Assembly (NCBI GenBank): GCA_023150915.1 | Contig: JAKLKA010000003.1 | Span: 62,001-126,000, forward strand | DNA: 64,000 nucleotides | Source: Polyangiaceae bacterium | GTDB taxonomy: Bacteria; Myxococcota_A; Polyangia; Polyangiales; Polyangiaceae | Direction: 5' to 3' | Part shown: piece by piece, positions 1-64,000 of the stretch | How positions within the stretch are numbered: the stretch's first letter is position 1 | Layout of the letters: every line of letters starts with the position of its first letter | Made by a program: the position numbers and the translations under genes | Notes under the pieces: model-generated | Databases searched by the model: none | What the model was told of the DNA's origin: nothing | Seen by the model: only the letters and a program-made list of their open reading frames with translations

Positions 1-123
1 CACCGAGCGCCCCTGCTCGGCGAGGACCGCGGCGAGCGAGGCCCCACCGCAGCCCGACCCCACCACGCACACATCGACGCTCTCGCGCTGGTCCCGATCG
101 AGCTCGTGGCCCTGGCGGATCAT
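1..123 (-). CDS. GMC-family oxidoreductase, N-terminal fragment (runs off the window)
   Basis: Only the first 41 residues are present. They begin at the ATG at 123-121 and contain the FAD-binding Rossmann signature VVGSGCGGASLAAVLAEQG, which is typical of the N-terminus of glucose-methanol-choline oxidoreductases and related flavin dehydrogenases. The start codon overlaps the stop of the upstream gene as ATGA, so the two are translationally coupled. That upstream gene looks like a Tat-exported gluconate-2-dehydrogenase-type small subunit, the usual partner of periplasmic GMC dehydrogenases. The substrate (an alcohol or sugar) cannot be told from this fragment. The second glycine of the classic GxGxxG is kept, with Cys in the variable position. 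Confidence 0.72.
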   Translation of the reverse strand, partial: MIRQGHELDRDQRESVDVCVVGSGCGGASLAAVLAEQGRSV

Positions 124-698
124 CCGCGGCCTCCGCGCTCGCCCACGAGCTTCTGATACGCCAGGGCGCTGGCGGGGGGCTTTGCTTCCTTGATCCAAGG
201 GCCGTCGTAGCCGATGGCCGGCCACACCCGCGCGTCGGCGTAGTAGCAGATTTGCACCAGCTGCTTCAGGCCAATCGCGACTTGTACGAACAGGTCGCGG
301 CGTGAGCGCAGCATGCGCTCGAACACTTCCCCTCGCGCGGCCACTGAGAGCGCGCTGTAGCGACCCATGTGGCCCAGAAGCGGCGGCACGTGCTCGAGGA
401 GCTCGAGCGCAGAACGGAGATCGCTGGCCATGCCCTCGTCCGCCGCCCACACCTCCTCGTCGATGCGCTGCACCAGACCCAGCTCCGCACCGCCCGGGAA
501 GCCGTCGCCTCCGGGCACAAGAGCCTCGACCAGGGCGCGAGCCACACAGAGCTGCTTCACGCTCAGGCCCACGGCGACTTCGCCAGCGCGGAGCAGGTAC
601 CCGCTGCCGAGCCAGCGCAGGCCCAGGCCGCCCAGCGCGAGCACCATGGCTCCGCCCACTCCGACCTGAATCAGCTGCCGGCGGCCGAGGTCGCTCAT
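120..698 (-). CDS. Tat-signal protein, gluconate 2-dehydrogenase subunit 3-like
   Basis: This is a 192-aa protein starting at the ATG at 698 (MSDLGRRQLIQVGVGG). The N-terminus has a twin-arginine-like RRQLIQVG motif followed by a hydrophobic stretch, as in Tat-exported small subunits. The body (LSVKQLCVARALVEALVPG, then a helical segment ending near AYQKLVGERG) resembles the gluconate_2-dh3 family. That family accompanies GMC flavoprotein subunits and escorts or stabilises them in the periplasm. The open frame extends upstream to 866, but that part has no protein-like character and overlaps the divergent promoter. The next gene downstream is the GMC oxidoreductase, overlapping by ATGA. Family assignment rests on layout and context and is not certain. 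Confidence 0.65.
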   Translation of the reverse strand: MSDLGRRQLIQVGVGGAMVLALGGLGLRWLGSGYLLRAGEVAVGLSVKQLCVARALVEALVPGGDGFPGGAELGLVQRIDEEVWAADEGMASDLRSALELLEHVPPLLGHMGRYSALSVAARGEVFERMLRSRRDLFVQVAIGLKQLVQICYYADARVWPAIGYDGPWIKEAKPPASALAYQKLVGERGGRG

Positions 699-823
699 CG
701 AGTCGGATGTCACCACGGTCGCGTGGTTCGGAAAAGCGTCCTGCCAAGCGCAGCAGAAATCAGCGCTTCCGGGGCCAGCCCAAACCGGCGATAGTTTCCG
801 CTCATCGAAAAGGAGACCCCCCG

Positions 824-1003
824 GTGGCAGACAAAGACGACGACAGCGGCCAGTCCGACAGCGCACGCATGCTGAAAGAGCTGGAGCAGATGCGCGCTGC
901 TCTGAACGAGCTCAGAGAGCACCAGACTCGCTACCTGTGGATCCTGTTTCCGATTGGCGCGCTGATCGCCATTCAGACGATCCTCCAGGCGACGAAGCTC
1001 TGA
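824..1003 (+). CDS. small membrane-anchored protein with short coiled coil
   Basis: This 59-aa protein starts at GTG 824, chosen because AGGAGA (811-816) lies 7 nt upstream. The first half is charged and helical (MLKELEQMRAALNELREHQ), a likely short coiled coil. It is followed by one hydrophobic helix (YLWILFPIGALIAIQTIL) and a short tail, so it is probably a single-span inner-membrane protein with the coiled coil in the cytoplasm. I do not recognise a family. It is divergent from the Tat-subunit gene and convergent with the protease gene, 3 nt from the latter's stop. Longer in-frame extensions upstream are compositionally implausible. Confidence 0.55.
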   Translation: MADKDDDSGQSDSARMLKELEQMRAALNELREHQTRYLWILFPIGALIAIQTILQATKL

Positions 1004-1006
1004 AGC

Positions 1007-3460
1007 TCACTCCACCGCGCGCTTGCCGAACAGCTCTTTCGCGACCTTCTCGAAGCGCTTCTGGTCGGCGGCCTTCGCGAACACGCTGTGGCTGGCGAGC
1101 GGCTTGCCTTTCAGTGACTCGTCGAGCGTGACCTTGCCGGCTGCGTCGATGCGGAAGCCGACGTCGGCCTTGCCGCCGCGCGGATCGGACGAGTACAGCA
1201 CCACGTCGTACCCCTTCTTGGCGTCGACGTCGTAGTACGCCCACGCCAGGCCGTTGCGCTGGAAGTACGCAAACTCGATGTCGAGCTTGCCGCTCTCGGC
1301 GAGCTTGGGCAGGTCCTTGGGCTTGGCGGGTTTGTCGCGCAGGCTGTTGCTGTCCAGGTCGACCAGGTAGCCGTCGCTGCCCTGGGCATAGACCAGCACC
1401 ACCGACTTCTGCAGCCCCTTGATGTCCATGATCTCGTAGCTTGCGCCGCGGTGATCGGCGATGGGCTCGGGGAACGACCCGATGCCGGTGTCGGAGGGCG
1501 CGCTCAAGATGCTCAAGAAGCCCTTGCCCATCAGGGCGCGAAGCTGCGACGCCTGCGACGGCGAGCTGAGCAAATCGGCGCGGACCAGCTTGCGCCCCAC
1601 GTGCTCGGGCGCCGCGGTCTTGTTGCCGCTCGCGTCTACTCGCCAGGCGTCGGACGCCACGTAGAGCCGTGCACCCCCCGAGTGCAGCACCAGGTCGAAG
1701 CGGCTGTCGTCGTCGGTGTCGTACCAGATCCACATGTGGTTCGCCTGGGAGACCACCGCGACCTCGGCATCCACCTGGGAGCCGTGAGTGGAGAGGTTGA
1801 ACTCGCGCGGCAACGAGCCCACGCTGCTGCGGTCGACGTCGACCAACAGCCGGTAGCTGAACGCCGAGTCGACCCGCACCGATTCGAGCGTGCCGTCCCA
1901 ATCGATGTCGCTCACCACGGCCTTGCCGGTGCGCCCGACCGGGCTCGGCAGGGCGTCCGTCGAAGTCGACCCGGCCTCGACGTAGTGCTGGGGGAACGCG
2001 GCGTTGGCGATACGCTGCATTCGCGTCTGAAGCGCCGAGTCCTGAAGCAAAGAGGCGCGAACGTCGCGGCTGCTGCCGAACCCTCCGTCCTTCTCGAAGT
2101 CACCGTCCTTCTTGATCTTGTACGCCGCTGACGCGCGCCCCGTGGAACCGGGGTCATGGACGAGCAGATCGAAGGTGCCGTCGTTGTTGGTGTCGTACCA
2201 GAGGAAGGTGTCGCGCTCGACCTGCAGGTACACGAGCTCGGCTTCGAACTTCCGCTTCTCGTAGACCTCGGTGAGGGCCGGAAGATTGGTGATTCCGCGA
2301 TAGGTGTCCTGGTCGACGTCGAAGAACACGGCCACGCTCTGGCGGGGGCAGAAGCTGCATGCGCGCCGGCCTTCCAGCACCAGCGCGTCGACCCGACCGT
2401 CGAGATCGACGTCTTCGAAGCTGGCGTCCCCGCCGCCTTCTTTCCAGGGGTCGGGGACGAGCCGCGCGGGGCGGGCGGGGCGGTCTTTCACGAACTCGGC
2501 CAGCTCGTTCTTGTGAACGTGGAAGCTGAGCAAGCCTCCAGTACGCGGGTCCCGGTTGCTGAATGCGTTCAGGCCGATCAGCTCGCCGGCCTTGGTGAGC
2601 AGCGGACCGCCGCTGTCGCCCGGCAAGATGTTGCAAGTCGACTGGATGACCAGGCCGAGATTCTGGTCGTCGAGGTGCTTCTTGAACTTGTCCTCGGCCT
2701 CGTGCCCGGCCTTGTCGTCCTTGAACTGGGCCAGGGTCGCCAGCTGCTCGCTGAGCTTGCCCATCGCCGAGATCTCGCCGGCCTTCAGCGCCCACAGCAT
2801 GCCGGCACCGGCGTGGCCCAATGCAACCACCTGCTGCCCTGGCTGCGGCGTCTCTTTCGAGATCGCCACCGAGGGCAGCTTGCCCGGCGGATCCACGATC
2901 TTGATCAGCGCGATGTCTCGGAGCTTGTCGGCCTTGTGGACGAAGGCGTCGTACTCCTTCTTCTGGCGCACCATACCGCCGCTGTCGCTGAGCTTGCCCA
3001 GCACCACGGTGACCTTGGTCTTGAATTCGTCCTTCTCGCCCGGTGCGATCACGTGGTGGTTGGTCAGCACCCAACCCGCGGGGTCGACGATCACACCGCT
3101 GCCGAGACCGCCACCCGCGCGGATGATGACCGTCGCCGGCGCTGCAGCCTTGTAGATCTCTGCCGACGACTTGGGAGGCTTCGCGCGCTTGTTGGTGACG
3201 ACGCCGATGGTGTCGGCCGCGACCGAACCGCGGTTCCTGCGGTCCACCAGCTTCTCGCTGGGCACCCGCTCGCCTTTGGGGATCACGTGCCGCGTTTCGG
3301 CACTGCCCTGGGCCCCCGGCTTGGCGGCGGCCTTTCCGCCGTTCGGCCCCTGCGCGCCCTGCCCGGCCGGAGAAGCCCCGCCACACCCAGGCGCGAGCGC
3401 CGCCGCACACACCAAGATCAGCGAGAGGGTCCAAGGGCGCCAAGAATCGACGAACGGCAT
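1007..3460 (-). CDS. lipoprotein trypsin-like (HtrA-type) serine protease with long C-terminal Asp-rich repeat region
   Basis: This 817-aa lipoprotein has a signal peptide ending in LAPGC (Cys26). A trypsin-2/HtrA-like domain follows. The catalytic histidine lies in VLTNHHV, the aspartate in DIALIKI and the serine in GDSGGPLL, so the triad looks intact. No PDZ domain is seen. The C-terminal half carries several Asp-rich segments (DVDLDGRVDALVLEG, YDTNNDGTFDLL, DIDWDGTLESVRVD, YDTDDDSRFDLVL) that resemble calcium-binding FG-GAP/VCBS-type or dockerin-like loops. The protein is probably tethered to the outer membrane or periplasmic face and acts on envelope or external proteins. AGGAAGG lies 9 nt before the ATG. 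It is convergent with the small membrane gene. Confidence 0.8.
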   Translation of the reverse strand: MPFVDSWRPWTLSLILVCAAALAPGCGGASPAGQGAQGPNGGKAAAKPGAQGSAETRHVIPKGERVPSEKLVDRRNRGSVAADTIGVVTNKRAKPPKSSAEIYKAAAPATVIIRAGGGLGSGVIVDPAGWVLTNHHVIAPGEKDEFKTKVTVVLGKLSDSGGMVRQKKEYDAFVHKADKLRDIALIKIVDPPGKLPSVAISKETPQPGQQVVALGHAGAGMLWALKAGEISAMGKLSEQLATLAQFKDDKAGHEAEDKFKKHLDDQNLGLVIQSTCNILPGDSGGPLLTKAGELIGLNAFSNRDPRTGGLLSFHVHKNELAEFVKDRPARPARLVPDPWKEGGGDASFEDVDLDGRVDALVLEGRRACSFCPRQSVAVFFDVDQDTYRGITNLPALTEVYEKRKFEAELVYLQVERDTFLWYDTNNDGTFDLLVHDPGSTGRASAAYKIKKDGDFEKDGGFGSSRDVRASLLQDSALQTRMQRIANAAFPQHYVEAGSTSTDALPSPVGRTGKAVVSDIDWDGTLESVRVDSAFSYRLLVDVDRSSVGSLPREFNLSTHGSQVDAEVAVVSQANHMWIWYDTDDDSRFDLVLHSGGARLYVASDAWRVDASGNKTAAPEHVGRKLVRADLLSSPSQASQLRALMGKGFLSILSAPSDTGIGSFPEPIADHRGASYEIMDIKGLQKSVVLVYAQGSDGYLVDLDSNSLRDKPAKPKDLPKLAESGKLDIEFAYFQRNGLAWAYYDVDAKKGYDVVLYSSDPRGGKADVGFRIDAAGKVTLDESLKGKPLASHSVFAKAADQKRFEKVAKELFGKRAVE

Positions 3461-3576
3461 GTGCGGGAACCTTCCTACGCCGACGCCGACTTTCGCTTCC
3501 CAGCCGAAAGGGACGGCGGCACGACGCCCAGATGTAACACGACACGCTCGCCCGAGCCGTGAGGTAGCATCCGCTC

Positions 3577-4053
3577 ATGAATCGACGCGCAGCTCTGGTC
3601 TCGCTGTGGGTGCTGGTGGTGGGGTGCGGCGGCGGACCCTCGACACGCCTTCACACCGTGGGCAAGCCAAGCGGCCAGGGCGAGATCCAGTTCGCGGTCG
3701 AAAACCGCTCCAGTTCGGTGGTGAACAACTTGTTCGTGATCGAGAGCTCGGCGGTGGCCTCGGCCTCGCGAGCGGCCCTGACCCCGGGCACTCCGGATCA
3801 GGCTGCGCTGTGGGGGCGGGACTTCCTGAAGTCCGGGCTCGAGTCCGGCGGCAGCCTCCGGATCCCCATCCCCGCCCCGGGTCGGTGGGACGTTCGGGTC
3901 GTGGATCGCGATGGGCGGGAGCAGCACCTCGCCGGGCTCCGGCTCTCGGCGGGGGGACGGTACGTCTTGGAGCTCCAAGAGGGCGGCTGGCGCGCGCTGA
4001 GATATGCGCTATGCGACACTAAGTCACGGCACCCATCCAACCGGACTTCTTAG
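3577..4053 (+). CDS. small lipoprotein of unknown function
   Basis: This 158-aa protein has a short signal peptide with a lipobox (WVLVVGC, Cys17). The mature part looks like a beta-sandwich: residues 30-70 contain IQFAVENRSSSVVNNLFVIES, and the end has GRWDVRVVDRDGREQHLAGL. This is similar to lipoproteins that present a small immunoglobulin-like domain. I recognise no family. There is no Shine-Dalgarno. A TAGCAT hexamer at 3565-3570 ends 6 nt before the ATG, suggesting a leaderless transcript. It is divergent from the protease gene and followed by a 242-nt gene-free stretch. Confidence 0.65.
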   Translation: MNRRAALVSLWVLVVGCGGGPSTRLHTVGKPSGQGEIQFAVENRSSSVVNNLFVIESSAVASASRAALTPGTPDQAALWGRDFLKSGLESGGSLRIPIPAPGRWDVRVVDRDGREQHLAGLRLSAGGRYVLELQEGGWRALRYALCDTKSRHPSNRTS

Positions 4054-4223
4054 TGTACTGAGGGCTTTATCAAGCCCCGCGCCTACGGATTCGTCTGGGG
4101 GATGTGCGTTGAAAGTGTCCAGGGGTAGATATCAGCACTAGAAGCTCGCTGTGCACGTCCGTGGATCAGGCCAGATCATGCCATCGGACGCCCTCCGCAT
4201 CGGCGTGTTTTGCAAGCCCTCGC

Positions 4224-4254
4224 GCAGGATTTTGCATCCTGCATGCATCCTGCA
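4224..4254. repeat. tandem 11-bp repeat plus inverted half-site upstream of the 4296 gene
   Basis: TGCATCCTGCA occurs twice with no gap (4233-4243 and 4244-4254). It is preceded by the inverse core GCAGGAT (4224-4230), which pairs with ATCCTGC at 4236-4242. The array ends 29 nt before a TATTGA -10-like box and so would lie just upstream of or across the -35. This looks like an operator for a dimeric regulator. The rest of the 4054-4295 gap is visibly less G+C-rich than its surroundings and holds no other feature that I see. Confidence 0.5.
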
Positions 4255-4283
4255 CAATGGCTGTTCTCGCTGACTACTTGTGC

Positions 4284-4289
4284 TATTGA
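4284..4289 (+). promoter_or_regulatory. candidate extended -10 box for the 4296 gene
   Basis: TGC-TATTGA has the TGn extension of an extended -10 promoter and ends 6 nt before the GTG start at 4296. There is no Shine-Dalgarno, which fits a leaderless mRNA. No good -35 is seen. Confidence 0.35.
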
Positions 4290-4295
4290 ACTTTC

Positions 4296-6782
4296 GTGGG
4301 CTGGCTGCGCGACTTGATGCTGACCAGGCCGGAAGGCTTCCGGAGCTTTGGTCAGCTCGCCCGGGCGCTGCTGAGCGACGCCAGCTGGCCCGAGGACATG
4401 AACATCCGCGAGCGCTCGCTGGCGACCCTGCTCAGCAAGCTGGACCGCGAGCAAGATCTGGCCTGGCTCGGGGATCGGGCCGACGTTCAAGCCATCCTCG
4501 CGAGGCTGCTCCGATGTGCAGTGGCAGACCTGGCGCGACCGGCCCGCGCCGACCCGTCGGCTGCGAGCCGCTTGGTGCGCTGGGAAGACCTGCGCCTGGC
4601 TCGGACGCTCGATCTGACCACCGAGCGGCTGCCTCCGATCGTCCCGGACGAGGTCCTCGACCCTGCCCGCTGGGACCGGACGTTCTGGGTCGCGCCGGCT
4701 GGCTCGGGTCGCACGCTGGTCGGGCAGTGGCTCGCCGCGCGGGGGCTTGCACGGTTCGTGAGGCCCGATCGCTCCGGCGCGCTGGCGTTCAACGACGACG
4801 CGCCGCACTTCTTCGAGGTCGACACCACGCTCGCGCGCGGGGTCACGACAGCCACCCGGCGAGTGTGCGTGGCCGGTGCGGTGCCGCCGTTGGCGAGCGC
4901 GGGCTGGCGCATCGTGCACTCGCCGGCGATCGACAGCGCGCTTCCCGAGCTCGTGCGCTGGCTGCTGGCTCGCTTGCCCGACGACACCGCGCTCGACGAA
5001 AGCACGTTGCTCGAGTGGTTTCGTGCCGGCCCCCTTCCCGGCGGCCTGGCGGACAGCTTCGGCAGCATCGTCGGCCTGGTGGGTGTGCTCGATCGCATCG
5101 GGTTCGGGAAGGCTCGAAACAAGTCCGTGCTCGAGCTGGCACGGCTGGACGTGAAACATCGCTTCGACGACGCCTTCGGAGAAGAGGCGCGTGCCGTTGC
5201 GTGGCAGCGCCGCAACGGTGTCGACGTGCTGATCGCCGTGGCGCGGCGTGCGCTGACCGATGACGATGCGCCGTTCACTGCTCCCCGCACCGTGGAGGAA
5301 TGGACCGCGCTGGTTCCCGACGAGCACAAGTCCAGCCTCGACGTAGAATGGCTGCGAGTATCGCTGGCGAAAGTAGATTCGGCGATCCGACCGAGTGACG
5401 TCGAACGTGCTGCGCGCAGCCTCTCACCCGGTGCGTTTCGCATCGTGCGCGCGCTGACCCAGGCGGGCTTGCTCGCACCGGCGGCAGAAGGCCGGCTGGC
5501 CCCAGCCCCGCGCTACTTGAGCCGCGCCGTCGAGCTGGAAGCCGAGCGGCAGCTGCTGGATGCATCCCCCTTCGAGTGGGGCGAAGCGCTGTTCCGCCTG
5601 CATGCTGCGCCCCGGCTCGCTGCACGCCTGCTGGAACGCCTGAGGTCGGGTGACAGCGCGCTGATCGCCGACGTGGTGGAGCTCGAGGCGAGCGAGAACC
5701 CTGCCTACGCGGTGGCCGTGGAAACCGCGTTCCGGTGCGCTGGGCTGGCGCTGCTCGAGGGTGCAGATCTGGACACCGAGGCCCTCCGGGATCTCTGGGA
5801 TGCCGTCCTCGACCTGTCGGTGAAGCTGCCCGACGCGCCCCCGCTGCCGCGGATCGAGCACCCGGAGGCCTCCGGCGTGCTGTTCTCGCGGGGGGCGTTC
5901 TACCTCGCCGCGCTGGCCATTGCCGACACGCTGGAAGAGCGCTGGCCCATCGCGAGCTGGCGCCAGTCGATGTACGACGCCATCCGCGTCACGCTGGGCG
6001 CATGCGATCCGGAAGCACCCTGGTTCTCTGGAGCGTTTGCGCTGATCGACCGCCAGCGGAGGGCGGGCTCGGACGAGCGCGCTCCCCACGCCCTGGAGTG
6101 GCCTGGGCGCGTGCTCGATGGGATCCGCGCAGAGACTCCGGCGTGGAGCGAAGTCCGGCTGTCGGTTCGCGAGGCCAGGGTGCTCCGGCACCTCTGGCTG
6201 GCCCGCGGCGAGCAAGACCTCGCGCCTCTCGCGTCCGCACTGTACCAAAGTTGGCAGTGCGCGGGTTTCCCCGATCTCGCCGGGAGCGTGCTCGAGCCGT
6301 GCACCGACGCGGGGCAGGCGCTGTTCGCCAACGCACCCGCCGCGCTGGCGCTCTGCGCACTGCCGGCTCACCCCGAGCTCGCAGCCCACTTGCCGCACGC
6401 CGCCTGGTCGCTGCTCTGCGAGGCACCGCCGTCCGACCCTGCACTGCTCGAGGCACTGGCCATGGCACTGCCCGAGAGCGCCGCGCGGCAGTGGTTGAGC
6501 AGCGACGCGCTGGCGCCCTGGGTATGGCGCCGCCACCCCGAGTTGGCGGGCGATCACCTGCTCGACCAAGCCCGGCGCGGACACTTCTCGGGTGTCGCGA
6601 TCCTGGCCGGCGGCGCTCCCGCCCAGGTGCTGGTCGCCGCTCTCGAGGCCCTCGAGGCCGCGCACGAGGTTCTCGGTGCAGAGGGGCGAGACGCGCTCCG
6701 GCGCTGGCTGCACGGCTGGGTCGGCGCGCGCCAGCCGGGCTGGCAGCGGGCCTACGGGCTGTTCGCCAAGCTCGAGAGCTGA
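4296..6782 (+). CDS. large P-loop-like protein of unknown function
   Basis: This 828-aa cytoplasmic protein has no signal peptide or membrane span. The start is taken at GTG 4296, with ATG 4317 as an alternative. Residues 1-80 are helical (a possible helix-turn-helix or helical adaptor, FRSFGQLARALLSDASWPED). Around residue 130 lies FWVAPAGSGRTLVGQWLAARG, a Walker-A-like GxxGSGRT loop in which the usual Lys is Arg. The rest is alpha-helical and Leu/Ala-rich, like the superhelical arms of STAND-type or HEAT-like proteins. No convincing Walker B or C-terminal repeat was identified. I recognise no family. A signalling or defence NTPase is one possibility, on architecture alone. It is convergent with the PHP-hydrolase gene, 4 nt apart, and sits alone behind a repeat-bearing promoter. 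Confidence 0.6.
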   Translation: MGWLRDLMLTRPEGFRSFGQLARALLSDASWPEDMNIRERSLATLLSKLDREQDLAWLGDRADVQAILARLLRCAVADLARPARADPSAASRLVRWEDLRLARTLDLTTERLPPIVPDEVLDPARWDRTFWVAPAGSGRTLVGQWLAARGLARFVRPDRSGALAFNDDAPHFFEVDTTLARGVTTATRRVCVAGAVPPLASAGWRIVHSPAIDSALPELVRWLLARLPDDTALDESTLLEWFRAGPLPGGLADSFGSIVGLVGVLDRIGFGKARNKSVLELARLDVKHRFDDAFGEEARAVAWQRRNGVDVLIAVARRALTDDDAPFTAPRTVEEWTALVPDEHKSSLDVEWLRVSLAKVDSAIRPSDVERAARSLSPGAFRIVRALTQAGLLAPAAEGRLAPAPRYLSRAVELEAERQLLDASPFEWGEALFRLHAAPRLAARLLERLRSGDSALIADVVELEASENPAYAVAVETAFRCAGLALLEGADLDTEALRDLWDAVLDLSVKLPDAPPLPRIEHPEASGVLFSRGAFYLAALAIADTLEERWPIASWRQSMYDAIRVTLGACDPEAPWFSGAFALIDRQRRAGSDERAPHALEWPGRVLDGIRAETPAWSEVRLSVREARVLRHLWLARGEQDLAPLASALYQSWQCAGFPDLAGSVLEPCTDAGQALFANAPAALALCALPAHPELAAHLPHAAWSLLCEAPPSDPALLEALAMALPESAARQWLSSDALAPWVWRRHPELAGDHLLDQARRGHFSGVAILAGGAPAQVLVAALEALEAAHEVLGAEGRDALRRWLHGWVGARQPGWQRAYGLFAKLES

Positions 6783-6786
6783 AGGG

Positions 6787-9204
6787 TCAACGTCGCGGCG
6801 TGAAGCGCCCGTCCCCGTCCCCGTCGATGAAGACGGGGTTGGTGAAGGCAACCGGCACGACCTTCGTGCCCGGCAGAACCCGCTCGAGGCTGGTAGTGCC
6901 TCGGACCACCACGATCAGGAACGCGTCGCGGCTGACCGGCAATCCGCCCACGAAGCGCAGCCGCGCCCGCGAGCTCGAACCGACGTCGCGCTCGGGCGCG
7001 CTGGCGTCGACCTGCATGGCGAGCTTCCCATCCAGGAGCAACTCGGCGCGCTCCACGCCGATCCACGGGGGTGCGCGCACTTCCAGCTCGAGCCCCACTG
7101 TCCCTTGCTCTGCGCGCACCAACGCGCCGGGCGATTCGCCATCGACGCGCAGATCGATGAATGGACCGCTGGTCACCACCACGCGCCCCGCGCGCAGCGA
7201 TGCCGCCACTTCGCCCCACTCGGCCTTCTCGGCGCGAACGTAGGTGCGCGGGTAGCCAGCCCACTGGAACGCGATGCGATGCGAGTCCGAGTTGCCGACC
7301 GCGGTGACGCGGCGCCCGCTCCCGATCGAGCGCATCCACTCCGACAGCCCCTGCTCGAGAACGTCGAGCTGGGTGAGGTCGAAGCCATTCCAGACCTCGA
7401 CCAAATCGAAATCCAGGCTGGCGCCGCCCTTGGTGCTGGCGCCCGCTGCGTCGAGCTCGATCTGGTTGAAGTACCCGATGTTGCCCATCCGCGGGTGGTT
7501 GACCTGGATCAGCGCCTGTGGCGCCAGCTCCCTGACCGACGCGAACAGCGCCGCAGGAGTAACATCGAGCGGCGGCAACGGGGTGCCGAGCGGATACGGG
7601 TAGGCGTTGAAGTGCCCCCAGTTGCCGGTGGTGAGCTCGACGCCGGGCTGGGTGGTCAGCTGCCGCTCCAGTCCCAGCTGCCGCACCACGGGCGCGTAGT
7701 CCGTCACGTGGTTGTGGTCGGTCGCGACCGCGAGCTCGACGCCTTCCGCCACCAGGGACGTCACGCGGTCCGCAAGCGGAACCTCCGAGTCGCCGCTGGG
7801 ATCGGCGTGGAGGTGCAAGTCAGCGGCGATCCAACCCGAGGTGTCCACGACCCGCGCGAGCCGTGCCCGCAGCGTGGCGCCCTGACTCGCCGAGACGTCG
7901 ACGATCTGCTCGTCGACGTCGTATTCGGGGCCGCGGGTCGCGAGCACCGAGTAACGCCCAGGCGGCAGTTGGAGCGACCCGCTGCCGCTGGCCGTGCACG
8001 CGACGTTCGCGGCACCCGCGGCCAGATGGTACGGCCCGAGGTCGGGGTTGACGGTGGGGGCGACGCCCGTCACTACCAGCCGAGCCGACAGAGGCGAACC
8101 GCCCGGGTCGCTCACCCGATACGACAGCAGCGCGGGAGTGGGAGGGATCAGCTCGACTCGCGTGGTCTCGCCGGCGCGGAGCACGGCGCTGCCGCGATCG
8201 ACACCGCCTGGGGAGCGCAGCGTGAGCTGATAGCTCCCCGGTGGAGCGGGCAGCAGCAGCGTGCCGCCGGTGGAGCGCACGCTCTGCACCAGGCGGCCGC
8301 CCGCATCGCGCGCTTCCAGCACGGCCCAGGCTGGCAACGAGGCGAGCGTGGCCTCGACGAAACCGGGCGCGACGCCGCTGGCGCGCCAGGCGTGCTCGGC
8401 GGCCGCGCGCAGGGATCCCGGCGCGACGACCAGGCGACGCACGTGTGTCGTGCTCTGGCCGGGCGCAAGGTTCACGACGGGGCCGAACGCGGTCTGCTGT
8501 TGCGCCCCCATTTCACGCTTCCGAAAGCCCACGTCGACCGGCCCCCCCGGGAATGCGAGCGCCAAGAACTGGCGGCGCCCCGAGAACGAGAGCCAGCGAG
8601 CTTCGACCGAGCGTGCGTCGCCGATCGAGCCGACCCACGGCACGAACGGGTCGTCGCCGTACCACTCGAGTCGATCGCCGATGCGTACGCGACGCGGGCT
8701 GCGCCCCGGGTTGTGGAGCCGCGTGGTGAGCGTGACCCAGCGCTGGCCCGGCATCAGCGTCACGTCCGTGACCGCCGTCAGCCCACCGCCTGCGTATTCG
8801 ATCTGGAGCCGAGGCTCGGCCGCCGACAAGACCGGCTCCACGCCACGCACGGTCAGCACGACCTCGCGGCCGTCGAGCTCGAACAGTGTCCCGAGCCCGG
8901 TCAGCGCATCGTCCAACCACTGGCCTGCCGTCGCGTCGACGACCGCCCCGGCCCCGCGGCCCCCCGCCCGCGCCACCACCAGCCGTACGAGGGGACTCGC
9001 GAGCAACCAGTCCCCGGGCCGGCCCTGGGCTCGCGGCCCGCTGGGCGCCTGCGCCGCGGACAGCACCTCGAGCCGGATGCCGCCACGCTCGTCGGACACG
9101 AAGGGCGCCGGCTGGGGCCGCGGGCAAGCGCCATACGCCAGAGCACACAACGCGACGGCGAAGGCCGGGGCACGGGCCAGGGCTGTCGCCGCGGTACGGA
9201 GCAC
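6787..9204 (-). CDS. CehA/McbA-type PHP-domain metallohydrolase, exported
   Basis: This 805-aa protein starts at a GTG. Its N-terminal signal sequence ends near LAYGAC, an imperfect lipobox. The first 450 residues are beta-rich accessory domains. Around residue 470 the PHP domain begins with DLHLHADPSGDSE and ATDHNHVTDYA, followed by later metal-ligand stretches VNHPRMGNIGYFN and GNSDSHR, the usual PHP signatures. A carbohydrate- or Ig-like tail ends with an Asp-rich GDGDGRF motif. PHP enzymes of the CehA group hydrolyse phosphoesters, carbamates or similar bonds with metal ions. The substrate here is unknown. TAAGCT at 9211-9216 ends 6 nt before the GTG, suggesting a leaderless start. Confidence 0.78.
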   Translation of the reverse strand: MLRTAATALARAPAFAVALCALAYGACPRPQPAPFVSDERGGIRLEVLSAAQAPSGPRAQGRPGDWLLASPLVRLVVARAGGRGAGAVVDATAGQWLDDALTGLGTLFELDGREVVLTVRGVEPVLSAAEPRLQIEYAGGGLTAVTDVTLMPGQRWVTLTTRLHNPGRSPRRVRIGDRLEWYGDDPFVPWVGSIGDARSVEARWLSFSGRRQFLALAFPGGPVDVGFRKREMGAQQQTAFGPVVNLAPGQSTTHVRRLVVAPGSLRAAAEHAWRASGVAPGFVEATLASLPAWAVLEARDAGGRLVQSVRSTGGTLLLPAPPGSYQLTLRSPGGVDRGSAVLRAGETTRVELIPPTPALLSYRVSDPGGSPLSARLVVTGVAPTVNPDLGPYHLAAGAANVACTASGSGSLQLPPGRYSVLATRGPEYDVDEQIVDVSASQGATLRARLARVVDTSGWIAADLHLHADPSGDSEVPLADRVTSLVAEGVELAVATDHNHVTDYAPVVRQLGLERQLTTQPGVELTTGNWGHFNAYPYPLGTPLPPLDVTPAALFASVRELAPQALIQVNHPRMGNIGYFNQIELDAAGASTKGGASLDFDLVEVWNGFDLTQLDVLEQGLSEWMRSIGSGRRVTAVGNSDSHRIAFQWAGYPRTYVRAEKAEWGEVAASLRAGRVVVTSGPFIDLRVDGESPGALVRAEQGTVGLELEVRAPPWIGVERAELLLDGKLAMQVDASAPERDVGSSSRARLRFVGGLPVSRDAFLIVVVRGTTSLERVLPGTKVVPVAFTNPVFIDGDGDGRFTPRR

Positions 9205-9210
9205 GGTCCG

Positions 9211-9250
9211 AGCTTAACCGGTGACCTCGAGTCCGCCGCTAGCGTAAGTT
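9211..9250. promoter_or_regulatory. divergent leaderless-type promoter pair
   Basis: The 54-nt gap between two divergent genes holds TAAGCT on the minus strand (9216-9211, 6 nt before GTG 9204). On the plus strand it holds TAAGTT (9245-9250, 8 nt before ATG 9259). Neither gene has a Shine-Dalgarno, so both boxes are read as -10 elements of leaderless transcripts. No clear -35 is seen. Confidence 0.4.
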
Positions 9251-9258
9251 CCGGGGCG

Positions 9259-10281
9259 ATGAAAGCAGTGGTCGTCGCGGGCGGATTCGGGCTCGAGAAC
9301 CTGCGGATCGAGGAGCTGCCGGATCCCGAACCGGGCCCCGGAGACGTCGTGCTCGAGATGAGCGCCGTCTCGCTCAACTACCGTGACCTGTTGATGGTGC
9401 GCGGCGCGTACAATCCGAGACAGCCGCTTCCGCTCATCCCTGCATCGGATGGCGTGGGGACGGTGGTCGCGGTGGGCAGCGGCGTGTCTCGGGTCGGTGT
9501 CGGCGATCGCGTCTGCCCAATCTTCGCCACGGGCTGGCTAGCGGGCGAGCCCTCGCGCGACAAGCTGAAGACCACACTGGGGGGTCCGTTCGACGGCACG
9601 CTCTGCCAGCGCATGAAGCTCAGCGCCGACGCGGTGGTGCGCGTCCCGTCATTCCTGTCGGACGTGGAGGCCGCGTGCCTGCCGTGCGCGGGCGTCACGG
9701 CTTGGAGCGCGCTGGTCACTCATGGCGCTTTGACGGCCGGGGACACGTTGCTCGCGCTCGGGACCGGCGGCGTGTCGGTCTTCGGCTTGCAGCTCGCGAA
9801 GGCGCTGGGCGCGCGGGTGATCATCACCAGCTCCAGCGACGACAAGCTGGACCGCGCCAAAGAGCTCGGCGCCGACGTGCTGATCAACTACCGCCGCACT
9901 CCCGAGTGGGGCAAGGCTGCGCGGGACGCGACCGGCGGCCGCGGCGTGGACCACGTGCTCGAGGTCGGCGGCGCTGCGACCTTCGGCCACTCGCTCAAAG
10001 CCGTGCGCCCCGGCGGAACCATCAGCATCATCGGCAACCTGGGCGGCGGCTCGCCCGAGATCAACCTGCTCAGCGTGTTGATGCAGAACATCCGGCTGCA
10101 GGGCGTGATCGTCGGGCACCGCGAGTCGTTCGAGGCGCTGGTGCGCGCCGTGGAGCAGAACCAGCTGAGGCCAGTCGTCGATCGGGTGTTCGGCTTCGAC
10201 GAGGTCAAGAGCGCGCTCGAGCACATGGCCTCGGGGAACCACTTCGGGAAGGTGTGCGTCGACATCGCCGCCCAGCGCTGA
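9259..10281 (+). CDS. NAD(P)-dependent quinone oxidoreductase-like medium-chain dehydrogenase
   Basis: This 340-aa protein is a medium-chain dehydrogenase/reductase of the quinone-reductase branch. The N-terminal GroES-like domain has SLNYRDLLMVRGAYN, with Tyr in place of the zinc-ligand Cys, and the structural-zinc Cys cluster is absent, so a zinc-free enzyme is expected. The Rossmann domain has LALGTGGVSVFGLQLAKALG and GADVLINYR, followed by GVDHVLEVGG. It would reduce enones or quinones, or oxidise alcohols, with NAD(P)H. It is a single gene with a leaderless-type start (TAAGTT, 8 nt). The open frame continues far upstream, but only the ATG at 9259 gives a family-like N-terminus. Confidence 0.85.
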   Translation: MKAVVVAGGFGLENLRIEELPDPEPGPGDVVLEMSAVSLNYRDLLMVRGAYNPRQPLPLIPASDGVGTVVAVGSGVSRVGVGDRVCPIFATGWLAGEPSRDKLKTTLGGPFDGTLCQRMKLSADAVVRVPSFLSDVEAACLPCAGVTAWSALVTHGALTAGDTLLALGTGGVSVFGLQLAKALGARVIITSSSDDKLDRAKELGADVLINYRRTPEWGKAARDATGGRGVDHVLEVGGAATFGHSLKAVRPGGTISIIGNLGGGSPEINLLSVLMQNIRLQGVIVGHRESFEALVRAVEQNQLRPVVDRVFGFDEVKSALEHMASGNHFGKVCVDIAAQR

Positions 10282-10316
10282 TCGGCCGTGAATGCCGGCC
10301 AGGCATCGGGCATCGG

Positions 10317-10745
10317 ATGGGCCAAGCGATGTCGACCCACCCACCCGCCCGCCGCCCGCGTGCCGTGCGCGCCAGTCTCTGGGCGGCGTGTCTGGCCGGC
10401 CTGGTGGCGGCGCCGGCAGCGGCTAGGAATCAACCCAGCTCTCACACCTTGGTGCGTGAGGTGGAGCAGAGCGCGCTGAGCGTTCGCATGGAGCTGCGCG
10501 CAGCCCGCGAAGCCAACGATACCGGACGTGCTCGCTGCGTGAGTGAGAAGTTGAGTCAGGTCCACGCTCAGCTGCGGACTGCGCGCGAGCACGCCAGTCT
10601 CTTGGTGCGGCCCGCCGACGCTCAGCGCGCGCGGCGCCATCGCTACCTGCTGCAGGCCGCGCACGAAAACACCCGCGATCTGGCCCAGGCCGCCCGGCGC
10701 TGTGACTCGGCGCCGGCGCAGGCCGTGCGAGTGGTTCGGCGCTGA
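10317..10745 (+). CDS. small exported helical protein, unknown
   Basis: This is a 142-aa protein if it starts at ATG 10317. ATG 10329 is equally plausible and still leaves a full signal peptide (LWAACLAGLVAAPAAA). The mature protein is almost wholly helical and rich in Arg, Glu and Ala (LVREVEQSALSVRMELRAAR), with two Cys that could form a disulfide. No family is recognised. It begins 35 nt after the dehydrogenase and could be co-transcribed with it, but has no good Shine-Dalgarno. Confidence 0.5.
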   Translation: MGQAMSTHPPARRPRAVRASLWAACLAGLVAAPAAARNQPSSHTLVREVEQSALSVRMELRAAREANDTGRARCVSEKLSQVHAQLRTAREHASLLVRPADAQRARRHRYLLQAAHENTRDLAQAARRCDSAPAQAVRVVRR

Positions 10746-10799
10746 GAAAACTCACGGCTGCCCTTCGGGCGGGAGAGCCGCTAGACTCCGCGGTCTCCC

Positions 10800-11528
10800 A
10801 TGCGCATCGTCAGCTCGCTGTTCCTCGTAGTCCTGGCTCTGTCGTCTGCCTGCAAACCCGGGCCTGGGAGCTCGTGCGACAAGGGCGAGGCGCGCTGCGT
10901 CGACAAGAAGAGTCAGCTGGTCTGCCAGAAGGGCAGCTACATCCAGGCGCCCTGCAAAGGTCCGCGCGGTTGCGGACTCAGCCCCAGCGGGGTGTCCTGC
11001 GACATCAGCGGCAACCAGGCCGGTGACGCTTGTTCCACCGACGAAGAGGGCGCGTCGGCGTGCAACGACCCCAAGACCAAGATCGTGTGCACCGGCGGAA
11101 AGTTCGTCGCCACGACCTGCCGGGGCCCCAAGGGCTGTGAAACCCAGGAGGGGCGTCCGCTGTGCGACGTCTCGGTGGCCGAGCCTGGAGACGCCTGTCG
11201 CGACGCCGACAAGACCAAGGCGTGCAGCGTCGACGGCAAACAGTACCTGGCGTGCAAAGACGGCAAGATGACGATGGAGTTCCAGTGCCTGGGCCCAGGC
11301 GGCTGCAAGTCGGAAGGGGGCAAGTTGGGCTGCGACATGTCGATGGCACGCGACAAAGACCCGTGCACCGCCGAGATGGAGGGCAAGCACGCCTGCAACG
11401 CCGACAAGAGCAGCATCGTGGTGTGCAAGGGCGGGAAGTTCGTGATCGACGAGGAGTGCAAGAGCGGGGCAACGTGCAACGCCGAAGGCACCATCAAGTG
11501 CGAGAAGCCCGAGAAGAAGAAGGGGTGA
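10800..11528 (+). CDS. lipoprotein made of four six-cysteine repeats
   Basis: This 242-aa protein has a signal peptide and lipobox (LALSSAC, Cys18). The mature part consists of four tandem repeats of about 45-50 residues starting at Cys26, Cys78 and then at CRDADK and CTAEME. Each has six Cys with near-constant spacing, roughly C-x6-9-C-x8/9-C-x9/10-C-x5-C-x7/8-C, and a common VCxGGKF core with a GPxGC turn. Such spacing predicts three disulfides per repeat in an oxidising compartment. It ends in a Lys-rich tail (CEKPEKKKG). The family has no name that I know. TAGACT (10782-10787) lies 12 nt before the ATG, with no Shine-Dalgarno. It is convergent with another Cys-rich protein gene. Confidence 0.7.
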   Translation: MRIVSSLFLVVLALSSACKPGPGSSCDKGEARCVDKKSQLVCQKGSYIQAPCKGPRGCGLSPSGVSCDISGNQAGDACSTDEEGASACNDPKTKIVCTGGKFVATTCRGPKGCETQEGRPLCDVSVAEPGDACRDADKTKACSVDGKQYLACKDGKMTMEFQCLGPGGCKSEGGKLGCDMSMARDKDPCTAEMEGKHACNADKSSIVVCKGGKFVIDEECKSGATCNAEGTIKCEKPEKKKG

Positions 11529-11540
11529 GCCACAAACGCC

Positions 11541-11565
11541 GAAGGCGCCGCGGGGCGGCGCCTTC
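11541..11565. terminator. perfect hairpin between two convergent genes
   Basis: A 10-bp perfect stem, GAAGGCGCCG / CGGCGCCTTC, with a 5-nt loop lies 13 nt after the 10800 gene stop and 29 nt before the stop of the minus-strand gene. It has no strong T-run on the plus side and a short TTTG on the minus side. It is likely a bidirectional terminator. Confidence 0.6.
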
Positions 11566-11593
11566 GAGCGGTTGCTGACCGAGTGAGCCGGCG

Positions 11594-12490
11594 TCAGCTG
11601 CGGCGGCGGCGACCCAGTGCCCAGGCTGCGAGCAGGCCGAACGCACCGAACGCGAACGCGGCTCCGCCGGCGCGCGGCCCGGGGGCGGTGGCGCAGCTGG
11701 CTTCGGCCTCGCCCTCGGCTTCGGCTTCGCACTTGCCGTTCTTGCAGCTGGCGGTCGCGCTGCCGCTGGCGCTGGCGTTGATCTGTGCCCGCCACTGGCT
11801 CAGTGCGTCCAGGCAGGCCTGCGCGTTGCCGTTGTTGTCGACGTACTGGCCGTCGCACTTCACCGCGCCCTCGGGGCTCTCGCACTTCGCCTTGCATCCG
11901 CCTTGAAGGTTCGTCTCGCAGGTCGCCTGGAGCTTGCCCTGGCAATCCACCTGGCAGTTGATGTTGGACTTCGCCTGGCACTGACCCTTGCAGCTGGCCT
12001 CGCACTTGGTCTTGCAGTCCGGGAATTCGCCCGTGCAGCTGCCCTTGCACTCGCCCTGGCAGGTCGCCTTGCACGAGCCCTGGCACTTGCTCTTGCACTC
12101 CGAATCAGTCCCGCACTTGCTCTCGCAGCTGCCGGCACAGTCGGCGTCGCAGCCGGCGGTGCAGTTTGCGGCGCAGTCGAACTTGACCTCGTCGCCGGTG
12201 CACTTGGTTTCGCAGCCCTTGACGTCACACGAGCCGGTGCAGTCCACGCTGGCGCTGCCCGAGCACTCGCCCTTGCAGCTCGCGTAGCCTTCGGCCTGGC
12301 AAGCCGCCTCGAACTTCAACTCCGTGCACTGTACGTCACAGCCGCCCTTGGCCATGGCTTCGCACGTGCCGCTGGCTTCGACGTGGATGTCCCCGCAGGC
12401 CTCGAGCCCGGCGTGGGCGGTGGAAGGAACGAGCATGGGCACCGCGAAGGCGGCCGCGCCGATCAGGAAGGGTGCGATGAGTTTGTGCAT
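11594..12490 (-). CDS. Cys-rich secreted protein with MYXO-CTERM-like anchor
   Basis: This 298-aa protein has a signal peptide (LIGAAAFAVPMLVPSTAHA) and about 37 cysteines in the mature part. The core (roughly residues 70-205) is a run of C-x2/3-C steps such as CKGEC, CTGSC, CDADCAGSCESKC and CQGSCKATCQGECKGSC, suggesting a disulfide-stitched rod. A low-complexity Ser/Ala/Glu segment precedes SCATAPGPRAGG, a hydrophobic helix and GRRRRS. This is the Cys-helix-Arg layout of MYXO-CTERM surface-sorting tails. AAGGAGAG precedes the ATG. Structural or envelope function is inferred from composition. Confidence 0.7.
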   Translation of the reverse strand: MHKLIAPFLIGAAAFAVPMLVPSTAHAGLEACGDIHVEASGTCEAMAKGGCDVQCTELKFEAACQAEGYASCKGECSGSASVDCTGSCDVKGCETKCTGDEVKFDCAANCTAGCDADCAGSCESKCGTDSECKSKCQGSCKATCQGECKGSCTGEFPDCKTKCEASCKGQCQAKSNINCQVDCQGKLQATCETNLQGGCKAKCESPEGAVKCDGQYVDNNGNAQACLDALSQWRAQINASASGSATASCKNGKCEAEAEGEAEASCATAPGPRAGGAAFAFGAFGLLAAWALGRRRRS

Positions 12491-12613
12491 GATTCCGGTC
12501 TCTCCTTGTTCCCTAAGCAGTCAAGCAGGCGGCGGTCGCCCTACTGTCTGCTACGAAGGGTGTCCCGAGGACCTTCCATCGATTCTCGGGACTCCCAGTG
12601 TAGCAGTCAGGCC

Positions 12614-13714
12614 TCACGGTGGGCCAAGCCCGGGTAGGTCCGCGTCGGCCATGGAGGTTTCCGCGTCCGTGGGACGGTCGGCGAGCGCTCCCCATTCAGG
12701 CCTCCCACCCGCGCCTACACGACTTCCCGGGGCGTCGGCCGGATCCCACGACAGGACGTAGCCGGCCTGCCGGAGCCTCTCCGCCAGCGGCGGAAGGATC
12801 TGGTAGGTCGCCTCGGCGTGGATGTGAAACAGCACCACCGCATCCGGTCGTGCCTGCCCGAGCGTCGTGGCGAGCACGTCTTCCGCGGGCCCACCTTCCC
12901 AATCGCGGCTGTCGACGTCCCACAGGTAGACCTCGTAGCCCAACGTCTTGGCGATGCGCTCGACCCGAGCATCGACCCCCATCAACGGAGGGCGGAAGAG
13001 CTTGCACTCGCCGTCGCCTGCGCCGCGCGCAATCTCGTCGGTGATGCGCGCGTCGGTCATCCACGGTGCCGTCAGGTTCACGTGGCTGAAGGTGTGATTG
13101 CACACGCGGTGCCCCTCGTCGCGGGCGCGCGCCACCCAGTCGGGGCGCGTCTTGGCCCAACGCCCCGAAGGGAAGAACAGCGCGCGGATGCGCAGCTCTT
13201 TCAAGCGATCGAGCAGCCGGTCGGCCTGTCGCCGATCGTTCGGCCCATCGTCGAAGCTCAGAACGAGCCGGGCGCCCTCGCCGGCGGCGGGGGCCAGGGG
13301 CATCGGCACGCGCGCACGGAACGTCCACTCGACGGGCTCGCCCCCCGGCGGGTGGAGTCGCACGCGTTGCGGCCGCCCCTGACGCCAGCGCTTGGGTGTG
13401 AAAGACCACGTCGCCCCGTCGACCCAATGACCGTCGCCGGCAACGTCGGGCTCGAGCTCGGCCACCTTCCAGCGCTGAGCGCTGGGAATGTCCCCCGCGA
13501 AGCGGACGACCAGCGGCGCGTCGAGAGCGACCCGCTCGCCCACGGGCGCAACCTCGATCACCCGTGGCGGCGCTGGCCGAGGCGGCGGCGCCGCGGCACG
13601 CGGGGCATCCGGCAGCGGCGCGGGAAGCGCCCCGGGTAACAGCTCGGGTCGCGCGCCCTCTTGCGGCAACGCCGCGGCCACGAGGACCAACAGCAGCACT
13701 AGAACCCGTCGCAC
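12614..13714 (-). CDS. exported polysaccharide deacetylase (NodB domain)
   Basis: This 366-aa protein starts at GTG 13714. A signal peptide (VLVLLLVLVAAALP) is followed by a Pro/Ala linker and a small beta domain. A NodB homology domain starts near residue 150. The motifs are LSFDDGPN (metal Asp and catalytic Asp), HTFSH (metal His pair), LFRPPLMG, DVDSRDW and LFHIHA (catalytic His region). The family removes N- or O-acetyl groups from peptidoglycan, chitin-like or capsular sugars with a metal ion, and this one would act in the periplasm or outside. TACTCT on the minus strand ends 8 nt before the GTG. The C-terminal 40 residues are low-complexity. Confidence 0.82.
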   Translation of the reverse strand: MRRVLVLLLVLVAAALPQEGARPELLPGALPAPLPDAPRAAAPPPRPAPPRVIEVAPVGERVALDAPLVVRFAGDIPSAQRWKVAELEPDVAGDGHWVDGATWSFTPKRWRQGRPQRVRLHPPGGEPVEWTFRARVPMPLAPAAGEGARLVLSFDDGPNDRRQADRLLDRLKELRIRALFFPSGRWAKTRPDWVARARDEGHRVCNHTFSHVNLTAPWMTDARITDEIARGAGDGECKLFRPPLMGVDARVERIAKTLGYEVYLWDVDSRDWEGGPAEDVLATTLGQARPDAVVLFHIHAEATYQILPPLAERLRQAGYVLSWDPADAPGSRVGAGGRPEWGALADRPTDAETSMADADLPGLGPP

Positions 13715-13745
13715 CGGCCACGAGAGTAGTGCATCTTATGCGCGC

Positions 13746-14888
13746 ATGCGCCACGGCTCGATCTTGCTCGTCGCCCTGGCACTCGGCTGCGAACGGCGGG
13801 CCCCGCCCAGCGCCGATCCGCCGGCAGCGACCGTGGTGGTGCCGAGCTCGCCCGCCGCGGAACCAGCTCCTGGGCCGCCGCTCGACGCTTCGGTGCCGGG
13901 GCCCTCGACGAGCACGTCGGCGCGCCCACGCCCGGCACCCGAGCGCCCCCCCGCCGCGCCGAGCGCGCTGCTCGGCGGGCTGCCCCGGCCAGCGGGTGCG
14001 TCGCACGCCGGCTTCGCCGGGCCGGTCGATCCGAGCAAAGACGCCACGTGGCTCGCACGCCTGGCCAGCGCACCGATCAGCGAGGTCACGCGCAACCCGG
14101 GGGGCGCGACCATCACGCTGCGTGTCCGCTTCTCGGACGGCAGCCGGGCCGTGTTCAAGCCCGAGCAGAAGCACTCGGCCTCGAACTTCCGCGGTGAGAT
14201 CGCTGCCTTCCACCTCGACCGCATCGTCGGCTTCGCGCGCACAGCCGCGGTGGCGGGGCGCACCATTGGCTACCCCCACTTGCTCGAGCACCTCGAGGCT
14301 TCCGAAGCCGACCCGAAGTTCATCGAGCGCGTGCGCGAAGAGGTACCCGCACGCGACGGCCGTGTCGCGGGCGCGATGATCGCGTGGCACGCCGGTCGGC
14401 TGGTGAGCGCCGAGCCGCCCAAGGGTTGGACCGACGGGCTGCGCTCGAAAGAGCCGCCGAGCGAGCCCCTCGTGAAGCGTCTTCCCGAATGGAGTGACCT
14501 GGTGGTGTTCGACTTCCTGATCGACAACACCGATCGCTGGTCCGGAGGAAACGTCCTGTCGCTGGGCGGCGGCGCGCTGATCTTTCTCGACAACGCCTCG
14601 TCGTTCGCCCCCTGGCGCGCCAGCCGCGGCGAAACCACGATCGCTCGCCTGTCACCGATCTGCCGGTTCCGCCGCGCCACCGTCACCGCGCTGCGCGCGC
14701 TGGGGCCCGAGGCCGCGGCCAGCGCGCGGCTGGGGGCGCGCCTGGCGAGCACGCTTTCTGCCGACCCCCTGGCGCCCGTGCTCAGCCCGGGGCAAGTGGC
14801 CGCCGTCGACGTGCGCGTGGAACGACTGCTCGATCACGTCAAGCGCTGCGAAGCCGAGCTGGGAGAAGAGCTGGCGCTCTCACTGTGA
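13746..14888 (+). CDS. lipoprotein FAM20C-like (secretory-pathway-kinase-fold) protein
   Basis: This 380-aa protein starts at ATG 13746. It has a lipobox LALGC (Cys15), a Pro/Ala linker to about residue 95 and then a FAM20-type kinase fold. Visible signatures are RAVFKPEQK (Lys138, the ATP-contacting Lys), RGEIAAFHLDRIVGF (Glu151), VFDFLIDNTDRW (Asp263, catalytic Asp position), a following Asn269, and IFLDNASSF (Asp282, in place of the DFG Asp). The string EIAAFHLDRI and the FDFLxxNxDR motif closely match what I recall of animal FAM20C. The C-terminal ICRFRRAT also parallels it. It probably phosphorylates proteins or glycans outside the cytoplasm. It is convergent with and overlaps the next gene's stop by 9 nt. 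Confidence 0.75.
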   Translation: MRHGSILLVALALGCERRAPPSADPPAATVVVPSSPAAEPAPGPPLDASVPGPSTSTSARPRPAPERPPAAPSALLGGLPRPAGASHAGFAGPVDPSKDATWLARLASAPISEVTRNPGGATITLRVRFSDGSRAVFKPEQKHSASNFRGEIAAFHLDRIVGFARTAAVAGRTIGYPHLLEHLEASEADPKFIERVREEVPARDGRVAGAMIAWHAGRLVSAEPPKGWTDGLRSKEPPSEPLVKRLPEWSDLVVFDFLIDNTDRWSGGNVLSLGGGALIFLDNASSFAPWRASRGETTIARLSPICRFRRATVTALRALGPEAAASARLGARLASTLSADPLAPVLSPGQVAAVDVRVERLLDHVKRCEAELGEELALSL

Positions 14889-15431
14889 GCCGCCCTCGAG
14901 CAGCTGGATGCGCCGCCGTGCGGCATCGAGCTCGCTCGCGAGCTCGGACCGCCGCTTCTCGCTGCGCTCGAGCATGCGCTTGGTCTCTTCGGCGCGGTTC
15001 CGCTCCACAGCCACGAGCTCGTCGTAGGCCCGCTGCACGCGCAGCGTCTCGGGGCGCAACTTGCCGAAGTAGAGCCACAACGACCCGGCAACGCACAGCA
15101 CGGCCACCACCATGCCCAGCACCGCGATCAGGCTCCCGCGTTGGCCGCGGCTCTCGAGCTGACGCATGCGGCGCTCGTGCGCGTGCTGCAGCGCGAGCAG
15201 CTCGACCTCGGCCCGAGCCGCGCTCTCGGCCCGAGCCGACTCGGTGGCTGCCCGCCGCCGGATCTCCTCTTCTTTGCGTTGCTGAGCAGCCACGGCCTCG
15301 ATCTCGCGCTCGGCGTGCGCTCTTGCCTCCCGACGTGCGGCCGCAGCCTCGGCGGCAAGACGGTGGGCTCGCAGCTCACGCTCGATGCGCTCGCGGTCCG
15401 CGGCCGACGACGAACGCAGCGAAAACAGCAT
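14880..15431 (-). CDS. single-span membrane protein flanked by coiled coils
   Basis: This is a 183-aa protein from ATG 15431 (MLFSLRSSS); a longer frame to 15497 looks non-coding. Residues 8-95 are a highly charged Ala/Glu/Arg coiled coil. A hydrophobic helix follows (SLIAVLGMVVAVLCVAGSLWLYF, around 103-125) and then a second coiled coil (AYDELVAVERNRAEETKRML). A cytoplasmic and an external coiled coil linked by one span suggests a scaffolding or envelope-spanning role. No family is recognised. Its stop overlaps the 3' end of the FAM20C-like gene in convergent orientation. Confidence 0.6.
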   Translation of the reverse strand: MLFSLRSSSAADRERIERELRAHRLAAEAAAARREARAHAEREIEAVAAQQRKEEEIRRRAATESARAESAARAEVELLALQHAHERRMRQLESRGQRGSLIAVLGMVVAVLCVAGSLWLYFGKLRPETLRVQRAYDELVAVERNRAEETKRMLERSEKRRSELASELDAARRRIQLLEGGSQ

Positions 15432-15517
15432 TGAATCGCCCCGGCGCGCGGCCATCCCCGATGAGACAACCGAGCAGGCCTGGCCTTGGGCGAGCACCGA
15501 CGAGTATCTTCGCCCCC

Positions 15518-15553
15518 ATGCTGCACGTCTGGGCAGGCGGGGCGCCGACGTGA
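15518..15553 (+). CDS. possible 11-residue leader peptide
   Basis: ATG 15518 opens a short frame, MLHVWAGGAPT, that stops at TGA 15551-15553. This stop overlaps the GTG start of the next gene as GTGA. TATCTT (15505-15510) ends 7 nt before the ATG, the same leaderless-type spacing seen at other genes here. It could couple translation to the membrane protein gene behind it. It is too short to be certain. Confidence 0.3.
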   Translation: MLHVWAGGAPT

Positions 15554-15903
15554 CCTACGTCGGCTGGTGGGCCCGGGCCTTTCTCGTGACCGTGGGCAGC
15601 GAGCTCTGCGTCGCGCCCTGGGTTCTGGACCGGGCGGAACCGCGCGGGCGGCGGCTGGCGGCCGTGCTCGCCGCCAACGTCCTGAGCCACCCGGCGGTCT
15701 GGTTCGTGTTTCCCGAGCTCGGCCTGAGCTACGCGCGCATGCTGGTCGCGGCGGAGCTGTGGGCCGTGGGTTCGGAGCTGCTGCTCTACCGCCTGGTGTT
15801 TCCGAAGCTGGGCTGGCCGCGGGCGCTGGCCGCATCGGCGCTGGCCAACGCATTCTCCGTCGGGGCGGGCCTGCTGCTGCGCGCGCTGGGCGTCGAGCTG
15901 TGA
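15550..15903 (+). CDS. small multi-span membrane protein
   Basis: This 117-aa protein starts at GTG 15550, the first in-frame start giving a membrane-like N-terminus. About four hydrophobic segments are visible (ARAFLVTVGSELCVAPWVL, AAVLAANVLSHPAVWFVF, ARMLVAAELWAVGSELLLY, AASALANAFSVGAGLLLRA), so it is an integral membrane protein. No family is recognised. Its start overlaps the stop of an 11-codon ORF as GTGA. It is convergent with the acyl-CoA dehydrogenase gene, 1 nt away. Confidence 0.55.
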   Translation: MTYVGWWARAFLVTVGSELCVAPWVLDRAEPRGRRLAAVLAANVLSHPAVWFVFPELGLSYARMLVAAELWAVGSELLLYRLVFPKLGWPRALAASALANAFSVGAGLLLRALGVEL

Positions 15904-15904
15904 C

Positions 15905-17050
15905 TCATAGCCCCATCTGCTTGGCCACGATGACTTTCATGATCTCGTTGGTCCCGGCGAAGATGCGCTGCACGCGAGCATCCATGTAGGCGCGGGCGAT
16001 CGGATACTCGGCCATGTAGCCGTAGCCCCCGAAGAGCTGCAGGCACTCGTCCACCACCTGACCGACCATCTCGGTGTGCCACATCTTGGCCATCGAGCAC
16101 TCTTTGACCAGGAACTTGCCGGCGACGTGCTCTTGCACCAGCCGATCGGCGAATGCCCGCCCCACCTCGACCTTGGTGGCCGCTTCGGCCAGCTTGAACT
16201 TGGTGTTCTGGAAGCTGGCGATGGGTTTGCCGAACGCTTTGCGCTCTTGCACATAGGTCACGGTGTCGCCCAGCACTTGCTCGGCGCTGGCCTGCGCGGC
16301 GAGCGCCACCACCAGCCGCTCTTGGGCCAGCTTCTTCATCAGCATCATGAAGCCCGCGCCCTCTTCGCTCAGGCGATTGGCCACGGGCACGCGACAGTCC
16401 TCGAACGCGAGCTCGGCGGTGTCCTGGGAGGCCATCCCGATCTTCTGCAGCTTCTTGCCCTTCACGAACCCCGGCCGGTCTGCCTCGACCACGATCAGCG
16501 AGATGCCACGATGGGCGTTTTCGGGGTCGAGATCGGTCTTCGCGGCCACGATGCACAGGTCACACAAGATGCCGTTCGAGATGAAGGTCTTGGTGCCGTT
16601 GAGCACATAGTGGTCGCCGTCACGCACGGCCGTGGTGGCGATGTTCGCCAGGTCGCTGCCAGTCCCCGGTTCGGTCATCGCGATGGCGGTCACCAGATCG
16701 CCCGACGCGCAGCCCGGAAGCCAGCGTTGCTTCTGTGCTTCGCTGCCGAACTCGTGGATGTATGGCACGATGATGTCCGAATGCAGCGAAATGGCGAAGC
16801 CGGACTCGTAGCGCTTCGCCAGCTCTTCGATCACCACCACCGAGCACAAGAAGTCGCCACCCGGCCCACCCAGCTCGGTCTCGAGCCAAGGGCACAAGAA
16901 GCCCCCGGCGCCGGCCTTGCGCCAAGCTTCGCGGTCGACCATGCCCTGCTTCTGCCAGCGCTCTTGGTTCGGAACGATCTCGCGCTCCGCGAACTGGGCG
17001 AACGATCGCCGAAACTGCTCGTGCTCTTCGGAAAATAGGTTGCGATCCAC
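15905..17050 (-). CDS. acyl-CoA dehydrogenase, long-chain (LCAD/IVD-like) type
   Basis: This 381-aa flavoenzyme starts at GTG 17050, with GGAGG 5 nt upstream and a TAGACT box further out. It catalyses the first step of beta-oxidation, acyl-CoA to enoyl-CoA with FAD. Motifs: AMTEPGTGSDLANI and LNGTKTFISNG (substrate/FAD region), QERKAFGKPIASFQ, ECLQLFGGYGYMAEYPIARAY and IFAGTNEIM. The usual catalytic Glu of MCAD-type enzymes (YEGT) is Ala here. The base is instead expected at Glu244 in KLAQERLVVA, as in LCAD and isovaleryl-CoA dehydrogenase. It lies near fadJ and fadI on the same strand, with one plus-strand gene between. Confidence 0.88.
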   Translation of the reverse strand: MDRNLFSEEHEQFRRSFAQFAEREIVPNQERWQKQGMVDREAWRKAGAGGFLCPWLETELGGPGGDFLCSVVVIEELAKRYESGFAISLHSDIIVPYIHEFGSEAQKQRWLPGCASGDLVTAIAMTEPGTGSDLANIATTAVRDGDHYVLNGTKTFISNGILCDLCIVAAKTDLDPENAHRGISLIVVEADRPGFVKGKKLQKIGMASQDTAELAFEDCRVPVANRLSEEGAGFMMLMKKLAQERLVVALAAQASAEQVLGDTVTYVQERKAFGKPIASFQNTKFKLAEAATKVEVGRAFADRLVQEHVAGKFLVKECSMAKMWHTEMVGQVVDECLQLFGGYGYMAEYPIARAYMDARVQRIFAGTNEIMKVIVAKQMGL

Positions 17051-17118
17051 GGGGCCTCCGAGCCGCGAGTCTACCGCCAGAGTGGCGTCGGCGGTGGAGC
17101 TGGCCTAGAACCCCGGGC

Positions 17119-17835
17119 ATGAGTCGCCTCTGGGCCGTCGCGCTCGTGACGTTGATCCCGCTCGGTTGCAGCAAACCCGAGCCCGAGGGCACCCCGCCGA
17201 GCTCGAAGCCCGGAACCAGCGTGGCCGAGCCGCCGGCCCCGGGCGGCGAAGTGCCCCGTCCGACCTCGACCGAGCTCGCGGCGTTTGCCGTGGGTCAGTG
17301 GTCGAAGTACCGAACCACCATGGATGACGGCACGACGGCCGAGATCACCTACAAGATCGTGGGCGAAGAGCAGGGCGCGCACTGGGTCGAGATCGTGCGC
17401 GGCGCCGCCGAGGCCGGCACCGTCATGCAGCTGTTGGTCAAACTGACGAATCGTAGCGACCCGAGCAGCATCGAGATCAAGGCCGCGCGGATCCGGATGC
17501 CCAACAGCCAGGTCAAAGAGCTGCGCGAGGACAAGCTGGGGCCGAGCGCCGACGGCTACAAGAAGGCGTTGGCCGACATCTTCGTGCCGAGCTTGGCCGG
17601 CACCCCCCAAGAGGACGTCACGGTTGTCGCGGCAACCTTCCGCGGCGCCTACAAGCGACAGCAGAAGATGGAGGTCGGGCAGACCCAGTCGGATCAGAAC
17701 GTCTGGATCCACCCGGCTGTACCGATCAGCGGCGTGGTGAAGTCCGAAGAGATCGGCAAGCCGGCAAAGACCGAGCTCGTCACCTGGGGAACCACTGGCG
17801 CCAAGAGCGAGCTCCGGCGTGACCCGGCGCCCTGA
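17119..17835 (+). CDS. lipoprotein of unknown function
   Basis: This 238-aa protein has a signal peptide and lipobox LIPLGC (Cys17), a Pro/Gly-rich linker to about residue 50 and then a beta-rich domain (VGQWSKYRTTMDDGTTAEIT, later QNVWIHPAVPISGVVKSEE). The pattern is like the outer-membrane lipoprotein-sorting or DUF-type lipoproteins of myxobacteria, but I cannot name a family. TAGAAC (17106-17111) ends 7 nt before the ATG, so a leaderless mRNA is likely. It sits between the acyl-CoA dehydrogenase and fadJ, on the opposite strand to both. Confidence 0.62.
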   Translation: MSRLWAVALVTLIPLGCSKPEPEGTPPSSKPGTSVAEPPAPGGEVPRPTSTELAAFAVGQWSKYRTTMDDGTTAEITYKIVGEEQGAHWVEIVRGAAEAGTVMQLLVKLTNRSDPSSIEIKAARIRMPNSQVKELREDKLGPSADGYKKALADIFVPSLAGTPQEDVTVVAATFRGAYKRQQKMEVGQTQSDQNVWIHPAVPISGVVKSEEIGKPAKTELVTWGTTGAKSELRRDPAP

Positions 17836-17841
17836 CGCCGC

Positions 17842-20103
17842 TCACACCCGAACGCGAGCCGACTCCTGGGCTGCGACCCGAGCCCCTGCTCGGACCGCGC
17901 GCATACCGTGGAACGTCCCGCCGACCTGCGCCATCTCGACCAGCACCGGCGCCGGAGCGAAGCGCTTGCCGTGCTGCTTCTCGTAGCGTTCGAGCCGGCG
18001 AACGATGTCGAGCGCACCGACCGCGTCGACGTAGCGGAACGGCCCACCGCGGAAGGGCGGGAACCCGAGCCCGAAGATCGCCCCGATGTCACCGTCCCGC
18101 GCCGAGCGCAGGATGCCCTCGCCGAAACACAGCGCCGCTTCATTGACCATCGCCAGCGCACAGCGCTCGGCGATCTCGTGCTTGGGAGTCGCTCCGGGCT
18201 TGGGGGTGACCCCGAGCACCGCGTACACGCTCTGGTCCACGCGCTTCTTCTTCGTCTTCTTCTTGTCGCCGTAGAGATAGAAGCCTCTGGCGTTTTTGCG
18301 ACCAAAGCGCTGATCTGCCACCAGCTTCTCCATGCCCGGCGGCGGGCTCATGCGATCGCCGAACGCGCCGAGCATGATCTTGCCGACTTTTTCGCCCACG
18401 TCGATTCCCACCTCGTCCAGCAGCGTGACGGGACCCACCGGGTAGCCCCAGTCCATCAGTGCGGCGTCGAGCTCCTCGACCGGAACGCCTTCCGAGAGCA
18501 GCCACGCTGCCTCGTTCATGTACGGTGCAAGGATGCGCGAGGTGTAGAAGCCGACGCCGTCGTTCACCACGATCACCGTCTTGCCCTGCTTCTTGCCGAG
18601 TTCGACGCAAGTGGCGGTGACCCAAGGCGCCGTCCGCGGCGTGACGATGATCTCGAGCAGGGGCATCTTGTGCACGGGCGAGAAGTAGTGCATGCCGATC
18701 ACCCGCTCGGGGTGCTCTGCGCCTGCAGCGATCTGCCCGATGGGCAAGGACGAGGTGTTCGAGGCGAAGATTGCCTTGGGGTGCCCGTGGGCCTCGATGT
18801 GTTTGACCATCTGGTGCTTCAGCGCCAGGTCTTCGAACACCGCTTCGATCACCACCTGGGCGTCGTGGAAGCCGGAGTAGTCCGCGGTGGGCGTGACTTG
18901 CGAAAGCAGCCGATCGCGCTCCATGCGGGTCATGCGCTTCTTCTTCACGCGCTCGTCCAGGATGCTCGCGACGTACTTCATGCCTGCCGCCAGCCCCTGG
19001 TCATCGCGATCTTTCAGCCGAACGGGGGTCTTCGCCAGGTGGGTGGTCACGTACGCGATGCCCGCACCCATCAACCCGGCGCCCAGCACGCCGACCTTGT
19101 GCACGGCCTTCGCTTCGACGTGAGCGTCGTCCACGCCACGGTCCTTCTTCAGCTCGACGGTGGCGGTGAAGATGTTCATGAGCTGCGCCGCCTCGGGGCT
19201 GATCGCCAGCTCGCCGAAGGCCAGCGCCTCGGCCTCGAGGCCGGCTTCGAAACCGGCTTCGAAGCCAGCCCGGACCACGTCCAGGATGCGCTCGGCCGCC
19301 GGGTAGTTGCCGCGGGTCTTCGAGAGCAGCTGCTTGCGCGCCTGGTCGAACACCACCTTGCGCCCGAGGGGGTTCTCGGCCAGCGCAAGCTGGGTCAGCT
19401 CCCGTTTGCCGAAGAAAGCCGCGAAACGCTGGAGGCCCCGCGGCTCGGGCTTGCCGCGCTCGGCGAGCGAAAGCGCATGCCGGCACGCGACCTCGAGCAA
19501 CACCGGCGCCGGAACCACATCGTCGACCAGGCCCATGCTCTTCGCGCGGCGCCCGTCGATCTGCCGGCCCGTCAGCATCAGGTCCAGGGCCGCTCGAACG
19601 CCCACCAGGTGAGGCAAGCGCTGGGTGCCTGCTGCCGCCGGCAAGAGCCCCAGCTGAACCTCGGGCAGCCCCAGCTTGGTCTTCTTGTCGTCGCTGGCGA
19701 TGCGAGCATGACACGCCAGCGCGGTCTCGAGCCCGCCACCCAGGCACGCCCCGTGAATCGCAGCAACCACCGGAACCCGAAATGCAGCCACCCGGGCCAT
19801 GGCGCGCTGACCGGTCCGCGACAGCTCTGCCGCCTCGGCAGCGCTCTTCACCGCCTGGATCATCCGGATGTCGGCACCGGCGATGAAGCTGTCGGGCTTG
19901 CCGCTGGTGAACACCACGGCGCGAACCTCGCTCGACTTGTCGAGATCGTCGAACACCTGAGCGAACTCGGCCGCGAAGTTGCCTTGCAGCGTGTTCATGG
20001 TCTCGCCAGGCACGTCCATGCGCACCACGGCCACGCCGTCTGGGCGCTGCTCGACGCCGAGCACCCGCCGCTCTCCCGAGCCATTCCCGTTCTGCCCCGA
20101 CAT
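17842..20103 (-). CDS. fadJ: multifunctional enoyl-CoA hydratase / 3-hydroxyacyl-CoA dehydrogenase (beta-oxidation alpha subunit)
   Basis: This is a 753-aa protein from ATG 20103 ([10 protein letters not shown]). The N-terminal crotonase domain has FIAGADIRMI and HGACLGGGLETALACHARIA (oxyanion hole and Glu region) and LPEVQLGLLPAAAGTQRLP. From about residue 320 the dehydrogenase domain has VGVLGAGLMGAGIAYVTTH (NAD Rossmann), FASNTSSLPIGQIA, GMHYFSPVHKMPLLEII (catalytic His) and the C-terminal FYTSRILAPYMNEAAWLL. It hydrates enoyl-CoA and oxidises the 3-hydroxyacyl-CoA. The stop of the upstream thiolase gene and this start overlap (TGATG), and FadI-type thiolase plus this subunit form one complex. 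The fadJ name is chosen over fadB because the partner is FadI-like. Confidence 0.9.
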   Translation of the reverse strand: MSGQNGNGSGERRVLGVEQRPDGVAVVRMDVPGETMNTLQGNFAAEFAQVFDDLDKSSEVRAVVFTSGKPDSFIAGADIRMIQAVKSAAEAAELSRTGQRAMARVAAFRVPVVAAIHGACLGGGLETALACHARIASDDKKTKLGLPEVQLGLLPAAAGTQRLPHLVGVRAALDLMLTGRQIDGRRAKSMGLVDDVVPAPVLLEVACRHALSLAERGKPEPRGLQRFAAFFGKRELTQLALAENPLGRKVVFDQARKQLLSKTRGNYPAAERILDVVRAGFEAGFEAGLEAEALAFGELAISPEAAQLMNIFTATVELKKDRGVDDAHVEAKAVHKVGVLGAGLMGAGIAYVTTHLAKTPVRLKDRDDQGLAAGMKYVASILDERVKKKRMTRMERDRLLSQVTPTADYSGFHDAQVVIEAVFEDLALKHQMVKHIEAHGHPKAIFASNTSSLPIGQIAAGAEHPERVIGMHYFSPVHKMPLLEIIVTPRTAPWVTATCVELGKKQGKTVIVVNDGVGFYTSRILAPYMNEAAWLLSEGVPVEELDAALMDWGYPVGPVTLLDEVGIDVGEKVGKIMLGAFGDRMSPPPGMEKLVADQRFGRKNARGFYLYGDKKKTKKKRVDQSVYAVLGVTPKPGATPKHEIAERCALAMVNEAALCFGEGILRSARDGDIGAIFGLGFPPFRGGPFRYVDAVGALDIVRRLERYEKQHGKRFAPAPVLVEMAQVGGTFHGMRAVRAGARVAAQESARVRV

Positions 20104-21398
20104 CACTCTGCCTCCAGTACGATGGCCGCCCCGAGCCCGCCCGCAGCGCACGCGGTGCACAGCGCCAAGCTGCCTTGGCGACGCCGAAGCTCGTTCAGCG
20201 TCTGTGTGATCTGCCGCGCGCCGGTGGCCGCAAAGGGGTGCCCGATGCTGATCGAGCCACCGCACACGTTGAACTTGTCCCAGTCGACCTCGCCGAGCTT
20301 CTTGCTGCGGCCAAGCGCTTCCCGCGCGAAGGTGTCACTCTCGAACGCCTGGGTGTTGCTCAGCACCTGGGCGGCGAAGGCCTCGTGCATGTCGATCAAG
20401 TCCAGGTCTTTGAGCTTGATCTTCGCGCGGTCGAGCGCCAGCGGGGTGGCGAACGACGGGCCCATCAGCATCTGCCCGGCCGGGTCGAGGGCAGCGAAGG
20501 CGTAGCTGCGAATGAACCCCAGCACGTCGAAGCCTTCGGCGCGGGCCAGGTCTTCGCTCATCAAGAGCAGCGCGCTCGCGCCGTCGGTGAGCGGCGAGCT
20601 GTTGCCTGCGGTGATGGTGCCGAGCTTGCGGTCGAAGGCGGGTTTGAGCTTCTCGTAGGACTCGAGGCTCGAGTCTTTCCGCACCAGATTGTCTTCGGAC
20701 ACCGCCTCGAATTTCGGCGGCACGAAGACGTGCATCACCTCCTTCTCGAAGCGCCCGTCGACCCAGGCCGCGCCGGCAAGCGTGTGGCTGCGATGCGCCA
20801 GCTCGTCCTGCGCCCGTCGGGTGATGCCATTCTCTTTCGCCATCTTCTCGGCGCTCTCGCCCATGGTCAGGCCGGTGGAATACTCTTTGAGGGCGGGCGG
20901 TACGGGCACCAGGTCTTTCGGTGAGAGGCCCGCGAACGCCTTGAGCCGCTCGCCCAGGCTGCGCGCCCGGCTGGCGGCAATCAGTGCCTCAGCCAACCTC
21001 TTGCTGACCGCGATCGGAACGTCGCTGGCGCTGTCGGCTCCCCCCGCCACGCCGCAGTCGATGGTCCCGGCCAGGATGGCTTCGCTGACGTTGACCGTGG
21101 ACTGGTAGCTGGTCGCGCAGGCGCGCGACACGCTGTAGGCCTCGATCTCGCGGGGCATGCCGGTGCCGAGCACGATCTCGCGGGCGATGTTGGGCGCAGC
21201 CAGCGATGGCACGACCTGCCCGTAGACGAGCTGCTGCACGCGCTTCGGATCGAGCTCGCTCCGCTGAAGCAGCTCGGCAACGACGTATTTGCCGAGCTCG
21301 AGCGCGCTCAGCTGTTTGAACGCGGTACCCGACCTCACGAACGGGGTGCGGAGACCGCCGACGATCGCGACCCGACGCGCACCACTCTTCTTGCCCAT
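20103..21398 (-). CDS. fadI: 3-ketoacyl-CoA thiolase, FadI type
   Basis: This 431-aa thiolase cleaves 3-ketoacyl-CoA with CoA, the last step of beta-oxidation. Visible motifs are [12 protein letters not shown] (acylated Cys), [20 protein letters not shown] (catalytic His) and [19 protein letters not shown] (second Cys). [20 protein letters not shown] and [13 protein letters not shown]-type segments match the FadI branch rather than FadA. AGGAGG lies about 11 nt before the ATG. It is first of a coupled fadI-fadJ pair and follows a small unknown gene by 71 nt. The membrane-associated FadIJ complex is usually the alternative or anaerobic beta-oxidation set in enterobacteria; here no second set is visible. 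Confidence 0.9.
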
Positions 21399-21469
21399 GG
21401 ACCTCGAGCCTCCTGCCGGAACCCGGGGTCCATACGCACCATGACGCGCCGTGTCAAGGCGCCGTGGCC

Positions 21470-21967
21470 TCAGTCGTCACCGACCGCCGCCCGCCGAGAC
21501 GAGGGCGGGATGGCCAGCGCGTGGGTTCCGCTCCGGCCCGTGCCGAAGCGCACCCGCACCGAAACGGCGCTGCCCGCGAGGCCGTCGCACAGCGCGCCAG
21601 CAAAGGCCACCAGCTCGTGCCGGACCTCTTCGCCGAAGTGCTCGTCCCCCATGATGAGCAGCTCTCCACCCTCGGCACCTGCCATGGCCATGACGATTGC
21701 CCGGGCCATTTGGTAGCGGCATTTCCGGGCTTCGGGGTCGATGCGCTGACTGGCCGCCAAGATCGCCACCGGAATGCGCACCGAGCGCTCGGCGAGCCGG
21801 GCGACCCGACCGATGACCCGCGCCGAGAACTCTGCCACGCTTTCGATCGCGGGCTGCGATTCGACGACCGCGCTCGAGGCGCGCCCCGCCAGCTCGCGGG
21901 TGTACGAGGGCCAGCGCGCTCCGGCCTCCATGACGACGAGCGCCGTCTTCTGGTCGTTGTCTTCCAT
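21470..21967 (-). CDS. unknown cytoplasmic protein
   Basis: This 165-aa protein starts at ATG 21967, chosen because GAGGGAG lies close upstream; the frame extends to 22144 without protein character. There is no signal peptide or membrane segment. The middle is helical ([21 protein letters not shown]-like, [24 protein letters not shown]), then comes an acidic [12 protein letters not shown]-like stretch, and it ends with [14 protein letters not shown] do not recognise a family. It lies in the gap between the OGDH cluster and fadI on the same strand and may be co-expressed with either. Confidence 0.5.
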
Positions 21968-22103
21968 CGTCACTCCCTCGTCTGAGCGCACGCTGTGCGG
22001 CTTGGGTTGAAACGATGGAGCCCGGCGTTCATTCCCGGCTCCCTTCCAGATTCGCCACCCACGAAATTCCGGCCCCCCAGCCCCATGTCTCGTCCCTCCC
22101 CCG

Positions 22104-22121
22104 CGGCGTGCGATCACGCCG
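22104..22121. other. short perfect hairpin in the gap after the LEA14-like gene
   Basis: CGGCGTG and CACGCCG form a perfect 7-bp stem around a CGAT tetraloop, in the 232-nt gap 21968-22199. It lies downstream of the 22200-22688 gene and upstream of the 21967 gene. It has no T-run after it on the minus strand, so it may be a weak terminator or a processing site. Confidence 0.3.
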
Positions 22122-22199
22122 ACGAAGACCCAGGGTCGCCGCACTCGATGCCGGCGTCAACCCTGCCGGGAAAAAAGAGTGGGACAGCGACGTACCGCG

Positions 22200-22688
22200 T
22201 CAGAACGGCATGGTGGTGCGGGCCGCCTGCAACACCGCGACACGCGGGATCGAGCCGGTCTCGTCGACCGGGTAGTTGTCGCTGCGAATTCCCATCGAAC
22301 GGATGGCAGTCACGTCGGCCTCGCCCCGCACGCGATACGCGATCGACGTGCTCATGGCGGTTTCCGCCAACAGTGGCCCGACCATCGTCCAGGGAATGAT
22401 CACCGGGGCCTGCACGATGGTGGTGCCGTCGGCGGGCAGCCACTGGTTCGGGCTGTAGGCGACGCCGGGCAGCGTCCACCGGCCTTGGAGCGTGGTCTGA
22501 ACGCGCACATTTCGCACTTGCACGTCGAAGCTGTTCTCGTTGTTCACCCGCAAGAACACGTTCATCCCAATGCCCATCGGCCCGGCATTCTGCACCTCGG
22601 CGTGGTGCAGCTGCATTTTTGGCTTGGACACGCACCCCGGGAGGACCAGCACGGACACGCCCCCGATCAAGAAGCCACGACGATGCAT
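22200..22688 (-). CDS. LEA14-like (WHy-domain) lipoprotein
   Basis: This 162-aa lipoprotein has a Tat-like or basic start (MHRRGFLIGG) and lipobox VLPGC (Cys19). The mature part has the late-embryogenesis-abundant type 2 look: ALR-like MNVFLRVNNENSFDVQVRNV with the NPxxF-like NNENSFDV turn, followed by a beta-rich region (GTTIVQAPVIIPWTMV). Bacterial members are small beta-sandwich lipoproteins of the envelope, with unclear role. TACGCT on the minus strand (22702-22697) ends 8 nt before the ATG, so it may have its own leaderless promoter. It follows lpd by 45 nt. Confidence 0.7.
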   Translation of the reverse strand: MHRRGFLIGGVSVLVLPGCVSKPKMQLHHAEVQNAGPMGIGMNVFLRVNNENSFDVQVRNVRVQTTLQGRWTLPGVAYSPNQWLPADGTTIVQAPVIIPWTMVGPLLAETAMSTSIAYRVRGEADVTAIRSMGIRSDNYPVDETGSIPRVAVLQAARTTMPF

Positions 22689-22733
22689 CAGGGCGAAGCG
22701 TAGCCGACCCCAGCGGTCCGCACCAGGCCGACG

Positions 22734-24127
22734 TCAGATGTGCAGAGCACGCCCGTCTACAGCCAGGGCCGCCTCTTTGGTCACTTCGGCAAGGGTCGGG
22801 TGCGCGTGACAAGTGCGAGCCAGGTCCTCGGCGCTGGCGCCGAACTCCATGGCGGCGGTCGCCTCGGCGATCAGCTCGCCGGCGCGCGGGCCAATGATGT
22901 GCACGCCCAGCACGCGATCGGTCTCGGCGTGCGCCAGGATCTTCACGCGACCGTCCACGCTGCCCAACGCCTTGGCGCGACCGTTGGCCATGAACGGGAA
23001 GCTGCCCTTCTTGTACAGCACCCGCGCCTCGATCAGCTCGTCTTCGGTCTTGCCCACGCTGGCGATCTCGGGGTGCGTGTAGCACACCGCCGGAATCGTT
23101 CCGTAGTTCACGTGCCCGTAGCCCTTCACGATGCGTTCGACGCAGGCGACGCCTTCTTCACTGGCCTTGTGCGCGAGCATCGGGCCGGCGATCACGTCGC
23201 CGATGGCGTGAATGCCTGGCACCCGCGTCACCCAGCCGTCGCTCACCGGGATGCGGCCGCGCTCGTCGAGCGCAATGCCGACGGCTTCGAGCCCGAGGCC
23301 GTCGGTGTTCGGCACTCGCCCGACCGAGAGCAGGACGCGATCACAGGCGATGGGCTCGCCGCCCTCGACACTCACCACGGCGCCGTCACCTTCGCGCTTG
23401 GCCCCGAGCACGCGGACGCCGGTGCGGATCTCGAGCCCCTGCCGCACCAGGATCTTCTGCGCCTCGGCCGCGATCTCCGCATCCACGCCGGGCAAGATGC
23501 GCGGCAGGTACTCGAGCACGGTGACCCTGGCCCCGAGGCGCTGCCACACCGAGCCCAGCTCGAGCCCGATGAAGCCCGCTCCGATCACCACCAGGTGCCG
23601 CGGCACTTCGGCATAAGACAGGGCCTCGGTGCTGGTCCCCACGCGATCGCCGTCCAGCTCCACGCCGCGAAGCGGCGCCACCTTGCTGCCCGTGGCGATG
23701 ATCACGTGCTCGGCGCTGAGCTCGGTCGCGCTTTCGGCGGTCGCCACACGCACTCGCCCGCTGGCCAGCAGCGAGCCGCTGCCGGTGTAACGCGTGATGC
23801 GGTTCTTCTTGAACAGCCCCGCGATCCCCGCGGTCAGCGAGCGCACGGTATCTTCCTTGCGCTTCAACATGCGCGGAAGGTCCAGGTCGACGCCGGTCAG
23901 CCGAATCCCGAAGGCGTCGAGCCCGTGCTTTGCTTCGGCGAAGCGCTCGCTCGCCTCGAGCAGCGCTTTGCTGGGAATGCAGCCGATGCGCAGGCAGGTG
24001 CCACCGAGCGCGGGCTCTCTCTCGACGCAGGCCACGTCGAGCCCGAGCTGCGCCGCACGAATGGCGGCCACGTACCCGCCGGGGCCTGCGCCAATCACGA
24101 TCAGGTCGTGTCGTCGATCGGTCACGG

Positions 24128-24131
<4 letters not shown>
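22734..24131 (-). CDS. lpd: dihydrolipoyl dehydrogenase (E3)
   Basis: This 465-aa FAD enzyme reoxidises dihydrolipoamide of the 2-oxoglutarate (and possibly pyruvate) dehydrogenase complex with NAD+. The start is GTG 24131, overlapping the sucB stop as GTGA; a second GTG two codons later is possible. Motifs: IVIGAGPGGYVAAIRAAQLG (FAD), GGTCLRIGCIPSK (redox-active Cys46/Cys51), VVIGAGFIGLELGSVW (NAD), IGDVIAGPMLAHKA, and the C-terminal HAHPTLAEV with the catalytic His-Glu pair. The open frame continues upstream into sucB but only the end is E3. Third gene of sucA-sucB-lpd. Confidence 0.92.
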
Positions 24132-25420
<1,289 letters not shown>

Positions 25421-25438
25421 CGTGCTTCTCTTTCTCTC

Positions 25439-28243
<2,805 letters not shown>

Positions 28244-28357
28244 CTGCTCCCCTGGCGCGCGACGGTCAAGCGGCGCCGCTTCGCAGCCTGTAACTTGCGC
28301 CCGCGGGCGCCCTGCGATCGATGGCCGCCGCGCCGCGGACGTGAGATCGTCCGATCC

Positions 28358-28531
28358 GTGACCGCACCCGGCGCCGTCTCGTCCCGCTTCGAGGTGGCAG
28401 AGCTCGTCCGGCACGCCGCGAACCGGATCGCCGATCGTGCGAAGCGGATCACCGACCCCGCGCGACGCCGTCGGTTCTTGGAGGCCATCCCCGAGCACGC
28501 GCGGCTCGGGGAGCTGGCCGCCGCAGACTGA
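28358..28531 (+). pseudogene. possible relic of a TPR/kinase-protein C-terminus
   Basis: GTG 28358 would give 57 residues ending in ITDPARRRRFLEAIPEHA. This resembles the tail that closes many myxobacterial TPR-regulator proteins (a FLE-x-VPEHAR-type motif). No TPR units lie upstream, and the gap between sucA and the 28538 gene is 294 nt, so this may be a fossil or a very small real gene. The remainder of the gap holds the sucA Shine-Dalgarno and nothing else that I can name. Confidence 0.28.
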
Positions 28532-28537
28532 CCCCCC

Positions 28538-30283
28538 TCACTGGCAGACGGTGGCTTTGTCGCTGCAGCAGTCGCCGTATTCGGCGCAGCCGTTGTCGCA
28601 CCAGCACGAGCCGTCCGGAGACGACCCGCCGCACGACGAGCGGCAGCTCTTGGCGTACGGGCTTCCGGGCGGCACCACGTCGAGCGAGCCGTTGTCGTTG
28701 GGGTTCGGCTGCGGCGGCGTCGCGGGCAGGCTGACTGCCGACCAGTGGATCCCGTGGCCGACGTACTTCAGGCCGACGAGCCCGCCGGGGTGTTTGCCCT
28801 GCGCCACCACGTGGAGCAGGCTCGGCGGAACGAAATACCCAGCGCCGGAATCGTCCCGCGGCCCGGTCATCTTGCGCGCCTGCGCCATCAACGGCTCGAG
28901 CGCCGCCTGGAACTCGGCGTAGCTACCGTAGCTCTTCTTCACGACGGCGATCAGCGCGCCGAACAACTGCTCCACCGCCACCCGCTTGGGGTCGGTGGCC
29001 GGCAGCTGATCCATCGCCATGGCCTCGAGGACGCCAGGCTTCATCTGCTCGAGCAGCTGGCCCTGCACCGGCGCCAGCTGCTCGCCCAGCTGCTCGCGCG
29101 GCACGTGCGTGCGCAGGAAGTGCTGCAAGATGTCCGCCATGGTCATCGGCTTGAATGCCAGCTTCTTCGCGTCTTCCGGGTTGGACGAATAGCTGGGCAT
29201 CGCCTTCAGGTCGGCCGGGGCAAAGCTCAGGTCGACGTACTTCGCGCGCCCGTTCTTGTTCATGGTGGTGAACGCCGACGCCTGGCCGGCGTTGTGCTTG
29301 TCGACCTCGGCCTTGAAGGCGTCCCACGCCGCCTGCCCCACCAGCGGGACGATCGTGGCGTCGTTCAACGGGAAGTGCAGCCCGGCGCTGGTACCCAGGA
29401 AGGCCAACTCGGCGCAATAGACCAGGTTGTTCTTGTCCTTGAAGAACGCCTGCGCAGCGGCGTCCCCGCCGACGGCGAGCACCATCTGCTTCACGTGCTC
29501 TTTCAGCTTCGTCACGTCGTGCGCGGCCAGCGGGTCGCCACCGTTGTAGTCCCCAGGGAAGTCGCTCACCGTGTTGAACGCGGCGATCATGGTGCGAACG
29601 TTGTCGTTGAACGCCTTGATCTGCGCAGCGCTCAGGTAGCTGGGCCACTCTGGCTTGACGAACACCATCGAGTATTGCGGCGTTCCAAACAGCCCCTGCT
29701 CGTAGCTCTGAGGGTTGTTCAGCGTCACGGCGCCGGCTTGCCCGTCGCGCGACACGCCCACCACGATCTCGATGTGGGTGTCTTGGAGCTTGACCTGCTC
29801 CTTCATGTTGGCCGCGATGTCTTGCGGCGACAGCCTGCGATGCTCGGGGCGGTGGTGCTTGATGGCGTAGCCCACCACGCCGCGCGGGAAGGCCTTGGCG
29901 ATGCCAGCGTCGCCGCGCTCCACGGTCTTGCCCGCGGCGTCCTTGATGCCATCCTCGTTCGAGTACGGGATCACATTCACCGGCGCGCCGAACAAGTGGG
30001 TCGGCGCCGGGAACTTCGCCTGACCGAGATCGACCAGCACCGTGTATGCGTCCTCGACCTTCACGATCGCTGGCTCACCGGGCCAGATGGCGTTCATCTT
30101 GGCGACGTCCGCGACATACGGGCTGACGAACAGGTCGGTGGGCGAGTCGCACTTTCCGACGCAGCCCGTGGGCTTCTTGCGATCGCTGCCGCTGCCGGGG
30201 CCGGTGTCGCCCGATTCGCTGGAGCACCCGAAGGCGAGCAGCGAGGCCAATACGACGAGCGCACCACCGAAGATCGTTCTCAT
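28538..30283 (-). CDS. lipoprotein with permuted-papain-like domain and somatomedin-B-type tail
   Basis: This is a 581-aa protein from ATG 30283 with lipobox SLLAFGC (Cys20). Around residues 160-310 it has LQDTHIEIVVGVSRDG and LVYCAELAFLGTSAG. These resemble the His and Cys strands of YiiX/NlpC-P60 permuted amidases or peptidases (a His after the strand, then CSE-like CAE). The last 36 residues (SCRSSCGG, then SCWCDNGCAEYGDCCSDKATVC) have eight Cys with the C-x3-C, CxC, DxxC and DCC pattern of a somatomedin B domain. This is a disulfide knot mostly known from animal proteins. It sits outside the cytoplasm. Enzymatic activity is an inference. Confidence 0.6.
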   Translation of the reverse strand: MRTIFGGALVVLASLLAFGCSSESGDTGPGSGSDRKKPTGCVGKCDSPTDLFVSPYVADVAKMNAIWPGEPAIVKVEDAYTVLVDLGQAKFPAPTHLFGAPVNVIPYSNEDGIKDAAGKTVERGDAGIAKAFPRGVVGYAIKHHRPEHRRLSPQDIAANMKEQVKLQDTHIEIVVGVSRDGQAGAVTLNNPQSYEQGLFGTPQYSMVFVKPEWPSYLSAAQIKAFNDNVRTMIAAFNTVSDFPGDYNGGDPLAAHDVTKLKEHVKQMVLAVGGDAAAQAFFKDKNNLVYCAELAFLGTSAGLHFPLNDATIVPLVGQAAWDAFKAEVDKHNAGQASAFTTMNKNGRAKYVDLSFAPADLKAMPSYSSNPEDAKKLAFKPMTMADILQHFLRTHVPREQLGEQLAPVQGQLLEQMKPGVLEAMAMDQLPATDPKRVAVEQLFGALIAVVKKSYGSYAEFQAALEPLMAQARKMTGPRDDSGAGYFVPPSLLHVVAQGKHPGGLVGLKYVGHGIHWSAVSLPATPPQPNPNDNGSLDVVPPGSPYAKSCRSSCGGSSPDGSCWCDNGCAEYGDCCSDKATVCQ

Positions 30284-30348
30284 GGGTCGGAGGATCACCG
30301 CACCCGGCACACCTCGTCAACCCCGCGCGGTGGGCGCAGGTGGTCCCG

Positions 30349-31338
30349 TCAGAGCAGTTTGGCGCGCCGCGAAATGACCGCGATGCCGGCGACGATGGCG
30401 GCGACCGCGCCCCAAAACCCCGCGTAGCCGTAGTGCCATTTCAGCTCGGGCAGGTGCTCGAAGTTCATGCCGTAGACGCCGCACAAGAAGGTGAGCGGCA
30501 GGAAGATCACGCTGACCACCGTCAGCTTCTTCATCACCTCGTTGGTCCGGTGCTGCACCAGCGACATGTACAAATTGAGCGAGTTCGACAGCACGTCGCG
30601 ATCCACCAGCAGGTCTTGCAGCACCCGCTCCAGCGTTCCAACCATGTTGGCCAGGAACGGCTGCGTGGCCTCGCTGATGTAGAGCGAGCGACGGGTCGAC
30701 AGATCGGTGAGCACCGCGCGAGCGGGCAGAACCACCTTGCGGAAGTGGAGCAGGTCCGCCCCGAGCTCGGACACCGAGGCGAACACCTTGTCGTCCACGT
30801 CGCGCATCAGCTCGGTCTGCAACTGTTCCACACGCTCTTCGAAGCGCTTCTGAACGGCAAGGTAGTTGTCGGTCAGGTGGTCCCAGATCTCGTAGATCAA
30901 GAAGCTGGGGCTCCGGGCGAATGCGACGAAGTCCTGGGAGTAGTCCTTCTTCAGCGCCTCGAGGAACACCACCTGGCCCTTGTGCAGCGTGAACAAGAAG
31001 CGCTCGCCGATCACGCAGTCCACGCGCTCCAGATCGAAGTGTCGGCCAATCAACCGGCAGCCGGAGACCACGAAGTGAAGATAGCCGTCGTAGCGCGCGC
31101 TCTGCGTCGCCGGCTCGCGAGACAGGGCGTCTTCGACGATTTCGTCGCTGAACAGGTTCAGCTCTGCGAGCAGGCATCGGGCCTGCTCGGCATCGCCGAT
31201 GTCCAGGTCGACCCAGACGAAGAGGCCGAGCGCCATCAGCTCTCGCAGCTCGCCGAGCTCGACCGCACGCTCGACCTTCTTCTCGAAGTCGAACGCCACG
31301 GCGCGGATCACGCATCCTCCGCCGGCTTCTTGGGTCAT
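30349..31338 (-). CDS. corA: CorA-family magnesium/divalent-metal transporter
   Basis: This 329-aa protein has the large cytoplasmic N-terminal domain and two C-terminal membrane helices of CorA (LTVVSVIFLPLTFLCG, then GFWGAVAAIVAGIAVI) with the hallmark selectivity motif YGMN at FLCGVYGMNFEHLPE. It forms pentameric Mg2+ channels in the inner membrane. The start is taken at ATG 31338; GTG 31311 (GVIRAVAFDF) preceded by GGAGGA is a fair alternative. The stop of the TetR gene lies 165 nt upstream on the same strand. Confidence 0.85.
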   Translation of the reverse strand: MTQEAGGGCVIRAVAFDFEKKVERAVELGELRELMALGLFVWVDLDIGDAEQARCLLAELNLFSDEIVEDALSREPATQSARYDGYLHFVVSGCRLIGRHFDLERVDCVIGERFLFTLHKGQVVFLEALKKDYSQDFVAFARSPSFLIYEIWDHLTDNYLAVQKRFEERVEQLQTELMRDVDDKVFASVSELGADLLHFRKVVLPARAVLTDLSTRRSLYISEATQPFLANMVGTLERVLQDLLVDRDVLSNSLNLYMSLVQHRTNEVMKKLTVVSVIFLPLTFLCGVYGMNFEHLPELKWHYGYAGFWGAVAAIVAGIAVISRRAKLL

Positions 31339-31502
31339 GGGGCCGGACAAATCGTACGCCTTGGCCGCGACGCGCTGCGAAGAACCGGCGACGATTGTGC
31401 CCGGCAGCACCGGATCCACGGCCACCCCGACACTTCGATAACTGGAAGGCGACCCGCCGGCGATGGCAGCACGCCAGCGACTCGCCCCCGGCGAGCGAGC
31501 GC

Positions 31503-32192
31503 TCAACGCGCCTTCTTCGCGCGTGGCTCCCGCGGGTGCACCCGAAGGTACCCCTGGCTCACGAACTCGAAGATCTGCTGGGTGAGCACCTCGGCGCTCT
31601 CTTCCGCCAGACCCAAGGTCACGGCCTGGTAGAGCAGCTCTTTGAGAGCGCCGATCGTCAAGTAGGCCATCACCCGCGGCTCGCCATCGGCCACGATGCC
31701 CAGCTTCTGTCCGTCGTGAAGGCTGTCAGTCAAGAGCTGAACCACCGCGTCGTAGAAGGTTGCCAGCTTGCGATCGAAAGCCGGGTCCACTCCGTGGGCG
31801 TCCGAGAGCAAGATCTTGGTCATGGCCCGATCGGCGAGGCACATGCCGATGATGGCCCGGATGTTGGCGCGCGCTTGCTCCGCAACGGGCGTCGCCGACG
31901 GTGAGATGTCGATGCGATTGATCGCCATCGTGAGCGTGGTGAAAAACCGGTCCATCAGATCCGAGAACACGGCGCGCTTGTCCTCGAAGTACAGATAGAA
32001 GGTGCCGCGGGCGACGCCGGTCTCGGCCACGATGTCGTCGATGGTGGCCTGGTGATAGCCCCGCTTGGCGAACACGTCGCGGGCCGCGGCCAAGATGGTG
32101 GAACGGCGCTCGGCCTTGGACTGCGCACTGCGCGGCGCCTTGCGTCCGCGTGCGGCCGAGCCACCGCGGCTTGCCTCTCGAGCCCTCGCCAT
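31503..32192 (-). CDS. TetR-family transcriptional repressor
   Basis: This 229-aa protein has a basic tail, then a TetR helix-turn-helix (STILAAARDVFAKRG and ATIDDIVAETGVARGTFYLYF), followed by a helical ligand-binding domain. It is divergent from the activase operon with a 225-nt gap that contains a perfect 18-bp palindrome and a 10-bp palindrome. The likely role is ligand-relieved repression of both directions. TACACT (32207-32202 on the minus strand) ends 9 nt before the ATG, with no Shine-Dalgarno. The ligand is unknown; an acyl-CoA or an aromatic or xenobiotic compound would fit the neighbours. Confidence 0.82.
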   Translation of the reverse strand: MARAREASRGGSAARGRKAPRSAQSKAERRSTILAAARDVFAKRGYHQATIDDIVAETGVARGTFYLYFEDKRAVFSDLMDRFFTTLTMAINRIDISPSATPVAEQARANIRAIIGMCLADRAMTKILLSDAHGVDPAFDRKLATFYDAVVQLLTDSLHDGQKLGIVADGEPRVMAYLTIGALKELLYQAVTLGLAEESAEVLTQQIFEFVSQGYLRVHPREPRAKKAR

Positions 32193-32201
32193 GCGGGCGC
32201 G

Positions 32202-32207
32202 AGTGTA
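32202..32207 (-). promoter_or_regulatory. candidate -10 box of the TetR gene
   Basis: TACACT read on the minus strand ends 9 nt before the tetR ATG. It is identical to the box of the divergent operon (32380-32385). Confidence 0.35.
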
Positions 32208-32239
32208 CGTCCAGTGCCGGGCTCAGGTCCCCAGTGACA

Positions 32240-32249
32240 CTGACGTCAG
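32240..32249. promoter_or_regulatory. candidate TetR operator O1
   Basis: CTGACGTCAG is a perfect 10-bp palindrome about 48 nt before the tetR ATG. It shares the half-site CTGACG/CGTCAG with the 18-bp palindrome on the other side of the gap. Its position would allow autoregulation. Confidence 0.45.
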
Positions 32250-32379
32250 GCCCGATCGGGCACGCGCTGCCGCCGAGAAAGGCCCAGTCAGGCGGCAGCG
32301 ATTTCGATGACTTGCGGCATACTTGGGCCAGTTTCGCACATCCCCGGAGGGTTGCGGTTGCTCTCCTGTCCCCGTTCCG

Positions 32380-32400
32380 TACACTGACGCCGGCGTCAGT
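32380..32400. promoter_or_regulatory. candidate -10 box and TetR operator O2 of the activase operon
   Basis: TACACT (32380-32385) is a -10-like box. Overlapping it, 32383-32400 is a perfect 18-bp palindrome, ACTGACGC-CG-GCGTCAGT in essence, ending 17 nt before the ATG at 32418. A TetR dimer here would block the start site. A weak -35 (TTGCTC, 32358-32363) sits 16 nt upstream of the -10. Confidence 0.6.
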
Positions 32401-32417
32401 TGGCGCGGAGAGCGAAG

Positions 32418-35400
32418 ATGAGCGAAAGCGACTTGGTGATCGGCTTGGACGTCGGCTCCACCACCGTCAAGGCGGTGGTGGTCGAGCCCGACTCGCTGAA
32501 CGTGGTCTGGCACGACTACCAGCGCCACCACACCCAGCAGCCCGAGAAGACGCTCGAGCTGCTCGAGGCGATCCTGGCGGCCTTCCCCCAGCAGCCGGCG
32601 GACCGCTGGCGCATCTTCCTCACCGGCTCTGGCTCGGGCCCGTTGGTCGAGCCCACCGGCGGCAAGTTCGTCCAAGAGGTGAACGCGGTCACGCTCGCCG
32701 TGGAACGCAAGCACCCCGACGTGATGAGCGTGATCGAGCTGGGCGGGCAAGACGCCAAGATCATCATGTTCAAAGAAGACGCGAACGGCGGCCCGAAGAC
32801 CGCGCTCGCCTCGATGAACGACAAGTGCGCCAGCGGCACGGGCGCAACCATCGACAAGTGCATGATCAAGGTGGGGGCCGAGCCCGGCTTCGCGACCTCG
32901 CTGCACTTCGACGACTCGAAGTTGCACCACGTCGCCGCCAAGTGCGGGGTGTTCGCCGAGACCGACATCGTCAACTTGGTCAAGGCCGGGATCCCGAAGG
33001 CCGAGGTCCTGAACTCCCTGGCCGACGCCATCGTGCTCCAGAACCTCTCGGTGCTCACACGCGGCAACACGCTCAAGGCCAAGGTGCTGCTGCTCGGCGG
33101 GCCCAATACCTACCTGCCGTTCCTCAAAGAGTGCTGGCAGAAGCGAATTCCCGAGACCTGGCGCGATCGCGGCTACGACTTCCCCAACGACGTCCCCATC
33201 GACGAGCTGATCTTCGTTCCGGACCAGAGCGAGCTGTACGCCGCCTTCGGTGCTGCTGCGTACGGCCTGGGCGAAGACGCCACCGCCGCGAGGTTCGCCG
33301 GAGCGGACCGGCTGCGGGAGTTCATCCAGAACGGCCGCCGGTCGCGGCTCGGCGAGCAGGCAGGCCCGCCCCTCAGCACGAACGGCGAAGAAACCCAGGC
33401 ATTCATCGACGCCTATCGGGTGCCGCGCTTCGAGCCGGCGCGCTTCTCCCCGGGTCAGGTCGTGCGGGCGGTGATCGGGCTCGACGGCGGTTCGACCAGC
33501 AGCAAGGCGGTGCTGGTGGACGAGCAGGGCACGATCCTGGCGAAGGCGTACCAGCTCTCGAAGGGCAACCCCATCCAGGACGCGAAAGAGCTGGTGGCGG
33601 CCCTGGAAGAGGGCGTGACCCGCCAGGGAGCGACGCTCCACTGCCTGGGGTTCGGCGCCACGGGGTACGCCGGAGACGTGCTGGACGAGTGCGTGCTCGC
33701 CGACGTCAACGTGGTCGAGACGGTCGCACACATGATCAGCGCGGTGCACTACTTCGGTGACGTCGACGTGATCTGCGACATCGGCGGGCAGGACATCAAG
33801 GTTCTGTTCATGAAGAACGGCGACATCCAGAACTTCAAGCTGTCGAACAGCTGCAGCGCCGGGAACGGAATGCTGCTCCAGGCGATGGCCGATCAGTTCG
33901 GTCTGCCGGTCACGGAATATGCCGAGACGGCGTTCAAGGCCGAGCTGGCACCCAAGTTCTCATACGGCTGCGCAGTGTTCCTGGACACCGACCGCGTGAA
34001 CTTCCAAAAAGAGGGCTTCCAGAAGGAAGAGCTCTTGGCGGGCCTGGCCCAGGTGCTCCCGAAGAACGTCTGGCAATACGTGGTCCAGATCCCACGCCTC
34101 GCCTCGCTGGGGCGCAAGTTCGTGCTGCAGGGCGGCACGCAGTACAACCTGGCGGCGGTCAAGGCGCAGGTCGACTACATCAAGCAGCGGGTGCCCGGCG
34201 CCGAGGTCTACGTGCACCCCCACACCGGTGAGGCCGGCGCCATCGGCGCCGCGATGGAAACCCTGCGGCGCTTCGAGCGCAGCGGCAGCTCACGCTTCAT
34301 CGGAGTGAGCGGCCTGCTCGCGCTCGAGTACACCACCAAGAACGACGAAGAGACGGTCTGTCACTTCTGCGCAAACGAGTGCAAGCGCTCGTTCATCGAT
34401 GCACGGCGCCCCGACGGCTCGACCTCGCGCTACATCTCGGGCTTCTCTTGCGAGAAAGGCACCGTCGAGAGCAAGGACGCAATGCTCGCGCTGGTCGCCG
34501 AGCGCAAGAAGATAGCCGCCGCTCATCCCAACCTGGTCGAGTACGAAGCCCGGCGCGCGTTCCAGCACTTCTACGAGCCCGCGGCGATGCCGGCCCACGG
34601 CTCACCGCTCTCCGACGTCCGGGTCGAGCGTGGCTTGTTCCGGGTGAAGCGCAGGACCATCACCCGCCCTTTCCAGCGCTCGAGCGACGAGAGCTGGAAG
34701 CGCCGGAGGCAGATGCGCATCGGCATGCCCCGCGTGCTGAACATGTACTCCACGGCGCCGTTCTTCCGGACCTACTTCGAGGCGCTGGGCATCCCCAAGC
34801 AGAGCGTGGTGTTCAGCGAGCCCACCAGTGAAGAGATGTGGGTCGAGGGTGGAAAATACGGCTCGGTCGACCCCTGCTTCCCCAGCAAGTCGGTACAAGC
34901 ACACATCCACAACCTGCTCTTCCGCAAGCACGATCCGGAGCAGGGCCGCGGACTGACCCACATCTTCTTCCCGATCTTGACCCACGTGCCAGGCTTCGTG
35001 AAAGACACGATGGACCACGCCTCGTGCCCCATCGTGGCTGGAACGCCCAACGTGATGAAGGCGGCGTTCACCAAAGAGGTCGACTTCTTCGCGCAGCGCG
35101 GCATCGAGTACGTGGACCCGGCGCTTTCGTTTGCCGAGCCCACGCTGCTGATGAAGCGCATGTTCGAGACCTTCGGGCCACGCCTGGGCGTGACCGAAGA
35201 CGAGAGCGATCATGCCTGCCGCCAGGGCGCGGCGGCGCTCGAGGCCTTCGAGGCGGACCTGCAGGCCAAGGGTCTGGCGATCCTCGAGACGGTGGAGCAC
35301 GAGGACCGGATCGCCATCCTGGTGCTCAACCGCCCCTACCACGCGGATCCGGGGTTGAATCACGGCATTCCGGAGGAGTTCCAGGTGCTCGGCTACCCAA

Positions 35401-36047
35401 TCCTGAGCATCCGTTCGATCCCCAAGGACCCCAAGTGGCTGGGACGGTTCTTCGCGAAAGACCTGGCCGACGGCCGAATGAAGCACCCGCTCGAGCTGAA
35501 TCACGTGTGGCCCGAGAACTACTCGGCCAACAGCTCGCAGAAGGTCTGGGCCGCAACGTTCGCTTCGCGCCATCCGAACGTCGCCGTGCTCGACTTGTCG
35601 AGCTTCAAGTGCGGTCACGACGCCCCGACCTACGGTCTGGTCGACACCATCTTGCAGACCTCGAAGACGCCCGCCGCCGCGCTGCACGACCTGGACGCCA
35701 ACAAGCCCGGCGGCAGCATCAAGATCCGCGTGCGCACCTACGCCCACTCGCTACGACTGCACCAAGAACGCCTGGAAGACGTCTCGGCAAGGCGCCGCGA
35801 GCTGGAGCGCGCCGTGGACGAGAAGCGCCTCGAGTTGCTCGAGCTCAAGCAAGCACAGCTGAACGCGGCCCGGCGCGCGGATCCGTCGCTGCGCAGAGAG
35901 ATCGAAGAGCTCGGGGCCAAGGTCCGGGCCTACGCATCACCACCGCTGCCCGCCGAGCTGCCGAAGAACGTCGTCCGCCTGGGCAAGAAACAAGACGGCC
36001 GCGTCGTGCCGGTCGACGCACCGATTTCTGCCATTCCCGCCGAGTGA
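32418..36047 (+). CDS. tandem acyl-CoA dehydratase activase (BcrAD/BadFG/HgdC type) with DUF2229-type domain
   Basis: This is a 1209-aa protein from ATG 32418 (GGAGAG upstream). Two complete ASKHA activase domains are fused. The first (about 1-290) has GLDVGSTTVKAV, ELGGQDAK and the Fe-S cysteines Cys137 (CASGTGATIDKC) and Cys176 (AKCGVFAETDIVN). The second (about 350-620) has GLDGGSTSSKAV, DIGGQDIK and Cys479 (SCSAGNG) and Cys518 (YGCAVFLDTDRVN). A CxxCxxxC cluster (648-655, with Cys678) follows, then a DUF2229-type domain from about residue 766 with CGHDAP near the end, and a C-terminal coiled coil. The family uses ATP to push a low-potential electron into a partner enzyme. It is operonic with the next gene, 17 nt away, behind TetR operators. 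Confidence 0.88.
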   Translation: MSESDLVIGLDVGSTTVKAVVVEPDSLNVVWHDYQRHHTQQPEKTLELLEAILAAFPQQPADRWRIFLTGSGSGPLVEPTGGKFVQEVNAVTLAVERKHPDVMSVIELGGQDAKIIMFKEDANGGPKTALASMNDKCASGTGATIDKCMIKVGAEPGFATSLHFDDSKLHHVAAKCGVFAETDIVNLVKAGIPKAEVLNSLADAIVLQNLSVLTRGNTLKAKVLLLGGPNTYLPFLKECWQKRIPETWRDRGYDFPNDVPIDELIFVPDQSELYAAFGAAAYGLGEDATAARFAGADRLREFIQNGRRSRLGEQAGPPLSTNGEETQAFIDAYRVPRFEPARFSPGQVVRAVIGLDGGSTSSKAVLVDEQGTILAKAYQLSKGNPIQDAKELVAALEEGVTRQGATLHCLGFGATGYAGDVLDECVLADVNVVETVAHMISAVHYFGDVDVICDIGGQDIKVLFMKNGDIQNFKLSNSCSAGNGMLLQAMADQFGLPVTEYAETAFKAELAPKFSYGCAVFLDTDRVNFQKEGFQKEELLAGLAQVLPKNVWQYVVQIPRLASLGRKFVLQGGTQYNLAAVKAQVDYIKQRVPGAEVYVHPHTGEAGAIGAAMETLRRFERSGSSRFIGVSGLLALEYTTKNDEETVCHFCANECKRSFIDARRPDGSTSRYISGFSCEKGTVESKDAMLALVAERKKIAAAHPNLVEYEARRAFQHFYEPAAMPAHGSPLSDVRVERGLFRVKRRTITRPFQRSSDESWKRRRQMRIGMPRVLNMYSTAPFFRTYFEALGIPKQSVVFSEPTSEEMWVEGGKYGSVDPCFPSKSVQAHIHNLLFRKHDPEQGRGLTHIFFPILTHVPGFVKDTMDHASCPIVAGTPNVMKAAFTKEVDFFAQRGIEYVDPALSFAEPTLLMKRMFETFGPRLGVTEDESDHACRQGAAALEAFEADLQAKGLAILETVEHEDRIAILVLNRPYHADPGLNHGIPEEFQVLGYPILSIRSIPKDPKWLGRFFAKDLADGRMKHPLELNHVWPENYSANSSQKVWAATFASRHPNVAVLDLSSFKCGHDAPTYGLVDTILQTSKTPAAALHDLDANKPGGSIKIRVRTYAHSLRLHQERLEDVSARRRELERAVDEKRLELLELKQAQLNAARRADPSLRREIEELGAKVRAYASPPLPAELPKNVVRLGKKQDGRVVPVDAPISAIPAE

Positions 36048-36064
36048 TCGAAGAGGTAACTGCC

Positions 36065-37918
36065 ATGACCCAATCCATCGCGTTCGAACCGACCAAGAAA
36101 CGTCTACCCCTTGCCGATCTGGACGTGGACGCCGAGCTGCGCCGCTTCGAGGCCGAAGAGAGCGCGCGCCTCGGGCTCACCGAGCGCGAACGCTGGGTGG
36201 AAGACATGGCGAACCTGAGCTTCACCCGCGCCCAGCGCTCGCAGGTGACGCTGCTGGTGGGCGGGCTCACCATGGCCCACGATCTGTTCGTCGAGGCCTC
36301 GCTGAAGCACGTGGGCTATTCGGTCTTGGCACTCGACGCTCCCGACAACGAGGCTCTGCGGCTCGGCAAGGAGTTCGGCAATCGCGGGCAGTGCAACCCC
36401 ACCTACTTCACGGTGGGGAACCTGGTGAAGTTCCTGACCCACCTGCGCGACACGAAGGGCATGAGCACACGCCAGATCATCGAGTCGTACGTGTTCGTGA
36501 CGGCCGGAGCGTGCGGCCCTTGCCGCTTCGGAATGTACGTGACGGAATACCGGAAGGCGTTGCGCGATGCCGGCTTCGAGGGCTTCCGCGTCATGCTCTT
36601 CCAGCAGCAAGGCGGGCTCTCGCAGGCAAGCGGTGAAGAGATCGGCCTCGAGCTCAACCCCGAGTTCTTCCTGGCGCTGGTCAAGGCCTTGCTCGCGGGC
36701 GACGTGCTCAACGCGCTGGGCTACCGAATTCGACCGTACGAGCTGGAAGCAGGCGCGACCGACCGCGCGCTGGAGCAGTCGAAGCGCATTTGCTACGACG
36801 CGCTCGCTCACGGCAAGAGCATCCTCTGGGCGCTCGGACGCGCGCGCAGGCTGCTGGGCGCCGTTGCCGTCGATCGCACTCGACCCAAGCCACGGGTGGC
36901 CATCATCGGCGAGTTCTGGGCGATGACCACCGAGGGCGACGGCAACTACCAGCTGCAGCGCTTCCTCGAACGCGAGGGCGCCGAGGTGGACATCCAGCTG
37001 GTGACTGCCTGGCTGCTCTACAACATCTGGGAAGTCTCGTGGGACACCGAGAACCGCGCCGAGCTTCGTGCCGAAGACGGCGGGCGCTTCGGGCTCGACG
37101 GGCTCGGCGAATACGGCGCCGCGCGGCGCAAGCTCATGCTCTGGGCCGCAGACCGGGCGTTGCGCGTGGTGTTCCACACCTATGCGTGGTGCGGAGGCCT
37201 CTACGACTATCATTTGCCGGACATGAAAGAGGTGGCGGACGCCGCCATGCCTCACTACGACAACGACCTGAGGGGCGGAGAGGGCCACATGGAGGTCGGC
37301 AAGCTCATCTTGAACGTGATGAAGCAGAAGGCCACCATGACGCTGAGTGTGAAGCCCTTCGGGTGCATGCCGTCGAGCAGTGTCAGTGACGGCGTGCAGT
37401 CACTGGTGACAGAGCGCTTCCCCGGCACGATCTACTGCGCCGTCGAGACCAGCGGGGACGGCGCCGTCAACTTCTACTCGCGCGTGCAGATGTACCTGTT
37501 CAAGGCGCGGCAGGCCGCCGAGGCCGAAGCGCAGGCCGCGCTTGCCGCAAACGGTCTCGACGCCGAAACCCTCGGCGCGGCGCTCGACCGCCACCCACGC
37601 CTTCGGAGGGCGCTGAGCCGCGCGCCGCACTCGGGCGCGTGCACCACCACCGATCTGATCTGCCAGGCAGCAGAGCTCGAGCGGACGACCCGGGCCGAGC
37701 GGGCCCTGGGCACGGCGGTCCGGCTCGCGCGCGGCACCCGAAAGGCGCTGCTCCGCGCCGGAAAGACCCTCCCTTGGATGGTCTCGCTCGCGGCCCAGGC
37801 CACTGTCGAGCTGGGGGAGATCGCGCGCGACGAAGGCCCGAGCGCCCTTCAGAAGACCAAGGGGCGCCTGCTGGCGGTCGCGTTCGGTCTGGGCTCGGAC
37901 GCGCGAGCCGCCGCCTGA
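36065..37918 (+). CDS. second activase-system subunit (HgdB/BcrC-like cysteine-cluster protein)
   Basis: This is a 617-aa protein from ATG 36065 with GAGG upstream. It looks like the C-terminal half that is often fused to activases of this group. An N-terminal domain has EFGNRGQCNPTYFTVGN (Cys110) and FVTAGACGPCRFGMYV (Cys150, Cys153). A second domain ends with KPFGCMPSSSVSDG and a later Cys (IYCAVETSGDG). These Cys-bearing segments are like the Fe-S-binding subunits of 2-hydroxyacyl-CoA dehydratases and benzoyl-CoA reductase. The C-terminal 120 residues are basic and helical. It is probably the electron acceptor of, or a complex partner for, the tandem activase upstream. Confidence 0.8.
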   Translation: MTQSIAFEPTKKRLPLADLDVDAELRRFEAEESARLGLTERERWVEDMANLSFTRAQRSQVTLLVGGLTMAHDLFVEASLKHVGYSVLALDAPDNEALRLGKEFGNRGQCNPTYFTVGNLVKFLTHLRDTKGMSTRQIIESYVFVTAGACGPCRFGMYVTEYRKALRDAGFEGFRVMLFQQQGGLSQASGEEIGLELNPEFFLALVKALLAGDVLNALGYRIRPYELEAGATDRALEQSKRICYDALAHGKSILWALGRARRLLGAVAVDRTRPKPRVAIIGEFWAMTTEGDGNYQLQRFLEREGAEVDIQLVTAWLLYNIWEVSWDTENRAELRAEDGGRFGLDGLGEYGAARRKLMLWAADRALRVVFHTYAWCGGLYDYHLPDMKEVADAAMPHYDNDLRGGEGHMEVGKLILNVMKQKATMTLSVKPFGCMPSSSVSDGVQSLVTERFPGTIYCAVETSGDGAVNFYSRVQMYLFKARQAAEAEAQAALAANGLDAETLGAALDRHPRLRRALSRAPHSGACTTTDLICQAAELERTTRAERALGTAVRLARGTRKALLRAGKTLPWMVSLAAQATVELGEIARDEGPSALQKTKGRLLAVAFGLGSDARAAA

Positions 37919-37968
37919 AGCACGCCGGCTCGACCGGCCTGGAGCGGGGGTGCTATGGTGCGAGCAGC

Positions 37969-39150
37969 ATGTCGGCCCCGAGTCGCGCTCGTTTCGGAGC
38001 ATGGGTGGCCGCGCTCGTCTTCGCCACCAGCGGTTGTCTCAAGACCCTGGACGAATCCCGGATGGACCAGACCGGCGGTGCCGGGACCACCGGCGGCGCG
38101 GGGGGCACCGGGGGCGGCGGCGGGGGCAGCGGCGGGGCCCCCACCGGCGGCAGCGGGGGCAGCGCGGGCAGCGGGGGCAGCGCCGGGTACGTCGCCTACG
38201 ATCCGACGAAGTACCCCGTCACCAAGCTCTGGGCGGGCAAGCCCCCGATCGTGATGGCTGCCGACGAGACCGACGTCTACCTCGCCACGGGCGACGAGGC
38301 AGACGCCGCGCTTCGCCGCGTCCCGATCGCCGGCGGGGCCGACCAAGCGCTACCCCCACTCTTGGAGAAACCGCGCGCCATGTCGGCGCCCTCGACGTCG
38401 GCGTTCGTGTTCGTGGTCGGGGGGAAGAACACCGGATCGGACGGCAGTGTGGTCCGCACCACGAAGGCCGGCGGCCCCAAGGACGCGATCGCCATCGCTG
38501 GGCAGACGCCGCTGGGCGGCCGGGCAGTGTTCGCGGCGACGGATGGCTTCGCGTACGTGACCTTCGACACCGACGCGACGCATCCGGTCGGGCTCGCTCG
38601 CTTCGGCCTTGGCTCGGGGGTGTCCAATGCGACGGCGCTCTACACCGCCTCGGGTGCCGAGACTGCCGGAGCGGTCGTGGCCAGCGGCGCCTGCGTCTAT
38701 TGGGTCTCGGCCGGCGACATCTGGGTCATGCCCACCGGCGGCGGGGCCCGGGCGGGCGCGCTCGATGCGCCCGTGACCGATGCCGTCGGGCTGACTGCCG
38801 ACGCGGCGAACTTCTACTACACCCGCGGCGACGGCAGCGTCTGGGCGCGCGCGCTCTCGGGCTCGGGGTGCGACGGGAAGGGAGCTGCGCCGAAACAGCT
38901 CGCCGCTGGGTTCTCCAACATCGGCCCGGTGATTCGCTTCAAGTCGAGCGCCACCGTGGCCTGGGCGGCCCGCGGCGACGAGACCCAAGGCTATGCCGGC
39001 GGCGGTGTGTTTTCGATGCCGGCGGGCGGCGGCACGCCGACCCAGATCGCCCCGAAAGAGTCCGGGCCGACGGCCGTCGCCGACTCCCCCTACGACGTGG
39101 TCTTCACCACCAGCACCGGCGAGCTGCGCAAGGTGCCGAAACCGAAGTGA
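37969..39150 (+). CDS. lipoprotein with Gly-rich linker and repeated beta (propeller-like) domain
   Basis: This is a 393-aa protein from ATG 37969 with lipobox ATSGC (Cys19). It has a Gly/Thr/Ser linker of about 40 residues, then a region of repeated YW/DxY-type strands (VYLATGDEADAALRRVPIAG, VYWVSAGDIWVMPTGGGARA, YYTRGDGSVWARAL) like a DUF5050 or other beta-propeller lipoprotein of myxobacteria. The extended -10-like TGC-TATGGT (37951-37959) ends 9 nt before the ATG, with no Shine-Dalgarno. It follows the activase operon by 50 nt, but the promoter suggests it is separate. Confidence 0.68.
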   Translation: MSAPSRARFGAWVAALVFATSGCLKTLDESRMDQTGGAGTTGGAGGTGGGGGGSGGAPTGGSGGSAGSGGSAGYVAYDPTKYPVTKLWAGKPPIVMAADETDVYLATGDEADAALRRVPIAGGADQALPPLLEKPRAMSAPSTSAFVFVVGGKNTGSDGSVVRTTKAGGPKDAIAIAGQTPLGGRAVFAATDGFAYVTFDTDATHPVGLARFGLGSGVSNATALYTASGAETAGAVVASGACVYWVSAGDIWVMPTGGGARAGALDAPVTDAVGLTADAANFYYTRGDGSVWARALSGSGCDGKGAAPKQLAAGFSNIGPVIRFKSSATVAWAARGDETQGYAGGGVFSMPAGGGTPTQIAPKESGPTAVADSPYDVVFTTSTGELRKVPKPK

Positions 39151-39153
39151 CGG

Positions 39154-39567
39154 TCACTCGGCCACGGGTTTGAACACCCACATGCCGCCGTTGGTCGCGC
39201 TGGAGCCATTGCCCCAGGTCCCCGAGATCTTGCCGTCGTCCTTCTTGGCCAGCTTGGCCTTGCCGCTGGCACCCGGCTCTTCCCAGTCGCAGTCGAGGTC
39301 CTTCTCGCCGACCACCTTGCAGTCCATCGACCCGCTCTTGCCAGCATACAGGCAGTTCACGTTGCGCTTCACCTGGGTGCACTTCGCCTTGCCCCAGTTG
39401 CTCACGTAGGTGCCCTTGAAGTCGGCGAGCTTCTCTTCCGGGGCCGGCGGAGCGGCCGGCGGCGGCGGCGGCTCGGCGGCGGCCTGTTGCTGCTGGGGCG
39501 GCCCCTCCTTCTTGCAGGCGAGCAGAGCCGAGACGACAAGCATGAGGCAGGCCGAGGTCGTGCGCAT
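39154..39567 (-). CDS. small lipoprotein, unknown
   Basis: This is a 137-aa protein from ATG 39567, with GGAGAG 6-7 nt upstream. The lipobox is SALLAC (Cys18), followed by a Gln/Pro/Ala linker, then a small domain with four Cys (KCTQ, NCLY, DCKVV, DCDWE) and a beta-rich C-terminus. It could be a periplasmic binding or inhibitor domain. It is convergent with the 37969 gene, 3 nt apart. Confidence 0.6.
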   Translation of the reverse strand: MRTTSACLMLVVSALLACKKEGPPQQQQAAAEPPPPPAAPPAPEEKLADFKGTYVSNWGKAKCTQVKRNVNCLYAGKSGSMDCKVVGEKDLDCDWEEPGASGKAKLAKKDDGKISGTWGNGSSATNGGMWVFKPVAE

Positions 39568-39672
39568 TCTGAGCTCTCCGATGGCTTTCGTGGGGCCAGA
39601 GCCGTGGGCCCTGCCGGACCCGTTTGCCATCTGGCAGCGAAGATCCTATCACGCGCCCGAGCGGCCGACGCC

Positions 39673-40887
39673 ATGACTCAGAAGAACCAAAAAGACCGAG
39701 TGGTGTTCCACCTTGCGGGCCCCGATCGTCCGGGCGTGACGGCCCGAATCGCAGAGATCGTGGCCCAAGAGGGCGCTCAGCTGGTCGACATCGGCCAGAG
39801 CGTGCTGCACGGCTACCTCACGCTGTCGGCCATCGTCGAGATCCCCGCCAGCTCGGCGGCGTTGCGCGAAGTGTTGTTCTTCGCTTCGGATCTGGGGCTG
39901 CGCCTCGAGGTCACCAAGTTCGAGCCGGCATCCACCGCCCGCTCGGAGCACTTGCCCAGCGGCCTGTGCGTGACGGTGCTGGGGCAGCTGGCCAACGGCC
40001 GCGCCGTGGCGGCCATCACCCGCAACATGGCGGCCCGCGGGATGAACATCTTGGAGATCCGCTCGCTGTCGGACGACGACCTCGACGGGCTCGAGCTGCT
40101 GGCCGATCTTCCGCCGGGCCCGCTGGTGAAGCACGAAGAGCTCGCCGAGCTCCGTGGTCAGTTCCTGGAGCTGGGGGCGTCGCTGGGCGTGGATCTGGCG
40201 GTGCAGCGCGACGACATCTATCGCCGCAGCAAGCGCATGGTGGTGATGGACGTGGACTCGACCTTCGTGAAGGGCGAGTTCATCGACGAGCTGGCAGGGT
40301 TGGTCGGCGTGAAGGAGCAGGTCGCCGCCATCACCGCGCGCGCCATGCGCGGCGAGCTGGACTTCAAGAGCGCCCTCGCAGAGCGCGTGAAGCTGCTCGA
40401 GGGCCTCAGCATGGATCGCGCCCGCGAGCTGGCCTCTCGTTTCGAGCTCACGCCGGGCGCCGAGCGCTTCGTTCGCATCCTGAAGAGCCTGGGGTTCCGC
40501 GTGGGTCTGGTGAGTGGTGGCTTCGACTTCTTCGTCGAGCCATTGAAGCAGCGCTTCGGGCTCGACTTCGCGTTCTCGAACGAGCTCGAGGTTCAGGGCG
40601 GGGTGCTCACCGGCCGCGTCCAGGGTTCGATCGTCGACGGCGAGCGCAAGGCCCAGGTGCTCCGCGACATGTCCAAGGTCTACGGCTGCCGACTGGAGCA
40701 GACCGTGGCCATCGGAGACGGCGCCAACGACATGTTGATGCTCAAGGCAGCCGGCCTGGGCATCGCCTTCCGGGCGAAGCCCAAGCTGCAAGAGGTGGCA
40801 GACATGAGCCTGAACCACCACGAGCGGCTCGACACGCTGCTCTTCTTGATGGGGTTCCACGCCCGCGACCTGCGCGGCGTCGAGTGA
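39673..40887 (+). CDS. serB: phosphoserine phosphatase with N-terminal ACT domains
   Basis: This is a 404-aa protein from ATG 39673; the frame continues upstream without meaning. It has two ACT-like regulatory domains at the N-terminus (LAGPDRPGVTARIAEIVAQE and GLCVTVLGQLANGRAV, roughly residues 8-165). The HAD phosphatase domain follows, with the nucleophile motif VVMDVDSTFVKGEFIDELA, LVSGGFDFF and IGDGANDMLMLKAAGLGIAF. This is the last step of serine synthesis. The ACT domains presumably bind serine or related amino acids. The next gene starts 2 nt after the stop, so they are an operon. Confidence 0.9.
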   Translation: MTQKNQKDRVVFHLAGPDRPGVTARIAEIVAQEGAQLVDIGQSVLHGYLTLSAIVEIPASSAALREVLFFASDLGLRLEVTKFEPASTARSEHLPSGLCVTVLGQLANGRAVAAITRNMAARGMNILEIRSLSDDDLDGLELLADLPPGPLVKHEELAELRGQFLELGASLGVDLAVQRDDIYRRSKRMVVMDVDSTFVKGEFIDELAGLVGVKEQVAAITARAMRGELDFKSALAERVKLLEGLSMDRARELASRFELTPGAERFVRILKSLGFRVGLVSGGFDFFVEPLKQRFGLDFAFSNELEVQGGVLTGRVQGSIVDGERKAQVLRDMSKVYGCRLEQTVAIGDGANDMLMLKAAGLGIAFRAKPKLQEVADMSLNHHERLDTLLFLMGFHARDLRGVE

Positions 40888-40888
40888 C

Positions 40889-41641
40889 ATGGCCAAGCTG
40901 CGCGCGCTGCCGTTGGTCCTTCCGGCAGACCAGCTCTCGGGCGCGGCCCCTGCGGCATTCGAGCGCGCGCTGGCGCAGGCCGCCGCGGGCGACGCCACGC
41001 ACCGCGGGCTGCTGCAGCTGTGCTCGACCCTCTGCCTCCACGCCATCGCACAGTGCGCACCGCCCAGCGCCCAGCGACCCGTTCGACACGCACTCGACGT
41101 GGTGGAAGGCTTCGTGGGCGGTCGGCTCGACGCGCCCGCGGTCGCCAAGGCGCGCGCCGAGCTCTTCTCGGCACTGGCCCCCCTCGAGCGCGCCACCGCC
41201 GACGCAGTGCGCGGGGCGCTCTCGCGCGAGGCACGCCCACCGAAGTCAGCGACGCCCCTGGACCCCCACGCCGACGCGGTGGTGGTCCGGTGGGCCACGC
41301 TGGGCGCACACTATGCCGCCAGCGCGGCCGTGATCACCCTCGACGCCGTGGCCGCGCCCCGCGACGCGGTCCGCGTCCCCGCTCAGGCCGCCGGGGCGGT
41401 GGCCTATCGCTTCGTCGGGCTCGGTCACGCGCGCGCCGCCGACTTGCGCCAGCACGCGCTCGAGCAGGCCCAGTGGGAGCACGAGCGCACCGGCGCGGGC
41501 GAGCACGGGCACGGCCAGTTGGCGATCCAGCTCTGGCACGAGTTCTTGGGCGCCGCCTGGAAAGACGTGAGCGACGCGCAGCGCCTGCAGTATTTCGAGC
41601 TGATCGAGTGGGCGTTGCCCCCGGCACTTCGCCCGAGCTGA
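40889..41641 (+). CDS. unknown cytoplasmic protein behind serB
   Basis: This 250-aa protein starts at ATG 40889, one base after the serB stop. It is Ala-rich, helical and without signal or membrane segments. I see no catalytic motif; short conserved-looking pieces are RHALDVVEGFVGGRL and HGQLAIQLWHEFLGAAW. Its coupling to serB could mean a role in amino acid metabolism, but this is context only. It is convergent with the methyltransferase gene, 2 nt from that stop. Confidence 0.55.
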   Translation: MAKLRALPLVLPADQLSGAAPAAFERALAQAAAGDATHRGLLQLCSTLCLHAIAQCAPPSAQRPVRHALDVVEGFVGGRLDAPAVAKARAELFSALAPLERATADAVRGALSREARPPKSATPLDPHADAVVVRWATLGAHYAASAAVITLDAVAAPRDAVRVPAQAAGAVAYRFVGLGHARAADLRQHALEQAQWEHERTGAGEHGHGQLAIQLWHEFLGAAWKDVSDAQRLQYFELIEWALPPALRPS

Positions 41642-41643
41642 GC

Positions 41644-42303
41644 TCATCGCTTGCGCGCGAGCAGCAGGCCGTCACCGATGGGTACCAGCGACGAGCTGAC
41701 CCGCGAGTCGCCAGCCACCTTGCGATTCAGCTCACGAATGGCCACGGTGTCGGCGTCTCGCTTTTCGGGGTCGGCCACGTCGCCGTTCCACAGGGCGTTG
41801 TCCACCAAGATCAGCCCGCCCGGCCGCACGAGCTCGAGGCACCGCTCGTAGTAGGCGTCGTAGCTCTCCTTGTCGGCGTCGATGAACGCGAAGTCGAACG
41901 TGCCGGATTGCCCCCGAGCCACGAGCTCGCTCAGGGTCTCGAGCGCCGGGCGCAGATGAAGCTCGATCTTGTCGGCGACCCCGGCGCGTTCGAAGTAGCG
42001 GCGGGCCACGGTCGTCCACTCCTGGTTCACGTCGCACGCAACCAGTCGGCCGCCCTCGGGCAACGCCAACGCGACGCTGAGCGCGCTGTACCCGGTGAAG
42101 ACGCCGACCTCGACCGCGAGCCGCGCCGACGCGAGCTCGACCAAGAGGCGCATCAGCTGCCCCTGCTCGGGTGCAATCTGCATACGCGCCAAGGGCATGA
42201 GCCGTGTCTCTGCGCGGAGCTCGGCCAGCACCGCCGGCTCGTGGACCATCTGAAGCAAGTAGTCGTGAATGCGGTCGTCGACCGTGATCGTGCGATTGGA
42301 CAT
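41644..42303 (-). CDS. SAM-dependent O-methyltransferase (CCoAOMT family)
   Basis: This is a 219-aa protein from ATG 42303. It has the class I methyltransferase features VEVGVFTGYSALSVALALP (SAM motif I), FDFAFIDADKESYDAYYERC (motif with catalytic metal-binding Asp) and GGLILVDNALWNG, typical of caffeoyl-CoA/catechol-type O-methyltransferases. These need a divalent metal and act on catechols or other vicinal diols. The substrate is unknown. It lies 7 nt after the M20 peptidase gene, probably one operon. Confidence 0.85.
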   Translation of the reverse strand: MSNRTITVDDRIHDYLLQMVHEPAVLAELRAETRLMPLARMQIAPEQGQLMRLLVELASARLAVEVGVFTGYSALSVALALPEGGRLVACDVNQEWTTVARRYFERAGVADKIELHLRPALETLSELVARGQSGTFDFAFIDADKESYDAYYERCLELVRPGGLILVDNALWNGDVADPEKRDADTVAIRELNRKVAGDSRVSSSLVPIGDGLLLARKR

Positions 42304-42310
42304 GGCTGCC

Positions 42311-43657
42311 TCACCCAGAAGCGCAGAAATCGCGCACCAGCTCCGACAGCACGCCGAAGCCCCAGACGAAGCCATCGATCGGGATGCGCTCGTCGTGACC
42401 GTGATACATGCGAGTGAAGTTCAGCTCGGGCGGCAGGCGCACCGGTGAAAACCCGTAGCAGGTAGCCCCCAGCCGGGCGTACGCGAACGAGTCGGTGAAG
42501 CCCGGGATCATGTAGGGCACCACGGTTCCGCCCGGGTCGTGCCGATCAATCGACCTCACGATGGCGTCGTACAGCGGCGTGTCGGTGCGGAACACCGTGC
42601 CATCGTGTTGCTCGAGGACGTTCAGTCGCAGCTCGCGGCCGATGACCTCTTGCACCTCGGCCAAGAACTCCCCCACGCTGGCTCCGGGGACCACTCGCCC
42701 GTCGAGCTCGGCGCGGGCCTCGGACGGGATGACGTTGACCTTCTGCCCCGCGCGCACAATGGTGGGCGACACGGTGTTGCGCAGCATGGCGTTGATGCCG
42801 CGGGCCTGGTCGGGGTTCTGGCGCTCGAGCGTGTCGAGCAAGAAGCCCGCCAGCCGGGGCTCGAGCATCAGCGGCATGATCTTGCTCTGAGGGAACGGCG
42901 CCCCCCGAGCCAGCGTGCGCAAGAAGTGGTCGACGACCGGGGTCACGCGCTGTGGCAGACGCGTTTCCCCCAGGGCATGAATGGCTCGCGAGAGCTTCAC
43001 CACGGCGTTGTTCGAGTGCGGCATCGAGCCGTGCCCGGGATCACCGGTCGCCACCAGCTCGAACCAGCAGATGCCCTTCTCGGACACCTGCACCGGATAG
43101 AACCGCGACGCACCCATGTGCAGGGTGTGGCCACCGACCTCGTTGAGCACGTATTCGGCACGCACCAGCTCAGGGTGCTGCTGCACCAAGAACAGTGCGC
43201 CGTGGTTCGACCCTGCTTCTTCGTCGGCGACACCGGCAAAGATCACGTCGCGATTCAGCTTCGCACCCGAGCGTTTGAGTGCCACCAACGTCATGGCGCT
43301 CATCGCGACCATGTTCTTCATGTCGATCGCGCCGCGGCCCCAGACGAAACCGTCGGCCTCGTGGGCCGCGAACGGATCGCACGACCACGACTCGCGATCG
43401 ACGGGAACCACGTCGAGGTGGCCGTTCAGCAGCAGCGGCCCACGGTCCCCCGTGCCCCGCAAACGCGCCACGATACTGGCACGTGTCGGCGCGCTCTCGA
43501 CGATCGTGTGCTCGATGCCCTCGCGCTCGAAGAGCCGCCCGAGCAGCTCGGCGGCGGGGCGCTCGTTGCCGGGCGGATTGGTGGTGTCGATCCGGAGCAG
43601 CGCCTTGAACAGGTCCAGGGTTTCCGCTGCGGTTTTGTCGATGGCGATCGCGGACAT
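42311..43657 (-). CDS. M20-family zinc peptidase/deacylase
   Basis: This is a 448-aa protein from ATG 43657. It has the M20 motifs LLLNGHLDVVPVD (metal His and Asp), WGRGAIDMKNM (bridging Asp), AGVADEEAGSNHG (catalytic Glu pair) and GSMPHSNNAV-type dimerisation region, ending with MYHGHDERI (metal His). It is related to ArgE, DapE and carboxypeptidase-type deacylases; the exact substrate is not visible. There is no signal peptide. It shares an operon with the O-methyltransferase and is divergent from the kinase gene, 58 nt away. Confidence 0.86.
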   Translation of the reverse strand: MSAIAIDKTAAETLDLFKALLRIDTTNPPGNERPAAELLGRLFEREGIEHTIVESAPTRASIVARLRGTGDRGPLLLNGHLDVVPVDRESWSCDPFAAHEADGFVWGRGAIDMKNMVAMSAMTLVALKRSGAKLNRDVIFAGVADEEAGSNHGALFLVQQHPELVRAEYVLNEVGGHTLHMGASRFYPVQVSEKGICWFELVATGDPGHGSMPHSNNAVVKLSRAIHALGETRLPQRVTPVVDHFLRTLARGAPFPQSKIMPLMLEPRLAGFLLDTLERQNPDQARGINAMLRNTVSPTIVRAGQKVNVIPSEARAELDGRVVPGASVGEFLAEVQEVIGRELRLNVLEQHDGTVFRTDTPLYDAIVRSIDRHDPGGTVVPYMIPGFTDSFAYARLGATCYGFSPVRLPPELNFTRMYHGHDERIPIDGFVWGFGVLSELVRDFCASG

Positions 43658-43715
43658 CGTGTGCCTTCGTCATACTACCGAAAGCCGCAGAAAACCGTGG
43701 TAATCTCGGGGGCTC

Positions 43716-45350
43716 ATGTCAGCCGACCTCGACGCGCCGACTTTTCCGGAGCGCGTGGGTCGTTACGAGCTGCTGCTGCCCATCGGCACCGGGGGCATGG
43801 CCACCGTCTACCTGGCGCGCGTGGCGGTGGTCGGCAACGTACACCGCGAGGTGGCCCTCAAGCTGATGCACCCTTTCCTGAGCGCAGAGGGGCGCGAGTC
43901 CACGGTCTCGCTGGTCGAAGAGGCCAAGCTGGCGGTGCGCATTCGCCACCCGAACGTCGTACCGGTAATCGAGGTGGGCGACAGCGCCCAGGGCGTCTTC
44001 TTGGTGATGGAATACGTCGAAGGCGACACGCTCAGCGGTCTGCACCGGGCGGTGCGCACGGACGGCTCGCTCTTGCCGCTGAACGTCGCAGGCCGGATCT
44101 TGGTGGACGCGCTGGCCGGGCTCCACGCCGCGCACGAGCTCCGCGACGACGAGGGCGTGCTGCTCGATCTGGTCCATCGCGACTTCAGCCCGCAGAACAT
44201 CTTGGTCGGCACCGATGGTGTCAGTCGCCTCACCGACTTCGGCGTCGCCAAGGCCGCGGGGCGGGTCAACGTGACCAGCTCGGGGATCATCAAGGGCAAG
44301 GTGGCCTACATGGCGCCGGAGCAGGCGCTGGGAAAGAAAGTCGACCGGCGCTGCGACGTGTGGGCGGCCGGCGTGGTGGCGTGGGAGGTCCTCGCCGGGC
44401 AGCGCCTCTACCGACAAGAGGACCAGGTCGCGACGCTGCTCAAGATCGTGAACGAGCCGCCACCGCGGATCTCGACGGTGCGCGCCGACGTACCCCAGGT
44501 GCTGGACGATCTGGTGGCCGAGACGCTCACCATGGATGTCGAGAAGCGCATCGGCACGGCCGACGAGCTGCGTCGGCGCCTGACCGAGGCATGGAAGTCT
44601 GCCGGTGGGCTGGCAGATGCCCACGAGGTCAGTGACTTCGTGCAGCGCACCGCACGCCCCAAGATCGAGGCGCGGCGGGAGCAGGTCAGCCGGGTGATCA
44701 AGCTCAGAAGCAGCATGCCCACGCTGAGCGGCGTATCCACGGGCTCGGTCGCCGCTGCGTCCCCGGACGAAACCACGAGCGCGATCTCGGCGTCGAGCCT
44801 GGCGCGGCACAGCCAGTCGGACAGAGAGCTCTCTCCCCCGCAGCCGGGTGGCGCACGTCCCAAGTTGTGGGCGATGGGCGCCGCGCTGTCGTTGGCGGTG
44901 GTGGCCGGCGGCGCTTGGCTGCTCGGTCGAAGCCAATCGCGCCCAGCAGAAGCTCCGGCCAGCGCGCTGCCCGCGCCCGCGGCGCAGCCGTCGGCGGCAG
45001 TCCGGCCCGAGCCGTCGGCTCAGCCCGCCGCCGTCGAGCTGATGGTCGACGCCAACGCCCCCATCAAGTCCCTGCGGATCAACGGTCGAGAGGTCTCCGT
45101 CGGAGAACCGACCAAGGCCCTGCGAATCGCGCTCGTGGGCGGCGAGCCGACTGCCCCCCTGGAGGTCGAGGCGAGCGCCGACGACCGGCGAAAGGCCAGC
45201 GCCAGGGCCCCGGCCGGCACGAGGGCGCTCAGCCTGGTGTTCGCCGATCCGAAGAAGGCGAGCCCCACTGCACCCGCCGGCAAAGTCGTGAGAGACTTGG
45301 TCAAGCCGCCCGATCTTCCCGGGCTGGCCCCGACCCCCTACGAGAAATGA
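43716..45350 (+). CDS. membrane-bound Ser/Thr protein kinase
   Basis: This is a 544-aa protein. The kinase domain spans residues 16-290, with Gly loop IGTGGMATVY (24-27), Lys49 in VALKLMH, HRDFSPQN (154-161), DFGVAK (174-176) and YMAPEQ. A linker of about 90 residues precedes a single membrane helix (about 384-403, MGAALSLAVVAGGAWLL). The extracytoplasmic tail is Pro/Ala-rich with a small beta domain (SLRINGREVSV, a PEGA-like unit). TAATCT (43701-43706) ends 9 nt before the ATG, suggesting a leaderless start. The next gene overlaps as ATGA. Confidence 0.88.
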   Translation: MSADLDAPTFPERVGRYELLLPIGTGGMATVYLARVAVVGNVHREVALKLMHPFLSAEGRESTVSLVEEAKLAVRIRHPNVVPVIEVGDSAQGVFLVMEYVEGDTLSGLHRAVRTDGSLLPLNVAGRILVDALAGLHAAHELRDDEGVLLDLVHRDFSPQNILVGTDGVSRLTDFGVAKAAGRVNVTSSGIIKGKVAYMAPEQALGKKVDRRCDVWAAGVVAWEVLAGQRLYRQEDQVATLLKIVNEPPPRISTVRADVPQVLDDLVAETLTMDVEKRIGTADELRRRLTEAWKSAGGLADAHEVSDFVQRTARPKIEARREQVSRVIKLRSSMPTLSGVSTGSVAAASPDETTSAISASSLARHSQSDRELSPPQPGGARPKLWAMGAALSLAVVAGGAWLLGRSQSRPAEAPASALPAPAAQPSAAVRPEPSAQPAAVELMVDANAPIKSLRINGREVSVGEPTKALRIALVGGEPTAPLEVEASADDRRKASARAPAGTRALSLVFADPKKASPTAPAGKVVRDLVKPPDLPGLAPTPYEK

Positions 45351-46291
45351 CTCGTCGTCACCTCGCGGTCTCATGCCTCGCGCTCGCCTGCTCGTCGTGG
45401 GCTTCGCTGGCCTCGGGCGATGAAGCCGCCGACTTCGACAAGAAGGCGCGGGCGGCGTTCGAGGCCAGAGACTTCGCGGGTGCCGCCGCGGCCTTCGAGG
45501 AGGCGTATCGAGTCAAGCCGCACCCGGCGACCAAGTACAATGCCGCGCTGGCGTGGGAGAAGGCGAACGAGCTCGCTCGAGCCGCCGACGCCTTCGAGAG
45601 CGCGCTGGCTTCGGACGGCCTGGACGAGGGTCGGGCCAAGGCCGCGCGCAGCCGCCTGGCAACGCTGAAGCCCATGCTCGGCTACGTGTTCGTCGAGAAG
45701 CCCATCGGGGCCACGCTCAGCGTGGCCCACGTGGCAGACGCCCCGATCCCCACGCGCTTCCACCTTCCGCCCGGCACCCACAAGCTGGTGATCAAGCGCC
45801 GCGACGGCAGTCAAGCGGAGCACGAGGTCGCGCTCAAGGCCGGTGGCACCACCACGGTGGCACTCGACGGCGCCGATCTGACGGCACCCGCCAAGGGCCC
45901 CGCTCCCGCGCCGCCAGCGGCGCCCCTGCCCCCATCACGGGTCGCGCCCGACGCCGCGGCGCCCCGCCCGAAGAAGAGCGCCGGGTGTGCACGCTGCACC
46001 TGGGGCTGGGTGGCGCTGGGTGCCGGAGTCGCCGCGGCCGGGGCCGGCACCTACTTCGGAGTCCGCACGCTCGCGGCCAAGGGCGACTTCGACGACTCCG
46101 ACAAGACCGATGCCGACGCCCACGACCGGGCCGTGCAGAGCCGGACGTTTGCGAACGTGGCCTTCGGCGTCGCGGCCGTGGCGGGCGGCGTGGGCATCTA
46201 CTTGCTTCTGTCGGGGGGCGAAGACAAAGAGAGCGCGACGGTCTCGCTCGGTGTGAACCCGAGTGGCGTCAGCGGCAAGTGGCGCTTCTGA
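45347..46291 (+). CDS. exported TPR/PEGA-like protein coupled to the kinase
   Basis: This is a 314-aa protein that starts inside the kinase stop (ATGA). A signal peptide ends near SLASG, then an Ala-rich TPR-like helical region (residues 25-100, AAFEARDFAGAAAAFEEAYR) and a PEGA-like beta domain (VFVEKPIGATLSVAHVADA, PPGTHKLVIKRRDGS). A Pro/Ala linker and then two hydrophobic helices follow (VALGAGVAAAGAGTYFGVRT and VAFGVAAVAGGVGIYLLLS), joined by a segment rich in Asp. It may sense envelope state and feed the kinase. The two genes are one transcription unit. Confidence 0.75.
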   Translation: MTRRHLAVSCLALACSSWASLASGDEAADFDKKARAAFEARDFAGAAAAFEEAYRVKPHPATKYNAALAWEKANELARAADAFESALASDGLDEGRAKAARSRLATLKPMLGYVFVEKPIGATLSVAHVADAPIPTRFHLPPGTHKLVIKRRDGSQAEHEVALKAGGTTTVALDGADLTAPAKGPAPAPPAAPLPPSRVAPDAAAPRPKKSAGCARCTWGWVALGAGVAAAGAGTYFGVRTLAAKGDFDDSDKTDADAHDRAVQSRTFANVAFGVAAVAGGVGIYLLLSGGEDKESATVSLGVNPSGVSGKWRF

Positions 46292-46309
46292 GCGCGTCGA
46301 CGAGGAAGC

Positions 46310-47305
46310 ATGAAGAGCGCATTGGTGACGGGGGGCTGTGGCTTCCTGGGGAGCTCGATCGTAAAGGCCTTGCTCGGGCGTGGCGTGCCTGTGCGGGTGC
46401 TGGCGCTCCCGAACGAGCCGACCGACAACCTGCAGGGTCTCAGCGTCGAGTTGGTTCGCGGCAACGTGCTCTCGCGTGCGTCGTGTGAAGCGGCGGTGGC
46501 CGGCCAAGACACGGTTTTCCACGCTGCGGCCATCTACAAGGCGTGGGCGCCGGATCCCACGGACATGTACCGCGTGAACATGAGCGGCACGTTCAACGTG
46601 CTGGAGGCCGCACGCCGTGCCGGGGTCGCGCGCGTGATCTACACCGCCAGCATGGTGGCGCTGGGCCGCCCGCCGGTCGGAGGCATCGCGGACGAAACCA
46701 CGGGGTACGAAGCCTGGGACCTGGATTTCGCGTACAGCCGCTCGAAGTACCACAGCCGCGAGCTCGCAGAAGACTTCGCGCGCTGGGGGCTGGACGTGCG
46801 GGTGGTGTGCCCGGGCGTGGTGCTCGGCCCGGGCGACATCACGCCGACGCCCAGCGGCAAGCTGATCATCACCACGCTCTCGGGTGCCCCACCCGTCTAC
46901 ATGGACGGCGGAGCCTCGTATGTCGACGTGCGCGACGCGGCGGAAGCCCACGTGCTCGCCGCCGAGAAGGGACGGCCCGGGCAGCGGTACGTCGCGACGG
47001 CGCACAACCTCAGCGCGCTCGAGCTGATGCAGGCCATCGACGACGCTGCCGGTCGATCACGCCGCTACGTGAAGGTGCCCACCGCAGTCGCACGCCGCGT
47101 GGTTCAGGCGATGGAAGCGCGCGCCCGACGCAGCGGCACCGAGCCGATGCTGAGCCGGAACTTCTTCGAGTACAGCGCCCGGCCGTGCTTCTTCTCAGGC
47201 AAGAAGTCCGAGCGCGAGCTGGGCGCGCGCTATCGTCCCCTGCGCGAGACGCTCACCGATGCAATCGCGTATTTTCGTGAGCGCGGTTCGTTGCAAAGCC
47301 ACTGA
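46310..47305 (+). CDS. NAD-dependent epimerase/dehydratase, HpnA-like
   Basis: This is a 331-aa extended short-chain dehydrogenase. The NAD-binding motif is VTGGCGFLGSSIVKALLGRG and the catalytic pair lies in AYSRSKYHSRE (YxxxK). The segment GPGDITPTPSGKLI and SYVDVRDAAEAHVLA are characteristic of the HpnA hopanoid-associated epimerase group. That group is implicated in hopanoid side-chain or sugar modification. It starts 18 nt after the TPR/PEGA gene, with GAGGAAG upstream. It is convergent with slyX. The membrane role is an inference from the family. Confidence 0.82.
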   Translation: MKSALVTGGCGFLGSSIVKALLGRGVPVRVLALPNEPTDNLQGLSVELVRGNVLSRASCEAAVAGQDTVFHAAAIYKAWAPDPTDMYRVNMSGTFNVLEAARRAGVARVIYTASMVALGRPPVGGIADETTGYEAWDLDFAYSRSKYHSRELAEDFARWGLDVRVVCPGVVLGPGDITPTPSGKLIITTLSGAPPVYMDGGASYVDVRDAAEAHVLAAEKGRPGQRYVATAHNLSALELMQAIDDAAGRSRRYVKVPTAVARRVVQAMEARARRSGTEPMLSRNFFEYSARPCFFSGKKSERELGARYRPLRETLTDAIAYFRERGSLQSH

Positions 47306-47307
47306 GC

Positions 47308-47425
47308 GGCGGGACGTCAGTAGTTGCCCATCGGCGCGACGCCGTCCCCGCTCGCGTGAATGTCACGCGGGGGCTTGCCCCCGGCGGAGGACCACGGTGG
47401 GGGTGGGCGGGCGGGACGTCAGTAG
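47308..47425. repeat. duplicated slyX 3' tail (in-frame direct repeat)
   Basis: A 16-bp sequence, GGCGGGACGTCAGTAG, occurs at 47308-47323 and again at 47410-47425, 102 nt apart. In both copies it encodes a Tyr codon, a TGA stop and the same following bases on the minus strand. Because 102 is divisible by 3, reading through the slyX stop leads in frame to a second tail that also begins PRDI and ends in Tyr-stop. Confidence 0.7.
47353..47382. terminator. double hairpin between convergent epimerase and slyX genes
   Basis: CGCGTGA-ATG-TCACGCG (47353-47369) is a perfect 7-bp stem, and GGGGGC-TT-GCCCCC (47369-47382) follows directly. It lies 48 nt after the epimerase stop and 36 nt after the slyX stop, so it likely ends both transcripts. 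There is no T-run. Confidence 0.4.
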
Positions 47426-47640
47426 TGCGGCGGCACGTCGTCGGTGATGTCCCGCGGCGTCGACGGCTCGCCGATGTCGGCGAGGCGTTTCTCGAGGGCC
47501 TTCACCCGTCGCTCGAGCTGATCGATCAGCTGTTGCTGCCGGTAGACCACGTCGCTCATCTCCGAGAGGGCGCGATCTTGGTGAGTGAAGCGCACTTCGA
47601 GCTCGACGACGCGAGCCTCGGGATCCGCCGGGGCAGCCAC
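47419..47640 (-). CDS. slyX: SlyX-family protein
   Basis: This protein is 73 aa if it starts at GTG 47640; an ATG-like longer frame reaches 47703. The GTG start gives the usual SlyX length of about 72. It is a short coiled coil (VVELEVRFTHQDRALSEMSD, QQLIDQLERRVKALEKRL) with a C-terminal tail ending in VPPHY, the PPHY end typical of SlyX. Function in the family is poorly known. The stop region is duplicated downstream. There is no convincing Shine-Dalgarno. Confidence 0.75.
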   Translation of the reverse strand: MAAPADPEARVVELEVRFTHQDRALSEMSDVVYRQQQLIDQLERRVKALEKRLADIGEPSTPRDITDDVPPHY

Positions 47641-47851
47641 CGCGAGAGCATACTTCAGAGCCAGGGCCAGGATGTGGCGGGATGTAGGCAAACCCGCCAG
47701 CACGTCACACCTGGGACGGCCTGGGGCTGGAACGTTACCGGCTCGGTGAAATGAAACTTCCTACTTACCGCTAGATCCGGGGTGCTTCCATGAGCCACGC
47801 GTGTATCGTTTCGCGTCCGTTCCGGGCAGCCGACCGGGCGAAAGGGAGCAC

Positions 47852-49483
47852 ATGGCCGACCTCAATTCGTCACCTTCGAACGAGAAACCGAACCTCGATG
47901 TTCTTTTTCCGGAGCTGAAGAAGACCGACACCGCTCTGCCGGCACCGCGCTTCATGGCGCCTGCCGCCGCGGCGGCCACGTTGCTCAAGGGCGTGCCGCC
48001 CTCGGCTCGCGCCGTCCCACCGCCACCCAGCCTGCGTAGCCCGAAGCCTGCCAGCGTGCGACCGGCGCCGCCGAGCGCCCGCGCCGTTCGAAGTGTGGCG
48101 GAAGAGATCGCAGAAGAGGTGCACGCCGACGAGCTGATCGCCTCAGCCCCGATGAACCTCGAGCCCATCCGCCCGGTCGATGACGATGACGACGAGTCCG
48201 TGGATGACGGCCCGACTGTCGCGATGGCCTCACCGCTGCCCTCGGTTCCGCGGCTGTCGCAGCCGGTCGCGTCGGCCCCGCGTGCCCCGATCCCGACACC
48301 GCCACCGTCTCGTCGCGCTGCGCCGCCGCCGAGCGCGGCCAAGCTTCCACCCCTGCCGTCGGCGCCCCAGCTGGCGCGCCCGTCCGCACCGAGCGCCACC
48401 AAGCTTCCGCCGGTCCCCACGCCGCCGCCTTCGCTGCGGAACGTCGCGCCGCCGAGCGCGCCCACGGCGAACCCACTTCCGCCGGTCTACACCGAGGCCG
48501 AGGTCGAATCGATGGCTCAGCCCGCGGCTCGGGCAAAGTCGACCCGCGCTTCGGCTGCCGCCAGCTTGGCCGCAGCGTCGGGCGCCTCGACCGCCTATGT
48601 GCCGCCGAGCGTGATTCCGCCGGCCTCGCGTCCTCTGAGCCCGCTCGAGACCATTCAGGCGACCCGCGCCCACAGCTTGATCCCGACCGCAGCCAGTGTT
48701 CCGCCGCCGGCGCTCGAAGCGCCGCGGAAGAGCCGCGCGGGCTTGGTCGCGGCGCTGGCGGTGGCATCGCTGGGCCTACTGGGCGGCCTGGGTTTCGCCG
48801 CGGTGAAGGGCGGCAGCGCTCTGGGCCTCGGCGCGCCGGCAACGGGCTCGGTGGCGATCACCGCGGCCGGGCCCGGCGGCGCGAAGGTCGACGGGCTGCG
48901 CGTGCTGGTGGACGGCGCGGTGAAGTGCGACAGCGCCCCGTGCAAGCTCGCGAACCTGAGCGCCGGCACGCACTTCGTGAGCGCCGAAGCCCCGGGCTAC
49001 GCCACCACGGCGGCCCGGGCGATCTCGGTCGAGCGCGGCGGCGACGCAGCGCTCCACATCGACCTGTCGCCGACCGCTCCGCTGGCAGCGGCGGCGACCG
49101 CCGCGGCGGCAAAGCCCGAAGCGCAGGCGACCCCGGTCGCCGAGCTGAAGGCGGAAGAGGCAGCCCCGCGTGCTCAGCCCGCGGTTGCCAAGGCTGACAA
49201 ATCAGCGAAGACCGACAAGGCCGAGAAGAAGGACGCCAAGAAGGACGATGCCAAGAAGGCCGTCGCCGATGATGCCGCCGGGCAGGGCACGTTGAACATC
49301 AATTCGATCCCGGTCGCCAACGTGGTGCTCGACGGGCGACCGGTCGGCTCGACGCCGCTCGTGGGCCTGAAGGTGAGCCCGGGCCCGCACTCGGTGGTGT
49401 TCATCCACCCCGAGCAGGGTCGCAAGTCGGCTGGGGCCACGGTCAAGGCCGGCGCCACGTCCACCGTGGCCGTTCGGTTCTGA
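47852..49483 (+). CDS. membrane protein with Pro-rich cytoplasmic half and PEGA domains
   Basis: This is a 543-aa protein from ATG 47852 with AGGGAG upstream; GTG 47801 is a less likely start. The first 300 residues are low-complexity Pro/Ser/Ala (PPPSARAVPPPP-type). A single membrane helix follows (AGLVAALAVASLGLLGGLGFAAV). Two PEGA-like beta units then lie outside (GPGGAKVDGLRVLVDGAVKC and INSIPVANVVLDGRPVGSTP), separated by a Lys/Ala-rich segment. The layout matches myxobacterial signalling adaptor proteins with a PEGA ectodomain. It is convergent with the lytic transglycosylase gene. Confidence 0.68.
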   Translation: MADLNSSPSNEKPNLDVLFPELKKTDTALPAPRFMAPAAAAATLLKGVPPSARAVPPPPSLRSPKPASVRPAPPSARAVRSVAEEIAEEVHADELIASAPMNLEPIRPVDDDDDESVDDGPTVAMASPLPSVPRLSQPVASAPRAPIPTPPPSRRAAPPPSAAKLPPLPSAPQLARPSAPSATKLPPVPTPPPSLRNVAPPSAPTANPLPPVYTEAEVESMAQPAARAKSTRASAAASLAAASGASTAYVPPSVIPPASRPLSPLETIQATRAHSLIPTAASVPPPALEAPRKSRAGLVAALAVASLGLLGGLGFAAVKGGSALGLGAPATGSVAITAAGPGGAKVDGLRVLVDGAVKCDSAPCKLANLSAGTHFVSAEAPGYATTAARAISVERGGDAALHIDLSPTAPLAAAATAAAAKPEAQATPVAELKAEEAAPRAQPAVAKADKSAKTDKAEKKDAKKDDAKKAVADDAAGQGTLNINSIPVANVVLDGRPVGSTPLVGLKVSPGPHSVVFIHPEQGRKSAGATVKAGATSTVAVRF

Positions 49484-49506
49484 GCCAGACCGAAAGGCGC
49501 CCGCTC

Positions 49507-49541
49507 GAAGCCGTCAGCGTTTCGCTGGCGGCTTCGGCTTT
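49507..49541 (+). terminator. intrinsic terminator overlapping the next gene's 3' codons
   Basis: A 13-bp stem, GAAGCCGTCAGCG / CGCTGGCGGCTTC (one G-U pair), with TTT loop (49507-49535), is followed by GGCTTTT. It terminates the plus-strand 47852 gene. The stem doubles as the last codons and stop of the convergent minus-strand gene (49514-49535). Confidence 0.75.
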
Positions 49542-50053
49542 TGTGCCTCACGCAGCAACAGCTCGCGGTACTTGACCACCTTCCAGGTCTTCTCGCCGGG
49601 GACGCACCAGCGCTTCTGCTTCGGGAAGTTCAACCCCTGATAGCTGGCAAGCCAGCGCGGCAGCGCGGCGCTCTTGGTCTTCTCTAGACACAGCTTGCGG
49701 TTGTCGGTGATCAGCTGCGCCACGACGCGCAGGTTTTGCTCCGGGTCGAGCAACGACTCTTTGACGGCCCGGCACTCTGCGCTGGGGTCGTTCAGCGGGT
49801 CCGCGTCGTGCTTGCAGGCGCCCACGAAGCGCGCCCGCACCTGCCCCAGGCCATAGTCCTCGGCGCTGGGCGACACCGCCGCAGGGTTCCACCCGCTCTC
49901 GGTGTGGACCAGCGCGACCAACGAGAGCGGGTCGAACCCGCGAGCTCGAGCCTCGGACCGCACCACCGCAGCCCAGCGCGACGCTTCTTCCGGTGCAAGC
50001 TCGGGCCGCGACAGCAAGATGGCGGCAACGATGGTGGCGAGCGGGCGGAGCAC
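49514..50053 (-). CDS. small lytic transglycosylase (SLT-like), exported
   Basis: This 179-aa protein starts at GTG 50053. A short signal peptide (LRPLATIVAAILLSRP) is followed by an SLT-like domain. ALVHTESGWNPAAVSPSAEDYGLGQVRARF carries the catalytic Glu and the motif ending in Gly-Leu-Gly-Gln. The C-terminus has a WLASYQGLNFPKQKRW segment and Cys residues that could bond. It cuts peptidoglycan glycan strands. Its last codons lie within the terminator of the convergent gene. Confidence 0.8.
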   Translation of the reverse strand: MLRPLATIVAAILLSRPELAPEEASRWAAVVRSEARARGFDPLSLVALVHTESGWNPAAVSPSAEDYGLGQVRARFVGACKHDADPLNDPSAECRAVKESLLDPEQNLRVVAQLITDNRKLCLEKTKSAALPRWLASYQGLNFPKQKRWCVPGEKTWKVVKYRELLLREAQKPKPPAKR

Positions 50054-50196
50054 GGCACGGCTTCGCTAGCAGATGCCCCGGCCGGCCTGCAAACCCGGGG
50101 GTGACGCCCCCACGAAAAAGAATTGCGAATGCCGGCCGTTACGCGCCCGCGATTTGTGCTCGCGAGTCCCCAAACGGGCTACTACCCTGCTGGGTC

Positions 50197-50520
50197 ATGC
50201 AGAAGCTGAAGAAGGACGAGCGACTTCTCCTCCTCAAGTTCGTGTGCGCGTTCGCCTGGGCCGATCTCGAAGTGAAGGCCAGTGAGCGCGCGCTGGTCAA
50301 GAAGCTGGTGAGCAAGCTCGAGCTCGGCGCCGACGAAAAGAAGCAAGTCGAAGCGTGGCTGAAGAAGCCGCCACGGCCGGAAGAGGTCGATCCGAACCTG
50401 ATCCCACGCGCGCACAAGAAACTGTTCTTGGACGCAGCAAAGCAGATGATCGCCGTCGACGGAGAGATCGACGAGGCCGAGCGCGAAGATCTGGATCTCC
50501 TCGAGCAGCTCTTGGTGTAG
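50197..50520 (+). CDS. TerB-like small cytoplasmic protein
   Basis: This is a 107-aa protein from ATG 50197. It has a TerB-type helical layout: LLKFVCAFAWADLEVKASER at the start, then a ...LFLDAAKQMIAVDGEIDEAE stretch with the DG-(E)-D/E pair that forms the acidic metal-like site. Family members occur with tellurite-resistance and stress operons; no ter genes are nearby. TACCCT (50183-50188) ends 8 nt before the ATG. The gap 50054-50196 also has a GC-rich hairpin near 50097-50111 with no T-run. Confidence 0.7.
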   Translation: MQKLKKDERLLLLKFVCAFAWADLEVKASERALVKKLVSKLELGADEKKQVEAWLKKPPRPEEVDPNLIPRAHKKLFLDAAKQMIAVDGEIDEAEREDLDLLEQLLV

Positions 50521-50523
50521 CGC

Positions 50524-51468
50524 TCAGCGCTTCGATATCGTGACTTCCGAGCTGAGCTGCAGAGTCGCGCCGTCGAGCCCCGGTAGGTCGACGGTCATGT
50601 TGCGCGTCATCTCGAGCCGCCCCGTCGGGTAGACGTCTCCGAATCGGAACGTCAGCTCGCCGCTGCTCTGCGCTGCCGCGGCGCCGTCGGCCTGCCCCAT
50701 CGGGGTCTGGGTGCGGGTGAGCTTGGTGCGAACGGCCTTCTTGTCCAGGCTGACCAGCTCGTAGACGCTCACCTGCGCTACAGGCCCGCCCTTCTCACGC
50801 ACGGTGCTGGCCACCTCCCAACGTGCGCCGACGCCGACCGCTTCTTCGGGGAACGGGTCGCCAGTTTCGACCGGGGCGTCGCCGTCGACCGCGCCCTCGT
50901 CGACGTGGAACTCCTTCATCACCCCGCGAGGCGTCACCCAGCCCCAGCCCACGACCTTGTCGGGAGCGCCGCCGCCACCGCCACCCATCAGGCCACCCAG
51001 CGCGCCGGCGACCCCGCCGCCCGAGCCACCGCTCGCGAAGGGCCCGGCGGTGAGCTTGAAGCGAGCGTCGCCGCCCGCAGCCACCTCGACCACGGTCGCT
51101 TCCATCGGTGCGGTGAGCGAGATGGGCGGAAGCGGCAGGTTGGCGCCCTTGACCCGCGTGTTCGCCTTGATGGTCAACAGCTGCTTGTGCTTGCTGAACA
51201 CATGCCGAAGCGCGCGGCGCGGTTCGGCCCCCGGTTCGAGCAGCGTCACCACCGGCGCCGCGGCCGTGGGCTTGTCGGTGCCCGGGGCCGGTGAGCCTGC
51301 CGGCGCGCCGGTGGGGCTCGCAGCCGGTGCAGCGGCGGGGGAGTCGCCAGCGGCGCGTCTCGGGAAAGGATCAGCCTCTTGCGTCTCGATCACCGGCGGC
51401 GGGGGCGGACGCGACGCGCACGCCACCGCGACCAGGCACAAGCCGAGTGCGCGTGCCGAGCTGCTCAT
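50524..51468 (-). CDS. lipoprotein, last gene of the redox operon
   Basis: This 314-aa lipoprotein has lipobox LVAVAC (Cys17), followed by a Pro/Ala linker and a beta-rich domain with a Gly-rich stretch (GGSGGGVAGALGGLMGGGGGG-type). The end segment has TFRFGDVYPTGRLEMTRNM. Function is unknown. It starts 6 nt after the yggX stop and is probably co-transcribed with the operon that begins at 55145. Confidence 0.65.
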   Translation of the reverse strand: MSSSARALGLCLVAVACASRPPPPPVIETQEADPFPRRAAGDSPAAAPAASPTGAPAGSPAPGTDKPTAAAPVVTLLEPGAEPRRALRHVFSKHKQLLTIKANTRVKGANLPLPPISLTAPMEATVVEVAAGGDARFKLTAGPFASGGSGGGVAGALGGLMGGGGGGAPDKVVGWGWVTPRGVMKEFHVDEGAVDGDAPVETGDPFPEEAVGVGARWEVASTVREKGGPVAQVSVYELVSLDKKAVRTKLTRTQTPMGQADGAAAAQSSGELTFRFGDVYPTGRLEMTRNMTVDLPGLDGATLQLSSEVTISKR

Positions 51469-51474
51469 GACGCC

Positions 51475-51744
<270 letters not shown>

Positions 51745-51789
51745 GGCCACTTCTTGCGACGGCGAGCCGGGACCGTCAACCCGTTTTTC

Positions 51790-52359
51790 TCAGTCGCGAA
51801 GCGCCATGGACACCAGTTCGTCGAGCTCGGCGCGGCGCACCACGCGAGTGCGCACCGCCAGCACTTTGCCCGATTTGCCGATGACCACCAGCGTGGGCAG
51901 GTTGCGCACGCCGTACGCGGCGGCGACCTTGCTGCCGTCGTCGAACACCATGGCGTAGGTCAGCGATGCAGATTTCGTGAAGGCCAGCGCGTCATCACGT
52001 TGGTCGCTGGTGTTGACCCCCACGACGGCGACGTCCCCGGAGGGGTGGGCGCGCGCAAGCTCTTCGATGATGGGCGCCTGCTGGCGACACGGGCCGCACC
52101 AGCTCGCCCAGAAATCCAGCACCACGGCTTTCCCCGCCAGGTCCGAGAGCTGGATGCGGTTGCCGTCTCCACCGCCCGAGATCACCTCGAGCGCGAAGCC
52201 GGGCGCCGGAAGCCCTTCGACGGCGCTCGCGCGTTTCGGACCGATGCGCGGCAGGACCACCAGACCGAACACCAGGCTGACCCCGACCACGGCCAGCAGC
52301 GTGGCCCAGGCCCGGCGTGGGCCGGCCTCGGTCGTCGAGCTATTGCGATCGGGGCTCAC
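51790..52359 (-). CDS. TlpA-like membrane-anchored thiol-disulfide protein
   Basis: This is a 189-aa protein from GTG 52359 that overlaps the end of the upstream kinase gene by 20 nt. A short cytoplasmic tail and one membrane helix (RAWATLLAVVGVSLVFGLVVL) precede a thioredoxin domain with WASWCGPCRQQAP (CxxC) and the cis-Pro segment YGVRNLPTLVVIG. It is likely periplasmic and would reduce disulfides, e.g. for cytochrome c or other Cys proteins. It lies between an NtrY-like kinase and yggX. Confidence 0.85.
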   Translation of the reverse strand: MSPDRNSSTTEAGPRRAWATLLAVVGVSLVFGLVVLPRIGPKRASAVEGLPAPGFALEVISGGGDGNRIQLSDLAGKAVVLDFWASWCGPCRQQAPIIEELARAHPSGDVAVVGVNTSDQRDDALAFTKSASLTYAMVFDDGSKVAAAYGVRNLPTLVVIGKSGKVLAVRTRVVRRAELDELVSMALRD

Positions 52360-54064
52360 GTTCGGACTTCGGTCTAGCCGAGGACGGTGGCCCTTGCCAC
52401 TCCCTGGCTTCCAGGACCGCCTGCGCCGTCGGCGTGCCGGCAACCGGCAGCATCACCCGTACGCGCGCGCCGCCCAGGGGACTGGAAGTGGCGTTCACGC
52501 TGCCGCCGTGCTCGACGACGATCTTCTTCACGATCGCCAGGCCAAGCCCCGTGCCATAGGTCTTGGTGGTGAAGTAGGGGTCGAAGATGTTCTGGCGCAT
52601 CTCTTCGGGGATCCCGGGACCGTCGTCGTCGATGTCCAGCACCCAGTGCTCGCCCGAGCGGTGGACCTTCAGCACGACGCGACCCTTCTCGCGCCCGGCA
52701 CCGGCGATTGCCTGCCCGGCGTTGCGGATCAGGTTGATCAAGGCGCGCCGGAGCATCTGCCTGTCGAGGTGTGCCGCGGCGGCGCCTTCGGTCAGCTCGA
52801 ACTCGAGCTCGACGCCCCGGGGCAAGACGGCCCCCCGTTCGAGCGGTGCTTCGGCGTCGAGCCCTTCGTCGTCGATCACACTGATGCGTTCGCGCTGCTC
52901 GCGAAGGAACTCGACCAGATCGGCCGGCTCGAGCCGCGCCTGGGGCAGACGGGCAAAGCTCGAGAACTCACCCACCAGCCGCCGCAGCGTCCCCACCTCG
53001 TCTTCGACGATCTCCCGGGTGGTGTCGAGCAGCTTCTGGAATTTCTCGTCGTCGCCGCCATAGCGGCGCTGCACTTCCTGCACGGCCAGCTGGATCGGAG
53101 TCAGCGGGTTCTTGATCTCGTGGGCCAAGCGCCGAGCCATTTCCTGCCAGGCGCCAATCCGTTGCAGGTACTCGATGCGGGCGCGACTGGCTTCGACCTC
53201 GCCCAGCATGCGGTTGAATGCCTTCGCCAGGTCGGCAATCTCGTCGTCGCCCACCTCTGGCACGCGGATGGTGAGGTCGCCGGCACCGACCCGTTTGGTG
53301 GCCACGGCCAGCTCGCCGATTCGCGACGACACCCCCCGCGCGAGCAACGTTCCGACGCCGAACGCCCCGGCAATGGTGATGCCCAAGAGCAACGCGAACG
53401 AATACACGTAGCTCTCTTCGTCGACCTCGCGACGTTGTTCGATTTGCTTGTAGGTATCTACGAACTGGCTCATCCCTTCGAGCTCGTCGAAGCGGGCTTT
53501 GTCGGCGGCGAACACGGCCACCAGGCGGGCGGCACGCGGTGCCTCCGGCTCACTCGGCGGGCCGGCGTCCTCGTCCAGGGGTTCCTCGGGCTCGTACTGC
53601 TCGTTGCCGGTGTCCGGCGGCGGCGCGTCACCGCTCAGGTAGCGCGTTACCTCGAGCTTGTTTTCCTTGGCAGGGTCGAGCGGCGTCCCCCGGTCGACGG
53701 TGGCCAAGAGCTTGCCGTCGGCACCATGAACCGTGAGCGACACCAGCCCGGGGTATTTGCCCAGCTCGTCGGCCAGCTCGCGGCGCGTCCCCTCGGCGTC
53801 GTTCTGCGAGATGGCCTTCCGCAGCTCGCCCGAAGCGGCGATCGCCGACGCGGCGTTGCGCATCGACGCCTTCACCGATCGCGCCAGCTCTTGATACAGG
53901 CCCAGCGACTGGTCGAGGCGCGTGCCGATCTCTGGCAGATAAAAGCGCGACGCCGTCTGTCGCACCATGCTGCGAGCCATCCAGATCGCGCCGAGCATGG
54001 GGATCAGAGCGGTCAGCCCGATGGCCAGCGCCAAGCGCCGCCGGATGCGCCCCGAGCGCTTCAC
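52340..54064 (-). CDS. NtrY-like membrane sensor histidine kinase
   Basis: This is a 574-aa protein from GTG 54064, one base after the upstream gene stop. It has an N-terminal helix (LALAIGLTALIPMLGAIWMA), an extracytoplasmic region of about 190 residues, a second helix (ALLLGITIAGAFGVGTLLA) and a HAMP region (VGAGDLTIRVPEVGDDEI). A dimerisation domain follows with ARRLAHEIKNPLTPIQLAVQ (His), then an ATPase domain with LINLIRNAGQAI, DIDDDGPGIP and GTGLGLAIV. The His region is of the NtrY type. No response regulator gene is adjacent. Confidence 0.86.
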   Translation of the reverse strand: MKRSGRIRRRLALAIGLTALIPMLGAIWMARSMVRQTASRFYLPEIGTRLDQSLGLYQELARSVKASMRNAASAIAASGELRKAISQNDAEGTRRELADELGKYPGLVSLTVHGADGKLLATVDRGTPLDPAKENKLEVTRYLSGDAPPPDTGNEQYEPEEPLDEDAGPPSEPEAPRAARLVAVFAADKARFDELEGMSQFVDTYKQIEQRREVDEESYVYSFALLLGITIAGAFGVGTLLARGVSSRIGELAVATKRVGAGDLTIRVPEVGDDEIADLAKAFNRMLGEVEASRARIEYLQRIGAWQEMARRLAHEIKNPLTPIQLAVQEVQRRYGGDDEKFQKLLDTTREIVEDEVGTLRRLVGEFSSFARLPQARLEPADLVEFLREQRERISVIDDEGLDAEAPLERGAVLPRGVELEFELTEGAAAAHLDRQMLRRALINLIRNAGQAIAGAGREKGRVVLKVHRSGEHWVLDIDDDGPGIPEEMRQNIFDPYFTTKTYGTGLGLAIVKKIVVEHGGSVNATSSPLGGARVRVMLPVAGTPTAQAVLEAREWQGPPSSARPKSEREPRSQ

Positions 54065-54065
54065 G

Positions 54066-55145
54066 TCACTCTTCCCCACCGCGCGACACGAGGCGACCGA
54101 GCAGTGCAATCGGATCGAAACCCAGCATCTGGCGCAGGTCTTTGGGCGTCGACGCCATCTCGCGCACGCGCGAGAGCGTCGGCCCGAGCGGCCCCTCTCG
54201 CGTCAACCAGGCGCCGGCCCCCATGCGCTCGGCCAGCTCGCGCACCGCCACCACCGCCGCACGCCCCACGTCGAGCCCCAGCGGAAGCGCCACGGCCGGC
54301 ACCGCGGGAGACAAGACCACGTCGCGGGCGGCCACGGCAGCGGCCCAGGCCCCGGGTGCCGGCTTGTTCAAGAGGGCTCGCAGCGTGTCGAGCTCGCCAA
54401 AGCACCCCAGGGCCAGCGGGCCAGCGGCCTGCTCCGCAGCGCGCGACAGATGGCGGTAGTCTCGTCGGAAGTCCCCCGCGACCAAGCCCATCTCCGACCG
54501 CAGCCGGTCGGGTCCGAGGATCAGATCGAACCCGGCGCCTTTCCGCCTCAGGGTGAGGCTGGTGTAGAGCTCGCCCTCGCGGAAGATCCCCAGCAGGATC
54601 GACTTGCCGTCGGGGCACGCGGCATCGAACGCGCGCAGCAACACGCCCTCGTGAGGCATGGGCCAGGCATTGACCTTCCACGGCCAGAGCGCGAGCCGGC
54701 CCTCGATCTCGAGCTCGCGGACCACGGCCATGAACAGCAACACCTGGCCTAACGCGTCGTGCTCGCGGCGTAGCCTTGCAGCAAAGCGCTCCATCAAGTC
54801 GTCGAGCGCGCCACGCTCGATCTGCGCCGCCCAGCGGCAGCCATAGCGTTCGGCCAAGACGTCGAGGGGCTCGGGCCAAGGCTCGGCGGTCAGCGCAAGT
54901 CGCCCGAGCTCGGTGCCGACGAGCTTCCGCAGCTGACCGTCGGCGGTCACGGCGATCACGCCGCCCTTCCGCGGCCCGCCTTCCGAAGCGCGCGCACGCG
55001 TTGCTTCGGCACTCGTCGCCGGGGCCTCGCCGCGCTCGGCCGGATCGCTGCGTTCGCCGGCGGGGCGTGGAGAACGAAAGACCTCCGCGAGCCGCACCCA
55101 ATCGTCGGTCGTGAAGCCCTCGAGGCGAACGTCGCGTGCGAGCAC
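54066..55145 (-). CDS. unknown cytoplasmic protein, first gene of the kinase/TlpA/YggX operon
   Basis: This protein is 359 aa from GTG 55145, or 367 from ATG 55169. The GTG is preferred because TATACT ends 8 nt before it. There is no signal or membrane segment. It is a helix-rich protein with a central segment VLLFMAVVRELEIEGRLALW and a later LTLRRKGAGFDLILGPDRLR. No motif is recognised. It probably works with the histidine kinase directly behind it. Confidence 0.55.
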   Translation of the reverse strand: MLARDVRLEGFTTDDWVRLAEVFRSPRPAGERSDPAERGEAPATSAEATRARASEGGPRKGGVIAVTADGQLRKLVGTELGRLALTAEPWPEPLDVLAERYGCRWAAQIERGALDDLMERFAARLRREHDALGQVLLFMAVVRELEIEGRLALWPWKVNAWPMPHEGVLLRAFDAACPDGKSILLGIFREGELYTSLTLRRKGAGFDLILGPDRLRSEMGLVAGDFRRDYRHLSRAAEQAAGPLALGCFGELDTLRALLNKPAPGAWAAAVAARDVVLSPAVPAVALPLGLDVGRAAVVAVRELAERMGAGAWLTREGPLGPTLSRVREMASTPKDLRQMLGFDPIALLGRLVSRGGEE

Positions 55146-55153
55146 GGCCCGGG

Positions 55154-55190
55154 AGTATACCCGGGCCATCCGGGGTTTTGGCTGTATAGT
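55154..55190. promoter_or_regulatory. divergent leaderless-type promoter pair
   Basis: On the minus strand TATACT (55159-55154) ends 8 nt before GTG 55145. On the plus strand TATAGT (55185-55190) ends 6 nt before ATG 55197. The two starts are about 50 nt apart with nearly mirror-image layout. Neither has a Shine-Dalgarno. A clear -35 is not seen. Confidence 0.45.
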
Positions 55191-55196
55191 CGCGGC

Positions 55197-56507
55197 ATGG
55201 CAGAGCCCGCCGACCACGTCCGAGACCTGATGGCGTTCATCGACGCCGGCCCGACGCCGTACCACGCGGTCGCGGAGGTCGCGCGACGCCTGCAGGCTGC
55301 GGGCTTTTCGGAGCTGGACGAGCGTGAGGCGTGGGAGATCTCGCCCGGAGCCCGCCATTTCGTGGTGCGTGGCGGAGGCACGGTGGTCGCGTTCGTCGCC
55401 GGGAGCAGCGCCCCGTCACACGCGGGTTTCGTGCTGATCGGAGCACACACCGACTCGCCCAACCTCCGAGTGAAGCCGCTCCCCGAGGTGTCGAGCAACG
55501 GCTATCGCCAGCTCGCCGTCGAGGTGTACGGCGGCGTGATCTGGCACACCTGGCTCGATCGCGACCTGTCCCTGGCGGGTCGCGTCACACTCGCCAGCGG
55601 GGAAACGCGTCTCGTCCGCTTCGACCGGCCGCTGTGTCGAATTCCCAACGTCGCGATCCACCTCGCCCGCGAGGTCAACTCGGCGGGCCCTCAGCTCAAC
55701 GCCCAGAGCCACCTGGTCCCGCTCCTTGGCCTGGGTGAGAAGGACGACAAGCGCAGCCTGCGAGGCTTGCTCTCCGAAGCACTGGCGATCGACGTCGGCG
55801 ACGTCGTCTCGTTCGACCTGTGTCTGTACGACGTGGCCCCAGCCTGTCTGGGTGGTGAGAGCTCGGAGCTCTTGTTCGCGCCGCGCCTCGACAACCTGGC
55901 GTCGTGCCACGCGGCGCTGTCGGCGCTGACCGCCGCCGGCTCTGCCGGGCCGAGCACGCGCGTCATTGCGCTGTACGACCATGAAGAGGTCGGGAGCCAG
56001 AGCGCCGCGGGTGCCAAGTCGCGCTTCTTGTCGAGCGTGCTGGACCGGGTGGCCAGCTCTTATCGCGACGCGGGGCGCGACGCGACCAGCCGCGCCTTCG
56101 CGCGCTCGCTTATGGTCAGCGCCGACATGGCCCACGCCGTGCACCCGAACTACGCCGACAAGCACGACAAGCAGCATTCCCCGAAGCTGGGCAAGGGCCC
56201 GGTGATCAAGGTGAATGCCAACCAGTCGTACGCGACCGACGGCCCGAGCGCTGCCGTGTTCGAGCTCGCCTGCCGGCAGACGGGGACGGCCCCGCAGCGC
56301 TTCGTGTCACGCAACGACATGCCGTGCGGCAGCACCATCGGCCCGATTTCGGCAGCCGCCATGGGGATTCGTACGGTCGACGTCGGCAATCCGATGCTGA
56401 GCATGCACTCGTGCCGGGAAATGGCCGCAGCCGCCGACGTCGAGCCGATGATCCGCGCGCTGACCCAGGTGCTGACGCTGGCCGAGCTGCCGAAGCCCAG
56501 CGCGTGA
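55197..56507 (+). CDS. apeB: M18-family aminopeptidase
   Basis: This is a 436-aa protein from ATG 55197. It has the M18 motifs IGAHTDSPNLRVKP (metal His and Asp), ALYDHEEVGSQSAAGA (metal/catalytic Glu), MVSADMAHAVHPNYADKH and the C-terminal MLSMHSCREMAAAAD (metal His). It is a zinc (or cobalt) cytoplasmic aminopeptidase removing mainly acidic N-terminal residues, working as a dodecamer in other bacteria. Leaderless-type start. It is convergent with the CBS gene, 6 nt apart. Confidence 0.88.
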   Translation: MAEPADHVRDLMAFIDAGPTPYHAVAEVARRLQAAGFSELDEREAWEISPGARHFVVRGGGTVVAFVAGSSAPSHAGFVLIGAHTDSPNLRVKPLPEVSSNGYRQLAVEVYGGVIWHTWLDRDLSLAGRVTLASGETRLVRFDRPLCRIPNVAIHLAREVNSAGPQLNAQSHLVPLLGLGEKDDKRSLRGLLSEALAIDVGDVVSFDLCLYDVAPACLGGESSELLFAPRLDNLASCHAALSALTAAGSAGPSTRVIALYDHEEVGSQSAAGAKSRFLSSVLDRVASSYRDAGRDATSRAFARSLMVSADMAHAVHPNYADKHDKQHSPKLGKGPVIKVNANQSYATDGPSAAVFELACRQTGTAPQRFVSRNDMPCGSTIGPISAAAMGIRTVDVGNPMLSMHSCREMAAAADVEPMIRALTQVLTLAELPKPSA

Positions 56508-56513
56508 CCGAAG

Positions 56514-57101
56514 TCACGCCTTGCTGAGCAGGTGGTGAGCCAGGCGCAGGAAATCTCCCTGCGTGATGATCCCGACCAGCGCGCCGCTTGCTTCGGTGAC
56601 CAGCACACAGCCCGCCCGCGCGTTCCACATCTCTTCGGCGACCGAGACAAGGGTCGCGTCGGGACGCACGGTGACGAAGTCCTCGCGCATGATGCGCTTG
56701 GCCGGCATCTTGTGGACCAGCTCGTCCACTTCTTTCGCGAAGCTGGTGAGCGGGCTCGACGAGACGTGCAGCAAGTCACCGTGGCTGATCAGGCCGACCA
56801 ACTTCTCGCCCTCGACCACGGGCAAGTGGCGGAAGCGCAGCGCGGCCATGTGCTCTTCGAGCGAGGCGATCACCGCGTTCGGCTCGATGGTGAAGAGCTG
56901 GCGCGTCATCAGGTCGCGCGCAAGCTTGGGCTCACCGGTGACCTGCAACGGCCGCCCCTCGGCGCTGCGAAGCCGGGGCGGCGGCGGAGGGTGATGCGTG
57001 CGGGAATCGTGCTTGGGGTCGGGCGTCGAAAACGGCTCGGGATCGACCTCTTCGACGATGCTCGGCCGGTCGTCCGCGGACTCGGGGTTCCCCTCGGTCA
57101 T
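56514..57101 (-). CDS. CBS-domain pair protein
   Basis: This is a 195-aa protein with an acidic, Pro/His-rich N-terminal 60 residues, then two CBS domains (LMTRQLFTIEPNAVIASLEEH and IMREDFVTVRPDATLVSVAEE, roughly 63-190) with the usual GLISHGDLL and GIITQGDFL turns. CBS pairs bind adenosyl ligands (AMP, ATP, SAM) and report energy state. No enzyme or transporter domain is attached, so the partner is unknown. It lies 94 nt after the UbiB-like gene on the same strand. Confidence 0.83.
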   Translation of the reverse strand: MTEGNPESADDRPSIVEEVDPEPFSTPDPKHDSRTHHPPPPPRLRSAEGRPLQVTGEPKLARDLMTRQLFTIEPNAVIASLEEHMAALRFRHLPVVEGEKLVGLISHGDLLHVSSSPLTSFAKEVDELVHKMPAKRIMREDFVTVRPDATLVSVAEEMWNARAGCVLVTEASGALVGIITQGDFLRLAHHLLSKA

Positions 57102-57195
57102 GGCCCATCGTTAGGTCGATGGCCCGGGGCACACAAGAGTCAAAAAGTGTTCAGCACCAGGGGCGGTCACCACCACGCGGGCGGGCCCGTCGGAT

Positions 57196-58596
57196 CTAGG
57201 CCGCAAGGCGCACCGCCGCGGCGCGAAGCATGTCCTGCATCAGGACATCGCGGAGCCCGGCGTCCGTCAGCACGTTCATGCGCTCGCCCCCCAGCGCCCG
57301 GGCGTAGCGATCGAGATACACGAGCTGCTTCGAGATCAGCACCAGATCGCGGGGCAACGAGAGGTCGTGCCGATGGGCCAGGCGCAACAGATTCGGCACC
57401 AGCTCGGCGATCCGGAAGCCCTCGGCGGCGTCGAACAACGGGGCGTACAGCGCCTCGAGCTCGCGCGCGAAGGTGTCCGGATCGACCGGCTCGCGCGACG
57501 CCCCGAGCGCGACCATGGCCCGGGCGAGGCGGCCGAAGTCCCGAGACTGGAAGGCGAGCACGTACTCGAGCACTCCGGCCTGCCGCTCGACCGGCAACGT
57601 TCCCACGATCCCGAAGTCCAAGAAGCCGATGCGGCCGTCGTCCAGCAGCATGAAGTTGCCGCCGTGGACGTCGCCGTGGAAGAAGTCGGCCACCAGCAGA
57701 CACTGGAACCACGCGCGAATGCCGGTGCGGAGTCGTTCTTGCCCGTCGTAGCCGCTGGCCTGGACCAGAGCCGTGTCGGCGACGCTGACGCCGCGGAACC
57801 TCTCCATGGTGAGCACGCGCGGGCCGCTGAGCTCGCGAACCACGACCGGCGCGGCGACCGAAGACGTCCCCATCCGGCCCATCACCTGGTTGAATTCGCG
57901 CATGCGCCGCGCCTCGTTCCGGAAGTCGAGCTCTTCGGACAGGTTGTGCGCGAAGTCGTCGACTATTCCCACGGGGTGACTCTGGCGGGCCCGTTTCGAC
58001 ACGAACGCGGTCACACGCGCAATCCAGCGCATCAAGACCACGTCGGCGCCGACGACTTCAGCCAAGCGTGGCCGCTGGATCTTGATCACCACTTCTTGCC
58101 CGTCGTCGAGCGTGGCGGCGTGGACCTGCGCGATGCTGGCCGCGGCCATGGGCACGCTGTCGATGCTGCGAAAGCGCGCCAGCTCACCCTCGCCCAGCTC
58201 TGCCGCCAGCGTGCGCTTCACCTGCTCGAAGGAAAAGGCCGGAACACGGTCCAGGCAGCGCTGAAACTCGGCGGAGAACGCCGGTGGGAACAGCGCTTCG
58301 CCCGAGGCGACCAGCTGTCCGAGCTTCACGTAGGTCGGGCCGAGCCGCTCGAACGCCAGGCGCACGGCCCGGGGCAATGAGAGCGCTCGATATTCAGCCC
58401 GGCGCGCCCTCAGGGAATACCAGACGAAGCGCAGCCCTACGCGGTCCGCGAGCCACACGCCGGCAAAGAACACGCTGACGGCCAGCACCACCACCATGCG
58501 CCAAAGCACCGCGGCGACGGGCGGGGTCGGCAGTGTTCGAGGCTGGGCCAGGGGCGCAGGCACAGGCTCGACGACGACGACCAGGCTCTGCGTCAT
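57196..58596 (-). CDS. UbiB/AarF/ABC1-family atypical kinase
   Basis: This is a 466-aa protein. It has an N-terminal membrane segment (AAVLWRMVVVLAVSVFFAGVW) and a UbiB core with YVKLGQLVAS (KxGQ), the Ala-rich loop AAASIAQVHAA, FFHGDVHGGNF and FLDFGIVG (HxD/DFG-like). Family members support isoprenoid quinone synthesis or lipid handling at the membrane and use ATP. No quinone-synthesis gene is adjacent. It lies 32 nt after the giant kinase gene and may be co-transcribed with it. Confidence 0.85.
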   Translation of the reverse strand: MTQSLVVVVEPVPAPLAQPRTLPTPPVAAVLWRMVVVLAVSVFFAGVWLADRVGLRFVWYSLRARRAEYRALSLPRAVRLAFERLGPTYVKLGQLVASGEALFPPAFSAEFQRCLDRVPAFSFEQVKRTLAAELGEGELARFRSIDSVPMAAASIAQVHAATLDDGQEVVIKIQRPRLAEVVGADVVLMRWIARVTAFVSKRARQSHPVGIVDDFAHNLSEELDFRNEARRMREFNQVMGRMGTSSVAAPVVVRELSGPRVLTMERFRGVSVADTALVQASGYDGQERLRTGIRAWFQCLLVADFFHGDVHGGNFMLLDDGRIGFLDFGIVGTLPVERQAGVLEYVLAFQSRDFGRLARAMVALGASREPVDPDTFARELEALYAPLFDAAEGFRIAELVPNLLRLAHRHDLSLPRDLVLISKQLVYLDRYARALGGERMNVLTDAGLRDVLMQDMLRAAAVRLAA

Positions 58597-58628
58597 GGCG
58601 CGTCAGAGTGTGGCCGCATTCCGATCTG

Positions 58629-61600
58629 TCAAGCCTTCGCCCAGGTGTAGCCGGGTTCGGTTTTCAGCTGGCCCGCCAAGATGGCGCGGTGCAGAGGGTT
58701 GTGGTCGAGGAACAACTGTGCGGCGGCGTGATCGCCTGCATGCTTCGAAGTCTTCAAGAGCTCGCGCCGCGCCAGCTGCGCCGCGCGCTTCGCCGCCCCT
58801 CGGCGCCCGAGGCGTGCGAGCAAGATGGCCTCGATCCACTGCGCTTCGAGCACGGTGCAGAACGGGTCCGAGAAGCGCTGCCGGCGCTCCTCGCCCACGT
58901 CGAGCGCGCTCCGCACGAGCGACAGGGCCGCTTCCCACTGTCCAAGCCGATCGAGCAACATGGCCGAAGCGGTGAGGAACCGCGTGCGTGTTTCGGCCAG
59001 ATCACTGCTGGCGTGGAGCGCTTCCATCCGCGCACGGGCGTCTTCGGCCTCGTCCAAGTCGCCGGGCGCGTCGCGCATCACCAGGGCACGCAAGAGCCCG
59101 GGCAGCGCGTGTGAATCAGCCATCGCGTTCGAACGCTGCTGGTTCATGCGGTGAGCGGTGCGATACAGCTCGACCGCCATGTCGAGCTCGCCACGGAGCA
59201 CGTGCAGGTCGGCAGAGTTCGAGTGGGCCAGGGCCACGACCATCGGTTCCATCGTCCCGCCGCCTTCGAGCGCCCTGGTCAGCTCGCGCTGCGCGTCGTC
59301 GAAGCGCCCAAGCGAAGCGTAGATCCCGCCGAGGTTGTTCCTGGTCAGCAGGGCCGAGGCGGTCAAGCCGAGGCGTTCCTTGAGTGCCAGCGCGCGCTCG
59401 AGGGCCGCGACCGCCTCGGGGATGTGCCCAGCCCAGTGACACACCGTGCCGAGGTTGTTCAGTGCCTTGGCCTCGCTCTCGGGGCTGCCACCGTCTCGCG
59501 CCGCACGCACCGCCTGCCGATACACCTTGAGGGCGCGGGGGATGTCGCCGACTTCTCGCGCCGAATTGCCGAGACAGCGCAGGGACTCGCTCATCGCCAC
59601 GGGGTCCCGCGCGGCCCGCGATGCACGCAGCGCCCGCTCGGCGTAGCCACCGGCCTGCCCGGCCCGACCCAGAAAGACCGCGGAGAGCGACGCCCCGAGC
59701 CACGCCCGCGCCTCGAGCCGTGCATCCCCCGCCTTCTCGGCGTGGGCGGCCGCCAGCTCGAACGAAGCGATGGCTTGCTCGAGATCTCCGTAGACCTCGT
59801 CCGCACGGCCCAGAACCCAGCACAGCTCGGAGAGCAAGCGCGGATCGCCGGACGCCGTCGCTTCGGCCAGGACTTCCTCCGCGCCCGCGCGAGCGGCCCC
59901 AGCGTCACCACGGTCCACCTCGAATCGCGCGCGCCTCACCCGAGTCGCCAGCCGTTCGGCAGCGCTGAGCGAGTCTCGTCGCGCTTCGAGGCCCGAGAGC
60001 GCGGCCAGTGCCTCGCCGCGCAGGCCCGCGAGCAAGCACAGGTCGAAGCGTCGAATCCAGCTCGACGCGGGCACTTCACCCAGCCGTCCGAGCCAATCGA
60101 TCTGCAGCGCGACGGCCGTGGCTGCCTGGTCGGGACGACCGCTCTTCTCGGCGAGCCTGGCGGCGTCTTCGGCGACACGCACAGCGTTCCGAAGATCTTG
60201 ACCTTCAGCAAAGTGCTCGGCGGCCTCCAGCAGTGCGCGGTGGTCACCTTCCGCGTGCCCCTTGAGCCACCGGCCCGCAGCCAGGTGGGCGTGCGACAGC
60301 TCGCCCGCGGTCGCGCCAGCGACGACCACGTCGCGAAAGCGATCGTGCATGGCATACGCGGCCCGCCCCTGGCGGTCGTAGCGCTCGTCGAGCACGCCAG
60401 CTCGGACCAGGCGCCGCAGTGCCGCGCCGGCGAGCTCGGGTGAGAGCTCGGCCACCCCCGCAGCGGCGAGCGCCACGGTTTCTCCGCCCAGCACCGCCAC
60501 CGCCAGCGCGACCGCACGAGGGTGCGCGTCGAGACGTCGGACCCTCTGCGCGAGCACCTCCCCGAGCGGAAGCGCCGGTATCGGACGGACGACGTGCCAC
60601 TCGCCGCCCTGGCGGACGATCGCGCCGACGTCGAGGGCCAGGCGCAGCGCCTCTTGCACCTCGAGCGCCGAGCGCGGCGCTCCGTCCAGGCTCTGGCCGA
60701 GCTCGGTCCCGATCAGGAGCTCTGGGTTGCCGAACATGCTCTCGACGAGCCGGCGGCTGTCGGCGGGTGCGAGCGCGTCGCAGGTCAGGACTTCAGCGCA
60801 CAGCAGGCTCGCCAGCTCGTCGGCCGCGGGCCCCGGGCGCGTGGCCAGCACGAACGCGCACCGCGCGTGGTTGCGCTGGGCGACGCCGACCAGCTGAACG
60901 ATCAAGCCGAGCGACGACTCGTCTGCCCAGTGCAGATCTTCGATCACCAGCATGCCGGGCGCACGCTGGAAGCGGAGCGCGATGGCGCGACCCAGCGCCG
61001 CGATGCGTGCCGCGCGTGCGCGCTCGGGATCGACCGCCACGGTGAGCCGCTCACCGCGCCGCCGGAGCTCGGGCAGCGCCCGCGCGAGCTCCCGGCGGTC
61101 GTCGTCATCCAGGCGTCGGGCGACCTCGTCATTGATCACCGCGCGCGCGACGGCCACCAGCACGCCCTTCGACAGCCAAGTACGGCGCACCTCGACCTCG
61201 ACGAACGTGCGCCACGCGAGCTGCACGCGCTGGCGCACTTCGCGCAACAGTCGTGACTTACCGCTGCCGCCCTCGCCCGAGACGACCAAGGTCGCGGCGC
61301 CGGGCTCGATGGCGAACCCGAGCTCCGTGAGGCGCGCGTGCAGCGTTTCGTGCCCGACGAAGCGGCCGGACAGTACGTAGCTCGCCAGGGATTCCGCCGG
61401 CTCGGCGTCGAGGGTGAGGCCGTTGGCGCGCGCCAGCGCATGGGCCACCTCGGCCGCGCTCGCGTAGCGCGCGCCCGGCTCCTTCGCGAGCAGGCGGGCC
61501 ACGACCGCCGCGACCTCGGCGTTGACCGTCGCAGGCGGCGGAAGCTCGGGGGTTTGGCCCACGTGCGCGCTGAGCACCTGCGAGTGCGACCCTTCGAAGG

Positions 61601-62309
61601 GCACGCGACCCGTCAGCTGGCGGTAGAGCGTGATGCCCAGCGAGTACAGGTCGGAGCGCGCGTCGAGCGGGCCGCCGGCGATGGCCTCGGGCGGCATGAA
61701 GGCGAAGGTGCCGACCAAGAGCCGCTCTTCCCGCGAGCCGAGGGCGCGCGACACGCCGAAGTCGAGCAGCGTGAGCTGACGGGTGTCGAGATCGACCAAG
61801 ATGTTCGACGGCTTGATGTCACGGTGCAGGATGCCCCTGCCGTGCAGGTACTCGAGCGCCCGGCAGAGTTGGGCCCAGATCGGCACCGCGGCCGGGTCGT
61901 CCGGGCGGAGCCCGGTCTGGTGCAGCGGGACGCCCTCGACGAGGCGCTGGGTGAAGTAGGCGACGTCGTGGCGCACGTGGCCGAAGTCGCGCACCTCGGC
62001 CAGGTTCGGGTGCGAGAGCGAGGCGAGCAGCGCGAACTCGCTCTTCAGGATCTCGACAGCGCGCGAGCCGACGTCGGCCAGGTGAGCCAACTTGAGCGCC
62101 AGCGTGCCCCCACCCCCTTGCTCGTCGACCACGCGATAGACCTGGCCCATGCCGCCCTGGCCCAGCAGATCCTCGACCCGATATCGGCCTACGATGCGGT
62201 CACCGTCGGCGAACAACCGCTCGTCGGGCCGTGGCCCAGAGCGTGGTCCCGACTCGATCAGCGTCGGGCTGTCGGTCACGATGGTGACGTCGCCAGGGCG
62301 GGCGGACAT
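58629..62309 (-). CDS. giant Ser/Thr kinase - AAA-type ATPase - TPR regulator
   Basis: This is a 1226-aa protein. The kinase domain (about 40-300) has LLGQGGMGQVYR (50-58), Lys73, LHRDIKPSN (161-169), DFGVSR (183-185) and FMPPEA. Behind it comes an ATPase domain with Walker A VVSGEGGSGKS (345-352) and Walker B-like MLVIEDLHWAD, the STAND/LuxR-like arrangement. The second half is TPR-like (AKALNNLGTVCHWAGHIPEA, TRNNLGGIYASLGRFDDA). It most likely integrates signals in the cytoplasm and phosphorylates partners. TAGACT (62323-62318 on the minus strand) ends 8 nt before the ATG. Confidence 0.9.
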   Translation of the reverse strand: MSARPGDVTIVTDSPTLIESGPRSGPRPDERLFADGDRIVGRYRVEDLLGQGGMGQVYRVVDEQGGGGTLALKLAHLADVGSRAVEILKSEFALLASLSHPNLAEVRDFGHVRHDVAYFTQRLVEGVPLHQTGLRPDDPAAVPIWAQLCRALEYLHGRGILHRDIKPSNILVDLDTRQLTLLDFGVSRALGSREERLLVGTFAFMPPEAIAGGPLDARSDLYSLGITLYRQLTGRVPFEGSHSQVLSAHVGQTPELPPPATVNAEVAAVVARLLAKEPGARYASAAEVAHALARANGLTLDAEPAESLASYVLSGRFVGHETLHARLTELGFAIEPGAATLVVSGEGGSGKSRLLREVRQRVQLAWRTFVEVEVRRTWLSKGVLVAVARAVINDEVARRLDDDDRRELARALPELRRRGERLTVAVDPERARAARIAALGRAIALRFQRAPGMLVIEDLHWADESSLGLIVQLVGVAQRNHARCAFVLATRPGPAADELASLLCAEVLTCDALAPADSRRLVESMFGNPELLIGTELGQSLDGAPRSALEVQEALRLALDVGAIVRQGGEWHVVRPIPALPLGEVLAQRVRRLDAHPRAVALAVAVLGGETVALAAAGVAELSPELAGAALRRLVRAGVLDERYDRQGRAAYAMHDRFRDVVVAGATAGELSHAHLAAGRWLKGHAEGDHRALLEAAEHFAEGQDLRNAVRVAEDAARLAEKSGRPDQAATAVALQIDWLGRLGEVPASSWIRRFDLCLLAGLRGEALAALSGLEARRDSLSAAERLATRVRRARFEVDRGDAGAARAGAEEVLAEATASGDPRLLSELCWVLGRADEVYGDLEQAIASFELAAAHAEKAGDARLEARAWLGASLSAVFLGRAGQAGGYAERALRASRAARDPVAMSESLRCLGNSAREVGDIPRALKVYRQAVRAARDGGSPESEAKALNNLGTVCHWAGHIPEAVAALERALALKERLGLTASALLTRNNLGGIYASLGRFDDAQRELTRALEGGGTMEPMVVALAHSNSADLHVLRGELDMAVELYRTAHRMNQQRSNAMADSHALPGLLRALVMRDAPGDLDEAEDARARMEALHASSDLAETRTRFLTASAMLLDRLGQWEAALSLVRSALDVGEERRQRFSDPFCTVLEAQWIEAILLARLGRRGAAKRAAQLARRELLKTSKHAGDHAAAQLFLDHNPLHRAILAGQLKTEPGYTWAKA

Positions 62310-62355
62310 GAGCTTTCAGTCTAGATCCGGAAGCCGCGAGCGGCCCCCCAAATGA

Positions 62356-62385
62356 CGCGAGCCCCGGACTTCTCCGAGGCTCGCG
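62356..62385. terminator. hairpin after the MopE-like gene
   Basis: CGCGAGCC (62356-62363) pairs with GGCTCGCG (62378-62385), with an inner CGGA/TCCG extension and a CTTC loop. It lies 37 nt after the stop of the minus-strand 62422 gene and is followed on that strand by TCATTTG. Probable intrinsic terminator, without a long T-run. Confidence 0.45.
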
Positions 62386-62421
62386 CGGCCCGAATTGCTT
62401 CGGGCACTTGGACGGGGCCGA

Positions 62422-64000
62422 TCAGCTGCTCGTCGCGAGGTTGTAGCTGAAGGCCGTGCTGTTGTTCGAGTACGCCGTGACGACGATCACGTAGATGCCC
62501 GATTGGGTAACGGGGTAGTTGACCGTCGCCGTCCCGCCCACGATCTGGGTCGAGCTGGCGAGCGCGGCGACGCACGACCCAGTGGTTCCCGTGTAGCGAA
62601 CCACGTGGATGCGCGGGGTGCCCGTGCCGCTGGTGATGGTCACCGTCGCGCCGATGTTCTGACCTGCCTCGGCGTAGGTCTCGTAGTCGTCGAAGTACCG
62701 CTGAGTACCCCAATCTCCGACGCGGTCGCCGATTCCGAGGTTTTGCGCGACGGTCCCGGCCAGCGGCCACAGCACGTAGCTGTCACCGGTACCTTGCACC
62801 GACCCAGCTCCGGTGAAGCACGACTCACCCACGTTGCCTTCGACTACGTTGACCGAGAACGCGCCGGTCTGGCCCGCGGTCTGGGTGCTCGCCCAAACCG
62901 CATACGCACCCGCTGAAGTCGGGGCGTACACCAGACGCGCGCCACCGTTGGTGATGCCGCTGGTGGCCGTGCCCACGCTCGTAGCGCAGGCGCCCGCCTT
63001 CGACACGTACAGCCGATCGGCGTACGTCGTGCCGCCCTGCAGGATGGTGTAGGTCTTGCCGGCCTCGAGGTAGGCCTCGACGTCGACGGTCTTGAAGCCC
63101 GCTGCCACCGGCGACCCGCTGGCCGGCGGATCGTCGAAGCTGTAGAGCGCATCCACCGTGCGGCGACCGAGCGGCCAGAGCGTGAAGCCCAGGTTGCCGC
63201 AGCTTCCGCCCACGTTGCCCGGCAGCACGTCGTACTGGTAGTCACCCGTTTGACCCGCCGCGTTGGTGGTGAGCACGTCGTAGTAGTAGCCCGCAGCAGA
63301 GTTGCTCACGAGCTGCCGAGCGCGACCTGCACCGAAGGGGTTGCCCTGGGTGCTCATGTTCGTGACGCTCGAGTTGGCCGAACACGAGTTGGGGCCGTAG
63401 TGGTAGAGGCGCGGAGTGAGGGTCGTGGTGTCGCGTCGCCCATAGAAGACCGTGAAAGTCTCGGCCGCGGTCGCGGACACCTCGACGTCGTCCCAGTAGT
63501 ACCCAGCGCCGGCCGGGCCGCCGGTGGTCTGGTCGATGGAATTCAATGCCCCGGAGTAGCGGAAGGGTTTGGAGGTGACCGCCGTCGAGTCCTTGCCACA
63601 CAGTGTGCCCGCGTTGGTGTCATTGCCGTCGCAGTTCTCGTCGATGCCGTTGCCCGGGATCTCTGCCGCGCCGGGGTTGATGCCCGCCTTGGTGTCGTCG
63701 CAGTCGGTGTTGTTGGCGGCATAGCCCGTCTTCACCGAGCACAGGTAGCTCGAGGTCGCCTTCGAGTCGCCGTACTTGTCGCCGTCCTTGTCGGGCCAGA
63801 CCTGGATCGGGCCCTCATCGATGCCGTTGATGCAGTTGTTGTCGATGTTGTCGCAGAGCTCGATGGCCAGCGGGTTGATCTTGGCGTCGCCGTCGTTGCA
63901 GTCGCCACTCTGGGCCACGTAGCCCGTGGGGGCCGCGCCGCAGAGCGACTGAGTCACGCTGGGGTTGCCGTAGCCGTCGCCGTCTTTGTCCTGGTAGTAC
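62422..64000 (-). CDS. MopE-like Cys/Asp repeat protein, C-terminal part (runs off the window)
   Basis: The start lies beyond 64000: the frame continues upstream through GTG 63957 as YYQDKDGDGYGNPS. The visible N-side has two copies of the MopE-type metal-binding motif: DKDGDGYG then SGDCNDGDAKINPLAIELCD with NIDNNCINGIDEG, and DKDGDKYGDS then NTDCDDTKAGINPGAAEI with NGIDENCDGND. The remaining 410 residues are beta-rich with repeated units ending in YDVLPGNVGG and SVNVVEGNVG. These proteins are exported and bind calcium or copper. No C-terminal anchor is seen. Confidence 0.75.
   Translation of the reverse strand, partial: YYQDKDGDGYGNPSVTQSLCGAAPTGYVAQSGDCNDGDAKINPLAIELCDNIDNNCINGIDEGPIQVWPDKDGDKYGDSKATSSYLCSVKTGYAANNTDCDDTKAGINPGAAEIPGNGIDENCDGNDTNAGTLCGKDSTAVTSKPFRYSGALNSIDQTTGGPAGAGYYWDDVEVSATAAETFTVFYGRRDTTTLTPRLYHYGPNSCSANSSVTNMSTQGNPFGAGRARQLVSNSAAGYYYDVLTTNAAGQTGDYQYDVLPGNVGGSCGNLGFTLWPLGRRTVDALYSFDDPPASGSPVAAGFKTVDVEAYLEAGKTYTILQGGTTYADRLYVSKAGACATSVGTATSGITNGGARLVYAPTSAGAYAVWASTQTAGQTGAFSVNVVEGNVGESCFTGAGSVQGTGDSYVLWPLAGTVAQNLGIGDRVGDWGTQRYFDDYETYAEAGQNIGATVTITSGTGTPRIHVVRYTGTTGSCVAALASSTQIVGGTATVNYPVTQSGIYVIVVTAYSNNSTAFSYNLATSS

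Follow-up and report, generated by a model that had tools for sequence, protein, structure and literature searches.

A probably exported FAM20-family kinase-like protein encoded in a Polyangiaceae genome

Results

Locus and gene products

We analysed a stretch of 64,000 nucleotides (the window) from the Polyangiaceae bacterium assembly GCA_023150915.1 (contig JAKLKA010000003.1, positions 62,001 to 126,000, forward strand), in which the gene for a kinase-like protein lies head-to-head with a gene for a polysaccharide deacetylase. The two genes and the parts of the kinase-like protein are as follows.

12614..13714, minus strand: NodB-type polysaccharide deacetylase, exported, head-to-head with the kinase-like gene (PF01522, 76.1 bits)
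13746..14888, plus strand, stop included: FAM20-family kinase-like protein of 380 amino acids, probably exported (open frame, Pfam, phmmer)
13746..13790, plus strand: predicted signal peptide through the presumed lipidated Cys15, with the imperfect lipobox ALGC (equivalent Cys throughout subgroup I)
13791..14021, plus strand: Pro/Ala/Ser-rich linker, residues 16-92, poorly conserved (translation)
14022..14885, plus strand: FAM20-type kinase domain, residues 93-380 (alignment A1, AlphaFold2 model, FAM20 structures)

A longer reading frame starts at 13488, and its upstream part overlaps the divergent neighbouring gene; the start at 13746 yields the signal peptide and is conserved at a locus of the same genus (L083). 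Homologous frames are open in genomes of the same genus, and the window's own genome holds one copy of the FAM20-like gene. The linker varies in both length and sequence among the relatives. On the minus strand, 14880-15497 encodes a coiled-coil protein that probably spans the membrane once; its gene and that of the kinase overlap tail-to-tail over 9 nt, and the protein is conserved in three further genomes (G001, G002 and G022).

The bacterial relatives separate on sequence into two subgroups. Subgroup I, which includes the window protein, carries the motif DN[TG]DR[WY]SGGN, whereas subgroup II reads N-x-DRW, with a loop two residues longer and mostly GGR[ST]. The preliminary description of this DNA had relied on the lipobox to place the protein outside the cytoplasm. 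Export is indeed supported by a hydrophobic N-terminal stretch in 51 of 55 relatives and by the Cys that ends this stretch in all 11 subgroup I proteins, including those that read WAGC (L005) and LASC (L009), so that entry into the secretory route is indicated at the level of sequence. The lipobox of the window protein is nevertheless imperfect, as it reads A-L-G-C, with Ala at -3, for which the consensus is Leu, Val or Ile; the relatives have the Cys at the same place in lipoboxes that are better or equally loose. The window protein is thus probably exported and lipid-anchored.

Sequence homology to FAM20

We then compared the protein with known families. The Pfam model PF06702 (Fam20C) matched it with 59.1 bits (E 6.6e-16; curated cut-off 26.8), while the FAM198 model stayed under its own cut-off; NCBIfam offered no fitting FAM20-type model, its one match being to a hypothetical model at a score well under the cut-off. 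When all PDB chains were searched with phmmer at E values up to 1, only FAM20A, FAM20B and FAM20C chains were returned (E 3e-16 to 4e-9), in which the N-lobe and the C-lobe were matched separately. Furthermore, we built a profile from an alignment of 29 bacterial domains with 33-86% identity to the window protein (alignment A1). Against the PDB, this profile retrieved human FAM20C (4e-41), zebrafish FAM20C (2e-37), FAM20A (6e-34), hydra Fam20 (5e-33) and C. elegans Fam20 (3e-30), with the next match at 0.047 and no non-FAM20 match below 0.01. CotH gave no match in Pfam at E 1 or in either of the PDB sequence searches (phmmer, A1 profile). The likeness to animal FAM20 contexts, to which the preliminary description had pointed, therefore proved to be real, in view of the Pfam score, the FAM20-only phmmer result and the five residues invariant among the 29 domains.

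Predicted fold

An AlphaFold2 model based on A1 (pLDDT 93.5, pTM 0.92) was compared with the PDB. The 28 best Foldseek matches were all FAM20 chains, followed by PI4KII at 1.4e-5. In VIA-align, the model scored highest against hydra Fam20 with bound sugar (Z 28.8; 2.4 A, 271 residues), with Z values of 27.1-28.8 across all FAM20 entries, 16.1 for PI4KII, and lower values for CtkA, actin-fragmin kinase and HipA. CotH was absent from the matches listed in the fold comparison, which excludes nothing. The structure comparison on the predicted model thus agrees with the FAM20-type kinase fold proposed earlier from the letters (Z 27-29 to every FAM20, next fold Z 16), and membership in the FAM20 family by common descent and fold is well supported.

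Since PI4KII is the second-best fold, with CtkA and HipA next, we considered a lipid or small-molecule kinase whose function would be nearer to PI4KII, HipA or CtkA than to FAM20. However, the FAM20 structures score 11-13 Z units over PI4KII, and the Pfam scan lists no such family, with Fam20C above its cut-off, which makes this assignment very improbable. Within the FAM20 family, the Z values for FAM20A, FAM20B and FAM20C lie within less than 2 units of each other, and the fold alone therefore picks no substrate type.

Active site

The five candidate catalytic residues are located exactly where the preliminary description had put them, and each is invariant in 29/29 sequences of A1.

14157..14159, plus strand: K138, ATP-phosphate lysine (hydra K133), invariant in A1 and in the animal rows covering the position
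14196..14198, plus strand: E151, canonical helix-C glutamate (ceFam20 E218), invariant and aligned to the animal EIAAFHLDR
14532..14534, plus strand: D263, catalytic base (hydra D299), invariant, in animals too
14550..14552, plus strand: N269, probable metal-binding Asn, invariant in bacteria and absent from animal FAM20
14589..14591, plus strand: D282, metal-binding Asp of the DN(A/G) motif, invariant, in animals too

The Lys, helix-C Glu, catalytic Asp and metal Asp that characterize the family thus correspond to K138, E151, D263 and D282, aligned to the animal residues. An Asn near the position of N269 is usual in other kinases. The context of N269, which lies in GGN after DRW, had been described as closely like that of FAM20C, but it has no animal counterpart, as animals read DRHHYE or DRHHFE there. 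Similarly, Asp-Asn-Ala had been taken as a departure from the animal Asn-Gly, whereas human FAM20A and hydra Fam20 likewise read DNA; the motif is DNG in human FAM20C and DHG in the C. elegans protein.

Animal FAM20 proteins have a family-specific second acidic residue (ceFam20 E213, hydra D152; Gln in the pseudokinase FAM20A), which pairs with Lys in active members and is important for FAM20C activity (PMC5865150). At this site, the window protein has Ser146 and the other A1 rows are also non-acidic, so activity cannot be assumed. In hydra Fam20, the Gal-Xyl pocket includes Thr114, Gln115, His301 and Lys321 (PMC5865150). His301 corresponds to Trp265 and Lys321 to Ser285 in the window protein, while the counterparts of Thr114 and Gln115, judged from the spacing in FAM20C, are probably Ala121 and Thr122. 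With Trp265 and Ser285 replacing pocket residues, Gal-Xyl is probably not the substrate. The active site looks canonically competent, yet unlike the known FAM20B or FAM20C site.

The missing acidic residue bears on the main rival of a phosphotransferase function, namely a pseudokinase that keeps the FAM20 fold and perhaps binds a nucleotide or sugar, transfers no phosphate, and has a binding or regulatory role as a lipoprotein, similar to the role of FAM20A towards FAM20C. The residue missing in FAM20A is also missing here, and ATP is generally not expected outside the cytoplasm. Against this, the invariance of the five catalytic residues down to 33% identity would be unusual for a dead enzyme, and the canonical K138-E151 pair is retained, as is the Asn that animal FAM20 lacks. 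On balance, we consider a pseudokinase unlikely.

Comparison with known FAM20 proteins and CotH

The closest known system is the FAM20B xylosylkinase hydra Fam20 (PDB 5xom/5xoo), the top structural match, tied with FAM20C within 1 Z unit. The two proteins share the Lys, helix-C Glu, catalytic Asp, metal Asp and DNA motif, and the Cys341-Cys400 position is kept in subgroup I; the window protein differs in being bacterial and lipoprotein-like, in the presence of N269, in the exchanges of His301 to Trp, Lys321 to Ser and D152 to Ser, and in the absence of three of the four disulfides. The FAM20C Golgi casein kinase (human 5yh3, C. elegans 4kqb) is alike in fold (Z 27) and catalytic residues and gives the best profile score (4e-41), but the window protein has no acidic residue at the place of ceFam20 E213 and lacks the animal insert of ~13 residues between Lys and helix C. 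The FAM20A pseudokinase (5wrr) has in common the fold (Z 27), the non-acidic E213 place and the DNA motif; however, this place is Gln in FAM20A and Ser here, and FAM20A is the vertebrate partner of FAM20C. CotH, the Bacillus spore-coat kinase, is also bacterial and has been described as a distant FAM20C relative (PMC7821199, PMC12189002), but its reported features include the absence of a DFG-type metal motif and an unusual mode of ATP binding (PMC12189002).

The window protein is therefore none of FAM20A, FAM20B or FAM20C, since a search for their distinguishing features revealed neither the second acidic residue nor the FAM20B sugar contacts, and three of the four disulfides are absent. The designation FAM20C-like in the preliminary description captured the fold and the catalytic residues, as seen from the profiles, the structure prediction and the conservation, but it is too narrow for a protein that lies outside these three types, is devoid of the second acidic residue, and has its best structural match in hydra Fam20.

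Bacterial subgroups and animal FAM20

Cys341 and Cys400 form a disulfide in hydra Fam20 (PMC5865150), and this is the only one of the four conserved FAM20B/C disulfides with counterparts in the window protein, as follows.

14661..14663, plus strand: C306, at the position of hydra Fam20 Cys341 (alignment)
14847..14849, plus strand: C368, at the position of hydra Fam20 Cys400, the disulfide partner of Cys341 (alignment)

In each of the 11 subgroup I sequences, the domain contains exactly two cysteines, 55-62 residues apart, at these sites, and no subgroup II sequence has such a pair. From the alignment, this pair would fit an oxidising location. Subgroup II, for its part, has a stretch GA[LF]IxW[LI]PE similar to GALILWLPE of hydra Fam20.

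A profile of five animal sequences gave, among the matches listed, 77-119 bits for subgroup I (four) and 47-56 bits for subgroup II (three). In addition, 11 sites are common to animals and subgroup I only, compared with three for animals and subgroup II only. By these scores and shared sites, subgroup I is the bacterial group nearest to animal FAM20 in terms of similarity. We also constructed trees with distant acidobacterial and verrucomicrobial kinases as the outgroup. In one outgroup-rooted tree, animals and subgroup I were joined at 98/100, but this branch dropped to 31/68 once the two longest rows were removed, and topology tests rejected none of the alternatives, with p values of 0.33 for subgroup I as a single group, 0.34 for animals joined to subgroup II and 0.47 for a grouping of all bacteria. 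We thus claim no direction of descent.

Gene neighbourhood

The deacetylase gene and the start of the kinase gene are separated by a gap of 31 nt, and a promoter scan found nothing. Among the 11 subgroup I genomes in which the upstream DNA can be read, the head-to-head pair is present in eight (G000, G001, G002, G022, G029, G034, G037 and G309) and absent from the other three (G039, G057 and the isolate SJ398). Since flanking genes are also common to several of these genomes and the pair lies inside this shared syntenic block, descent alone could explain the pairing. In G001, of the same genus, the deacetylase is split over two frames (L082:8633-10214), because the gene is disrupted or because of an error in sequencing. 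Near the pair, the window further encodes two exported Cys-rich proteins, 11594-12490 (minus strand) and 10800-11528 (plus strand), which are conserved in several genomes and belong to no convincing known family; 10800-11528 matches PF09227 'Bubble' at 25.7 bits versus 23.

Such a NodB-type deacetylase is not found nearby at the subgroup II loci. There (L053:6907-9333 and equivalents in L040-L078), genes for an agmatine deiminase-like protein (PF04371) and N-carbamoylputrescine amidase (TIGR03381) and then thiE usually come after the kinase gene, in this order and on its strand, and a link with polyamine synthesis is possible.

Discussion

Proposed function

Building on the established FAM20 homology, predicted fold, catalytic residues and broad conservation in the class, we propose, with a probability of about 0.6, that the window protein is an exported, probably lipid-anchored phosphotransferase of a bacterial FAM20 branch, acting on an envelope glycan or protein. 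The protein would bind a nucleotide and a metal (Mn2+ or Mg2+) between its lobes; E151 would hold K138, D263 would act as the base, D282 and N269 would hold the metal, and the phosphate would be moved onto a molecule outside the cytoplasm. This molecule may be a cell-envelope glycan, with an envelope protein as the alternative. The glycan is slightly more likely, because the ancestral type in animals is considered to be FAM20B, which phosphorylates a glycan, and because the head-to-head neighbour is a NodB polysaccharide deacetylase. The main weakness of the phosphotransferase reading is that ATP is not expected outside the cytoplasm, where we know of no source of it.

A variant of this explanation is a FAM20C-like kinase for Ser/Thr of exported proteins in the envelope or secreted, instead of a glycan kinase. 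The fold and the ATP-site residues are common to FAM20C about as much as to FAM20B, with near-tied Z values, and the A1 profile ranks human FAM20C at the top; however, hydra Fam20, which is a glycan kinase of the FAM20B type, gives the top, though tied, structural match, and the conserved neighbour is a polysaccharide deacetylase, neither of which is decisive. We regard this variant as possible but less likely than not.

Distribution and origin

FAM20 has been treated as an animal family that begins with sponge FAM20B (PMC5865150, PMC7948968) and has been named metazoan-specific (PMC9758233). In the open-access literature, we found no paper on direct bacterial members, and only the distant CotH was mentioned. 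Automatic annotation probably labels some bacterial members already, as Pfam's own model recognises them. With this model, the family was detected in 34 of 97 near relatives and in 27 of 282 genomes of the phylum, and in none of 14 well-known control genomes. Of 317 genomes sampled from the class, 217 gave a match to the bacterial profile, as did, at E 1e-10, 30 of 112 genomes of the phylum; the weakest matches to this profile may be neighbouring kinase families. Scanning 84,980 species with patterns derived from the FAM20-like family itself, by which distant members can be missed, yielded 50 loci, 47 of them in bins titled Myxococcota, Deltaproteobacteria or unnamed bacteria; no relative was found among viral contigs (IMG/VR). 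This spread over the class, the profile E value, the same gene with the same neighbours in same-genus genomes, and a GC3 of 0.85 for the reading frame already refute both a fortuitous resemblance and contamination by an animal gene; we found no supporting point for either and regard this explanation as practically negligible.

More speculatively, animal FAM20 might derive from an exported bacterial glycan kinase like the present one, or both might go back to an early common ancestor. Subgroup I would then be the closest relative of animal FAM20 alive today, and many members of the class would use ATP to phosphorylate envelope glycans outside the cytoplasm; we find this scenario rather doubtful. 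A large bacterial branch would shift the origin of the FAM20 family and would supply outgroups that reveal ancestral features. It would also raise the question of whether ATP-dependent phosphorylation outside the cytoplasm is possible in Gram-negative bacteria, and, if so, on what and with what ATP. The bacterial versions, without the disulfide-rich inserts, should be easier to produce and study.

The remaining three loci of the pattern scan were weak, belonged to Acidobacteriota and Verrucomicrobiota, and look more like PI3/PI4 or HipA-type kinases. Two acidobacterial loci (L079:5650-6684 and L080:5830-6663) encode exported kinase-like proteins with the motifs EIAAYHLDR and NIDRNQGN, which score under the cut-offs for PI3_PI4_kinase, HipA_2 and FAM198 and possibly represent a further exported kinase family. 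Finally, some genomes of the order (G064 and others of family f6) contain many profile matches, with as many as 12 in G064, which suggests an expansion of paralogues, and some pairs of these matches are halves of one protein.
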